Positions 1 through 43,811 of a DNA stretch of 43,811 nt are shown here, piece after piece. Made by a program: the position numbers and the translations under genes. A model generated the notes under the pieces. That model was not told where the DNA came from and searched no databases. It saw nothing but the letters and a program-made list of their open reading frames with translations. Positions within the stretch are counted from its first letter, which is position 1. Each line of letters starts with the position of its first letter. Origin of the DNA: Fibrobacter sp. (GTDB lineage: Bacteria > Fibrobacterota > Fibrobacteria > Fibrobacterales > Fibrobacteraceae). Where the stretch lies: assembly GCA_017503015.1 (NCBI GenBank), contig JAFVTX010000052.1, positions 1-43,811 of the forward strand, read 5' to 3'.

Positions 1-1
1 C

Positions 2-1843
2 CAGGAAACCAAGAACGCCTCCCTGTTCTTATATGAACGTCCCAAGAGCCTGCTGGAGTACGGAAACGCAGCAAGTTTCAAAGACGTAAACGGTATCGAA
101 GCCATATTCTTGTACAACAACGGCACACTGGTCTATCCGGACATTTCATCGAAGCTACTTGCTCACACAGAGCAGTTCTCCGATGCTAAGCCCACCCCTG
201 CCGAAGGAACTCTGTACCAGGCCGAACAGGACAGCCGCAATTTACAAGAAGTTTTATTCTCCCGAGAAATGCTTGCAAGAAATCCTTTGCTTTCGCCAAA
301 AGAACAGGCTCAGAACATTCTTGGAATCATCCGCATAGCCTACAAGAACAAAGATTACAACGAAGCCCTGCGACTTTTGAAAATTCTTGAAACAAGACCC
401 AAATTGCAGGGATACCTACATTCGGACCTTACCCGTTCCATAAACTTACTTCACTTTGACATCTTGGTAAAGATGAAAAACCACCAAGAAGCTGAAGACT
501 ACTGCCTATCCGTCCTGAACCAATTTCTGCAAGAAAAGACCATCGAGGATATTCCCTCCACGAGATTCTTCTTCGAGACTGCCTTCACCCAGATTCTTTC
601 TTTCGAAAACCTCAAGCAAGAAAAGCGTGAAGCCTTCTGGAATTTGAGAGGAAACTTCAACCGGCAGCTTAGCTATACGGAAATCCTGATGCACAACCAG
701 GAACTTTTCCAAAATACCCTGCATAGCGAAAGCTCTGCCAAAACAGGGATCCTGTTCAAGTCCGACAGAAACGTTGACTTAATTAGGATGTCCTACCCCA
801 TGCTCTCCGGAAACCAAGTTGTCATTGCCAAGGTAGACGAAAGCGCCTACCGAAGTCGACTTATAGACAAACTGAAGGATGTTGCCCAACGATGGAAAAA
901 TGTCCCCTTCTCTATTACTGACGCAAACGATTCCGTTCTGTTGGGATCCATTCCCGACAGCGCAAGCATTATTTCGCAAACCACCTTCAGTACGGCGCAA
1001 TCCTGGCAACTGAGCCTTTACGAAAAAGATGTAGGCGAAATCCGAAAAGAATCCAGGCATCGAATGCTCCTGATGTATGGCCTTTTGTTTTTCTCCCTCA
1101 TTACGGTGATATTTGGCTCCTTCTTTATGCTACGTTTCTTTATTCAGGAACACAAGCTTTTGGCCATGAAGGCAAACTTCCTTTCTAGCGTTTCTCACGA
1201 ATTGAAAACGCCCCTCACCTCTATCAAGATGTTCGCCGAAATGATGGCTAGAGGGCGTGTCATGAAAGTCGAAAAAGTCCAGGAATACTCTGGACTCATC
1301 AACAAGGAAGCCTCCCGACTAGAAAACCTGATTGGAGCCATCCTGAACTACACCCGCATGGAACACGGTACAGGAGCATTCAAGTGGGAAAAATTGGATT
1401 TTTCTGTATGCGCCAAGAAAGTCTTTGAAGCGGTAGAAGATATTGGCGTCGAAAAGGGACTTTCTTTCAAAACCCATTTTGACCCCAACGTATATGTCAT
1501 GGGCGATTACACGGCACTTTATAGCCTAGCGCAGAATCTAATAGAAAATGCGATTAAATACACCAACGCTCCCGGCGATATTGAAATCAAGGTCTACAAC
1601 GAAGACGACCGCGCCGTATTTTCAGTAATTGACACGGGCGTAGGCATTCCTTCTTCGGAACAAAAAAATATATTTAATGATTTTTACAGGGTTGGCGACG
1701 AAATGACTCGTAGCACAAAGGGCTCAGGACTTGGACTTGCCATTGTGAAACGGGTCGCAGAAACCCACAGGGCAACCATATCCCTGGTAAGTAAGCCCGG
1801 CAAGGGCTCCAACTTTACGGTAAGATTTAGAAAGGTGGATTAA
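2..1843 (+). CDS. Sensor histidine kinase, 5' end outside window
   Basis: Membrane sensor kinase of a two-component system; the frame is open back to base 2, so the true start lies outside the window. The visible N-terminal ~325 residues are a helical, TPR-like region (repeated AYKNKDYNEALRLL-type helices) and an alpha/beta sensor part, probably extracytoplasmic. One transmembrane helix follows (LLMYGLLFFSLITVIFGSFF). The cytoplasmic kinase core is complete: H-box SHELKTPLTS with the phospho-acceptor His at bases 1196-1198, N-box NLIENAIKYT, G1 DTGVGIP, F-box IFNDFYRVGD and G2 GSGLGLAIVKRV. The stop codon is one base from the ATG of the response regulator, so the two form a cognate, translationally linked pair. 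The ligand is unknown. Confidence 0.93.
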   Translation, partial: QETKNASLFLYERPKSLLEYGNAASFKDVNGIEAIFLYNNGTLVYPDISSKLLAHTEQFSDAKPTPAEGTLYQAEQDSRNLQEVLFSREMLARNPLLSPKEQAQNILGIIRIAYKNKDYNEALRLLKILETRPKLQGYLHSDLTRSINLLHFDILVKMKNHQEAEDYCLSVLNQFLQEKTIEDIPSTRFFFETAFTQILSFENLKQEKREAFWNLRGNFNRQLSYTEILMHNQELFQNTLHSESSAKTGILFKSDRNVDLIRMSYPMLSGNQVVIAKVDESAYRSRLIDKLKDVAQRWKNVPFSITDANDSVLLGSIPDSASIISQTTFSTAQSWQLSLYEKDVGEIRKESRHRMLLMYGLLFFSLITVIFGSFFMLRFFIQEHKLLAMKANFLSSVSHELKTPLTSIKMFAEMMARGRVMKVEKVQEYSGLINKEASRLENLIGAILNYTRMEHGTGAFKWEKLDFSVCAKKVFEAVEDIGVEKGLSFKTHFDPNVYVMGDYTALYSLAQNLIENAIKYTNAPGDIEIKVYNEDDRAVFSVIDTGVGIPSSEQKNIFNDFYRVGDEMTRSTKGSGLGLAIVKRVAETHRATISLVSKPGKGSNFTVRFRKVD

Positions 1844-1844
1844 C

Positions 1845-2552
1845 ATGCAACACAAAATCCTCATCGTAGAAGACGAAGAAATCATCCGGCTCGGTCTGCA
1901 AGACAATTTTGAGTTGGAAAATTACATCGTTGAGACAGCTGCCGACGGCGAAGAGGCCATTGCCAAGGCGGATTCCTTTATGCCGCACCTGGTAATCCTC
2001 GACTTGATGATTCCCAAGAAAAGCGGGTTCGAGGTCTGCCGAGTCATCCGTAAAAAGCACCCTCAAACATTCATTATCATGCTGACTGCCAAGACCGAAG
2101 AAACCAGCAAGGTGGCTGGTCTTGAAATGGGAGCTGATGACTATGTGACCAAGCCATTCTCCATCTTAGAGCTCTTGGCCCGAGTCAAAGCATTCCTCCG
2201 TAGAGTTGACACAGACGCCCCCCCTACACAAACAGCAGCGCCTTCTGATGTAGTAGATTTTGCAGACATCCACCTAGATTTCAAAAAATACGAAGCTACC
2301 AAGGGTGGAGTCCCCCTAGAAATGTCCGCCAGGGAATTTCAGATTCTCAAATACTTCTGGCTACACAAGGGCGAGGTTGTCCTCCGCGAAGATCTGTTGC
2401 AGGAAATATGGGGGTATACCACAGAGAACATGCCCTCCACGCGAACCATTGACAATCACATCGTGAACCTTCGCAAAAAACTGGAAGACGACCAAGCCAA
2501 CCCCAAAATCATCCTTTCTATCAGAGGAGCAGGGTATAAGTTTGATGTGTGA
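1845..2552 (+). CDS. OmpR/PhoB-family response regulator
   Basis: DNA-binding response regulator, partner of the kinase just upstream. The receiver domain (residues 1-120) has the acidic pair E9/D10, phospho-acceptor D53 (VILDLMIP), T81 and K103 (TKPF). A linker near 123-135 leads to a C-terminal winged helix (about 137-233), including the family's trans-activation-loop region and the RTIDNHIVNLRKKLEDD recognition helix. Its length of 235 aa is normal for the OmpR family. The ATG is one base after the kinase stop and a GGTGG-like Shine-Dalgarno sits inside the kinase's last codons. Target genes cannot be read from sequence; the neighbouring beta-propeller and lipoprotein genes are only positional candidates. 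Confidence 0.95.
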   Translation: MQHKILIVEDEEIIRLGLQDNFELENYIVETAADGEEAIAKADSFMPHLVILDLMIPKKSGFEVCRVIRKKHPQTFIIMLTAKTEETSKVAGLEMGADDYVTKPFSILELLARVKAFLRRVDTDAPPTQTAAPSDVVDFADIHLDFKKYEATKGGVPLEMSAREFQILKYFWLHKGEVVLREDLLQEIWGYTTENMPSTRTIDNHIVNLRKKLEDDQANPKIILSIRGAGYKFDV

Positions 2553-2603
2553 CGAGTAGTGAGTTATGAGTTGTGAGATACGACTGAAAACTGATGACCG
2601 AAA
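2551..2603 (+). repeat. Short GAGTTRTGAG-type tract
   Basis: The gap between the response regulator and the next gene carries a short copy of a dispersed low-complexity repeat (GTGAGTTATGAGTTGTGAG), then CTGAAAACTGATGACCG. Its reverse complement resembles the GTCATCGGTTTTCAG segment near 37626. The tract runs to the next start codon and leaves no obvious Shine-Dalgarno. Confidence 0.6.
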
Positions 2604-5131
2604 AAATGCTGAACCCTAGATTGGACAAAGGAAATTTCGCAATACGCATGGCAATAATGCTTGTGTGGTTGTGCGGCATTGTATCGTTTGCAAATGCTGA
2701 GAAGATGGAAGCCTCCATACAAGAGGCTTTATACCGCTTTGAAATGAAAGGGGAATTTCAAAAAGCCATTGGCATTCTGGAAAAAGTTGTCAGCGAAGGA
2801 GACCACGAAGATAAGGAGCAAGCTAGCTTTTACCTTGGAAAAATTCAAGAACTAGCGGGAAACAGGCAATCTGCCAACCTTTACTACAAGCAAAGTCTTC
2901 AAAATACGAAAGAAACAAGCAAGGCCTATTGGCTCGCCGAAAGAATTGGAGCAACTGCAAACAAACCAGAAACCATTCAAAAGAATATTCTCCGGTTAAA
3001 ATCTCCCGTACAAAAAATCTTCAATGGGAACCCAACATACATTCATCTTCAAAACGGAGAGATCTATAAAATAGCAAACGATTCACTTATCAAAATTCCG
3101 ACTAACATCGCAAGCGGCGCTGAAATCCTGAAAGTTAACAACGCCGGATTATGGTACGCCACACCAGAAAAAGACAGTATTCGATTTAAACCTTTCAATA
3201 ACGTGCGCAAGGTCAAATCCATTGCTCTACGAAATCCAAAAGACATCGCTATTAGCGAAAATAAAGCCCTTATTCAAGGAGATTACGCCGTTGTACTCGT
3301 CAATAAAAGAGGCGAACAAGAGTTGTCCAACGATAACTTCAACGAATGTCAGATAGAAATGTACTATACCCCCACCGAACATTTTATCTTGAATTGTCCC
3401 GACAACGCACTTCATTTTTTATCAAGCGATAATCTTTCAGAATCTTTTATTATAAGCCAATATGACGCCATACAGAAAACCATCTCTATAAAAAACAACA
3501 TAGTTTTCTATTCCGGAGGAAATCTTTTTTGCTACAACATTCAAAAAAGCATCGATCCCATTTGGAAAGCCGCGTTTAATTCTGTAGAAAGTATTATTCC
3601 TTTTGAGAACAATATTGTCGTGCTCGAAGCCTCTGGTCGATTATCCCTTTTAAGTATCAACACAGGCGACACTATCGCAGTATTGCGAAGTGACGCAGAC
3701 CGAATTCATCCACTGGCAAAGGGGACACTCGGACTATTTACTAACGAGGGAGCCCTCATCGTAGTGGACACCTTACTTCGCCCTCTATGGAATTTTAATT
3801 TTGCCAGGCCCATCACGCAGGCCCCTATTCTTACTGACGGGAATACCTATCTAAGTTTTGACAATCAAAATTTGCAAGGAATCGCACCCTATTATTATGG
3901 GAAGTCCCCCCTAGCATCATCAATTCTTTCACAACAGGCTGCAATTCTTGCAGAAACATCCCAATGGGACAAACTCACCGCTGTACTAGATTCTCTGCTG
4001 AAACTAGAACCGGGCAATGCTGAAGGTTGGTTATTCAGGGCCCTTCAATTAGAAAATAACCAGAGTAAGGAGCAAGAAAGGCAAAAAGCCTGGTCTGAGG
4101 CCGTTAGACTTTCTGTTAGCAATCCCCAAGTAACACCTTTGATTCTCAATCGTTACAGTAAAGCCATCGGCGCAAAGTTCGTAAGCTTATTAAATGTATC
4201 TCCCAAAACAAGATACCCTCAATTTTTCGGGAGCAAAAAGAACCTATATACCATTGACCCGGCCGCAAACAGGCTTATCTGCATCAACGCCGAAAATGGA
4301 GAACTCCGTTGGACAAAGGCTTTGTCAAAAATGGACAATAGCCTCGTCATCAACAATGATGAAAAAATTCTTGTTCTTGCATCAGGCTTCAACCTAAACA
4401 TTTATGAACTGAGCAAAGACGGGAAGAGGACCTCTATCCAGCTACCGGGTAAAGCCTTCAATATCTCATTGGAAAACGAAGCCATCTATATTTCAACTTG
4501 GAACGGTTTCATGATTAAGCTTACAAGACCCGATGGTAGACTTGCCTGGTCCCGAAAAATATTTGACCTACCATTTCTTTTTGCAAGAGACGATTTCCAA
4601 ATTGTCGCCTCTAGCCTGGAAGGAAACATATCTCATCTTTGGGAAGGATCCGGGCAAATCAAGCTAGGTTTAGTAAAAATGCCATCAGGGATTTCTCAAA
4701 TGACACATATCGATTCCACCATGATTTTCGCAACTACCAATAACAGACTACTTATCTACGATGCAAGAAATCCCAGTAACGACCCTCTGCAAATTCTAAT
4801 GGAATCTCCCATTGCTTCGTTACAAGCTTTCCCCTACAAGGGGACAAATTGCGTCCTAGTGGGGCTTGCAAACCAAAGTCTACTTCTGTATACCATCTCT
4901 GGAACGCCCCTATGGAAATTCCAGGGGAAAAGTTCCATCTTTTCAAAACCTTTTGTGGAAGATGGCCTAGCCTGGCTAGACCAGGGTAACGAAGTTGTCG
5001 CCATATCCCTTTCTGATGGGAAAATAGTCCACCGTTTCAGCACGCCCGGTGGAGCAGGAACCCCCTTTATCCTGAACAAGACTCTCTTTAGCGCCTCCTC
5101 TAAAAGGTTGTTGTATGGATTTTCCCTCTAA
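2594..5131 (+). CDS. Exported TPR and beta-propeller (PQQ-like) protein, function unknown
   Basis: No specific function recognised. An N-terminal hydrophobic stretch (about residues 19-35, MAIMLVWLCGIVSFANA) looks like a signal peptide, so the protein is probably exported. Residues ~40-105 are TPR-like helices (EQASFYLGKIQELAGNRQSA). A second TPR-like patch near 450-510 (AILAETSQWDKLTAVLDSLL) interrupts two runs of beta-propeller repeats of the PQQ/BamB type, visible as repeated 'NRLICINAENGELRWTK' and 'QSLLLYTISGTPLWKFQGK' blades. Such proteins are usually scaffolds in the envelope. The start is uncertain: ATG 2594 gives a long n-region and in-frame ATGs at 2606 and 2648 are alternatives. 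Base composition is more A/T-rich than the genes to its right. Confidence 0.75.
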   Translation: MTEKMLNPRLDKGNFAIRMAIMLVWLCGIVSFANAEKMEASIQEALYRFEMKGEFQKAIGILEKVVSEGDHEDKEQASFYLGKIQELAGNRQSANLYYKQSLQNTKETSKAYWLAERIGATANKPETIQKNILRLKSPVQKIFNGNPTYIHLQNGEIYKIANDSLIKIPTNIASGAEILKVNNAGLWYATPEKDSIRFKPFNNVRKVKSIALRNPKDIAISENKALIQGDYAVVLVNKRGEQELSNDNFNECQIEMYYTPTEHFILNCPDNALHFLSSDNLSESFIISQYDAIQKTISIKNNIVFYSGGNLFCYNIQKSIDPIWKAAFNSVESIIPFENNIVVLEASGRLSLLSINTGDTIAVLRSDADRIHPLAKGTLGLFTNEGALIVVDTLLRPLWNFNFARPITQAPILTDGNTYLSFDNQNLQGIAPYYYGKSPLASSILSQQAAILAETSQWDKLTAVLDSLLKLEPGNAEGWLFRALQLENNQSKEQERQKAWSEAVRLSVSNPQVTPLILNRYSKAIGAKFVSLLNVSPKTRYPQFFGSKKNLYTIDPAANRLICINAENGELRWTKALSKMDNSLVINNDEKILVLASGFNLNIYELSKDGKRTSIQLPGKAFNISLENEAIYISTWNGFMIKLTRPDGRLAWSRKIFDLPFLFARDDFQIVASSLEGNISHLWEGSGQIKLGLVKMPSGISQMTHIDSTMIFATTNNRLLIYDARNPSNDPLQILMESPIASLQAFPYKGTNCVLVGLANQSLLLYTISGTPLWKFQGKSSIFSKPFVEDGLAWLDQGNEVVAISLSDGKIVHRFSTPGGAGTPFILNKTLFSASSKRLLYGFSL

Positions 5132-5210
5132 ATGGCAAAATTCAACCATTTTTACTCCGATTTAGACTGCTTTTAGCCTCAAAATAGTGGTTTTTCCTTT
5201 GAAAAAACAT

Positions 5211-5217
5211 TACATTT
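5211..5217 (+). promoter_or_regulatory. TACATTT box upstream of lipoprotein gene
   Basis: TACATTT with an upstream CTTTGAAAAAACAT, 28 nt before ATG 5246. It matches the box found in front of many genes here (consensus TA-N-(A/C)-TT-(T/C)) and resembles the Bacteroidota -7/-33 pair. No transcription data. Confidence 0.5.
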
Positions 5218-5245
5218 CTATATGTTGTAATTGTCTTTTAGAAGG

Positions 5246-7015
5246 ATGAAGATTTTGACATTTTTCAAGGTTTTAAGCGTCTTTGCCCTTACAGGCGTTC
5301 TGATTACTTTCTCCGGTTGCAAGACCGAAGAAAATTCAGAGGTTGTCCAGAGCCAGCAAGAATACCCAAGAAGTGAGACCCTCTATATTGGAGGGTTCGA
5401 CTGGGCACCTCCGGCAACGTTCAACCCTCTGGACTACGACCCCAATTTCCCTATCGACGGGAACGTCCGCCTTATGTACGAGACCCTGGTTACCTACAAC
5501 CAGCTTAATGGCGAACTGGAACCCATGCTTGCCGACAGTTTCAAGCAGACTGACGACGCCGTCATCGTTCATCTAGACGAACGGGCCAAATGGAATAACG
5601 GCGAACCGGTGTCCGTGGATGACGTTATTTTTTCCTTCTTCATTGATTCAATCCTGCCCACCCCAAGGCATGGCAACTGGAACTATATCAAGAAGATTTC
5701 TGCAGACAGCAACAACAACATTACATTCTCCTTAAATCAAGAGAATCGGAACCCCCTGATCCTTCTAAATGCCATAGCGGAAACCTCCATTCTCCCCAAA
5801 AAAGTCTTTGGTCCCATTGTCCTAAGTGCCGTAAGCAATAAAACATACGACATGGCCAAGGTTACAGCATTTAAAAACGACTCCAATCCCGTAGTTTCCG
5901 GACCATACGACTTAAAAACATTCTCCCCCGACAAGATTGTCCTGGAAAGGAATGACAATTACTGGGGCAATGTAAAGCACGGCGGCAAGAAGCCCGCCCC
6001 CAAATACATCATCCACTCCTTGTACAACGGCAACAACCACTTCAACAGTGCTATGGTCAAGGGTAACCTAGACGTATCTTCCATTTTCCTTCCCCGTATT
6101 TGGGACAAGGTTAAGGACAGTATTCGCGCCTGGAGCAGGAACGAACCGTACCACCAGCCCGGGTCCATTACTACGTTATTGATAGCCCATCATCAAAAGC
6201 CCTTTAGTGATGTTGCTTTCCGCAGAGCTCTTGCACATAGCATCAACTTCGAAAAAGTCAAGGCGCGTGCTATATCCAACTATACACCGGCCATGCAATC
6301 TGGATTTATTCTGCCCTTTGGTACAGAAAGCAAGTTCTTCAATAAAGAAGATGCCGAGAAATATGGTTACGAATTCGATTTGGACAAGGCTCGTAGCATT
6401 TTGAAGGATGCGGGCTACTCCTGGAATGCCGAAGGCGCTCTTCTAGACCCCGATGGCAGCCCCGTCCGCACCATCAAGTTGGAATGCCCCCAGGGCTGGA
6501 CCGACTGGGAAGACGCCATCAAGGTCATTGCCGGAACCTTCCAGGAAATCGGCATTCCTGCCGAAGAATATTTCGTGGACTACGGCGTGTGGGACAAGGA
6601 CCTGCGCTTGGGAACCTTCGACCTCGCCATGAAGACCCAGACGGCTGAGCTCTCCGCTGCAACACCCTGGACAAGATTCTCCCAGATTATGGGTCCCATC
6701 GGGCTCAAACCTGTGGGCGAGGATGCCTTTTCCAACCAGGGTCGTTTCAGCAACGACGAGGCAAATAAACTGTTGGACAAGATCCCCACTATCCGCGACG
6801 AAGCCGAACTGACACTCGCCTACCGCGAACTGAACAAAATTTTTATGGAAACCATACCGGTGCTTCCGGTCATGTACAGGCCAACCCAGTACTACCAGTT
6901 CTCCACCAAGCACTGGACCAATTTCCCCACCGAAGAGAACCCCTACGCACCGCCGCAGCACTTGATTGTTGCCGCCGGAGTGAAGGCGCTGTGGGAAATT
7001 CAGGCCGTAAAATGA
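5246..7015 (+). CDS. Peptide/oligopeptide-type ABC substrate-binding lipoprotein (SBP_bac_5)
   Basis: Solute-binding protein of the OppA/DppA family (SBP_bac_5), anchored by lipid and expected to deliver peptides or similar solutes to an ABC importer. From ATG 5246 the protein is 589 aa with a lipoprotein signal (MKILTFFKVLSVFALTGVLI) and lipobox TFSGC, lipidated Cys25. Family landmarks: LMYETLVTYNQLNGELEPMLADSF near 80-105, WNNGEPVSVDDVIFSF, SGPYDLKTFSPDKIVLERNDNYWG and FRRALAHSINFEKV. An in-frame TTG at 5231 would add five residues; ATG 5246 is preferred because it begins the signal peptide directly, although the AGAAGG purine run abuts it. No permease or ATPase genes adjoin, so the transporter partner is elsewhere or the protein acts alone. 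Confidence 0.88.
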   Translation: MKILTFFKVLSVFALTGVLITFSGCKTEENSEVVQSQQEYPRSETLYIGGFDWAPPATFNPLDYDPNFPIDGNVRLMYETLVTYNQLNGELEPMLADSFKQTDDAVIVHLDERAKWNNGEPVSVDDVIFSFFIDSILPTPRHGNWNYIKKISADSNNNITFSLNQENRNPLILLNAIAETSILPKKVFGPIVLSAVSNKTYDMAKVTAFKNDSNPVVSGPYDLKTFSPDKIVLERNDNYWGNVKHGGKKPAPKYIIHSLYNGNNHFNSAMVKGNLDVSSIFLPRIWDKVKDSIRAWSRNEPYHQPGSITTLLIAHHQKPFSDVAFRRALAHSINFEKVKARAISNYTPAMQSGFILPFGTESKFFNKEDAEKYGYEFDLDKARSILKDAGYSWNAEGALLDPDGSPVRTIKLECPQGWTDWEDAIKVIAGTFQEIGIPAEEYFVDYGVWDKDLRLGTFDLAMKTQTAELSAATPWTRFSQIMGPIGLKPVGEDAFSNQGRFSNDEANKLLDKIPTIRDEAELTLAYRELNKIFMETIPVLPVMYRPTQYYQFSTKHWTNFPTEENPYAPPQHLIVAAGVKALWEIQAVK

Positions 7016-7063
7016 TTTCGGATTTCGGTTTTCGGAACTAGGATCTGTCCTGAATTAAATTTT

Positions 7064-7071
7064 TAGATTTG
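7064..7071 (+). promoter_or_regulatory. TAGATTTG box upstream of pssA
   Basis: TAGATTTG is an exact match to the Bacteroidota-style TAnnTTTG element, 25 nt before the GTG start at 7096. It follows a TTCGGATTTCGGTTTTCGG low-complexity stretch after the lipoprotein stop. Confidence 0.5.
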
Positions 7072-7095
7072 TGTTGTAAAAACAAGGAGTTGATC

Positions 7096-7899
7096 GTGGG
7101 AAAGTCTCGTTTTATTTTGCCGAACGCATTTACCAGCATGAATTTTTTATTGGGCGTTTTTGCCATCTGCTGGGTTACGGGAGCCTTTGATTCCTTCACC
7201 TCTACCGACACGCTCCGCATGGGCGCCTATTTCGTAATGCTCAGCATGCTTTTGGACAAGTTGGACGGCTTTGCCGCACGCCTGGTAAACGCCAGCTCTG
7301 AATTCGGCGCCCAGTTTGATAGCCTTGCCGACCTGATTGCTTTTGGGCTTGCTCCCGCCTTTTGCGTATTCTTTACCTACAAGATTTGCGCTCCCCAGTT
7401 CTTTGAGCAGAACGCGGCCCTGCTGGTGGTGACCTTCTCTATCTATGTTCTCTGTGCCGCCATGCGCCTGGCCAAGTACAACGCCTGCGATTCCGACACC
7501 TACCACCATCATTTTTCAGGACTCCCTTCCACCTTTGCTGGCGCCATCAACGCCACCCTGGTCGTGTTCCTGAAATCCAAGGGAATCTTTACCGACCCCA
7601 ACTCTGCGCTGGTGTTTATCCCCGTTGTGGTGATGCTTGCCACAGGCATCCTGATGGTGAGCCCCCTGTTCTTGCCCAAGCTTCAGCCCCGCAAGAACAA
7701 AGCCTTCAACATTTTCCAAGGCGTGCTGATCGTACTCACCTACATTGCCGGATTCATGTTCATTTCCGAAAAGGTCCCCTACGTGTTGGAATACCTGCTT
7801 GTTCTCGGCGGATGCTACCTGGTCATCGGCTTTAGCGTAGGCCTTATCAACCGCAGCAAGATTATTGAAGAAGCAAAGGCTTCAAAAAGTAATGACTAG
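7096..7899 (+). CDS. pssA: CDP-diacylglycerol--serine O-phosphatidyltransferase
   Basis: Integral membrane enzyme that joins CDP-diacylglycerol and L-serine to make phosphatidylserine, the precursor of phosphatidylethanolamine. The CDP-alcohol phosphatidyltransferase signature DG-xx-AR-x8-G-x3-D-x3-D is complete at D57, G58, A61, R62, G71, D75 and D79. Several hydrophobic helices run through the 267 aa. PssA is favoured over PgsA by the N-terminal FILPNAFTSMNFLLG and the STDTLRMGAYFVMLSMLLDKLDG context. GTG 7096 is chosen because AAGGAG (7084-7089) lies six bases upstream; the frame extends back to a TTG at 7069 without a ribosome site. It converges on mpaA with a shared terminator between them. 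Confidence 0.9.
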   Translation: MGKSRFILPNAFTSMNFLLGVFAICWVTGAFDSFTSTDTLRMGAYFVMLSMLLDKLDGFAARLVNASSEFGAQFDSLADLIAFGLAPAFCVFFTYKICAPQFFEQNAALLVVTFSIYVLCAAMRLAKYNACDSDTYHHHFSGLPSTFAGAINATLVVFLKSKGIFTDPNSALVFIPVVVMLATGILMVSPLFLPKLQPRKNKAFNIFQGVLIVLTYIAGFMFISEKVPYVLEYLLVLGGCYLVIGFSVGLINRSKIIEEAKASKSND

Positions 7900-7918
7900 G
7901 GCTTAGGATTTTTTGATG

Positions 7919-8611
7919 TCACCCCGGCTGCGTGCCGGGGTATTTTTTTAGAAATTCCGCAAAGCTTAACCCGTAGCGTTCGTACAAAAGCTCCGGAGCA
8001 AGGCGTGGAAGCTCCACCGTAACGCATTCAAGATTACGTTCCTTGCACCAGGTACCAAAGCTGCCTGGAGTTTTATATCCGATATCCTTGACGTATGGAA
8101 CATTGAACACCGCCTGGAGATTTTTCACAAGAGGCGTTTCTTCGGGAGCGTCAATGCAGCCGATGGGACTGTGGAGAGCCACCACCGCCTGTGGCACAAG
8201 AGTATCCACCAGTTGGATTAAAGCACTGGTTTCCGGCTCGCTTGCAGGAGCTGTCCCTGTGGAAAGTTCCATGTCCCGTTCCGCCTCCAAGATGGAGCGG
8301 GAATGCACCGGTGCAACACTCCAGTTTTCTGTCGGGAAGTTCCGGTTCAGGTCAACGCCGTTGGCGTTTCCGCGGGTTCCAAGAGTCACCCCATCGGGGT
8401 TCGCGCACAGGATAAACGCTATCGATTCCAGGTTGTCACCAAAGGCGCGCAAGGCTCTGCTCAAGAGGAATGTGGTCTCCGGTTCTTCGCCGTGGATACC
8501 CGCCATTACAAGTAAACGGCAAGCTCCCTTGCAGGGAAAATACAGGAGCGGTGCACCGAGAACGCTGGTGCCGTAGGGCTTGAATTTCAATTTGATGGAA
8601 CCGGAAAGCAT
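7919..8611 (-). CDS. mpaA: M14-family murein peptide amidase A-like carboxypeptidase
   Basis: Zinc metallopeptidase of the M14 family, most like MpaA, which cleaves gamma-D-Glu from diaminopimelate in murein peptides during cell-wall recycling. Zinc and catalytic residues are visible: H40 and E43 in GIHGEEPE, H147 in ALHSP, E200 in VTVELPR, plus the substrate-binding N89-R90 in VDLNRNFP. The 230 aa length suits MpaA and there is no signal peptide, consistent with a cytoplasmic recycling enzyme. The ATG at 8611 directly abuts a GAGTTGTGAG repeat tract with no clear Shine-Dalgarno. The last six codons are formed by the terminator hairpin. A D,D-carboxypeptidase-like gene lies upstream on the same strand, giving a peptidoglycan theme. 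Confidence 0.8.
   Translation of the reverse strand: MLSGSIKLKFKPYGTSVLGAPLLYFPCKGACRLLVMAGIHGEEPETTFLLSRALRAFGDNLESIAFILCANPDGVTLGTRGNANGVDLNRNFPTENWSVAPVHSRSILEAERDMELSTGTAPASEPETSALIQLVDTLVPQAVVALHSPIGCIDAPEETPLVKNLQAVFNVPYVKDIGYKTPGSFGTWCKERNLECVTVELPRLAPELLYERYGLSFAEFLKKYPGTQPG
7921..7948. terminator. Hairpin terminator between pssA and mpaA
   Basis: Stem ACCCCGGC/GCCGGGGT with loop TGCGT followed by ATTTTTTT: a strong rho-independent terminator for pssA. It lies inside the last codons of the opposing mpaA frame, which reads through the hairpin as YPGTQPG and stops at 7921-7919. Confidence 0.85.
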
Positions 8612-8616
8612 GGGGA

Positions 8617-8822
8617 GTAGTTGTGAGTTGTGAGTTGTGAGTTATGAGGTGTGAGTTGTGAGTTATGAGGTGTGGGACGTGAGGTGTGGGGTGTGAGTCG
8701 TCATCCTCACGCAGGTGAGGATCCGCTTACTGCAATCTAGCAGATCCTCGCCTTCGCGAGGATGACATCCCTCAAAGCGAAGCGACCTCAAACCCCTAGC
8801 CCCTAAATCCTAGCCCCTATCC
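8617..8822. repeat. Repeat-filled gap: GAGTTRTGAG tract, GGATGACA hairpin, CCCCTA tract
   Basis: The 212 bp between mpaA and the vanY-like gene consist almost entirely of repeats. 8617-8696 is a run of GAGTTGTGAG/GAGTTATGAG/GAGGTGTGGG variants. 8699-8768 is a GTCATCCTC...GAGGATGAC inverted repeat with internal hairpins (CCTCACGCAGGTGAGG, CCTCGCCTTCGCGAGG). 8790-8822 is a CCCCTAGCCCCTAAATCCTAG tract. All three motifs recur elsewhere in the window. Confidence 0.8.
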
Positions 8823-8823
8823 C

Positions 8824-9495
8824 CTAGACAAAATACGGATAGATATATTCCTCCGCCAGTTGAGGGAGACGGGCAAGAACCACCCGCTTACAAGCCATGT
8901 CCGAACCTTCGTAAATCTTGCGGAGCGTGTCCAGCGAGAAATGCCCCAGACGCTTGCGGGAGGTAGGCAGGTGGGCGATGTGCCAGCCTTCGGGCCGAAT
9001 TTTTCCGCGGCCTGGGACGAACACCCGGTCAAAGCCGAAAGCTCCGTCGGTGGCAAAACGTTCATCCAAAAACTTGTGGAAGGCGGCGAACATTCCGGAG
9101 CACTCCTCCGGCGTAAGCTGGACTTCGTAACCTTCTGGGCAGGCTCGCCCATCTACCACGTCCAGGTCTGTCCCAAGATGATGACGGCTCGCCCCCGGAA
9201 GGGCCGACCAGGTGAGAATGGCATACATCAGTTCTTCTTCGTCTTGAGGCCGTTCCATGGGAACACCTTCTGCCGAAAACAGGGGCAGTTCCCCACGGGC
9301 CTTGCGGTTCCAGATGGAAAGCTGCCGTTCAAAAGGGCGGTAGGCCGATTCTATCCGAAGTTCAAATCCTTCCGCCGCAGCCGCATCTTTTAATTTGTTC
9401 AAAAAAGGCAGGATTTCGGCATCCACAAGGTAACCGGGAGCCGCCTCTACAAGGTTCGGCTTTCCAAGTCCGTAGGGCAACAAATCTTCGGTCAT
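8824..9495 (-). CDS. D-alanyl-D-alanine carboxypeptidase, VanY/M15 family
   Basis: Zinc D,D-carboxypeptidase of family M15B, expected to trim the terminal D-Ala of peptidoglycan stem peptides. The SxHxxGxxxD zinc motif is present as SRHHLGTDLD (H105, G108, D112), the last ligand in GWHIAHLP, and the family's SAYRPFERQ segment near residue 50. From ATG 9495 the protein is 223 aa with no signal peptide, so export is not evident. The start is set by a TAATG overlap with the stop of ruvC; a longer frame from 9534 would overlap ruvC by 40 bases and is less likely. Co-transcribed with ruvC by overlap. Confidence 0.85.
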   Translation of the reverse strand: MTEDLLPYGLGKPNLVEAAPGYLVDAEILPFLNKLKDAAAAEGFELRIESAYRPFERQLSIWNRKARGELPLFSAEGVPMERPQDEEELMYAILTWSALPGASRHHLGTDLDVVDGRACPEGYEVQLTPEECSGMFAAFHKFLDERFATDGAFGFDRVFVPGRGKIRPEGWHIAHLPTSRKRLGHFSLDTLRKIYEGSDMACKRVVLARLPQLAEEYIYPYFV

Positions 9496-10061
9496 TAAAT
9501 TTCCACTCCCATCTTCTTGATCAGGTCTTTCCACTGCTGGACAGAGGCCTTTTTCTTGCGGACCGTAGGCCGTTTTTTCAGAGCCGCAGTCAAGGGCGGC
9601 GGATTTCCGTGGGTCCAGGCGATGGCCAGGGCGTCCGAAGCGTCCAGCGGAAGGTCGGAGCCCTGTATCCCGAGCTGTGCAAAGACCATGTGGGCCACCT
9701 GTTCCTTAGAGGCGGCACCATCGCCGGTAACGGACAGCTTGACTACCTTGGGCGGATATTCGTCAAAGGACATGCCCCGCTTGCGGCAGGCCACAAGAAC
9801 CGCCCCGCGGATATGTCCGAGCACCAGGGCACTCTTGGCATTTTTGGCAAAGAACACCCCTTCCATGGCCAGGGCGTCTGGCCGGTACTGGTCCAGCAGG
9901 GATTCCAGCTTGGTGATAATCTGTAATAGACGGTCCTCCAACGACTTAGACGCCGGTGAATGGATGGTGCCGTATTCCAGCACCGAAAACCCCTTCGGAT
10001 TCTTTTCTAGAAAGGCGTATCCTGTCGTAATAGAGCCCGGGTCGATGCCGAGAATAACCAT
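9495..10061 (-). CDS. ruvC: Holliday junction resolvase RuvC
   Basis: Crossover junction endodeoxyribonuclease that cuts Holliday junctions symmetrically, working with RuvAB in recombinational repair. The RNase H-like fold and four acidic catalytic residues are present: D7 (GIDPGSITTGYAF), E67 (AMEGVFF), D140 and D143 (LDASDALAIAWTH), plus the family motif VTGDGAASKEQV. At 188 aa it is slightly longer than E. coli RuvC, with a Lys-rich tail. ATG 10061 is chosen because RuvC normally begins just before ILGIDPG; an in-frame ATG at 10100 has no support. ruvA and ruvB are not here. The stop overlaps the next start by one base. A TACTTTT box ends 5 nt before the ATG. Confidence 0.93.
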   Translation of the reverse strand: MVILGIDPGSITTGYAFLEKNPKGFSVLEYGTIHSPASKSLEDRLLQIITKLESLLDQYRPDALAMEGVFFAKNAKSALVLGHIRGAVLVACRKRGMSFDEYPPKVVKLSVTGDGAASKEQVAHMVFAQLGIQGSDLPLDASDALAIAWTHGNPPPLTAALKKRPTVRKKKASVQQWKDLIKKMGVEI

Positions 10062-10116
10062 AGCCAAAAAGTAGATAAAATGACCTAAAAAGTGTTCCAT
10101 TCCGGGTATTTTTTAT

Positions 10117-10123
10117 TAGATTC
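10117..10123 (+). promoter_or_regulatory. TAGATTC box upstream of primase-like gene
   Basis: TAGATTC 17 nt before ATG 10141, followed by a GGAGG ribosome site (10130-10134). The preceding gene is divergent, so this is the natural promoter position. Confidence 0.45.
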
Positions 10124-10140
10124 CTATATGGAGGCTCCCT

Positions 10141-12024
10141 ATGCTTATCGACCAGGAAAACTCAGGCTTTGTACATGTAAAGACCCACCCCCGTCAGTTG
10201 GGAATTCCCCTCAGCCGGTGGGGCCGGAACCTGATTTCCAGTTGTCCGTTCCACGCTCCCGAAGAGACCTCCCTGTTCTTCTACGACGCCCTGGGTTACT
10301 GGCGTTACCGCTGCCTCCAGTGCGGTAGCGAAGGCGACCTGGTGGAATTCGTGATGCGGAGCCGCTTCAACGGCATGGATGAACCCGCCGCTCGGGCAGA
10401 AGCCCTGGAATTCCTGGGCGGACTCGAACAGGAACAGGACTCCAAGAAAGACGACCACCTTTTGCTCAAGGAAGTAGGTGGCGAAAAGTCCAAGGTGCTG
10501 GAATGTTTTGTCCGTTATTGCCACTGGGCCGCCTGCAAGAGCCCATCTTCCGAAGAATTTCTACAGTCCAGGGGCTGGAACATCGGTCAGGCCCAGCTCT
10601 ACGGCCTGGGCTACTACAGTGGCGACCCGGAGCCCTTCTTTAGTTATTGCATGCTTTCCGGGCTGGAACGCCACCAGGTCAGTTTCTATCTGGACAACCT
10701 GGAAGCCTACCACGAACCGAGAATTACTATTCCCGCACGCAATTCCAAGGGGCTCATCCATTCTGTGTATGGCCGCCTCATGGAAGATGACGGCAAGCCC
10801 CACCCCTACGTTTCTTTTGCCTCGGGCCCAAGCGATATTCCCTTCAATATCCAACCCGAAAACAGCAACCCCATTATCGTAGAAGGTTTCTTCGATGCCC
10901 TGACTGCAGACCTGGCGGGGATTCCCGGCGTGGTTTCCACCATGTACCAGGAATTGACCCTGAGCCACCTGCTCAAGCTCAAGGCCTGCGGCGCCGATTC
11001 CGCCACCGTCATTCTCAGGCGTGAAAACAACAGGCGCGAACAGGAATACCGTATCCAGGGTTACCTGAAAATGGCCGAAGAACTGGACATGCGTTTCAAG
11101 TCCATCGTGCTGTCCAAGGACGAAACGGTAGATGTACTGGTCCGCGACAAGGGCGCCGATTACCTGCTTGACCTTATCGACAAGACCGAAGAAGACACGG
11201 TTCACACCCACCGCCGTTCCATGCTGCTCCAGGACATCAAGGAGAACTACGATGCCGCCATGGGTTGCCCTCCAGACACCTGCGTAGGCTACGCCTTGAA
11301 CAATTTCCCGAAACTCACCAAGGAAATCGACGGCATCCAGTCCGGCTGTTTCTTCGTTTCGTCCAAGCCCTTTGGCCTCAAGACATCGCTCCTGTCTAGC
11401 CTTGCCCTGGACCTTATAGACAGCAACCCCATCTTGAAGATTATCTATATCGCCCTGGAAACGCCCCGCCGGCAGATTTTTGACCGCATGGTGGCCATGG
11501 AAACAGGCGAATCAATCCTTACGGTGCGTAAGCAAAACGAAGACGATGCGATTAACGGCAAGATTCTCGAAGCCACCAAAAAACTCATGAATCTGGTCCG
11601 TACCAACCGTCTAGAAATCTGGGAAGACTACCCCACCTTCGACAACAACGAGATGATGAGCATTTTGAAAGAAGAGCGGAAACAGAATTCCGACCTCATC
11701 GTGATGATTGACGGTCTGGACCACTTGAAGATAGACGGACGACTTGAGCTTGACGACATTCACGAGCGCAGGTCCTTCGTGATGCTGGACCTGTACAAGA
11801 GCCTGGACATTCCCCTGTTCCTTGGCGGAGAACTGATACCCACCGAAGAAGGCTTTGAAGGCCCGAGGCCCTACCTGCGTGATTCCGACGCCATCTACTG
11901 GCTGGATTCCCAGAACAAGACCCTCACCCTGTCCGTGAATTCCAACAGGCTGGGCGTAAGCCACAAGTACAACTGCCCCATCTTCATCGACCCCATGTCC
12001 AACAAGATGCAAGAAGCGGAATAG
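10141..12024 (+). CDS. DnaG-DnaB-like primase/helicase fusion with degenerate active sites
   Basis: 627 aa with the domain order of a primase-helicase (T7 gp4/Twinkle-like). Residues 35-61 form a CHC2 zinc site, C35-x2-H38-x19-C58-x2-C61, followed by a DnaG-like N-terminal core (FLQSRGW..., RITIPARNSKGLIHSVYGRL). The TOPRIM-like region keeps the glutamate (VEGFFDA, E248), but the DxD metal motif is replaced by RREN at 293-296. The later DxxVDVLVRDKGADYL matches the DnaG segment after TOPRIM. Residues ~385-610 resemble the DnaB RecA domain: P-loop-like KPFGLKTS with Leu413 where the last Gly should be (K414 kept), YIALETPRRQIFDRM and Walker-B-like LIVMIDGLDHL (D524). Ten bases separate it from the glycosyltransferase. 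Catalysis looks unlikely without metal ligands; a structural or regulatory role is inference. Confidence 0.75.
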   Translation: MLIDQENSGFVHVKTHPRQLGIPLSRWGRNLISSCPFHAPEETSLFFYDALGYWRYRCLQCGSEGDLVEFVMRSRFNGMDEPAARAEALEFLGGLEQEQDSKKDDHLLLKEVGGEKSKVLECFVRYCHWAACKSPSSEEFLQSRGWNIGQAQLYGLGYYSGDPEPFFSYCMLSGLERHQVSFYLDNLEAYHEPRITIPARNSKGLIHSVYGRLMEDDGKPHPYVSFASGPSDIPFNIQPENSNPIIVEGFFDALTADLAGIPGVVSTMYQELTLSHLLKLKACGADSATVILRRENNRREQEYRIQGYLKMAEELDMRFKSIVLSKDETVDVLVRDKGADYLLDLIDKTEEDTVHTHRRSMLLQDIKENYDAAMGCPPDTCVGYALNNFPKLTKEIDGIQSGCFFVSSKPFGLKTSLLSSLALDLIDSNPILKIIYIALETPRRQIFDRMVAMETGESILTVRKQNEDDAINGKILEATKKLMNLVRTNRLEIWEDYPTFDNNEMMSILKEERKQNSDLIVMIDGLDHLKIDGRLELDDIHERRSFVMLDLYKSLDIPLFLGGELIPTEEGFEGPRPYLRDSDAIYWLDSQNKTLTLSVNSNRLGVSHKYNCPIFIDPMSNKMQEAE

Positions 12025-12034
12025 TCTGCGTTCC

Positions 12035-13234
12035 ATGCCGCAAGCGCCCTTCACCATCGTCGATTTCAACAACTTCTGGAGTCCGTCTGGAGGCGGTGTT
12101 CGGCGTTATCACCTGCAAAAGATGGCGTTCTACGAAAACCGCCAGGATGTACTGAGCGTATTCGTGATGCCCGACAGCCGCACCTTCACCGAAAAAAGAG
12201 GAACGGGGCTCATTATCGAGCATGTTGATGCCTACCGATTCCCCGGAAACTGGGAATACCGCTTTATCTGGAAGCAAAAGCAGATTCGCCCAATCCTGAA
12301 AAAGTACATGCCCCAGGTCATCGAGGTGGGTTCTCCCTACATTTTGCCAACTGTAGTCCGCAGGGCTGCCAAGAGGATTTGCCCTGAAGCCATACTCCTC
12401 AGTTTCTGGCACGCCGACTTCCCTGTCACCTATGTGGGTCGCCCTGTTGCAAACAAACTAGGCCGTTTTTTCGGTAGCATTGCCGAGCGGGTCGCCTTCT
12501 GGTACGCCCGACAGGAATTCAGGAAGTTCGACGGAATTCAGGTCTCTTGCAAGGAGGTGATGGACCGACTGGAAAAGCGCCACCTCCCCCACAGCCACTG
12601 GATTCCCCTGGGTTGCGACATCCAGATGTTTTCGCCCTCCAAGCGGGACGAGGCCCTGGTGGCCGACTTCAAGAGCGGAAACCCCGACAGGCTTACCATA
12701 TTTTTCCCTCACCGGTTTTGCGAAGAAAAAGGCATTGAACTTTTGCTTGGAGCCTACGACGAACTGACGGAGCGGCTAGGCGTCGAGCCGGAAATCATCT
12801 TGGCGGGCACGGGGCCGTATCTGCCCCAAGTTAAAGAGGCTGTACAAAAGTACAAGCACATCCGCTATGTAGGCTTTATCAAGTCCATCGACGAAATGGC
12901 CCGTCACTACGCCAGCGTAGACATGGGGCTTGCCCTTTCGGGCTGGGAAACCTTCGGGCTTTCTATCCTGGAAAGCATGGCCAGCGGAAATGCCCAGATT
13001 GGAGCCTCTACCGGAGCCGCCTTTGAACACGTGACGGAATCGGGAGCGGGCAAAATTCTTCAGGAGCGCACCCCACATGCCCTGGCAGAGGCCATCGTGG
13101 AGCTGTACCGCTCCGATATGCAGGCCATGAAACAAAAGGCCCGAGCCTACGCCGAGAAATTCAGCTGGAACGACTGTTTTGGGCGTCAGCTCGACCTATA
13201 CCGAAAACTTTATCAAGCAAAGAGGAACTCATGA
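12035..13234 (+). CDS. GT4-family glycosyltransferase
   Basis: GT-B fold retaining glycosyltransferase, family GT4, transferring a sugar from a nucleotide-sugar donor to an unknown acceptor such as a lipid, glycan or surface polymer. The N-terminal acceptor half opens with a Gly-rich loop (FWSPSGGGVRRYHL). The donor half carries FPHRFCEEKGIELLL, ILAGTGPYLPQV and the diagnostic E-x7-E motif ETFGLSILE (E305, E313). 399 aa, normal length, no transmembrane helix. It starts 10 bases after the primase-like gene and its stop overlaps the next start by 4 bases, so it sits in the middle of a three-gene operon whose logic is not obvious. Confidence 0.88.
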   Translation: MPQAPFTIVDFNNFWSPSGGGVRRYHLQKMAFYENRQDVLSVFVMPDSRTFTEKRGTGLIIEHVDAYRFPGNWEYRFIWKQKQIRPILKKYMPQVIEVGSPYILPTVVRRAAKRICPEAILLSFWHADFPVTYVGRPVANKLGRFFGSIAERVAFWYARQEFRKFDGIQVSCKEVMDRLEKRHLPHSHWIPLGCDIQMFSPSKRDEALVADFKSGNPDRLTIFFPHRFCEEKGIELLLGAYDELTERLGVEPEIILAGTGPYLPQVKEAVQKYKHIRYVGFIKSIDEMARHYASVDMGLALSGWETFGLSILESMASGNAQIGASTGAAFEHVTESGAGKILQERTPHALAEAIVELYRSDMQAMKQKARAYAEKFSWNDCFGRQLDLYRKLYQAKRNS

Positions 13235-13548
13235 TCAGACACATCGTATTCTGGAAACTGAAGGCCGAAGCCGAAGGCGCCACCGCCAAGGAAAACGGCC
13301 AAAAGATGGTGGACGCCTTCCACGCCCTGGAAGGTAAAATTCCCGGTCTCGTGAGCATCGAATCTGGACTGAACTTCGGCAAGGCCGAACTCGGTAATGG
13401 CGACGTGGAATACGACATTGCCCTGGACACCACCTTCCGCACCAAGGAAGCCCTCGATTTCTATCAAGGCCACCCGGAACACCAAGCTATCGTCGCCTTC
13501 GTGAAGAAGGTAGTCACCGAACGCCGGGCGGTAGATTTCGAGTTCTAG
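13231..13548 (+). CDS. Dabb-domain (stress-responsive alpha/beta barrel) protein
   Basis: 105-aa ferredoxin-like dimeric alpha/beta barrel protein of the Dabb family. Recognised by the opening MIRHIVFWKLK, the central GKIPGLVSIESGLNFG and DIALDTTFRTKEALDFYQGHPEHQAIVAFVK, with the conserved His near the N-terminus and the YQGHPEH segment. Family members are small and mostly uncharacterised; some are stress-induced and others act as cyclases. No specific substrate can be inferred. ATG overlaps the glycosyltransferase stop as ATGA, so it is translationally coupled. Confidence 0.85.
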   Translation: MIRHIVFWKLKAEAEGATAKENGQKMVDAFHALEGKIPGLVSIESGLNFGKAELGNGDVEYDIALDTTFRTKEALDFYQGHPEHQAIVAFVKKVVTERRAVDFEF

Positions 13549-13565
13549 AGAGTCGTTCTTTTTAC

Positions 13566-13572
13566 TACATTT
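13566..13572 (+). promoter_or_regulatory. TACATTT box, 7 nt before ATG (leaderless-type)
   Basis: TACATTT then seven bases (TTCACGT) then ATG 13580, with no Shine-Dalgarno. The same box-N7-ATG layout is seen at 17609, 19725 and 42402, suggesting transcription begins at or within a base or two of the start codon. Confidence 0.6.
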
Positions 13573-13579
13573 TTCACGT

Positions 13580-14074
13580 ATGGTCCAACTGAGTCAAACA
13601 TCCTGGCAAGAGTTCTCCCTGAAGAACGTTCTGGAGACGCTGCAATACGCCCCGATGAACCTGACCATAGGTAAGAACCCCCAGTTGCACTACACCTTCC
13701 CCAAAAATCTTGAACCGGGCGCCACGGTGCGCTACAACCTCCAGTGGGGGTTCAAGACCTTGAAGTGGACCGGCATTGTCAGTTCCGTCAAAGAAAACAA
13801 GATTACCGTGCGTCTTGGCGAAGGTCCCTTCCGTGGGTTCACCGCAAAGCACAGCTTTGTTGACGAAGGGAATATGACCGCCTGCTACGACGAGATGAGT
13901 TTCCAGGGGTTCACGGATATTCCCGAAGAAGTTTTCGCCGAGATTATCGACAAGGCAAACATCGTGTACGGCATCTATTCCCGCAAGGACACCCGCGACG
14001 TGATGCTGGCCTACGAAGCCCAGAAAAAGACCCAGTCCATCGAGGCCCTGGACCAGAGCGCTACTGCAGGTTAA
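13580..14074 (+). CDS. SRPBCC (START/Bet v1)-like protein
   Basis: 164-aa protein with the outline of the SRPBCC superfamily, the hydrophobic-ligand-binding cavity fold of polyketide cyclases and START proteins. The run LEPGATVRYNLQWGFKTLKWTGIV, ITVRLGEGPFRGFTAKHSF and NMTACYDEMSFQGF follows the usual order 'G..i.Y.l..G....W...i', 'GPf..w.H.F' and 'T.m.D.v.y'. Ligand and role are unknown. It begins a run of closely spaced genes (ubiD starts 24 bases after the stop). The UbiD neighbour makes a small hydrophobic ligand such as a quinone precursor conceivable, but that is speculation. Confidence 0.6.
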   Translation: MVQLSQTSWQEFSLKNVLETLQYAPMNLTIGKNPQLHYTFPKNLEPGATVRYNLQWGFKTLKWTGIVSSVKENKITVRLGEGPFRGFTAKHSFVDEGNMTACYDEMSFQGFTDIPEEVFAEIIDKANIVYGIYSRKDTRDVMLAYEAQKKTQSIEALDQSATAG

Positions 14075-14098
14075 GGCCCTCAAAACCTGGGGATTTCC

Positions 14099-15934
14099 AT
14101 GTACGCCACTCTAGAACAAGCCCTGCTTGATTTGGAAAGAGCAGGGCTTTTGAAACGCATCCACGACGAGGTGGATCCGAACCTGGAAATGGCCGAAATG
14201 GCACGAATCGCCTTTGAAAAGGGCGGGCCAGCCCTGCTGTTTGAGAATGTGAAAGGCAGCAAGTTCCCGGCGGTGGCAAACCTTTACGGCACGCAGCAGC
14301 GCATGGACTTCCTGTTCCGGGACACCCTGGAATGTACCAAGGCCGCCGTGCTGTTCAAGTCGAATCCCGTAGATTTTTTCAAGCACCCCCACCTCGGGAA
14401 CCTGATACTGGCGGCAAAAGCCGGACTCCACAGTTTGCCCGTTCAAAACGGAAGCTTGGCCGACTTCGAAGAATGCTCCCTGCAAGACTTGCCGCAAATC
14501 AAGTGCGCCCCCGATGACGGCGGAGCATTCCTTACATTACCCCAAGTGGCAAGCCGCCCAGGCAAAAGCGCAAGCGTCATGACCACGAACTTGGGCATGT
14601 ACCGTATCCAGATTTCCGGCAACGAATACAGCCCCGACGAATGCGGACTCCATTACCAGATCAAGCGGGACATCGCCAGGCATCACCAGAAAGCGATAGA
14701 AGAAGGCCGCCCGCTAAAGGTCAGCATTTTCTTGGGAGGGCCGCCGGCACACACCATCGCCGCCATCATGCCCATGCCCGAGAACCTGTCGGAACTGCTT
14801 TTCGCTGGGATGCTCTCCGGCCGAAGGTTCCGCTATTTTGTCCATAACGGTTACTTCGTTTCTAGCGACGCGGACTTCTGCATCTTGGGAGAGATGGCGC
14901 CGGACTTGAAACCGGAAGGCCCCTTCGCAGACCATGTGGGTTATTACTCCGGAAAGCACCTGTTCCCCTATCTGAAGGTAAAGAAGGTCCTCTGCAAAAA
15001 GAACGCCATCTACCCCTTTACCGTAGTAGGCCGCCCGCCGCAAGAAGACACCCTTTTCGGGAATTTCATCCACAAGGTGACAAAGCCCATGGTGCCTGCC
15101 TCTTTGCCGGGAGTCCACGCCGTACATGCCGTAGATGCGGCGGGCGTGCACCCGCTTTGCCTCGCCCTTGGCTCGGAAAGTTTCAGGCCTTACGTAAAGC
15201 CCGAAGAACGGGAGCCCATGGAGCTTTTGAAGACGGCAAACGCCCTGCTAGGATTTAACCAGGTGAGCCTTACCAAGTACCTGATGATTGCCGCCAAAGA
15301 GGACAATCCAAAGCTGGACGTGAACAAGATCCCGGAGTTTTTCGGCCACGTTCTAGAACGAATGCGCACGGACAGGGATTTGCACTTTCAGACAGAAACT
15401 ACCACGGACACGCTGGACTACACGGGCAGCTCCTTAAATCACGGCTCCAAGCTGGTCATTGCCGCCGCAGGGCCCAAGATTCGCGACCTGCGAAACGATA
15501 CCGCCGACCTGCAGAGCCTACATCTGCCAGCTGCCTTTACCGATGCCAAAATTGTAATGCCTGGAGTCGTTGTGCTGAAATGGAACAGCGGCATGGCGGA
15601 ATCCTTCAAGAGCGGACTTGCCGCTTTGCGGGATTCCCTTGCGAAATGGAATTTCCGCGAGAACTACCCATGGGTAAGCGTCGTAGATGACACCTCTACA
15701 TTGGGCATAGATAATCCGCAAGCCAACCTTCAAGATTTCTTGTGGCTGACCTTTACCCGGTCAGATCCGGCCCGAGATTTATACGGTCTGAACGAGCGTT
15801 ACGTCCACAAGCACTGGGCCTGCGAGGCCCCCCTGATCGTGGACGCCCGAATCAAGCCCCACCACCAGAAAGCCATTACCTTCGACAAAGCCGTCAGGGA
15901 ATCGGCCCTAAAAAAACTGCAGGGCATTTTGTAG
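14099..15934 (+). CDS. ubiD: UbiD-family (de)carboxylase
   Basis: Prenylated-FMN-dependent decarboxylase of the UbiD family. Family features: N-terminal MYATLEQALLDLERAGLLKRIHDEVDPNLEMAEMA and GPALLFENVKGS; central MTTNLGMYRIQISGNEY; LGGPPAHTIAAIMPMPENLSELLFAGML; and the catalytic region ILGEMAPDLKPEGPFADHVGYYS with the EGPF glutamate. At 611 aa it is longer than E. coli UbiD (~497 aa), like the larger forms in menaquinone-making bacteria. A role in quinone biosynthesis is the usual assignment, but UbiD substrates are diverse and no UbiX, UbiA or mqn gene adjoins. The stop TAG is part of the ribosome site of the next gene. Confidence 0.85.
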   Translation: MYATLEQALLDLERAGLLKRIHDEVDPNLEMAEMARIAFEKGGPALLFENVKGSKFPAVANLYGTQQRMDFLFRDTLECTKAAVLFKSNPVDFFKHPHLGNLILAAKAGLHSLPVQNGSLADFEECSLQDLPQIKCAPDDGGAFLTLPQVASRPGKSASVMTTNLGMYRIQISGNEYSPDECGLHYQIKRDIARHHQKAIEEGRPLKVSIFLGGPPAHTIAAIMPMPENLSELLFAGMLSGRRFRYFVHNGYFVSSDADFCILGEMAPDLKPEGPFADHVGYYSGKHLFPYLKVKKVLCKKNAIYPFTVVGRPPQEDTLFGNFIHKVTKPMVPASLPGVHAVHAVDAAGVHPLCLALGSESFRPYVKPEEREPMELLKTANALLGFNQVSLTKYLMIAAKEDNPKLDVNKIPEFFGHVLERMRTDRDLHFQTETTTDTLDYTGSSLNHGSKLVIAAAGPKIRDLRNDTADLQSLHLPAAFTDAKIVMPGVVVLKWNSGMAESFKSGLAALRDSLAKWNFRENYPWVSVVDDTSTLGIDNPQANLQDFLWLTFTRSDPARDLYGLNERYVHKHWACEAPLIVDARIKPHHQKAITFDKAVRESALKKLQGIL

Positions 15935-15942
15935 GAGCAACC

Positions 15943-17583
15943 GTGTCCAGGACTTTGCGCAACATTTTGAATGTTTGGACAATCCTAGCAACGACGCTGG
16001 CCGTTTCTGCCTTTGCCCACGGGCGGTGCGGCACCATGCAGGCAGTAGAAAGTTGGATAGAGAACAAGGGAAAGGTCACGACTGCAGCAACAACCACGCA
16101 GGGTTCCTGCGAAGTCGAGGATTACTACGACTCCGTCTATTCCAAGACCACCTCCCATTTCCAGATTTTCTATGTACTGAACGGGCCTCATGCCGCTACG
16201 GAAAAATTCGTAGACAGCCTGGCCGTCAACCTGGAAAAAGCCTGGAACCTGCATGTTACAAAAAATAAAATGTTGGTTCCAAAAGGCAGGGACACCACCG
16301 TCCATTACCAAAAGCCCGTTAAGTCCGGACTCTACGGAGTCGAAGTCTTGGAGCTGAACCTTGTCCGCAATCCCAAAACCATTCACGGCAGCTCCGGTTT
16401 TTGCGAAGAATGCTTTGCCGTCACGAATTTCTCCGGCAGAAACAACTGGCAGACTTCGGAGCTTATGATTGACAACGATTTTATGGTCGTTGACTTGTTC
16501 AATCCCGAATACGCCAGCCTGGATGTAGGCGGAAAGAAATGCAAATACTGGAAATCCACAAAGCCGATTATCCATGCCACCGAAAAATATTCCTACGCCG
16601 AAAAATGGGACAAGGCCATCCGCGTCACGGCATTCCACGAACTGTACCACGCCATCCAGGTCCGCTACCTGAGCCCTTACGAGCACATGAATTTCTGGTT
16701 CGAGGCGTCTGCCACTGGCATGGAAGAGGTGGGGGCCCCCGAAGTGAACGACTATGTCCGTTATATTCCAGAGTTCCTGGATCAGACCGGAACCCCGATT
16801 GACCAAAATACGGCCATCTACGGAGCCTCCCTCTTTTTCCTGTACCTTCACAACCGTGTAGATTCCCTCTTTGACAAATCCATCTGGGAAAACTTCTCCA
16901 AAAATCCTGAAGGTTCTTTCCGGCAACAGTACGCAAGCGCTGTCGAGGCCCGCAAGAAGAATCCGCAAGACGTTTTTCAAGACTTTGCGGAGCGCCTCGC
17001 CTATTCCGGCAAGAACAGCAAGGCCGTAGATTCCAGCGCCTGGTTTTCTGCGGATCAGCCTCTCTGGAAAACGGTTCCCTACATTTATAGCACCGAAGGA
17101 TTCAGGCCCGATTCCTCCATATTCTCCTACAATTACTACGGAGCCGGTTTCCCGAATCTTGAAAACTATGCCGGCAAGGCTTCTGTGCTGCTGTTCAAGG
17201 ACGGCCATGCCAGCCTGCGGAAAATCTCTAGCATAAACACCCTGGATTCACTGCGAACCGAAAGCTTCGCCGCCGATTCCATCATCTGGATTTTCAGCCG
17301 TTTCGAGAATCCCTCTCCCCTGCCCGGGAAGCTTGCCTCAAAACCCCTGCGGGCCTACCCCACCCCCTGGCGGCACGGGAACCTTTGTTTTGCTCCACTG
17401 CCTCTGGACAAGAAATTCATCGAAATCCGTAACCGCAGGGGCGACCTGATTTTCCGGGAAAAATATAACAGCGAGACCCACTGCCTAGACGAAAGCTTTA
17501 TAAAATCAAAGATGGTTCCCGGTGTTTACCGCTATAGGGCGGGCTCCAGCGGCAAAACCAAGGATTTAATGATTATCTATTAA
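15943..17583 (+). CDS. Exported zinc metalloprotease-like protein (MXAN_6640-like)
   Basis: Secreted putative metalloprotease. GTG 15943 is chosen because AGGAG (15933-15937, overlapping the ubiD stop) lies five bases upstream and the protein then begins with a signal peptide (MSRTLRNILNVWTILATTLA, cleavage near AFA-HG). The zinc motif HELYH is at H232-E233-H236; E254 in WFEASATGMEE is a plausible third ligand (gluzincin-type spacing). The FHELYHAIQVRY and W-EA-(S/T)AT-ME pattern matches the MXAN_6640 group. The last ~45 residues (RNRRGDLIFREK...VPGVYRYR) resemble a weak C-terminal sorting or adhesion domain. Numerous cysteines fit an extracytoplasmic site. 546 aa. The substrate is unknown. 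Confidence 0.75.
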   Translation: MSRTLRNILNVWTILATTLAVSAFAHGRCGTMQAVESWIENKGKVTTAATTTQGSCEVEDYYDSVYSKTTSHFQIFYVLNGPHAATEKFVDSLAVNLEKAWNLHVTKNKMLVPKGRDTTVHYQKPVKSGLYGVEVLELNLVRNPKTIHGSSGFCEECFAVTNFSGRNNWQTSELMIDNDFMVVDLFNPEYASLDVGGKKCKYWKSTKPIIHATEKYSYAEKWDKAIRVTAFHELYHAIQVRYLSPYEHMNFWFEASATGMEEVGAPEVNDYVRYIPEFLDQTGTPIDQNTAIYGASLFFLYLHNRVDSLFDKSIWENFSKNPEGSFRQQYASAVEARKKNPQDVFQDFAERLAYSGKNSKAVDSSAWFSADQPLWKTVPYIYSTEGFRPDSSIFSYNYYGAGFPNLENYAGKASVLLFKDGHASLRKISSINTLDSLRTESFAADSIIWIFSRFENPSPLPGKLASKPLRAYPTPWRHGNLCFAPLPLDKKFIEIRNRRGDLIFREKYNSETHCLDESFIKSKMVPGVYRYRAGSSGKTKDLMIIY

Positions 17584-17594
17584 TGCCTAATTTC

Positions 17595-17602
17595 TAAATT
17601 TG
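17595..17602 (+). promoter_or_regulatory. TAAATTTG box, 7 nt before cysE ATG
   Basis: TAAATTT(G) at 17595-17602. After the seven-base box, exactly seven bases (GAACGCG) precede ATG 17609, again without a Shine-Dalgarno. It lies just 12 bases after the upstream stop codon, so cysE can be transcribed separately from the metalloprotease gene. Confidence 0.6.
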
Positions 17603-17608
17603 AACGCG

Positions 17609-18397
17609 ATGACTATAGACGAAATCGAAAAGGAACTGCGGAAAGACGCACAGGAACTTGTAAAGCGGGAACCCCTTTCCCGCCTGATGCTAGAAGAACA
17701 AATCCTGAGCCGCAAGAATTTTGCGGAAATGCTTTCGGTAACGCTTGCCTGTCAGCTGGCAGGAGAAGTCATTGACCGGGCTGAACTGGAAAAGATTTTC
17801 AACGAACTGTACGTCAAGCATCCGGAACTTTTGGACGATGCCGTACACGATTTGCGGGCCACCGTACTTCGCGACCCCGCCTGCACCGGATATCTGGAAC
17901 CGCTTCTTCTTTTCAAGGGTTTTCAGGGTCTACAAGCCTACCGCGTAGCACATGTGCTCTGGGAAGAAGACCGGCAGTTCCCGGCCAAGATGCTCCAGAA
18001 CATCATCAGCCGCAAGTTCGGTATGGATTTTCACCCGGCGGCAAAGATTGGCCACGGAATTCTCGTGGACCACGCCACCAATATCGTCATCGGTGAAACC
18101 GCTGTAGTCGGGAACAACGTGAGCTTTTTGCATGGAGTGACCCTGGGCGGAACCGGCAACGAAGTCGGAGACCGACACCCGAAAATCGGGAACGGCGTGA
18201 TGCTTGGAGCCCACGCACAGCTTTTAGGGAACATCCACATCGGCGACTGCGCAAAGATTGGCGCCGGAGCGGTAGTGCTGACCGACGTGCCGCCTCACAC
18301 CACTTACGCAGGGGTCCCTGCCGTAGAAGTAGGCCACCCCGACGACGAAACGCCCAGCTTCAACATGCAGCAGGACTTTACCCGGGACTGCAGGTAG
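17609..18397 (+). CDS. cysE: Serine O-acetyltransferase
   Basis: Makes O-acetyl-L-serine from serine and acetyl-CoA, the first committed step of cysteine synthesis in the cytoplasm. 262 aa: an N-terminal helical domain (to ~135, ending QAYRVAHVLW) and a left-handed beta-helix of hexapeptide repeats (AAKIGHGILVDHATNIVIGE, VSFLHGVTLGGTG, NIHIGDCAKIGAGAVVLTDVP). The DHATNIVIGET and LHGVTLGG signatures carry the catalytic and substrate-binding residues. ATG 17609 is preferred over an in-frame TTG at 17600. The stop TAG overlaps the GTG start of nth by one base. Confidence 0.95.
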   Translation: MTIDEIEKELRKDAQELVKREPLSRLMLEEQILSRKNFAEMLSVTLACQLAGEVIDRAELEKIFNELYVKHPELLDDAVHDLRATVLRDPACTGYLEPLLLFKGFQGLQAYRVAHVLWEEDRQFPAKMLQNIISRKFGMDFHPAAKIGHGILVDHATNIVIGETAVVGNNVSFLHGVTLGGTGNEVGDRHPKIGNGVMLGAHAQLLGNIHIGDCAKIGAGAVVLTDVPPHTTYAGVPAVEVGHPDDETPSFNMQQDFTRDCR

Positions 18398-19056
18398 TGG
18401 CCAGAACAAAGTCGGACAAGATCAAGTTTATCGGGGAAAAGCTGGACGAACTTTTCCCGAACCCGCCCATTCCGCTGGATTTCAAAAGCCCATACACGTT
18501 ACTGGTGGCGGTAGTGCTCAGCGCCCAGTGTACCGACGTACGGGTAAACCAGGTAACCAAGGTTCTTTTCAAGGAAGCCAGCACTCCTTCCGCCATGGTC
18601 AAGCTGGGCGTAAAACGCATCGCCGAAATCATCAAGCCCTGCGGATTTTTCAACACCAAGAGCGTAAACATTTTCAACCTGTCCAAGACCCTGGTAGAAA
18701 AATACAAGGGGAAAGTCCCCTGCACCTTCGAAGAACTGGAAGCCCTGCCCGGCGTAGGCCACAAGACCGCAAGCGTGGTCATGAGCCACGCCTACAAGAT
18801 TCCCGCATTCCCGGTGGATACGCATATCCACCGTCTGGCAGAGCGCTGGGGACTAAGCGACGGCAGTAGCGTTGAACAAACCGAAAAAGACCTGAAGAAA
18901 ATCTTCCCCGAAAACGAATGGGAAAAACGCCACCTGCAGATTATCTACTACGGACGAACCTATTGCAAGGCCCGTGGCCACAAGGTGGAAAACTGCCCTA
19001 TATGTGCGACCATTCGTGCTAAATTCGGAAACAGTGTCGCAAAAGCTAAAACTTGA
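18397..19056 (+). CDS. nth: Endonuclease III
   Basis: Base-excision repair DNA glycosylase/AP lyase for oxidised pyrimidines. The helix-hairpin-helix LPGVGHKTASVVM contains the catalytic Lys, and FPVDTHIHRLAERWGL the catalytic Asp. The GTG start overlaps the cysE stop (TAGTG), so translation is coupled. Odd point: the C-terminal Cys cluster is C-x9-C-x2-C (CKARGHKVENCPIC) and the fourth Cys of the canonical C-x6-C-x2-C-x5-C is missing, so the usual [4Fe-4S] cluster may be absent or differently ligated. 219 aa, normal length. The 3' end overlaps the convergent HD gene by 11 bases. Confidence 0.93.
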   Translation: MARTKSDKIKFIGEKLDELFPNPPIPLDFKSPYTLLVAVVLSAQCTDVRVNQVTKVLFKEASTPSAMVKLGVKRIAEIIKPCGFFNTKSVNIFNLSKTLVEKYKGKVPCTFEELEALPGVGHKTASVVMSHAYKIPAFPVDTHIHRLAERWGLSDGSSVEQTEKDLKKIFPENEWEKRHLQIIYYGRTYCKARGHKVENCPICATIRAKFGNSVAKAKT

Positions 19057-19549
19057 AGTTTCTAATCCATTCTCGCTGGTGGAATACGGACACACCTGCC
19101 TGAGCTAGCTTGCGGGCGATTTTTTTGCCGGCGTCGGTGGCCATCTTTTCTTCCATGGGATAAATCCCGACACGGCCCAAGTCCAGACGGTCTGCGTCAA
19201 AGCAGGTATCTACGGTAATATCTCCGGTTTGCCGCTCCGTGGTATGGAGACGACAAGCCCTGCGGAGTTTTTCTAGTCGATCAGCGTCTAGTTCAAGCCT
19301 TTTTTCTGCAATACAACGGTCTATAAACTCCACCGCACGAGGGCCATGTTCTCCATCGTAGGCATCGTCCATTCGCCTGCAGTCATGGAACAGGGCAAAA
19401 AGCCGAACCACCGTAATGTCCGCCCCCGTCTTGGAAGCCAGCAACAGCCCATTGAACTCCACCTGATGCCAATGTTCCAGCCCATGGTAAGCGGAATCGT
19501 ACAGGCGTTCCGCAAAGGCGTAGTCAAGAAGTCCGGTAAAGTCAAGCAT
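19046..19549 (-). CDS. HD-domain metal-dependent phosphohydrolase, small
   Basis: 167-aa HD-superfamily protein. Metal-site residues: YHGLEHWHQV (H22/H26), FALFHDCRR (H55-D56) and a later DADRLDLGRVG Asp. HD proteins hydrolyse phosphoester bonds in nucleotides or related compounds; the substrate here is unknown. The ATG at 19549 directly follows, in gene orientation, a CCTAACCCCTAACCC tract with no Shine-Dalgarno, so its promoter must lie within or before the repeat. Its stop lies inside the 3' end of nth. Confidence 0.8.
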   Translation of the reverse strand: MLDFTGLLDYAFAERLYDSAYHGLEHWHQVEFNGLLLASKTGADITVVRLFALFHDCRRMDDAYDGEHGPRAVEFIDRCIAEKRLELDADRLEKLRRACRLHTTERQTGDITVDTCFDADRLDLGRVGIYPMEEKMATDAGKKIARKLAQAGVSVFHQREWIRNFKF

Positions 19550-19550
19550 G

Positions 19551-19690
19551 GGTTAGGGGTTAGGATTTAGGGGCTAGGATCTAGGGGTTAGAATCTAGGG
19601 GCTAGGATCTAGGGAGATGTAAAGTGTGAGATTAGTAATGAGTTTTCAGTTATGAGTTGTGAGGCTTAGGGTTCGGGGTTCGAGGCTTGT
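19551..19690. repeat. TAGGGG/CTAGGAT and GAGTTRTGAG tracts
   Basis: Between two divergent genes. 19551-19616 is a telomere-like run of TTAGGGG, TTAGGATTTAGGGG and CTAGGATCTAGGGG units. 19621-19664 holds GTGTGAGATTAGTAATGAG and CAGTTATGAGTTGTGAG. 19665-19690 holds TTAGGGTTCGGGGTTCGAGG. The same two motif families recur together near 8617, 26370 and 37620-37790. Confidence 0.8.
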
Positions 19691-19710
19691 GTAGGTTCCA
19701 TAAATTTACC

Positions 19711-19717
19711 TACATTT
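19711..19717 (+). promoter_or_regulatory. TACATTT box, 7 nt before rluE ATG
   Basis: TACATTT, then CTGTCAA (7 nt), then ATG 19725. No Shine-Dalgarno. Same geometry as 13566 and 17595. Confidence 0.6.
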
Positions 19718-19724
19718 CTGTCAA

Positions 19725-20279
19725 ATGTCCACCGTTATCCTTTTCAACAAGCCCTACGGAGTGCTGAGCCAGTTCACTCCCGAGGCCGGCCACCCCGCCC
19801 TGGACACCTTCGGATTCCCGGCCGGTGTTTATGCGGCTGGCAGGCTGGACCACGACAGCGAAGGGGCCCTGCTCCTGACGGACAACGGCAAACTCATCAA
19901 GAAACTTCTAGATCCGGAATTCGAACACCCCCGGACCTACCTAGCCCAGGTCGACGGGCAAATTACCGAAGAGGCCATCGGGCAACTACAAAAGGGCGTC
20001 ACCATCAAGGGATACCGTACCAAGCCCTGCAAGGCCGAAATTGCCACCGAGCCGGACTGGCTCTGGCCTCGCAACCCGCCGGTGCGGTTTCGGGCAAACA
20101 TACCCACCAGCTGGGTGCAGCTGACTCTTATCGAGGGCAAGAACCGTCAGGTGCGGCATATGACCGCCGACGTCGGGTTTCCGACGCTCCGATTAATCCG
20201 TATAAAAATCGGAAACATCGCCCTTGGTGATTTACAACCCGGACAGTGGCGAAAAATCACGACTCCTATTCTAAGGTAA
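19725..20279 (+). CDS. rluE: 23S rRNA pseudouridine synthase, RluE-like
   Basis: Converts a specific uridine to pseudouridine in 23S rRNA (position 2457 for E. coli RluE). It belongs to the RsuA/RluB/E/F family. The catalytic motif GRLDHDSEG holds D42; further family segments are LFNKPYGVLSQFT, PRTYLAQVDG, LTLIEGKNRQVRHM and RLIRIKIGNIAL. At 184 aa it has no S4 domain, which separates RluE from RsuA, RluB and RluF. The gene has its own leaderless-type promoter and overlaps the convergent HD-GYP gene by 14 bases at the 3' ends. Confidence 0.9.
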   Translation: MSTVILFNKPYGVLSQFTPEAGHPALDTFGFPAGVYAAGRLDHDSEGALLLTDNGKLIKKLLDPEFEHPRTYLAQVDGQITEEAIGQLQKGVTIKGYRTKPCKAEIATEPDWLWPRNPPVRFRANIPTSWVQLTLIEGKNRQVRHMTADVGFPTLRLIRIKIGNIALGDLQPGQWRKITTPILR

Positions 20280-21570
20280 CCTTTTCCCAGGCCTTACTTT
20301 CCTTGAAAAGTCCAAGGATTTCCCCGTCCAAGTCACCCGCTTTCACCATGCTTTCCAAAATGGAAAATGCCTTTTCTATAGGCATTGGCCTCTTGTAAGG
20401 GCGGTCCTTTGCCGTCAGGGCTTCAAAAATATCCAAGATGGTCAATAGGCGGACTTCTTTTGGAATCTGCTCGCCGCTCAAATGGTACGGATAGCCCCGT
20501 CCACTTAAAAGTTCATGATGTTCAGAGGCCCATATCGGCACGTGACAATATTCGTTAGGGAACTGAATTTGGTCAAGGATTCTCCCGGTCACAACCGCAT
20601 GGCTCTGGATAACGGCACGTTCCCTGTCATTCAGCGTTCCTTTTCGGATAGAAAGATTTTCAATTTCTTCTTCCGTTAAAATAGGCTTTTCTTCGCCGCT
20701 TTCATCACGGTACTTTTCCACCATGATTTTTTTCAGAAGTTCCAGTTTTTCATCGGGAACAAACTCTGCACGATTGATGCGACGAATTTCGTCCAAAGCA
20801 ACATCCCGATCCTTCTTGCGGGCTTCCTTTTCTTCGGCGGTAATTTCTCCGCGGTATACGGCAATTTCATCCAGCAGGGAAATCTTGACAAACCGGTCCT
20901 CGATTACCTTCATCTGGGCGCCCAGTTTACTTTCTTTGTCCATGATTTCTAGAGGCACGGCAAGCTTACCTACATCGTGAAGCCAGACACTCATGAGAAA
21001 ACTGCGGCGACGAGATTCCTCAAATTTCCAAGGATGGTCCGTCTTGTCCAACCAGTCCAAAAAACTTTCAGCAATCTGGACCATGTTACGGGTATGGTTT
21101 GCCGTATAAGAAGATCGTTCGTCGATAGCCTGAGAAAGAGTCCGGACTACGGAGTCCAACAACCGTTGGGTCTGTTCTGCGGCGCGAGCCCTCTGCTCTA
21201 CAAATTCCGTCACATCTCCAATCACCACAATGACCCCAACCTTCTTCCCATTTTCACGAAGAATGGAGGCAATCATGTGCAATTGGATGATTTTTCCATT
21301 GGCACAGTATGGAACAAGGCCTTCATGTACAGCGCCATCCTTGTCATAAATAGCATCCATAATGGTCTGGTTGAACTCGTCATTGAGTTCAGACTCAAAG
21401 AAGGCGGACACCACGGACTTGCCTTCTAGCTGGTCCCTTGTTTTTTTGAGAATCATCTCTGTGGCGTTGTTCACATAGCTGATGACACCTTCGCAATTGA
21501 CGGCAATCACCCCTTCCATCATGTCCTTGACGATGATGTCACTAATTTGTGAATGAATTTTTCCTTCCAT
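20266..21570 (-). CDS. PAS-HD-GYP protein, probable cyclic-di-GMP phosphodiesterase
   Basis: Signal-transduction protein of 434 aa. Residues ~10-125 form a PAS domain (MMEGVIAVNCEGVISYVNNATEMIL...), then a short coiled linker (about 122-145). The HD-GYP domain has H198-D199 (WLHDVGKLAVP), H351/H352 (SEHHELLSGRGYP) and the GYP motif at 359-361. HD-GYP enzymes hydrolyse c-di-GMP with a bi- or trinuclear metal centre. Unusual: ~100 residues of highly charged sequence (212-312, RKKDRDVALDEIRRINRAEF...) are inserted between the HD motif and the second half. No transmembrane helix, so cytoplasmic. It starts 23 bases after the upstream gene on the same strand, so they form an operon. Confidence 0.9.
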   Translation of the reverse strand: MEGKIHSQISDIIVKDMMEGVIAVNCEGVISYVNNATEMILKKTRDQLEGKSVVSAFFESELNDEFNQTIMDAIYDKDGAVHEGLVPYCANGKIIQLHMIASILRENGKKVGVIVVIGDVTEFVEQRARAAEQTQRLLDSVVRTLSQAIDERSSYTANHTRNMVQIAESFLDWLDKTDHPWKFEESRRRSFLMSVWLHDVGKLAVPLEIMDKESKLGAQMKVIEDRFVKISLLDEIAVYRGEITAEEKEARKKDRDVALDEIRRINRAEFVPDEKLELLKKIMVEKYRDESGEEKPILTEEEIENLSIRKGTLNDRERAVIQSHAVVTGRILDQIQFPNEYCHVPIWASEHHELLSGRGYPYHLSGEQIPKEVRLLTILDIFEALTAKDRPYKRPMPIEKAFSILESMVKAGDLDGEILGLFKESKAWEKVTLE

Positions 21571-21593
21571 AACCAGACCCGACTCACTTTAAG

Positions 21594-22181
21594 CTAAAAG
21601 GCCTTTTTTACCACGATGTCTACTAGTCCACCCTGCAGGGCCACCACCACGTCATCGGCCAGATTTGCCACAATGGACTTTTCCAGTTCGTCCCAAGTTT
21701 CACCCTTAGCCTTTTTAGCGCCTTCACGGTAAGCATTCAGGGTCCACAGAGGGTCGGCAAGGCTGACCACCGAGGGTGTTCCCGGGATATAGAAAGTTTC
21801 GGACATACTGGCGCTTCTTTCGTAATCAACCAACATAAACTCAGCAGCCAGGCGAATTTTGGCCATAATACCTACGGCAGCGGCATTGGTCTTGGATGTC
21901 GAAACATCCAACAACTTTTCACGGCGTTCCGCGGTCAGGAGTTGGTTCGGGCGCAAGGTCACATGAAGTTCAAAACTCTTACCTTCGCTTTCTACCCAGA
22001 ACTTGCCTTCTGAAAAACGAAGCAGTGCCGGAAGCATTTCCACTAACTCTTCGGCCAGCAGGCGAAGACGGTAGGTTTCCTTCTTGTCCAGTTCCCTATA
22101 GGCGGCAGACTTGGCCGTTTCTTTTAGTATGGTTTTAAGGTCGGTGGCATTGACGGAAAGCTCGCAAACATCGGATTTCAT
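21594..22181 (-). CDS. Uncharacterised protein, weakly HATPase (anti-sigma kinase)-like
   Basis: 195 aa, no confident family. The segment RLRLLAEELVEMLPALLRFSEGKFWVESEG resembles the N-box helix and following strand of small HATPase_c_2 (anti-sigma-factor kinase) proteins. The following SFELHVTLRPNQLLTAERREKLLDVSTSKTNAAAVGIMAKI looks like the rest of that fold, but glycine-rich ATP boxes are not recognisable. ATG 22181 is chosen for the AGAGGG site just upstream; the frame extends to 22223. It is the first gene of an operon with the PAS-HD-GYP protein, so a regulatory role in the same circuit is plausible. Confidence 0.6.
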   Translation of the reverse strand: MKSDVCELSVNATDLKTILKETAKSAAYRELDKKETYRLRLLAEELVEMLPALLRFSEGKFWVESEGKSFELHVTLRPNQLLTAERREKLLDVSTSKTNAAAVGIMAKIRLAAEFMLVDYERSASMSETFYIPGTPSVVSLADPLWTLNAYREGAKKAKGETWDELEKSIVANLADDVVVALQGGLVDIVVKKAF

Positions 22182-22193
22182 GGGAACCCTCTC

Positions 22194-22200
22194 TAATATA
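22194..22200 (-). promoter_or_regulatory. TATATTA box for the minus-strand signalling operon
   Basis: On the minus strand, GTTTTATATTAGAGAGGG: TATATTA lies 12 bases before ATG 22181 and directly abuts its AGAGGG ribosome site, so the leader would be very short. Confidence 0.45.
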
Positions 22201-22282
22201 AAACAACACCTTAAAAATAACATTCCTCAAAAGAAAAACAATTCATTTTTCATACACAACGGGCAAATCGGGAATTTTTGTT

Positions 22283-22289
22283 TATATTC
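22283..22289 (+). promoter_or_regulatory. TATATTC box for the GH9 gene
   Basis: TATATTC 16 nt before ATG 22306, followed by GGAGG (22296-22300) five bases from the ATG. It forms a divergent promoter pair with 22194-22200. Confidence 0.5.
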
Positions 22290-22305
22290 CCTTATGGAGG
22301 TGTAT

Positions 22306-24468
22306 ATGGGTTTTTCAAAAAACAGCTACTTTAGTCGCTTTTGGCGTTACTTTATCCTGGCCGGGGTTTCTTTTTCCTTTGCCCAAGATGTTTTCATCAC
22401 GGTGGACCAGTTCGGTTACCGCCCCTCGGCAAAGAAGGTTGCCGTGCTCCGGTCCCCAGAAAAAGGCTTTGACGCCTCCCTTTCCTACACCCCCGGATCC
22501 ACCATGGAAGTGGTAGATTCTGCTACATCGAAGGTGGTATTTTCAGGCGCCCCCGTCGCCTTTCAAGAAGGAGCCATCGACACGGCCTCGGGCGACAAAA
22601 TCTGGTGGTTCGACTTTTCCAGTGTCACTACGCCCGGCACCTACTATGTGCGGGACAAGTCAGACAACCTTAAGCAATCCTTCTATTTTCGTATCAAGGA
22701 AGACGTTTACAACGACATTTTGAAGGCCGCCATGCGCATGATGTTCTACCAGCGGGTCGGCATGGCAAAAGAGGCCAAGTACGCAGGCAAGGAATGGGCA
22801 GATGCCATCAACCACGATCAGGACAAGCACGCCCGCCTGTTTACAGATAGCACGAATGCCTCTACCGAACGAGATGTAAGCGGAGGCTGGTTCGATGCTG
22901 GCGACTTCAACAAGTACACCATCTGGAACGGCAACTATATCGAGATGCTCTTGCGAGCCTATCTAGAAAAACCAAGGGCCTTTACCGACGACTACAACAT
23001 CCCCGAATCCGGGAACGGCATCCCCGATATCCTGGACGAGGTCAAGTGGGGCATGGATCACCTGCTCCGCATGCAGAATACAGACGGTTCCGTCCTCTCT
23101 GTCGTCGACGAAGATCACGTCTCGCCGCCCTCGGCCGCAAAAGGGCGAAGCTACTACGGAGCGCCCAACGCCATGTCGGCCTACTCCGCCGCCAAGGCTT
23201 TCGCCCTGGGTTCAATCGTTGCCGACAAGCGTGGGAATACCACCTATGCTGCCACACTGAAAGATGCCGCCCAACGCGCATTCAAATGGGCAGAGGCTCA
23301 CCCGGATTCCATGTTCTACAACAACAAAGCCGAATATGGAACCAAGGACCTGGCTGCAGGCCAACAAGAAATCGACACCAACTATGTAACAGGAGCACGC
23401 TTCGTAGTAAAAGTAGCCGCAGACTTTGCCATGTACGAAATGACCGAAGACCCCAAGTACCTAAAGCGTTTCGAAGGCGCAACCGACAGTCTACCCCTAA
23501 TGCGCCAGTACGGCAGCTGGGCCCTGGACCAATACCGCATCGCCCACGACCTACTCTACCTGCTTTACCTGGGGTATAAAGACGCCAACGCAGAAACAAA
23601 GAGTCTTGTACAAGAGCGTTTCGTGTCGGTATTCAAGGCTAGCAACTACATCGTCGATGGATTAGGCAAGGACGGTTACCGGGCCTACATTCGGGACTAC
23701 AACTGGGGTTCCAACTCTGCCAAGGCATCGAGCGGACTTCTCTACGAAAAAATGGAGAACCACGATGCCGCCGAAGACTACCTGCACTACCTGCACGGCG
23801 TAAACCCCTTCGGCATGGTGTACCTTTCCAACATGGGCATCTATGGGGCAGAAAAAAGCGTCACCGCCTTTTACCATGGCTGGTTTAATGACGAAAATCC
23901 TGCGCCCGGATACCTGGTAGGAGGCGCCAACTCCCGCTACACCTGGGCGGATTGCTGCAAGCAATACGATGCCGACCATACGGCAAAAGGCTGTGGAAGC
24001 GCAAGCAACAACGCCCTCTGCTATGCGATTTCTATCCCTGTAGGGGAACCCCACGAAAAGATGTACAGCAACATCAACAGTGGCTGGCCCATCGACTCCT
24101 GGGAACTCACGGAACCGAGTCTCGGCTACCAGACCTACTACATCCGCTTGATTTCCCATTTCGTTCAAGAAAAGGGCGTGGACATCGGCGAAAAATTTCC
24201 AAGCGCCATCAAGAAGCCCGTAATGACATCGAAAAGCCATTCTGCTTTCGACGTCACTTCCATACACAATGCTCTTCTGATAAGCTCGCCGCAAGAAGCC
24301 CCCATCAACATCTGCATTTTCAACATGCAGGGCAACAAGGTAAAAACAGTACAAGTAAGCATCCGCGGGACTCAAAAAGTATCGCTTGAAGCACTACCTC
24401 AAGGCTACTACATCGCCCGCATCACTAACGGGAATGCCACAAAGAGCATTCTTATCGCCATTAGGTAA
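22306..24468 (+). CDS. Exported GH9 glycoside hydrolase (cellulase family) with C-terminal sorting-like domain
   Basis: 720-aa inverting glycoside hydrolase family 9, a cellulase family (endoglucanase or cellodextrinase). Signal peptide (YFILAGVSFSFAQ, cleavage near 26), then an Ig-like CelD_N domain starting FITVDQFGYRPSAKKVAVL. In the (alpha/alpha)6 catalytic domain GGWFDAGDFNKYT holds base/nucleophile-water residues D197/D200; HGVNPFG and WELTEPSLGYQ (general acid likely E603, aligned to the usual NEPxxxxN) are visible. The common HHR motif is replaced by YHGWF. The last ~70 residues (ICIFNMQGNKVKTV...LPQGYYIARI..TKSILIAIR) resemble a type IX-style C-terminal sorting/anchoring domain. ATG 22306 is set by GGAGG; longer frames upstream lack support. 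A strong terminator follows. Confidence 0.93.
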   Translation: MGFSKNSYFSRFWRYFILAGVSFSFAQDVFITVDQFGYRPSAKKVAVLRSPEKGFDASLSYTPGSTMEVVDSATSKVVFSGAPVAFQEGAIDTASGDKIWWFDFSSVTTPGTYYVRDKSDNLKQSFYFRIKEDVYNDILKAAMRMMFYQRVGMAKEAKYAGKEWADAINHDQDKHARLFTDSTNASTERDVSGGWFDAGDFNKYTIWNGNYIEMLLRAYLEKPRAFTDDYNIPESGNGIPDILDEVKWGMDHLLRMQNTDGSVLSVVDEDHVSPPSAAKGRSYYGAPNAMSAYSAAKAFALGSIVADKRGNTTYAATLKDAAQRAFKWAEAHPDSMFYNNKAEYGTKDLAAGQQEIDTNYVTGARFVVKVAADFAMYEMTEDPKYLKRFEGATDSLPLMRQYGSWALDQYRIAHDLLYLLYLGYKDANAETKSLVQERFVSVFKASNYIVDGLGKDGYRAYIRDYNWGSNSAKASSGLLYEKMENHDAAEDYLHYLHGVNPFGMVYLSNMGIYGAEKSVTAFYHGWFNDENPAPGYLVGGANSRYTWADCCKQYDADHTAKGCGSASNNALCYAISIPVGEPHEKMYSNINSGWPIDSWELTEPSLGYQTYYIRLISHFVQEKGVDIGEKFPSAIKKPVMTSKSHSAFDVTSIHNALLISSPQEAPINICIFNMQGNKVKTVQVSIRGTQKVSLEALPQGYYIARITNGNATKSILIAIR

Positions 24469-24490
24469 CACTTAAGCGTTTTGTTATGAC

Positions 24491-24526
24491 AAAAATCCCG
24501 CCGGTTATTCCGACGGGATTTTTCTT
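24491..24526. terminator. Terminator after the GH9 gene
   Basis: A 14-bp stem AAAAATCCCGCCGG/CCGACGGGATTTTT with one mismatch, loop TTATT, then a T-rich tail. A-run and T-run on both sides make it usable from both strands, so it may also end the fumarase transcript. Confidence 0.9.
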
Positions 24527-24581
24527 TTGGCCAGGTTCCTTCGGCCTCTGGCCTCAGGATGACAATTCGGGATTAGAGCAA

Positions 24582-24759
24582 GTCCTTAGAGAAGATCCTT
24601 AAAGAAATCGTTGCCCTAATGAGACTCCGTATTTGGCTACCGCTAAAAAAACATACGATGCCAAATACTCCGCGCTACTACGGCTCGTTAAGACGAGCCG
24701 CATCCGCTTGGCGCAAGGGCAACGTCCTTAGAGAAGATCCTTAAAGAAATCGTTGCCCT
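24582..24759. repeat. Small palindromic element flanked by 36-bp duplication of the fumarase 3' end
   Basis: A 36-bp sequence (24724-24759) overlapping the last codons and stop of the fumarase gene recurs identically at 24582-24617. The 106 bp between (24618-24723) contain a 9-bp inverted repeat (GTATTTGGC 24629-24637, GCCAAATAC 24660-24668) and a perfect hairpin CGGCTCGT-TAAG-ACGAGCCG within 24680-24701. The identical 22-bp core occurs at 40083-40104 after leuB, where the gene end is also duplicated. Confidence 0.8.
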
Positions 24760-26365
24760 TGTCATCCACCAGGATGAACGCCGGGAAATCCTTGATGGTA
24801 ATCTTCCTTATGGCTTCCATGCCCAGTTCCGGGAAGGCCACGATGTCGTTGCTCAAAATGTTCTGTTCGGCAAGGATAGCCGCCGGGCCGCCGATGGAGC
24901 CCAGATAGAAGCCGCCGTATTTGTGGCAAGCGTCGGTCACGTCCTGGCTGCGGTTGCCCTTCGCCACCATAATCATGGAAGCACCCTTGCTCTGGAAGCG
25001 CATCACGTAGGGATCCATGCGGCCGGCGGTCGTGGGTCCGAAGCTTCCGGTGGGCATGCCTTCCGGAGTCTTGGCAGGGCCGGCGTAGTAAATCGGGTGG
25101 TTGCTCACCACTTCGAGCACGGTCTTCTCGATATCGGTAAGGGCCTCGCCCTTTTCCTGCTTGTCGAAGATTTCGGCAATCTTCGCGTGAGCCATGTCGC
25201 GGGCCACAATCATGGTGCCCTTCAGGTTCAGGCGGGTCTTCACCGGATACTTGGTAAGCTCGGCAAGCACGTCCTTCATGGGACGGTCAAGGTCAATTTC
25301 TACCGCCGGGGCCATGTTCACGGCATCGCCCTTGGGCAGGTACTGTTCCGGATGGTGTTCCATCTTCTCGAGCCAGAGGCCGTTCTCGTCGATCTTCGCC
25401 TTGATGTTGCGGTCTGCAGAGCAAGAGACACCGATGGAGACCGGGCAGCTTGCCGCATGGCGCGGGCAGCGGATCACGCGCACATCGTGCACAAAATACT
25501 TGCCACCGAACTGGGCGCCAATGCCCGTCTTCTGGCAGATGTGCAGAACCTTTTCTTCCATCTCCACGTCGCGGAACATGCGTCCGCCTTCGGAACCCGT
25601 AGTCGGAAGGTCGTCCAGGTAGCCGCAGCTGGCCAGTTTCACTGTGTGGGTGTTCATTTCGGCAGAAGTTCCACCAATCACAATGGCCAGGTGGTACGGG
25701 GGGCATGCCGCCGTACCGAGGGTTTTTACTTTGTCCGAAATAAACTTCTCAAGAGACTTGGGGTTGAGGAGCGCCTTGGTCATGGGCCAGTAGTAAGTCT
25801 TGTTGGCAGAGCCGCCGCCCTTGGCGACGAACAGGAACTTGAGGTCCGCGCCCTCTTCGGCGTGGATGTCAATCTGGGCGGGCAAGTTGCAGGCCGTGTT
25901 CTTCTCCTCGTACATGGTGAGGGGGGCAATCTGGCTGTAGCGCAGGTTCTTGCCGGTGTAGGCGTTGTAAATACCTTCAGAAATCGCCTTCGCGTCGTCG
26001 GCGCCGGTCCAGACCTGCTGGCCCTTGTGGCAAATACAGATGGCAGTGCCGGTGTCCTGGCAGAACGGGAGGATTCCCTTGGCGGCCACGCAGGCGTTCT
26101 TCAAAAGCGTGAGGGCCACGAACTTGTCGTTGTCCGATGCCTCCGGGTCCTGCAAAATCTTTGCCACCTTCTGGGTGTGGGCCGGGCGGAGCCGAAAACT
26201 CACTTCCTCGAACGCCGCCTGGGCAATCTTGGTCAGCGCCTCGGGGGCGACCTTCAAAATCTTCTTGCCTTCGAACTCGGCGACAGAAATGCCGTCCTTG
26301 CCGAGGTTCACGTATTCAGTCTTGTCTTCGCCGTGCTGCACGGTCGCTTCGTATTTGAATGCCAT
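24728..26365 (-). CDS. fumA: Class I fumarate hydratase (Fe-S dependent)
   Basis: Reversible hydration of fumarate to malate. In succinate-forming anaerobes it runs from malate to fumarate. Class I, oxygen-sensitive [4Fe-4S] type, 545 aa: candidate cluster cysteines include C102 in FCQDTGTAI, the Cys in [11 protein letters not shown] and those in [15 protein letters not shown]. Other family motifs are [51 protein letters not shown] and [20 protein letters not shown]-terminal catalytic and C-terminal swivelling domains are fused in one chain as in E. coli FumA/B. ATG 26365 is preceded by a TAGGGG repeat tract. The 3' end is duplicated 142 bp away (element 24582-24759). Confidence 0.95.
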
Positions 26366-26692
26366 AGTAGTTTAGGGGTTAGGGGTTAGGATCTAGGGGT
26401 TAGCGGTTACGGGGAAAGCCTTCCCCTCGGTGGCACGTTGTTGCCACCTACCCTTTCTAGCGGGCTTCAATCGCCAGCCCGCAACGCCTGGCTTACAGTT
26501 CATATATTACAAGATAAAATTTCCATGCCCAAGTGGAGCGTTTTCGGCTTTTTTAGGCCGCAATAATCAGCAAAAAAGCGACAAAAGGATAAAAAAAGCG
26601 GACAAAATGATTTTTTTTGAAAAAAAGTGAGCAAATCGGACAAAGAAGTGCTATTTTTAGAGCGTTAAAGTTTAAACATAGAGAGGATTACT
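26366..26692. other. Intergenic region: repeat tract and hairpins
   Basis: 327 bp between divergent genes. 26368-26403 is a TAGGGG/TTAGGATCTAGGGG tract. 26411-26482 is a hairpin block: GGGGAAAGCCTTCCCC, GGTGGCA/TGCCACC and GCGGGCT/AGCCCGC. The GGGGAAAGC module is shared with 36217 and 38881. A minus-strand TATCTTG near 26511 could start a ~145-nt fumarase leader containing those hairpins. 26540-26650 is A-rich with AAAAAAG runs, and TATTTTT at 26652-26658 may serve the Ala-rich gene. No convincing coding frame. Confidence 0.6.
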
Positions 26693-27355
26693 ATGAAGAT
26701 TAAGAATCTGTTGCTGGCAACCATGCTGGCTTCTGCCGTTGCCTTTGCAGCTGATGCCGCAAAGCCTGCCGCCGCAGCCCCCGCTGCCGCTCCCGCAAAG
26801 ACCGAAGCCGCAGCACCGGCTGCTGCTCCTGCCCCGGCTGCTGAAGCCGCTGCTCCCGCAGCTGCTGCCCCTGCTGAAGCCGCACCGGCACCCGCTGCCG
26901 AAGCTGCTCCTGCTGCCGCTCCTGCTGAAGCCGCTGCCGCTCCTGCCGCAGCCCCTGCTGATTCTGCTGCTCAGCCTGCTCCCGCTGCCGCACCCGCCGA
27001 AGCCGCTGCCGCCCCTGCTGATTCTGCCGCTCAGCCTGCTGAAGCAGCCGCTCCCGCCGACTCCGCTGCCGCCGCTCCGGCTGAAGCCGTAGCCGCCGCA
27101 GATACCGCCAAGGCCGACTCCGCCGAAGTGCTGGAAGCCAAGACCGAAGAAGCTCCGGTTGACAGCGCCGCCCTCGCCCAGTCCGAAGCCGACAAGAAGG
27201 CCGCCGAAGAAACCGCCAAGGCCGAGGCCGCCGCTCAGCCCGCCGAAGCAAGCGCTTCTGCCAAGTCCTCCATCATGGAAAACCCCTGGGAATTCCTGAT
27301 CGTGTCTGCCGCCTTCGTGGCATCCGTGCTGGTGATTATCTTCACCGGGGACTGA
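26693..27355 (+). CDS. Exported Ala/Pro-rich protein with C-terminal membrane anchor
   Basis: 220 aa, no known family. A clear signal peptide (MKIKNLLLATMLASAVAFA-ADA) is followed by ~175 residues of low complexity, mostly Ala, Pro and Glu with repeated AAPAEAA and AAPADSAAQP units, becoming more acidic and Lys-rich towards 150-190. A single hydrophobic helix near the C-terminus (WEFLIVSAAFVASVLVIIF) ends in TGD. The layout suggests an extended, periplasm-spanning or envelope-anchored spacer; function unknown. A GAGAGGA ribosome site precedes the ATG. Two terminators in tandem follow, which fits a strongly expressed single gene. Confidence 0.75.
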   Translation: MKIKNLLLATMLASAVAFAADAAKPAAAAPAAAPAKTEAAAPAAAPAPAAEAAAPAAAAPAEAAPAPAAEAAPAAAPAEAAAAPAAAPADSAAQPAPAAAPAEAAAAPADSAAQPAEAAAPADSAAAAPAEAVAAADTAKADSAEVLEAKTEEAPVDSAALAQSEADKKAAEETAKAEAAAQPAEASASAKSSIMENPWEFLIVSAAFVASVLVIIFTGD

Positions 27356-27418
27356 TACTGACCGCTCGTTCGTCTTTTTGAGCGAAGTTCCTCCGGAATC
27401 TCACTCGCTCTCGCAACC

Positions 27419-27447
27419 GCCCCAGTTTAATAACTGGGGCTTTGTTG
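27419..27447 (+). terminator. Terminator 1 after Ala-rich gene
   Basis: GCCCCAG-TTTAATAA-CTGGGGC followed by TTTGTTG: a perfect 7-bp stem with a T-rich tail. Confidence 0.75.
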
Positions 27448-27484
27448 CTCACCGAAGCGACAGTTCTAGTTTTATCTAAGGATT

Positions 27485-27518
27485 AAAAAGCCTGACCTTA
27501 GGTCGGGCTTTTTTTGTT
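27485..27518. terminator. Terminator 2, probably bidirectional
   Basis: AAAAAGCCTGACC-TTA-GGTCGGGCTTTTTTT: a 13-bp stem with one G-T pair, T-run on one side and A-run on the other. It sits between the Ala-rich gene and the end of tex, so it may also serve tex. Confidence 0.85.
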
Positions 27519-27724
27519 TGCTGTCATGCCCGCGAATGCGGGCATCTCCGATACTTCGGGCTTACTTCGCCTTGGCACTCCTACGGAGTGCAAGCTCCCC
27601 GCCTCGGTCACTGGAGCAAGTTACTTTGATGCCTTCGGCATCCGCCCGCTACGGTTCAGGGATGACGAAAACCCTGTTTTCTCATCCCTGCCCCTCGCAG
27701 GCACTTGCTCCTGCGACACTCGGC
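27519..27724. repeat. Hairpin cluster downstream of tex
   Basis: The rest of the 369-bp gap carries a series of short perfect hairpins: ATGCCCGC/GCGGGCAT around GAAT or AT, GCACTCC-TA-CGGAGTGC-like, and GATGCC-TTC-GGCATC. It also has AGGGATGA...TCATCCCT (27658-27692) and GCAGGCACTTGCTCCTGC. Several have TTCG-type loops. No coding potential seen. It resembles the other stem-loop blocks of the window but shares no long identity with them. Confidence 0.6.
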
Positions 27725-30130
27725 TTATTTCGCTTTTTTCATAATCTGCTTGAGCATGGAGTTGAGCTTGCCGATCTGGACGGGGGCGGCGGGCTTTTTC
27801 GGCTGCTGGCCCGGGCGTTCCTTACCGGCAATCTTGTTCTTCAAGTCAGCGATGGTAGCGTGGCCCTGGATGCCCCCCTGGGGGCGTCCGCCGCGGTTAT
27901 CGCGGCCGCGGCCACCGAAACCGCCCTTTGGTCCGCCGACACGCTGGCCGCGAGGGCCACTCACGCCCGCACCGGCAACACCGTCGGTAGATTCCTGCTT
28001 CATGGAAAGGCTGATACGCTTCTGGTTTGCATCTACGGCCACCACGCGGACCTTCACGATGTCGCCCACCGTCAAGGCCTCCTTGGCGTCGGCAATGAAC
28101 TTGTCGCTGATTTCGGACACGTGCACCAGGCCGTCCTGATGGACACCGATATCCACGAAGGCACCGAAGTTCGCCACATTGGTCACCACGCCTTCCATCC
28201 AGCTTCCCGTCACCAGGTCGTTGATGGTCTTGATGCGGTCATCGAACTTGGCGTAACGGAATTCCTTACGGGGGTCGCGGCTGGGCTTCTGGAGTTCCTT
28301 CAGAATGTCGTCCAGGGTAGCCTTGCCCACCTCGTCGGAGAGGAACTCTTCCAGGTTGATGGCCTTCACCGCTTCGGCGTTGCCCACCATGTCCTTCACG
28401 GAGACTCCGGCCTTTTCGGCCATCTTCTCCACCAGGGCGTAGTTTTCGGGGTGCACGGCGGAATCGTCCAGCGGGTTTTCCGCGCCGGGGATACGCATAA
28501 AACCTGCGGCCTGTTCAAAAGCCTTGGGGCCAAAGCCCTTCACGTTCTTCAGGGATTCGCGGCTGGCGTAAGCACCGTTTTCTTCGCGATACTTCACTAT
28601 GGCTTCGGAAAGGGTGCTGCTCAGGCCTGCCACGTGGGAAAGGAGCGGAGCAGAAGCGCTGTTCACATCCACGCCCACCATGTTCACGCAGCTTTCCACC
28701 ACTTCGTCCAGGCGCTTCTTCAGTTCGCGCTGGTTCACGTCGTGCTGGTACTGGCCCACACCAATGGACTGGGGGTCCACCTTCACCAGTTCAGCCAGGG
28801 GGTCCTGCAGACGACGACCAATGGAAATGGCTCCACGGGTGGTCACGTCCTCTTTCGGGAATTCCTGGATGGCAATCATGCTGGCGCTATAGACAGAAGC
28901 ACCGGCCTCGCTCACAATGACGCGGGGCGGAACCTTGCCCTTGAACTTCAGGGCCATCTCGCCACAGAAGGCGTCGGTCTCGCGGCTTGCGGTACCGTTA
29001 CCGATGGCAATCAGGTCAATCTTGTACTTGTCGATAAGCTGCATCAGGTAGACGCAGGCGCCGGCCTTGTCGTTCTTGGGTTCGTGGGGGTAAATCACGC
29101 CATGGTCCATGAACTTGCCGTTCTCGTCCAGAACAGCCACCTTGCAACCGGTACGGAAACCAGGGTCCAGGGCGAGTACCGCCTTGTGGCCAGCGGGGGC
29201 GGCCAGCAAAACGTCTTGCAGGTTCTTGCTGAACACCTTGAAGGCCTCCTCTTCGGCGGCGTCCTTCAAAAGCAGGCGCACTTCGCTTTCCATGCTGGGC
29301 TGCAACAGGCGTTCCCAGGCGTCCTGGCACATGTCTTCCAGGTAGGGCTTCCATACGGAATCCTTCTTGATGACCTGGGACTTCAGGTAGCCCACCAACT
29401 CCTCGGTAGGCACTTCGATAGAAAGGCGGAGCACCTTTTCCTTTTCGCCGCGGCGGAGCGCCAGCATACGGTGGCTCGGAATCTTGGAAACGGGTTCGCT
29501 GAAGTCGTAGTAGTCCTTGAACTTGGTCTCCTGCTTTTCGAAATCCTTCTTGACCTTGCTAACCATGACGCCCTTCTTTTCCATCTGGGCGCGGAGGTAC
29601 TGGCGGAATTCAGTATTGTCGGCCACTTCTTCGGCCAAGATGTCGGCTGCACCCTTGAGGGCGGCCTTCGGGTCGGCCAGGCCCTTTTCTTCGGAGAGGT
29701 AGATGCGGGCGATTTCTTCGGCGGTATTGCTGGTGTCTTCCTGTTCCCACATCAGGCGGGCGAGCGGTTCCAGGCCAAGTTCCTTGGCGATGGTGGCGCG
29801 GGTACGCTTCTTGGGCTTGTAGGGGGCGTAAATGTCTTCCAACAGGGTCTTGTCCTTGCAGGCCTCGATCTGGGCCTTCAGTTCGGGGGTAAGCTTGCCC
29901 TGTTCCTCGATGCTCTTGAGGATTGTCTCCTTGCGGTCGGTCAATTCCTGCAGGTAGTCGCGACGGTGGCTGATGTCGCGGAGTTCAATTTCGTTCAGGG
30001 TTCCCGTCTGGTCCTTGCGGTAACGGGCGATAAAGGGGATAGTGCCCCCCTGGTCCATGAGTTCCAGGGCCTTGGCCACGCGCCAAGTTTCAAGTTTCAG
30101 CTCTTCAGCAATAATGGCAGAAAAATCCAT
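27725..30130 (-). CDS. tex: Transcription accessory protein Tex
   Basis: RNA/nucleic-acid-binding transcription factor of the Tex/Spt6 type, 801 aa. Order of domains: N-terminal helical Tex_N (FIARYRKDQTGTLNEIELRDI), a YqgF-like RNase H fold (VLALDPGFRTGCKVAVLDENG...IAIGNGTASRETDAF), a helix-hairpin-helix region (LKNVKGFGPKAFEQAAGFMRI) and an S1 RNA-binding domain (GVVTNVANFGAFVDIGVHQDGLVHVSE). Unusual tail: after S1 come ~50 residues rich in Gly and Arg (PRGQRVGGPKGGFGGRGRDN, RGGRPQGG) and a final Lys-rich helix, resembling an RGG RNA-binding extension. The ATG has no strong Shine-Dalgarno. Confidence 0.94.
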   Translation of the reverse strand: MDFSAIIAEELKLETWRVAKALELMDQGGTIPFIARYRKDQTGTLNEIELRDISHRRDYLQELTDRKETILKSIEEQGKLTPELKAQIEACKDKTLLEDIYAPYKPKKRTRATIAKELGLEPLARLMWEQEDTSNTAEEIARIYLSEEKGLADPKAALKGAADILAEEVADNTEFRQYLRAQMEKKGVMVSKVKKDFEKQETKFKDYYDFSEPVSKIPSHRMLALRRGEKEKVLRLSIEVPTEELVGYLKSQVIKKDSVWKPYLEDMCQDAWERLLQPSMESEVRLLLKDAAEEEAFKVFSKNLQDVLLAAPAGHKAVLALDPGFRTGCKVAVLDENGKFMDHGVIYPHEPKNDKAGACVYLMQLIDKYKIDLIAIGNGTASRETDAFCGEMALKFKGKVPPRVIVSEAGASVYSASMIAIQEFPKEDVTTRGAISIGRRLQDPLAELVKVDPQSIGVGQYQHDVNQRELKKRLDEVVESCVNMVGVDVNSASAPLLSHVAGLSSTLSEAIVKYREENGAYASRESLKNVKGFGPKAFEQAAGFMRIPGAENPLDDSAVHPENYALVEKMAEKAGVSVKDMVGNAEAVKAINLEEFLSDEVGKATLDDILKELQKPSRDPRKEFRYAKFDDRIKTINDLVTGSWMEGVVTNVANFGAFVDIGVHQDGLVHVSEISDKFIADAKEALTVGDIVKVRVVAVDANQKRISLSMKQESTDGVAGAGVSGPRGQRVGGPKGGFGGRGRDNRGGRPQGGIQGHATIADLKNKIAGKERPGQQPKKPAAPVQIGKLNSMLKQIMKKAK

Positions 30131-30226
30131 AATTCATTTTCCGATTGGAGGGTCCTAGTCTTCCGAAAAGGCCCTAAGTTAAACGACCCGGCGGCGTCTG
30201 CCGCAGGGCACCCTCGCGGGTCTGTT

Positions 30227-30233
30227 GAATATA
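30227..30233 (-). promoter_or_regulatory. TATATTC box upstream of tex
   Basis: Minus-strand TTTTACTATATTCAACAG; TATATTC lies about 95 bases before the tex ATG. The gap between is otherwise featureless. Confidence 0.4.
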
Positions 30234-30268
30234 GTAAAAGGTCACCTCAAAAAGGGAATTTTTAGGCT

Positions 30269-31411
30269 CTAATGGCGGCCAGAAGGTCTCGGTTTCGGGG
30301 CCGAGGTGGTGCGGGACCTGGGAGCCGGCTGGCTGATGGAGCCGCCCTGGTTCCTGGAATCGTAACGACGGTTGTCGTAGCGTCTGGAATCGTCGTCACT
30401 GTCCACGTAACGGGTCGGGAGCCTTTCCGGTTCAATACCGCCCGGGCCCGGAGCTGGCCGCCTTGCCGCAGGGGCCGAAGGGCTAGCCGCAGGGTAAGAC
30501 TGGGGAGCAGGCGCCGTCATCACACGGGTGGCAGGTGCAGGAGCTACGCGTGTAGCCGGAGCAGGAACCGTCGACATTCTGGCTCCAGAGGGGGCCGGTG
30601 CCACCCGTACCGCAGGAGCGGGAGCCACACGGCTGGCGGGCGCCGGAGCGGGCCTTCTCGGAGGCGGGCTGTTAAAGTGGTGGGGCGGACGGTAGCGCCT
30701 CGGGTGCCGGGGAATCGGCCGATGGGCATACCAGCGGGTATCCCGTACGTAGATGACGCGGGGGCCCCAGTCTATCCAGCAGGAACCCCAACCCCACTCG
30801 CCGAACCAGGTGCCCAGCCACACGCCGGAACCGTAATAGACACGGGTGTAGCCGTCATAACGCACGTAATAGACCACGCGGGGGTTATAGACCGGCACGT
30901 AAACGTATTCCTTCTGCACTGGGTAGATGGTGATGTTGTCGCCGGTCTCCACCTTCACCTGTTCATTTGTCTTCAAGTGTCCGTAGTCGTAGGCCTTCTG
31001 GCGCATGCGCTGCACCGCCTCCATCACGTCTTCTTTCTGGTTGGTGACGGCATCGCCCAGCTGGTCAGTCCAAGTGCGGTACTTGCTCATCATGGAAAGC
31101 ACCGACGGGAACGGCAAAAGCGCCTGCACGCTGGGGTCATAGGGCAGGTTCGCCTCCTCGATGGCATTGGCGAGGGTCTCCCCCTTCAGGTTCTTGTGGG
31201 ATTCCGCCCACAGGGCGGCGGGGGCAATCTGATTTCCGTAGGTAGAAGCGTCCAGCACCTGCACCAGCAGCGGGTCAGGGTAAAGGGCGATGTTTGCCAC
31301 CAGGGTATCCAGCTCCGAAGTAGAGTAGTTGGCCTGGGCAAAGCCCGAAACACCAAGGCAAAGGACCAGCGCGGCCATCACATTCAGCAATCTTGAAAAC
31401 AACCTGTCCAC
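30269..31411 (-). CDS. DUF3300 family exported protein
   Basis: 380-aa protein of unknown function carrying the DUF3300 domain, recognised by LDTLVANIALYPDPLLVQVLDASTY, WAESHKNLKGETLANAIEEANLPYDPSVQALLPFPSVL and VYVPVYNPRVVYYVRY. The signal peptide begins at GTG 31411 (MDRLFSRLLNVMAALVLCLG, cleavage near GFAQA), chosen because AAAGGAGG sits just upstream; the frame continues to an ATG at 31477 that would bury the signal. The C-terminal third is a Pro/Ala/Arg-rich, repetitive tail (APAPASRVAPAPAVRVAPAP) ending in RSTRTT-like basic sequence, likely disordered. An aromatic WGWGSCWIDWGPRV segment separates the two. Located in the envelope by inference. Confidence 0.85.
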   Translation of the reverse strand: MDRLFSRLLNVMAALVLCLGVSGFAQANYSTSELDTLVANIALYPDPLLVQVLDASTYGNQIAPAALWAESHKNLKGETLANAIEEANLPYDPSVQALLPFPSVLSMMSKYRTWTDQLGDAVTNQKEDVMEAVQRMRQKAYDYGHLKTNEQVKVETGDNITIYPVQKEYVYVPVYNPRVVYYVRYDGYTRVYYGSGVWLGTWFGEWGWGSCWIDWGPRVIYVRDTRWYAHRPIPRHPRRYRPPHHFNSPPPRRPAPAPASRVAPAPAVRVAPAPSGARMSTVPAPATRVAPAPATRVMTAPAPQSYPAASPSAPAARRPAPGPGGIEPERLPTRYVDSDDDSRRYDNRRYDSRNQGGSISQPAPRSRTTSAPKPRPSGRH

Positions 31412-31436
31412 GGGAACCTCCTTTGCTGTTCTCGTT

Positions 31437-31443
31437 AAATATA
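31437..31443 (-). promoter_or_regulatory. TATATTT box upstream of DUF3300 gene
   Basis: Minus-strand TTTGTATATTTAACGAG: TATATTT 25 nt before the GTG start at 31411, with the AAAGGAGG ribosome site between. Confidence 0.5.
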
Positions 31444-31504
31444 CAAATTTCGTTTCTATTTCTTGAACCTCCATCACACAACAACCCCTAACGCCGTTTT
31501 TTTA

Positions 31505-31784
31505 TATATTTACCCATATAGCAGTCAGTCCCGCTGACAGCGATAAATTCCGGGCGGGTAGTTCAACTCTCTGCTTGACGCCGTCCTCCCTTTGCAGGCG
31601 CGACATGCCCGCGATTCGAGGACAGGAACCCTATGGGGAGGCCGGCCCCTGGCGATCAACGTAGAGCACCCCCACGTTTTGTGGGATTCCCAATCTGTCA
31701 TCAACAGGTTTGTGGACCGGTGTTCTGCGTTTCTACACACATGCTCCTGTTTGCAAACCACAAAATTTTCACAGGAGTTCTCAA
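31505..31784 (+). promoter_or_regulatory. TATATTT box and long untranslated leader of the Rpn gene
   Basis: TATATTTA at 31505-31512 is the nearest promoter-like box, which would leave a ~270-nt leader before ATG 31785. The leader is G+C-rich and has possible hairpins, for example CCCCAC-GTTTT-GTGGG at 31671-31684 and GGAGGCCGGCCCC near 31636. An ACAGGAG ribosome site lies eight bases before the ATG. No good coding frame. Whether the leader regulates the nuclease is unknown. Confidence 0.4.
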
Positions 31785-32573
31785 ATGACTATCAAGCCTT
31801 TTGACGATCTGGACATTACGGACCCGATTATGTTCGGGCTCGTATTCAGCAACACCCATATTGCCAAGCCCTTTATCGAGCACCTGCTCGGCATCGAAAT
31901 CGACCACCTCGAAACCCCAACCCCAGAAGCCGTGCTGAGCTATGATGCGGAGCACAAGGGCGTCCGCTACGATGTATTCGCACGGGAAACAAACGAAAAC
32001 GGAGAAACGATTCGCTCTTTTGACTTGGAGATGCAGATGGTCGACACCAAGGAACTCCCACAACGAGCACGGTATTACCAGAGCGTATGCGATGGCGTTG
32101 CACTCTCGAAGGGAGATTTCTACACCAGCCTCAGGGAACAGCATGTCATATTTCTGTGCCCAATGGACATTTTTAACCACGGATATCCCGTTTACCACTT
32201 CGAGAACCGAGCCCGAGAGAATCCCGACATCACTTTGGGGGATCTTTCTTATAAGAATTTTTATATATTTACAAGGTACGAGCAGTTTAAGGATTCGGTC
32301 GTCAGGGCGTACATGAAATACTTTGCGACCAGGCGTGCGGACTCCAACGAAACCCAAAACATCAACAGCCAAGTCGCCTTCTACAAGACCGACACATTCA
32401 TAAGGAACAAATACATGACTTACGAATACGATCTCCACGAAAGCAAAGAAGCGGGAAAGTGGGAAATGGTGGACGCAATGCTCGCTAATGATATCCCCGT
32501 TGAAAAAATCGCTACTATTTCCGGTTTTTCCAAAGAAGATATTCTCAAGCGCAGTGCTGCTTCAGCAAAGTAA
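31785..32573 (+). CDS. Rpn-family PD-(D/E)XK nuclease (transposase-31-like)
   Basis: 262-aa protein of the Rpn/PDDEXK_2 family (recombination-promoting nucleases; long members are DNA-cutting toxins in other bacteria). N-terminus KPFDDLDITDPIMFGLVFSN is typical. The nuclease core shows D in GVRYDVFARE and E-x-Q in FDLEMQM, followed by RARYYQSVCDG and the family's FLCPMDIF and YKNFYIFTRYEQ segments. The tail after AGKWEMVDAMLANDIPVEKI is shorter than usual and lacks the Glu/Gly/Lys-rich linker that Rpn proteins normally have; that linker is instead present in the duplicated cassette just downstream. ATG 31785 is set by AGGAG. The gene contains an internal AAGGA-ATG start (32415) in frame. Confidence 0.88.
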   Translation: MTIKPFDDLDITDPIMFGLVFSNTHIAKPFIEHLLGIEIDHLETPTPEAVLSYDAEHKGVRYDVFARETNENGETIRSFDLEMQMVDTKELPQRARYYQSVCDGVALSKGDFYTSLREQHVIFLCPMDIFNHGYPVYHFENRARENPDITLGDLSYKNFYIFTRYEQFKDSVVRAYMKYFATRRADSNETQNINSQVAFYKTDTFIRNKYMTYEYDLHESKEAGKWEMVDAMLANDIPVEKIATISGFSKEDILKRSAASAK

Positions 32574-32689
32574 TATTCTCAAGCCGAAAACCATCAACAG
32601 CCAAGTCGCCTTCTACAAAACCGATACATTCATAAGGAACAAATACATGACTTACGAATATGATCTCCACGAAAGCAAGGAAGCGGGAA
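32360..32689 (+). repeat. 98-bp direct duplication of the Rpn 3' region
   Basis: 32360-32457 and 32592-32689 are 98-bp direct copies, 232 bp apart, with four differences. All four are synonymous in the Rpn reading frame (Lys, Asp, Tyr and Lys codons). A 12-bp microhomology ATATTCTCAAGC (32539-32550 and 32573-32584) marks the junction. Beyond the repeat the two copies continue into different C-termini. Confidence 0.9.
32402..32417 (+). promoter_or_regulatory. Internal ribosome site and in-frame ATG within the Rpn gene
   Basis: AAGGA eight bases before ATG 32415, in frame with the nuclease; it would yield a 52-aa C-terminal product starting MTYEYDLHES. The same signal is retained before ATG 32647 in the downstream copy. 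In other Rpn systems short products from internal starts (RpnS) neutralise the long nuclease, so this may be the antitoxin start. Confidence 0.45.
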
Positions 32690-32823
32690 GAGCCGAAGGA
32701 AAAGCCGAGGGGATGACCGAAAAAGCCCGCGAAATGGCGCGAGGGTTGCGTGATGACGGAGTTTCCCTGGAAATCATTTCCCGTCGTTCGGGGCTTTCCA
32801 TCGAAGAAATCAAAGCCCTCTAA
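32647..32823 (+). CDS. Stand-alone Rpn C-terminal cassette, possible RpnS-like small protein
   Basis: 58 aa if started at ATG 32647 (AAGGA eight bases upstream). It reads MTYEYDLHESKEAG, then the Glu/Gly/Lys linker RAEGKAEGMTEKAREMARG and the classical Rpn C-terminal helix pair LRDDGVSLEIISRRSGLSIEEIKAL. This is the canonical family tail that the upstream full-length gene lacks. The frame continues upstream to 32592 as INSQVAFYKTDTFIRNKY, the copy of the parental gene. It could be an independently translated antitoxin-like peptide, or simply the remnant 3' end of a second Rpn gene left by recombination. A terminator follows 25 bases after the stop. Confidence 0.55.
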   Translation: MTYEYDLHESKEAGRAEGKAEGMTEKAREMARGLRDDGVSLEIISRRSGLSIEEIKAL

Positions 32824-32847
32824 CCAAGGCTATTTCAACCCCATTTT

Positions 32848-32880
32848 AAAAAGCGACCTCCGGATGGAAGTCGCTTTTTG
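32848..32880 (+). terminator. Terminator after the Rpn cassette
   Basis: AAAAAGCGACCTCC-GGAT... pairing with GGAAGTCGCTTTTT: a 14-bp stem with one mismatch, A-run before and T-run after. It lies after the second cassette, which supports both copies being in one transcript. Confidence 0.85.
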
Positions 32881-33047
32881 CAATGAAGTCTAGTGAATTT
32901 ACAGACTCACAACCGCCAGCTCCGCACGGGCAGTTTTTTTGAGGGGTGGAGCAGATTATTCGGCCTGTGGGCCTCAGATTATTCTAGATGGCGGGTCCCT
33001 TCGACTGCGCTCAGGGCAGGCTCTGCCCGCCATGACGTTGACGTGTG

Positions 33048-33205
33048 CCTTACGGGGTTTTACAGAAACCCACGCGGCTCAACCACGCCATTTCGCACAA
33101 GTGCGCTTGGCGTGGCGCTCGCCTTACGGGGTTTTACAGAAACCCTTGCGGCTCGGTAAAACCATTTCATGCAAGCACGATTGGTTTTACGCTCGCCTTA
33201 CGGGG
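33048..33205. repeat. 74-bp tandem hairpin repeat with compensatory stem changes
   Basis: Two full 74-bp units (33048-33121, 33122-33195) and the start of a third. Each has a constant hairpin GGGTTT-TACAG-AAACCC and a second hairpin whose outer 8-bp stem differs between units but pairs perfectly in both: CCACGCCA/TGGCGTGG (33083-33090, 33108-33115) and TAAAACCA/TGGTTTTA (33157-33164, 33182-33189). An inner stem-loop with an AA loop is also kept. Four of eight outer pairs changed on both sides. Confidence 0.85.
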
Positions 33206-33208
33206 TTT

Positions 33209-33306
33209 TAGGGGCGGAGCCCCTAGGAGAGGGGGTAGGCAAAGACTCAAGGAGATCCCCGACCAAGTCGGGGATGACATGAGGCTGGAGCGAGGGGGGA
33301 GGCTTC
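33209..33306. repeat. Composite GGGG/CCCCTAGGAG element, copy 1
   Basis: Order on the plus strand: GGGGCGGAGCCCC hairpin, CCCCTAGGAGAGGGGGTAG, AAAGACT, the hairpin ATCCCCGACCAAGTCGGGGAT followed by GACA, GGCTGGAGCGAG and GAGGCTTCCCCC. The same modules in the same order occur at 38703-38900 with different hairpins inserted. Together with 32881-33047, which holds GGGCAGGCTCTGCCC and CCTTCGACTGCGCTCAGG repeat pieces, this makes the whole 486-bp gap repeat-derived and non-coding. Confidence 0.7.
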
Positions 33307-33309
33307 CCC

Positions 33310-33744
33310 CTATGCCCCTTCTACATACAACTTCTTCATCTCGTCGGAAATGGCCATAGGGCGGCCGCGGTTCAGGTCCACCAGCACCCACTGGGTCTCG
33401 GATTCGAAAATCACCTTGCCGTCGGACACCCGCTCGAACTTGCACTTTCGAATGGTGGCCACCTTGCCGTAAGCCGCCACCCAGGTGGTGCCCTTGATTT
33501 CGTCGCCCAGGAACGCCTGGTTCTTGTATTCGATGTGCTGCACGTGGATCATCCAGCCGGCGCCAAGGCTTCTCATGAGGGCGGTGCCGCCTACCGATTC
33601 GGAGTGGGCGATGGCGATGTCCTGGATCCACTGCACGGACCACACGTTGTTGAAATGGTGGTTGTCGTCAATCATCTCCGGCGTCACCTTGAACACCTGG
33701 GTAAACTGCATGGGGTTCACCGTCTCTTCCATCGCAATGGCCAT
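33310..33744 (-). CDS. Hotdog-fold acyl-CoA thioesterase (4HBT-like)
   Basis: 144-aa hotdog-fold thioesterase of the 4-hydroxybenzoyl-CoA thioesterase/YbgC type, which hydrolyses acyl-CoA or acyl-ACP thioesters. The active-site segment is MIDDNHHFNNVWSVQWI (D27, N28, H30), followed by AHSESVGG, WMIHVQHIEYKNQAFLGDEI and the strand RKCKFERVSDGKVIFESETQWVLVD. The exact substrate is unknown. ATG 33744 is preferred because GGAGG lies four bases upstream; the frame runs on to 33825. The composite repeat ends 3 bases beyond its stop. Confidence 0.87.
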   Translation of the reverse strand: MAIAMEETVNPMQFTQVFKVTPEMIDDNHHFNNVWSVQWIQDIAIAHSESVGGTALMRSLGAGWMIHVQHIEYKNQAFLGDEIKGTTWVAAYGKVATIRKCKFERVSDGKVIFESETQWVLVDLNRGRPMAISDEMKKLYVEGA

Positions 33745-33766
33745 AACGCCTCCGTTTTTTGGTTGT

Positions 33767-33773
33767 AAAGATA
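33767..33773 (-). promoter_or_regulatory. TATCTTT box for the thioesterase gene
   Basis: Minus-strand TTTATTATCTTTACAACC; TATCTTT ends 22 bases before ATG 33744. Confidence 0.45.
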
Positions 33774-33896
33774 ATAAAGGTTCGGGGCACGGGGTTTCGG
33801 GTTCAGAGTTAAAAAGAACCCTCACCGGATTACTCGTTTAGTTCGGAATGACGCCACACGGCCCGACACATTTATACCTGTTTTTCCCGTTAATGT

Positions 33897-33903
33897 TATA
33901 TTT
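33897..33903 (+). promoter_or_regulatory. TATATTT box for glgB
   Basis: GTTATATTTACAACG, 22 bases before ATG 33926, with AAAAGGAG at 33913-33920. Confidence 0.5.
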
Positions 33904-33925
33904 ACAACGAATAAAAGGAGTTTTT

Positions 33926-36142
33926 ATGGATTGGAACGATTTTACCACGCTGACCCGCGACCAGATGCTGCCCATTTGGGATTTTTACTGCAGTGACCCC
34001 TTCTCGGTGCTGGGCATCCACCCGCTGGAAACCGACAAGGGCATCAAGACAGTCATCCGCACCTACCAGCCCCAGGCGTCCTTTGTGCGGGGCGAGTCCT
34101 GCGACGGCGAGGTGGAATTCGACTTCGTGAAACTGGGCGACACCGGTTTTTACGAAGCCATCCTGGACATGGAATTCGAGCCCTTCTTCTACAACCTGAT
34201 TATCAAGCAGGAGGGCGGCATCGAATACACCCTCACCGACCCCTACGCCTTCCAGCCCGTGCTCTCCGAATTCGACCGGCACCTGATTTCTACCGGCACC
34301 CACTACGAACTCTACCGCAAGCTGGGCGCGAACCTGGTGGAACACCAGGGCTTCAAGGGAGTGCAGTTCGCCGTCTGGGCCCCCAACGCCCGCGCCGTTT
34401 CTGTCGTCGGCAGTTTCAATAGTTGGGACGGACGCCGCCACCAGATGCGCATGCTGGGCAGCTCCGGCATCTGGGAAATTTTCATCCCGAACATCGGCGA
34501 AAACGAACTATACCGTTTCGAAATCCACGGCGCCGACGGCAACCTCCACGTGAAGGTGGACCCGCTGGCAAAACTCTCCGAAGTGCGTCCGGCCACCGCC
34601 TCCATCACCACCCACCTGGACGGCTACGAATGGGGCGACGAACTCTACATGAAGACCCACTGGGCCACCAAGGTCTTCGGAAGCCCCATGAACATCTACG
34701 AGGTGCATGCCGGCTCCTGGAGGCGCGACCCGGCGAACCCCGACCGCTTCCTCAACTGGGACGAACTTTCCGAACGCCTCATCCCCTACCTCAAAGAGAT
34801 GGGCTACACCCACGTGGAATTCTTGCCGCTGGCGGAACACCCGCTGGACGAATCCTGGGGCTACCAGGTGACGGGCTACTACTCCCCCACCAGCCGCTAC
34901 GGCACGCCCGACCAGTTCCGCCACTTTGTGGACCTGTGCCACCAGAACGAAATCGGCGTGATTCTCGACTGGGTTCCGGCACACTTCCCCAAAGACGCCC
35001 ACGCCCTTGGCCGCTTTGACGGCACCGCCTGCTACGAGCATGCCGACCCGCGCCAAGGCGAACACCCCCACTGGGGCACCTACATCTTCAACCTGGGCCG
35101 CAACGAAGTCAAGAACTTCCTCATTGCAAACGCCATGTACTGGCTCAAGGAATTCCACTGCGACGGTCTCCGCGTAGATGCCGTGGCATCCATGCTCTAC
35201 CTGGACTACGGCAAGGGCCCGGGCGAATGGGTGCCCAACAAGGACGGCGGCAACATCAACTACGACACCATCGAGTTCCTGAAACACCTGAACAGCATCA
35301 TGGGCCGCCTCACGCCTCATGCCATCCTCATTGCCGAAGAATCCACCAGCTTCCCCAGCATCACCCGTCCGCCGGAGCAGGGGGGCTTAGGCTTCCACTA
35401 CAAGTGGAACATGGGCTGGATGAACGACTTCCTGAGTTACATCCAGCACGAGCCCATCCACCGCAAGTACCACCACAACCAGCTGACCTTCAGCATGGTG
35501 TACGCCTACAGCGAAAACTTCATCCAGGTGTTCAGCCACGACGAGGTGGTCCACGGCAAGGGCTCCATGCTTGGCAAGATGCCCGGCGACAACTGGCAGA
35601 AATTTGCAAACCTCCGCCTCACCTACGCCTTCCAGTACGCCCACCCGGGCAAGGTGCTGAACTTCATGGGCAACGAGTTCGGGCAGTTCCGGGAATGGAA
35701 CGAGAAGCAGTCCCTGGACTGGCACCTGATTACCTGGGATAGCCACGGAAAACTGCTGCAGATGGTGAAGGTGCTGAACCACCTGTACAAGGAAAACTCG
35801 CCCTTCTGGGAAATCGACCACTACCACACCGGATTCGAATGGATCTGGTGCGACGACGCCGACAACTCCATCGTTTCCTTTGTCCGCAAGGACGACCACG
35901 GGAACCAGATTCTCTGCGTGTTCAACTTCACGCCGGTGGTCCGCAACGACTACCGCCTGGGCGCACCCACCCGCGGCGCCTGGAAAGAAATCTTCAACAC
36001 CGACGCCGACATGTTCGGCGGCTCCAACGTGGGTAACCTGGGCGAAGTCTGGACCCAGGACATCCCGTGGCAGAACAGGCAGTGGAGCCTCAACATCAAG
36101 CTCCCGCCCCTGGCCGCGGTGTTCTTCCTGCTGGAGAGGTAA
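33926..36142 (+). CDS. glgB: 1,4-alpha-glucan branching enzyme
   Basis: Introduces alpha-1,6 branches into glycogen; GH13 family, 738 aa, typical length. The N-terminal CBM48-like beta-sandwich module (SVLGIHPLE..., VQFAVWAPNARAVSVVGSFNSWDGRRHQMR) is followed by the catalytic barrel: DGLRVDAVASMLYLDY with nucleophile D418, LIAEESTSFP with acid/base E471, and SHDEVVHGKGS for the transition-state Asp. A C-terminal beta domain ends LPPLAAVFFLLER. ATG 33926 has AAAAGGAG five bases upstream. Fibrobacter-type bacteria store glycogen, which fits. The neighbouring nucleotidyltransferase on the other strand may feed sugar-nucleotide pools but its product is not known. Confidence 0.96.
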   Translation: MDWNDFTTLTRDQMLPIWDFYCSDPFSVLGIHPLETDKGIKTVIRTYQPQASFVRGESCDGEVEFDFVKLGDTGFYEAILDMEFEPFFYNLIIKQEGGIEYTLTDPYAFQPVLSEFDRHLISTGTHYELYRKLGANLVEHQGFKGVQFAVWAPNARAVSVVGSFNSWDGRRHQMRMLGSSGIWEIFIPNIGENELYRFEIHGADGNLHVKVDPLAKLSEVRPATASITTHLDGYEWGDELYMKTHWATKVFGSPMNIYEVHAGSWRRDPANPDRFLNWDELSERLIPYLKEMGYTHVEFLPLAEHPLDESWGYQVTGYYSPTSRYGTPDQFRHFVDLCHQNEIGVILDWVPAHFPKDAHALGRFDGTACYEHADPRQGEHPHWGTYIFNLGRNEVKNFLIANAMYWLKEFHCDGLRVDAVASMLYLDYGKGPGEWVPNKDGGNINYDTIEFLKHLNSIMGRLTPHAILIAEESTSFPSITRPPEQGGLGFHYKWNMGWMNDFLSYIQHEPIHRKYHHNQLTFSMVYAYSENFIQVFSHDEVVHGKGSMLGKMPGDNWQKFANLRLTYAFQYAHPGKVLNFMGNEFGQFREWNEKQSLDWHLITWDSHGKLLQMVKVLNHLYKENSPFWEIDHYHTGFEWIWCDDADNSIVSFVRKDDHGNQILCVFNFTPVVRNDYRLGAPTRGAWKEIFNTDADMFGGSNVGNLGEVWTQDIPWQNRQWSLNIKLPPLAAVFFLLER

Positions 36143-36216
36143 TTCGGAGTTCGGAGTTCGAAATTGTTTTTTAGAATACAACTCTGAAATCCGAATTCAA
36201 AAACCTGAAATAAAAA

Positions 36217-36285
36217 GGGGAAAGCTTTCCCCTGGTTCGCACTTCGTTGCTCTCCACCCCTTCGTTCGCCGGGGGCAGCCCGTCT
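36217..36285. repeat. Hairpin block with GGGGAAAGC module
   Basis: Follows glgB and an ATTCGGAGTTCGGAGTTCG tract (36142-36161). GGGGAAAGCTTTCCCCTGG is a perfect palindrome, also seen as GGGGAAAGCCTTCCCCT at 26411 and GGAAGGCTTTCCCC at 38883. It is followed by CACCCCTTCGTTCGCCGGGGGCAGCCCG just before the stop of the nucleotidyltransferase. Confidence 0.6.
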
Positions 36286-37209
36286 TTATCTATGGAGTAT
36301 GGTATCCTGGATGGAGCCGTACTTCACCTGGACGCGATCCCACAGGATGGCGTTCTTGATGGAGCAGTTCTTCAGCACGCAGCCATCGCCTACGGCCACG
36401 TTGGGCCCGATCTTGCAGTTCTCGATAACCACGTCTTTTCCGATATGGCAAGGACCTTCGATTGTGGTTCCCGGGAAAGACGCTTCCTTGGAGTTGTCGT
36501 TCCGGTTCAAAACGTCGGCGTTAGTAGCGAGCAAGGTTTCAATCAGGCCGCAGTCCAACCACTTCTTGACCGGAGCTGTATGGAACTTGCAGCCCTTCTG
36601 GAGCATCATCTCCAGGGCGTCGGTCAGCTGGAACTCGTCCTTGGTACGGACGTCGTTGTCCATCAGGTACTTCAGGGATTCCTTCAGGACCTTCACGTCC
36701 TTGATAAAGTAAATGCCCACAATGGCCTCGTCGGAGACGAACTCCTGAGGCTTTTCCACCAGTTTCTGGATAGAGCCGGTTCCGTCGGTCACGGCCACGC
36801 CAAAGCGGGAGGGGTCCTTCACCTTGAAGGTGTACAGCACGTTTTCCGTCTCGTTCTTCAAAATAGACAGATCCGCCTCGAACAGCGTGTCGCCCAAGAT
36901 AATCAGCATGGGCTCGTCGTCGTTCACGAAAGGCAGCGCCAGGGAAATAGCCTCTCCCAGCCCCTGGGGGTTCTCCTGACGGACGGTGCGGGTCTTGCCC
37001 CAGCATTCCCTATCCTTGAGGAAGGCGTCCATCTGGTCGGCCTTGTAGCCCGTAATAAAAATTGTCTCGGAGGGCTCCAGCGGGAGGGAGTCCTCTACAA
37101 TCCAGTCTATAATCGTCTTGCCCGCGACGGGCAGCAAACACTTGGGGCGGTCTTCGGTATATGGACGGAGCCTCACTCCGCTACCGGCAACCGGCAGTAC
37201 AATCTTCAT
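36286..37209 (-). CDS. Nucleotidyltransferase (sugar-1-phosphate NTP transferase) with beta-helix tail
   Basis: 307-aa nucleotidyltransferase that activates a sugar-1-phosphate with an NTP (glucose-1-phosphate thymidylyl/uridylyl or mannose-1-phosphate guanylyl type). The signature GSGVRLRPYTEDRPKCLLPVAGK is at residues 9-31, followed by IILGDTLFEADLS (metal-binding Asp), FGVAVTDGTGSIQKLVEKP and VGIYFIKD. The last ~65 residues form left-handed beta-helix hexapeptides (GPCHIGKDVVIENCKIGPNVAVGDGCVLKNCSIKNAI). Specificity cannot be assigned from sequence. ATG 37209 is set by AAGGA seven bases upstream. Confidence 0.88.
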   Translation of the reverse strand: MKIVLPVAGSGVRLRPYTEDRPKCLLPVAGKTIIDWIVEDSLPLEPSETIFITGYKADQMDAFLKDRECWGKTRTVRQENPQGLGEAISLALPFVNDDEPMLIILGDTLFEADLSILKNETENVLYTFKVKDPSRFGVAVTDGTGSIQKLVEKPQEFVSDEAIVGIYFIKDVKVLKESLKYLMDNDVRTKDEFQLTDALEMMLQKGCKFHTAPVKKWLDCGLIETLLATNADVLNRNDNSKEASFPGTTIEGPCHIGKDVVIENCKIGPNVAVGDGCVLKNCSIKNAILWDRVQVKYGSIQDTILHR

Positions 37210-37266
37210 AAAAAATCCTTGACACAAAAACTTTGCCGCGGTCAGCGGCAAAGGTGCATATAAGAA

Positions 37267-37273
37267 AAATATA
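37267..37273 (-). promoter_or_regulatory. TATATTT box for the nucleotidyltransferase
   Basis: Minus-strand TTATGTATATTTTTCTTATATG, about 57 bases before ATG 37209. Confidence 0.45.
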
Positions 37274-37387
37274 CATAAAAAAGGAGAAATAGACCTCACC
37301 CCAAAGCCATTTCGCAAGGAAATGCGATTAAGCGCACATCAATTCACCTGGAAGGTCGATTTTGTGGAATAAGTCCGCCTCAAATAC

Positions 37388-37423
37388 AAAAAAAATGCCG
37401 AAATCTTGCGAATTTCGGCATTT
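37388..37423 (-). terminator. Terminator of tRNA-Lys
   Basis: On the minus strand TGCCGAAAT-TCGCAAG-ATTTCGGCA followed by TTTTTTTT, directly after the tRNA 3' end. Strong rho-independent terminator. Confidence 0.9.
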
Positions 37424-37425
37424 CG

Positions 37426-37498
<73 letters not shown>

Positions 37499-37519
37499 AT
37501 TGTCGCTTGGACGGGGTCA

Positions 37520-37548
37520 ATTATAGAAAAGGGCGGTGCCGCTGTCAA
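37520..37548 (-). promoter_or_regulatory. Consensus sigma-70 promoter of tRNA-Lys
   Basis: Minus strand TTGACA (37548-37543), 17-bp spacer, TATAAT (37525-37520): a perfect E. coli-type consensus about 22 bases before the mature tRNA 5' end. It differs sharply from the TA-N-(A/C)-TT boxes of the protein genes. Confidence 0.85.
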
Positions 37549-37620
37549 GGGCTGAAAAAGCATTTTTTCAAAAAAATTTTTTCCAAAGCGATACGGCATG
37601 CGGTAATAGGGAAAGCGTTG

Positions 37621-37793
37621 TCAGTCATCGGTTTTCAGCTATGAGTTCTCAGTCATAGAAGAAGCAAGCCATGTTGAAAATCAGTAGTCAAACGTTACTC
37701 ACGACTCAAAACTCACTACTCACAACACTCTACCTCATCTCTTTTTACACGATAATCCCTATCCCCTAGATCCTAAATCCTAGCCTCTATTAG
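37621..37793. repeat. Mixed low-complexity repeat region upstream of xer gene
   Basis: Contains GTCATCGGTTTTCAGCTATGAG, AGTTCTCAGTCATAG, an opposite-strand ACTCACGACTCAAAACTCACTACTCACAAC tract (37695-37725) and a CCTATCCCCTAGATCCTAAATCCTAG tract (37759-37787). With the tRNA region this accounts for the 598-bp gap; 37210-37387 holds only the promoter of the upstream gene and no other signal I can support. Confidence 0.75.
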
Positions 37794-37794
37794 C

Positions 37795-37801
37795 TATATT
37801 C
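37795..37801 (+). promoter_or_regulatory. TATATTC box, 6 nt before xer ATG
   Basis: TATATTC then CCCTCC then ATG 37808: near-identical geometry to the 7-nt leaderless starts. The CCCTCC spacer is not a ribosome site. Confidence 0.55.
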
Positions 37802-37807
37802 CCCTCC

Positions 37808-38701
37808 ATGAGCCTCAACACGAACCGCATGGACGCCTACCTGGCCTTCTTGGGAGTGGAACGGAACCTTTCGCCCAAGACCATCCAGAGCTACCAGGAA
37901 GACCTGCGGCATTTTATCGCCTGGCTAGACGAGGACGGCATCGACCTGAAAGAACTCACCCCCCAGAAACTGGACGAATTCCTGACTCTTACCGCAAGCC
38001 GCGCGGAATACTCCCCCACCTCCGTAGCGAGGCATTTTTCTAGCCTGCGGGGGTTCCTCAAGTACATGCAGAACCAGGGCGAGTACAACTTCAGCACGGA
38101 ATCCATGCTGGAGCGTCCGAAACTCGGACACTACCTGCCGGAATACCTTACCCGCGAAGAAGTGGACAGCGTTTTCGAAAGTGCTGCCAACGGCAAGAAC
38201 CCGCTGAGGGATACCGCCCTCTTCGAGCTCATGTACAGTGCAGGACTCCGTATTTCGGAAGCCCTGGGCATCAAGCTTTCGCAGCTGGACCTGGACAACG
38301 AGTGGCTCACGCCTATCGGTAAGGGCAACAAGCAGCGCCTGATTCCCCTGGGCAGCAAAGCAAAAGAAAATTTGAGGGCGTGGATCGAAGATGGCCGACC
38401 CCTCACCCACCCGACTACAGACAACATAATCCTAAACAAAAACGGCAAGCCCATGAGTCGCATGGGAGCCTGGAAAATTGTGCAACAGCACACGGCCCAC
38501 CTGACCAAGCAGGTGTCGCCCCACACCTTCCGCCACAGCTTTGCCACCCACTGCCTGGAAGCGGGTATGGACCTGCGCGTTTTGCAAGAACTGCTAGGCC
38601 ACGCCGACATCAGCACCACGCAAATTTATACGCATATCGACAAGGAATTCATCAAGCAAGAACATAGGCAGTTCCACCCGAGAGAAATGAGCGGGAAGTA
38701 A
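37808..38701 (+). CDS. xerD: Tyrosine recombinase XerC/XerD-like
   Basis: Site-specific tyrosine recombinase; XerC/D resolve chromosome dimers at dif with FtsK. 297 aa, standard length. The N-terminal SAM-like core-binding domain (1-105; LGVERNLSPKTIQSYQEDLRHF) precedes the catalytic domain with the full set R148 (SAGLRISEAL), K172, H239-x2-R242 (HTFRHSFATH), H265 (LLGHADISTT) and nucleophile Y274. XerD is the better guess from the core but XerC cannot be excluded. No integrase-type arm-binding domain and no att sites, so a housekeeping role is likely. A dif site is not recognised here. Confidence 0.88.
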   Translation: MSLNTNRMDAYLAFLGVERNLSPKTIQSYQEDLRHFIAWLDEDGIDLKELTPQKLDEFLTLTASRAEYSPTSVARHFSSLRGFLKYMQNQGEYNFSTESMLERPKLGHYLPEYLTREEVDSVFESAANGKNPLRDTALFELMYSAGLRISEALGIKLSQLDLDNEWLTPIGKGNKQRLIPLGSKAKENLRAWIEDGRPLTHPTTDNIILNKNGKPMSRMGAWKIVQQHTAHLTKQVSPHTFRHSFATHCLEAGMDLRVLQELLGHADISTTQIYTHIDKEFIKQEHRQFHPREMSGK

Positions 38702-38702
38702 G

Positions 38703-40138
<1,436 letters not shown>

Positions 40139-40160
40139 AGGCACCGCACAAGCGTACAGA

Positions 40161-40195
40161 AAAGGCGTCCCGGTATCGGGAAGCCTTCTTTCTTC
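40161..40195 (+). terminator. leuB terminator
   Basis: AAAGGCGTCCCG-GTAT-CGGGAAGCCTTCTTTCTTC: AAGGC/GCCTT and TCCCG/CGGGA pairing with a small internal loop, then a T-rich tail. Confidence 0.7.
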
Positions 40196-40217
40196 AAGGA
40201 GAATCTGTAGAAGAAAC

Positions 40218-40955
40218 TTATGCTTCGACGGTCTTGCCCTTTTCGACAGCGTCGGCGAGGGTCATGCCCGTAAATTCCTGGGCGCTGAACCAGCGGCCGC
40301 TCTTCTTGTCGTCGAGCATCACGGAGACCATGGAGCCGGGAATCACGCTTTCGGGAGCGTTGGGGGCGTTGGGGCCGCCAAGGTCCGTGCGGAGCCAACC
40401 CGGGTCCATCACGTTCATCATCACGTCGGTGCCGTTGAGCTTGCAGGCAAAATCCTTCACGAACTTGGTAAGGGCGGCCTTGGCACAGGCGTAACCCATC
40501 AGTTCCGGCTCGTTGGCGATACCGCTGGTGGTAAGCTGCATGCGGCCAAAACCACGCTTGATCATGCCCGGCAAAAAGTGATAGGCAATCTTGATGGGCG
40601 CAAAGAAGTTCACCGCCATGGCATGGTGGAAATCGTCCATGGTGTTGGTAAGGTAGTCGGTAAAGTAGTGGCTCATGAGACCCGCGTTGTTGAACACCAG
40701 GTCCACCTGCACACCCCAGCTGTCGATTTCAGCAAGGGCGGCGTCGATTTCGGCCTCGTTTTCCAGGTTGCAGCCCACGGCACGACCTTCCACGCCGAGT
40801 TTCTTGATTTCGGCCAGCACCGGTTCGGCATGGGCCTTGTCGCGACCCTGCAAGATGATATTTGCACCCAATTTCGCCATCTCGATGGCAGTCAGGCGAC
40901 CGACCCCGCGGCAACCGCCGGTAATCAGGCACCATTTTCCCTTTACGTCAATCAT
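40218..40955 (-). CDS. Short-chain dehydrogenase/reductase
   Basis: 245-aa classical SDR oxidoreductase. Rossmann motif TGGCRGVG (12-19), NNAG at 89-92, catalytic S144 (TTSGIAN), Y155 and K159 (YACAKAA), and a DPGWLRTDLGG segment. R38 in GRDK after the second strand hints at NADP(H) preference. The substrate is unknown. Reverse-strand AAGGA precedes the ATG. It converges on leuB, separated by the leuB terminator. A minus-strand TATCTTG (40999-41005) may be its promoter. Confidence 0.9.
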   Translation of the reverse strand: MIDVKGKWCLITGGCRGVGRLTAIEMAKLGANIILQGRDKAHAEPVLAEIKKLGVEGRAVGCNLENEAEIDAALAEIDSWGVQVDLVFNNAGLMSHYFTDYLTNTMDDFHHAMAVNFFAPIKIAYHFLPGMIKRGFGRMQLTTSGIANEPELMGYACAKAALTKFVKDFACKLNGTDVMMNVMDPGWLRTDLGGPNAPNAPESVIPGSMVSVMLDDKKSGRWFSAQEFTGMTLADAVEKGKTVEA

Positions 40956-41073
40956 GTTTTATCCTTTGCGGCACAGGGCCGCGAATCGGTTACTTAAACA
41001 AGATACACTTTTTCAAGCCCCGGGAACAAGTTTTTGCAGGGAAAAAGTGTTTACGGGTGTAAAGAGGGTCGGT

Positions 41074-42402
41074 CTAGCAGCTTACCGACAGGGACTGTAC
41101 GGCCAGCGCAGGCACCTTGGTGCTGGAAAAGTCGTCGTAGTAGGCGTTTCCGCAGGCCACCACTTCTTGGATGATGTCGAAATAGTTCCCGCTCAGGGTC
41201 ACGCTATCTACGGGGTGGACAATCAGGCCGTTTTCGCACCAGAAACCGTGGGCACCAATGCTCAGTTCCCCGCTCACCGAATTGCAGCCGGAATTTCCTT
41301 CCAGCCGAGCCACCAGCAGGCAGCTGGGGAAAAGTTTCAGCAGTTCTTCCGTAGATTTTTCGCCACAGGGAACGTACATGTTGTAGAAGGACGTGGACAT
41401 CTTTGTGCCCAGGTCGCGAACGCCGTTTCCGGTGGACTTGCAGCCCGCCTTGGCGGCGGTTTCCAGATTGTAGAGGCCCTGGCCAAAAACGCCCCCGTCG
41501 ATGACCTTCACCAGCTGGGTAGGCACGCCTTCGGAATCGTAGGGGAAATGATGGCTGAACAGGTCTCCGGAACCTACGCTCCAAAGGGAGAGGCAACCCG
41601 ACGCAATCTTCGAGCCTTCCTTGCCCGAAAGCCTGGAAAGGCCTTTCTGCATGGAATCTGCCAGGTAGGGCTGACTGTACATCCGCATGAACCGGCCAGA
41701 AATCCGCTCCGACAGGACCACGGGAATCTTGCCGCCCTCGATCTTCTTTGCGCCGAACAGTTCCGTAGAGTATCCCGCCGCACGGGTGGCGATTCCGTCT
41801 ACGTCGATTTCGTTCCAGTTGCGGGTGGACTTGGTAAAACTGCCCAACTTCTTGACGCCGTCACGACATGCAACCGCCCCTACCCCGACTGAAACGGAAT
41901 TGGAGCGGGTCCTGTAAAAAACGCCCTTGCTGTTTGCCACGTAGTCTTCGCTGTTGGAAAGGTCCGCCCCTAGGTAAGGGATGTTCTCGATTTCCTTGGA
42001 CTTGGCGAAGGTCGCCTTTTCCAAATCGATGCAGACATCCTTCATTTCGGACAGGCCGATTTTTTCCAGGGCCGGATTGTAGTCCTCGTCTGGCTGCGGC
42101 AAGGCGCCCGGTCCAGGTAAATCCACGTTGATTTCATCGGTCCATTGGGTATGGCAAAGGGCGTCTTTCAGGGTCTGCTCCAGGGCGTCTGCCGTAAGGC
42201 GCTCCGTATGGGCGTAGCCCGGACGACCATTCTTGATGACGCGGATTCCCACACCTACGGAATCGGAAATTTCCGTATTCTGGACCTGCCCCTGGAAAAG
42301 GGAAAGGCCTTCGGAATGGGACCTGGAGGCAAGCACGTCGAACTGTTCCGCCTGGCCCTTGGCCTTGTCGTTGATGTAAGAAATGGCGTCTTCGAGAGTC
42401 AT
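41074..42402 (-). CDS. tldE: TldE/PmbA-family protein
   Basis: 442-aa member of the TldD/PmbA (peptidase U62) family, on the TldE side: no HExxxH zinc motif, which TldD carries. Family segments: SRSHSEGLSLFQGQVQNTEISDSVGVGIRV, GYAHTERLTADALEQTL, YLGADLSNSEDYVANSKGV, GVPTQLVKVIDGGVFGQGLYNLETAAKAG and NGLIVHPVDSVTLSGNYFDI. TldD/TldE heterodimers degrade unfolded peptides and process peptides such as microcin B17. The tldD partner is not in the window. The start is a leaderless-type ATG. Confidence 0.9.
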   Translation of the reverse strand: MTLEDAISYINDKAKGQAEQFDVLASRSHSEGLSLFQGQVQNTEISDSVGVGIRVIKNGRPGYAHTERLTADALEQTLKDALCHTQWTDEINVDLPGPGALPQPDEDYNPALEKIGLSEMKDVCIDLEKATFAKSKEIENIPYLGADLSNSEDYVANSKGVFYRTRSNSVSVGVGAVACRDGVKKLGSFTKSTRNWNEIDVDGIATRAAGYSTELFGAKKIEGGKIPVVLSERISGRFMRMYSQPYLADSMQKGLSRLSGKEGSKIASGCLSLWSVGSGDLFSHHFPYDSEGVPTQLVKVIDGGVFGQGLYNLETAAKAGCKSTGNGVRDLGTKMSTSFYNMYVPCGEKSTEELLKLFPSCLLVARLEGNSGCNSVSGELSIGAHGFWCENGLIVHPVDSVTLSGNYFDIIQEVVACGNAYYDDFSSTKVPALAVQSLSVSC

Positions 42403-42409
42403 AGTTTTG

Positions 42410-42416
42410 AAAGTTA
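42410..42416 (-). promoter_or_regulatory. TAACTTT box, 7 nt before tldE ATG
   Basis: Minus strand TAACTTT, then CAAAACT (7 nt), then ATG at 42402. No Shine-Dalgarno. Fourth example of the box-N7-ATG geometry, on the opposite strand from the other three. Confidence 0.55.
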
Positions 42417-42446
42417 CTAGTTAATAGTTATAGATGATAGTTCGTC

Positions 42447-42683
42447 CTACGGATTAGAAGCTTTCCTTGCCAGCATTTTCCAGTAGGCGGCGGGGCTCCC
42501 GGTCACCGACTCCAAAGAAGAAGCCAATTCCGCCGTAATGGGCGCCTCCCCCGCAATCAATTTTTCCAGAAGGTCTTCCGAAACGCCAAGACGGCGGGCA
42601 AATTCCGCCTTGTCCATCTTGAGCCATTCCATGCCCTCGATAATCGCCTGACCCGGAGTGGGAACGCCATGTCTTGAGCCCAT
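42447..42683 (-). CDS. HigA-like HTH (XRE) protein without adjacent toxin
   Basis: 78-aa helix-turn-helix protein of the HigA/VapI antitoxin type: TPGQAIIEGMEWLKMDKAEFARRLGVSEDLLEKLIAGEAPITAELASSLESVTGSPAAYWKMLARK. HigA antitoxins pair with a HigB RelE-like toxin encoded just upstream. Here the upstream neighbour is an aminotransferase and no small toxin frame is visible, so it is an orphan regulator or a solitary antitoxin. A minus-strand TATATTG box lies at 42717-42723. Confidence 0.8.
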   Translation of the reverse strand: MGSRHGVPTPGQAIIEGMEWLKMDKAEFARRLGVSEDLLEKLIAGEAPITAELASSLESVTGSPAAYWKMLARKASNP

Positions 42684-42749
42684 ATTCTCTTAGCCTCAGA
42701 AATCTTTTCTAGGAATCAATATAAAAAATGGCGTGACCAGAAATAAACG

Positions 42750-43811
42750 TCAAGAACAAATCCGCTTGAGTCCTTCCGCAAAAACGGACGGTTCCTGCAG
42801 CAGGCTAATCACAATCCAGCCGTCTTCGTCAAAATCGAAGAAGAATCCCGGCTGCACCAGCACGTGCTTTTCCTTGAGCAGGCGAAGGGTGAGTTCTTCA
42901 TCGTCGCCACCCAGGCGGATAACCGCATACCAGCCGCCAAGAATTTCAGGGCAGTATTTGGAGGGGAACTTTTCCCGCAAGGCCGCAAGGTTTTGCCGTA
43001 GGCGTTCGCTGATTTGAGCCCCGTAGGCAGCAGACTGTTTCAGCATGGGGGCCGCCAATGCCTGTGCCGGTGCAGAAACGCTCAGGTAGGCATCCGCCAC
43101 ATATTCCAGAGTCTCGTGGATAGATTCCCGCATGGCTTCGGGAGCATAGACCGCCATCCAGCCCAGCTTCACCTGGGGGCTCCCGCAAATCTTGCTGAGG
43201 CCGTTAAGCCAGACGATGGGACATTTCGGCGGAGCTGGATCCTTCGACTTCGCTGCGCTCCGCTCAGGATGACAAGAAACATACTCCCATGACCGTCGCA
43301 CATTTTCAGAAAAACGATAGTCCCCGAAAACTTCGTCCACCACCAGGACCAGGTTCCGCTCTTCGCAAAAGCGAACCACCTCGTTCCATTCGGTGCGGGA
43401 CACGGAATGCCCCGTGGGGTTGTGGGGGCAGACCAGCAGCAAGATTTTCGCATTGGCCGGGGCGCTTAAAAGGCTGTCGGTGTCCAGCACAAAACGGAAA
43501 TCGCCACACCGTTCCTTTCCCGCTTTCTCCCGTCTCAACTTCAAGAAATACGGATAGCACTCCAGGTTTTCCAGTTCCGCCAACGTGTCCAGCAGGGGGT
43601 AGCCCGGGACCGGCGTCAATATGGCGTCGCCGGGATTGCAGAAGGCCTTGAAAAGTATGGAGTAGGCTTCGCTGGTGCTAGCCGTCAAAATAATCTGCCC
43701 GGGCGTGAAATTCCCGCCACGGCTGCGGTAGTACTCCGCCACCGCCTCTCGGGCCTTGAGCGTTCCCGCCGGATTCACATCCCACAGGTTGAACTCCTGC
43801 TTCACGGCATC
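42750..43811 (-). CDS. PLP-dependent class I/II aminotransferase, 5' end outside window, with repeat-derived insert
   Basis: Fold-type I aminotransferase, probably an alanine/aspartate-type or MalY-like enzyme; the substrate cannot be fixed. The frame is open to base 43811 (a GTG at 43805 is internal), so the N-terminus is missing. Visible family parts: GTLKAREAVAEYYRSRGGNFTPGQIILTASTSEAYSILFKA, PGYPLLDTLAELENLECYPYFL, LLVCPHNPTGHSVS, LVLVVDEVFGDY and the PLP-lysine segment WLNGLSKICGSPQVKLGW. Between FSENVRRSWEYVS and PIVWLNG about 17 residues, CHPERSAAKSKDPAPPK, are encoded by a dispersed intergenic repeat (43237-43274) in frame. The chain stays open and the flanking motifs are intact. Confidence 0.87.
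   Translation of the reverse strand, partial: DAVKQEFNLWDVNPAGTLKAREAVAEYYRSRGGNFTPGQIILTASTSEAYSILFKAFCNPGDAILTPVPGYPLLDTLAELENLECYPYFLKLRREKAGKERCGDFRFVLDTDSLLSAPANAKILLLVCPHNPTGHSVSRTEWNEVVRFCEERNLVLVVDEVFGDYRFSENVRRSWEYVSCHPERSAAKSKDPAPPKCPIVWLNGLSKICGSPQVKLGWMAVYAPEAMRESIHETLEYVADAYLSVSAPAQALAAPMLKQSAAYGAQISERLRQNLAALREKFPSKYCPEILGGWYAVIRLGGDDEELTLRLLKEKHVLVQPGFFFDFDEDGWIVISLLQEPSVFAEGLKRICS
43237..43274. repeat. GGATGACA-type repeat inside the aminotransferase gene
   Basis: 38-bp element GGATCCTTCGACTTCG...CTCAGGATGACA in frame inside a coding sequence. Related pieces occur at 24552-24561 (CTCAGGATGACA) and 32996-33017 (CCCTTCGACTGCGCTCAGG), with GGATGACA ends at 8758, 33273 and 38798. 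Confidence 0.8.

What the first reader, a model, noticed from the sequence alone, without database searches (positions are those of the whole stretch)
33048..33205. Tandem 74-bp hairpin repeats with compensatory base changes
Both units have identical length, a constant GGGTTT/AAACCC hairpin, and a variable hairpin whose 8-bp outer stem differs at four positions, each compensated on the other arm (CCACGCCA/TGGCGTGG against TAAAACCA/TGGTTTTA). Loop-side TTTC and the AA apical loop are kept. Such covariation implies selection on a folded RNA or DNA hairpin, or a copying mechanism that writes both arms together. A third copy begins at 33196.
Basis: seen in the sequence. Interest (0 to 1): 0.66.

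Follow-up and report, generated by a model that had tools for sequence, protein, structure and literature searches.

The report
Mobile double-hairpin repeats in Fibrobacter
The two repeats belong to a genus-wide, apparently undescribed family of ~80-base mobile DNA pieces in (probably) Fibrobacter, each folding into hairpins and carrying about seven bases complementary to the spot it has landed in, which points to an unusual way of inserting.

Summary
Two 74-bp units (33047-33120, 33121-33194) share flanks identically but have different, self-complementary stems. The 'third copy' is only the trailing target sequence.

They belong to a dispersed family. A covariance model finds 20 copies in this genome and 7-71 in each of 49 genomes of the genus, and none in 32 other genomes of the phylum. 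Across about 150 copies, 15-17 of 18 base pairs covary, while conserved unpaired bases and one A.C mismatch are kept.

A filled/empty comparison at cmk shows an 80-bp insertion with a 7-bp direct repeat of X, and a K-T dinucleotide sits at a fixed distance in the target.

Most likely this is a non-autonomous mobile double-hairpin element moving through a folded single strand, with X' matched to each target at insertion. The enzyme is unknown: neither RAYT-type transposases nor reverse transcriptases are consistently present. Relationship to REPs and mitochondrial double-hairpin elements is by analogy only.

The parts
33047..33051 (+). GCCTT: probable remnant of the right end (CTCGCCTT) of a further, lost unit
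   Evidence: Same sequence as the right ends of modules 1 and 2; sites with such left-hand remnants are common in the family. Inference.
33052..33061 (+). First copy of the target sequence X (ACGGGGTTTT)
   Evidence: Direct repeat of 33126-33135 and 33200-33209.
33066..33071 (+). X' of unit 1 (AAACCC), inverted copy of X; can pair with 33055-33060 (short h1-type hairpin) or with 33129-33134 (extends hairpin A)
   Evidence: Folds; match 6 of 7.
33074..33125 (+). Hairpin module A, unit 1 (stem CCACGCC/GGCGTGG, apical CAAG)
   Evidence: Covariance model hit, 68.2 bits, E 4.3e-13.
33126..33135 (+). Second copy of target sequence X (ACGGGGTTTT)
   Evidence: 10/10 identical to the third copy.
33140..33145 (+). 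X' of unit 2 (AAACCC), pairs with 33203-33208
33148..33199 (+). Hairpin module A, unit 2 (stem GTAAAACC/GGTTTTAC, apical CAAG)
   Evidence: Covariance model hit, 68.4 bits, E 4.0e-13.
33200..33209 (+). Third copy of X, which is the end of another dispersed repeat (33200-33310) that served as target
   Evidence: 43 matches of the region in the genome, most of them to this repeat; a close relative has that repeat without the A array (L183).

Best explanation
The window holds a two-unit array of a non-autonomous mobile element, a bacterial double-hairpin element, that is specific to one genus. A full element is about 80 bp: [h1, a hairpin with variable stem and usually a CTNCG loop] - [X', about 7 nt] - [A, a 43-52 nt hairpin with conserved unpaired bases: GGC-TC-GG.CATG ... 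CAAG ... C.C(TC)-GCC-TT, variable self-complementary stem and a conserved A.C mismatch]. It inserts next to a K-T dinucleotide, duplicates about 7 bp of target (X) and ends up with X' complementary to X, so the resident form reads X-h1-X'-A-X. Shown: the family, the covariation, the locus-specific X'/X pairing, the direct repeat, empty and filled sites, a nested insertion, and dispersal on both strands. Inferred: that mobility runs through a folded single strand (which explains why unpaired bases and pairing are kept rather than stem sequence); that X' is matched to the target at insertion, most simply by copying the target; and that arrays such as the window's mostly arise by repeated insertion at the same target or by exchange of units. 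The enzyme is unknown.
For: Family and range: 20 copies in this genome; present in 49/49 genomes of the genus, 0/32 in the rest of the phylum; 71 and 44 copies scattered over both strands in two near-complete genomes. Structure: 17/18 and 15/18 pairs with changes on both sides, 89-90% of cells paired against 69-70% in shuffles; stems change faster than unpaired bases at matching sites, 0.145 against 0.039 per site. X'/X: 67% of 152 copies have 5 or more contiguous pairs against 11% in shuffled pairs, with helix length peaking at 7 and falling at 8; 5 or more of 7 matches in 100/152 against 13.6 expected. Target: K at position 8 and T (88%) at position 9 beyond the element. Direct repeat left of h1 with 6 or more of 7 in 35/92 against 3.9 expected. 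Insertion: at cmk, G004 differs from the empty site of G071 by 87 bp = 80-bp element plus second copy of CTATATT. At sufB some species are filled, some empty, and four carry a second element inside the tip of the first. At the window locus a relative with an identical thioesterase protein lacks the array. Same target with unrelated stems in 8 of 12 adjacent pairs, the window among them.
Against: No enzyme identified and no transposition observed. About a third of copies show no X'/X match, including a subfamily (h1 GACGCCTTCGGCGTC, target GCACACTTTT) that shares X, h1 and a poorly matching X' at sites flanked by different genes; this fits inheritance of X' better than copying. Some empty sites could be deletions; only the cmk pair is clean. 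G-U and A.C frequencies are equal (28 and 25), so strand and nucleic acid of the active form stay undetermined. Some of the statistics include related copies. Only the best-scoring copies of each genome were examined.
Confidence: 0.72

Rival explanations
1. Structured regulatory RNA: the modules are transcribed 3'-UTR or 5'-leader hairpins kept by selection on the RNA at each locus (mRNA stabilisation, processing or attenuation).
For: Strong covariation. Copies are mostly intergenic, and the CTCGCCTT end lies within 12 nt of a stop codon in 15 of 58 cases where a gene points towards it.
Against: No Rfam match. G-U is no commoner than A.C. Copies lie at promoters and at gene ends, in either orientation. 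Empty orthologous sites, nested insertion and decaying copies. Orthologues at the window site mostly show uncompensated changes.
Confidence: 0.12
2. Guide-directed insertion: X' is an inherited 7-nt guide in a folded RNA or ssDNA that selects targets by base pairing; guides diversify by mutation. (A sub-version of the mobile-element reading, so its probability overlaps with the best explanation.)
For: Fixed length of about 7 nt beside a conserved hairpin and a fixed K-T at the target. A subfamily sharing h1, X' and X at different sites. Precedent for hairpin-flanking guide bases in IS200/IS605 (own knowledge).
Against: X and X' differ between almost all copies of one genome. Adjacent elements with unrelated A (and, where present, often different h1) share one X. 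The shared-guide subfamily matches its target poorly.
Confidence: 0.25
3. REP/REPIN-type element mobilised by a RAYT or IS200-type Y1 transposase.
For: Size, dispersal, imperfect palindrome with conserved mismatch.
Against: Y1 transposase absent from at least eleven well-assembled genomes of the genus that carry 15-59 copies; only a fragment in this genome. No GTAG or CGTC tag: the bases flanking A are not conserved.
Confidence: 0.05
4. Ordinary tandem repeat whose arms were made complementary by replication slippage or quasi-palindrome correction, without mobility.
For: Such correction would also write both arms; some arrays are plain duplications (4 of 12 same-target pairs).
Against: Conserved unpaired bases in 49 genomes, scattered copies, empty and filled sites with a direct repeat, nested insertion.
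Confidence: 0.04

Closest known systems
Mitochondrial GC clusters and double-hairpin elements (yeast, Allomyces; repetitive hairpin elements of sponges)
   Same: Tiny, non-coding, GC-rich hairpins, single or double; intergenic; gained and lost between close relatives; tandem and merged units; short direct repeats beside yeast GC clusters; mechanism unknown (PMC4478555, PMC2800124).
   Different: Bacterial; direct repeat about 7 bp rather than AG or ACT; conserved unpaired bases of their own; a target-complementary segment between the two hairpins, not mentioned in the passages read. No sequence relation tested or claimed.
REP / BIME / REPIN and GTAG- or CGTC-tagged palindromes
   Same: Dispersed intergenic imperfect palindromes, often in clusters, thought to be mobile as folded DNA (PMC3733652, PMC3116915).
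   Different: No GTAG or CGTC tag, no consistent RAYT, longer, second hairpin and X' segment, wide sequence variation with covariation.
Integron attC sites
   Same: Recombination sites read from structure more than sequence, with extrahelical bases, an unpaired spacer and a variable tip (PMC5371416 names these features; details from own knowledge). Module A has an analogous layout.
   Different: No attC boxes seen, scattered instead of cassette arrays, target duplication.
Bacterial MITEs and mobile repeats such as bcr1 of Bacillus
   Same: Short, non-autonomous, direct repeats, folded (own knowledge).
   Different: No clear terminal inverted repeats; the inverted bases match the target, not the other end.

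Membership tests
REP (GTAG/CGTC-tagged palindromes) | GTAG or CGTC tetranucleotide at the foot of the hairpin | tested here: not met
   Positions -9 to -1 beside module A carry at most 0.43 bits; definition from PMC3733652.
REP (GTAG/CGTC-tagged palindromes) | Association with a RAYT / Y1 transposase (GTAG class) | tested here: not met
   PF01797 sporadic in the genus, absent from many well-assembled genomes with tens of copies.
REP (GTAG/CGTC-tagged palindromes) | Many dispersed, mostly extragenic copies | tested here: met
Double-hairpin mobile elements (organelle type) | Two adjacent hairpins forming one unit | tested here: met
   h1 with perfect stem of 5 or more bp in 108/152 copies; in the window's units h1 is reduced to X-ACAG-X'.
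Double-hairpin mobile elements (organelle type) | Presence/absence between close relatives | tested here: met
   cmk, sufB and window loci.
Double-hairpin mobile elements (organelle type) | Common ancestry with organelle elements | not tested
   No organelle sequences compared; works like, not filed as a member.
MITE | Terminal inverted repeats | tested here: inconclusive
   Left end G(G)CRC and right end ...GCCTT share at most about 4 bp by eye; no formal test.
MITE | Target-site duplication | tested here: met
   6 or more of 7 in 35/92 copies against 3.9 expected; CTATATT at cmk.
Integron attC | R'/R'' core boxes (GTTRRRY / RYYYAAC) | tested here: not met
   Conserved ends are CGGCTCGG and CTCGCCTT.
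Integron attC | Integron integrase in the genome | not tested
   Only the XerC/D-like recombinase in the window was typed; it scores well under the integron-integrase cut-off.
Described Rfam RNA | Score above family threshold | tested here: not met

The most novel reading that the evidence does not exclude
A mobile element that rewrites part of itself at each insertion: an internal segment of about 7 nt is synthesised as the complement of the new target, giving direct-inverted-direct copies of the target separated by two hairpins (X-h1-X'-A-X), as would result from two hairpin-bridged strand switches of a polymerase. No such target-copying hairpin element is known to me in bacteria.
Probability: 0.35. 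Interest if true: 0.82.

Novelty: new variant of a known kind. Interest (0 to 1): 0.62.

Why it matters
A whole genus of gut cellulose degraders appears to carry an undescribed class of mobile hairpin DNA at tens of sites per genome, often beside promoters and stop codons. The target-matched segment makes the insertion mechanism testable from sequence alone, and offers a bacterial system for the long-open question of how tiny hairpin elements without genes (REPs without RAYT, mitochondrial GC clusters) move. It also shows that apparent compensatory mutations between tandem repeats can come from insertion history rather than selection.

Tried and rejected
Known RNA family: no Rfam hit. RAYT/IS200 and reverse transcriptase: not consistently present. 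Linked nuclease: the Rpn-type gene beside the window array recurs at one other sampled locus only, and no neighbour family recurs apart from shared loci and large paralogous families. Exact-sequence pattern in the genome collection gave nine single hits in unrelated taxa, taken as chance. Phage and plasmid collections: no match. Integron-like array: rejected by scatter. RNA-strand preference from G-U against A.C: no signal. My first loose regular-expression search was useless and was replaced by the covariance model. Literature: four searches on Fibrobacter repeats or structured RNAs and one on miniature elements found no description; only open-licence papers are held.

Full report
Observation. 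The window (contig C52 of a 2.96-Mb draft genome) has two tandem 74-bp units at 33047-33120 and 33121-33194. Each unit folds better than shuffled sequence as RNA and as DNA. The 'third copy' is only a third copy of the shared flank. The organism is probably Fibrobacter: neighbouring loci carry the Fibrobacter-type families TIGR02145 and TIGR02147; the tool does not name genomes.

Family. A sequence search found one other similar copy in the genome and scattered ones in the genus. A covariance model from 18 copies found 20 copies in this genome, copies in all 49 genomes of the genus, and none in 32 genomes from other genera of the phylum. In two near-complete relatives 71 and 44 copies are spread over both strands. 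I fetched 60 further loci and collected 162 model hits, 152 of them distinct copies with full flanks. In the two alignments 17 and 15 of 18 pairs change on both sides, 89-90% of cells are paired (69-70% in shuffles, 25-56% with slid partners), and covariation is 0.46-0.47 against 0.15-0.17. The outermost stem flips G-C to C-G in over ten copies. One position is a conserved A.C mismatch (128 of 151) followed by T.G or T-A. These alignments were fitted to the model, but the first alignment, made by MAFFT without it, gives the same picture.

Outside the modelled 52 nt, the bases just left of the module (X') pair with the bases just right of it (X), and both differ by locus. The longest helix has 5 or more pairs in 67% of 152 copies against 11% when flanks are shuffled among copies, and its length peaks at 7 and drops at 8. 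Counting 7 fixed positions in two registers, 100 of 152 copies match at 5 or more, against 13.6 expected. Left of X' lies a second hairpin, h1, with freely variable perfect stems and mostly CTNCG loops, in 108 of 152 copies. To the right, G or T followed by T (88%) occurs 8-9 nt beyond the module, although this is host sequence. The last seven target bases recur directly before h1 (6 or more of 7) in 35 of 92 copies, against 3.9 expected.

Mobility. At the cmk gene, G071 reads GGCGCAATTTTCTATTTTTGTCCCCACTCATG. G004 reads GGCGCAATTTTCTATATT, then GGCGCCCTTTCTGGGCGC-ATATAGC-ACGGCTCGG...CTCGCCTTAAG, then CTATATTTGCTCCCACTCATG. That is 87 bp more: an 80-bp element and a second CTATATT, with its inverted copy inside. 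Other relatives are empty, G008 carries an independent-looking element, and G020 two in tandem. At sufB this genome and three relatives are filled, others are empty, and four carry a second element inside the tip of the first. At the window locus G022, whose thioesterase protein is identical, has the same surroundings without the array. G016 and G028 have the two stem types in swapped order. Among 12 adjacent pairs sharing one target, 4 have near-identical stems, and 8 have stems as different as those of unrelated copies. I read this as repeated insertion at, or exchange into, the same target; the window is one of the eight.

Selection or copying. In same-site comparisons stems change faster (0.145 per site) than unpaired bases (0.039), with 40 compensated pairs, 39 changes to G-U type pairs and 27 breaks or repairs (the comparisons overlap). 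At the window site itself most changes between species are uncompensated. So the fold seems to be required mainly when the element moves, while resident copies drift. G-U and A.C are equally common (28, 25), so nothing marks one RNA strand as the functional one.

Mechanism. The best reading is a non-autonomous mobile element recognised as a folded single strand through its unpaired bases, inserting beside K-T with a repeat of about 7 bp, and acquiring a complement of the target. The acquisition could be copying at insertion, which the shared-target arrays favour, or an inherited guide, which one subfamily (h1 GACGCC-TTC-GGCGTC, target GCACACTTTT) may favour. The enzyme is open: Y1 transposases and reverse transcriptases are missing from many genomes with many copies, and no gene family travels with the copies. 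The active enzyme may have been lost, or may be a housekeeping recombinase or polymerase.

Comparison. It works like mitochondrial GC clusters and double-hairpin elements and like REPs, but it fails the tag and transposase criteria of REPs and the box criterion of attC. I therefore file it as a new variant of bacterial and organellar palindromic mobile elements. The library searches found no description of it.

Noticed in passing
window 33200-33310: A second dispersed repeat, ACGGGGTTTTAGGGGCGGAGCCCCTAGGAGAGGGGGTAG ... GAGGGGGGAGGCTTCCCCC, accounts for most of 43 matches in this genome; its interior differs between copies and its end is a frequent landing site of the A element.
   Followed up: partly
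window 33256-33280: ATCCCCGACCAAGTCGGGGATGACA resembles CGTC-tagged REP palindromes and lies inside the repeat above; near-identical hairpins occur at many other loci of the genome.
   Followed up: no
window 31710-32823: Rpn-type PD-(D/E)XK nuclease gene whose 3' part is duplicated: the stretch around ACATGACTTACGAATACGATCTCCACGAAAGC recurs, giving a second short ORF with a different C-terminus.
   Followed up: no
L208, L211, L213, L224 (upstream of sufB): A second double-hairpin element is inserted into the apical hairpin of a resident one, with an X' that does not match the visible flank.
   Followed up: partly
L044, L086, L087, L103, L114: Subfamily sharing h1 (GACGCC-TTC-GGCGTC or close), X' (CGTGGCT or close) and target GCACACTTTT or close, at sites with different neighbouring genes and with different A stems.
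   Followed up: partly
window 19554-19614 and 8791-8827: 14-bp tandem repeats TAGGGGCTAGGATC and AACCCCTAGCCCCT; similar CTAGATCCTA strings occur in intergenic regions of relatives (L201, L032).
   Followed up: no
window 37808-38701: XerC/XerD-like tyrosine recombinase gene about 4.6 kb from the array; looks like the housekeeping enzyme.
   Followed up: partly
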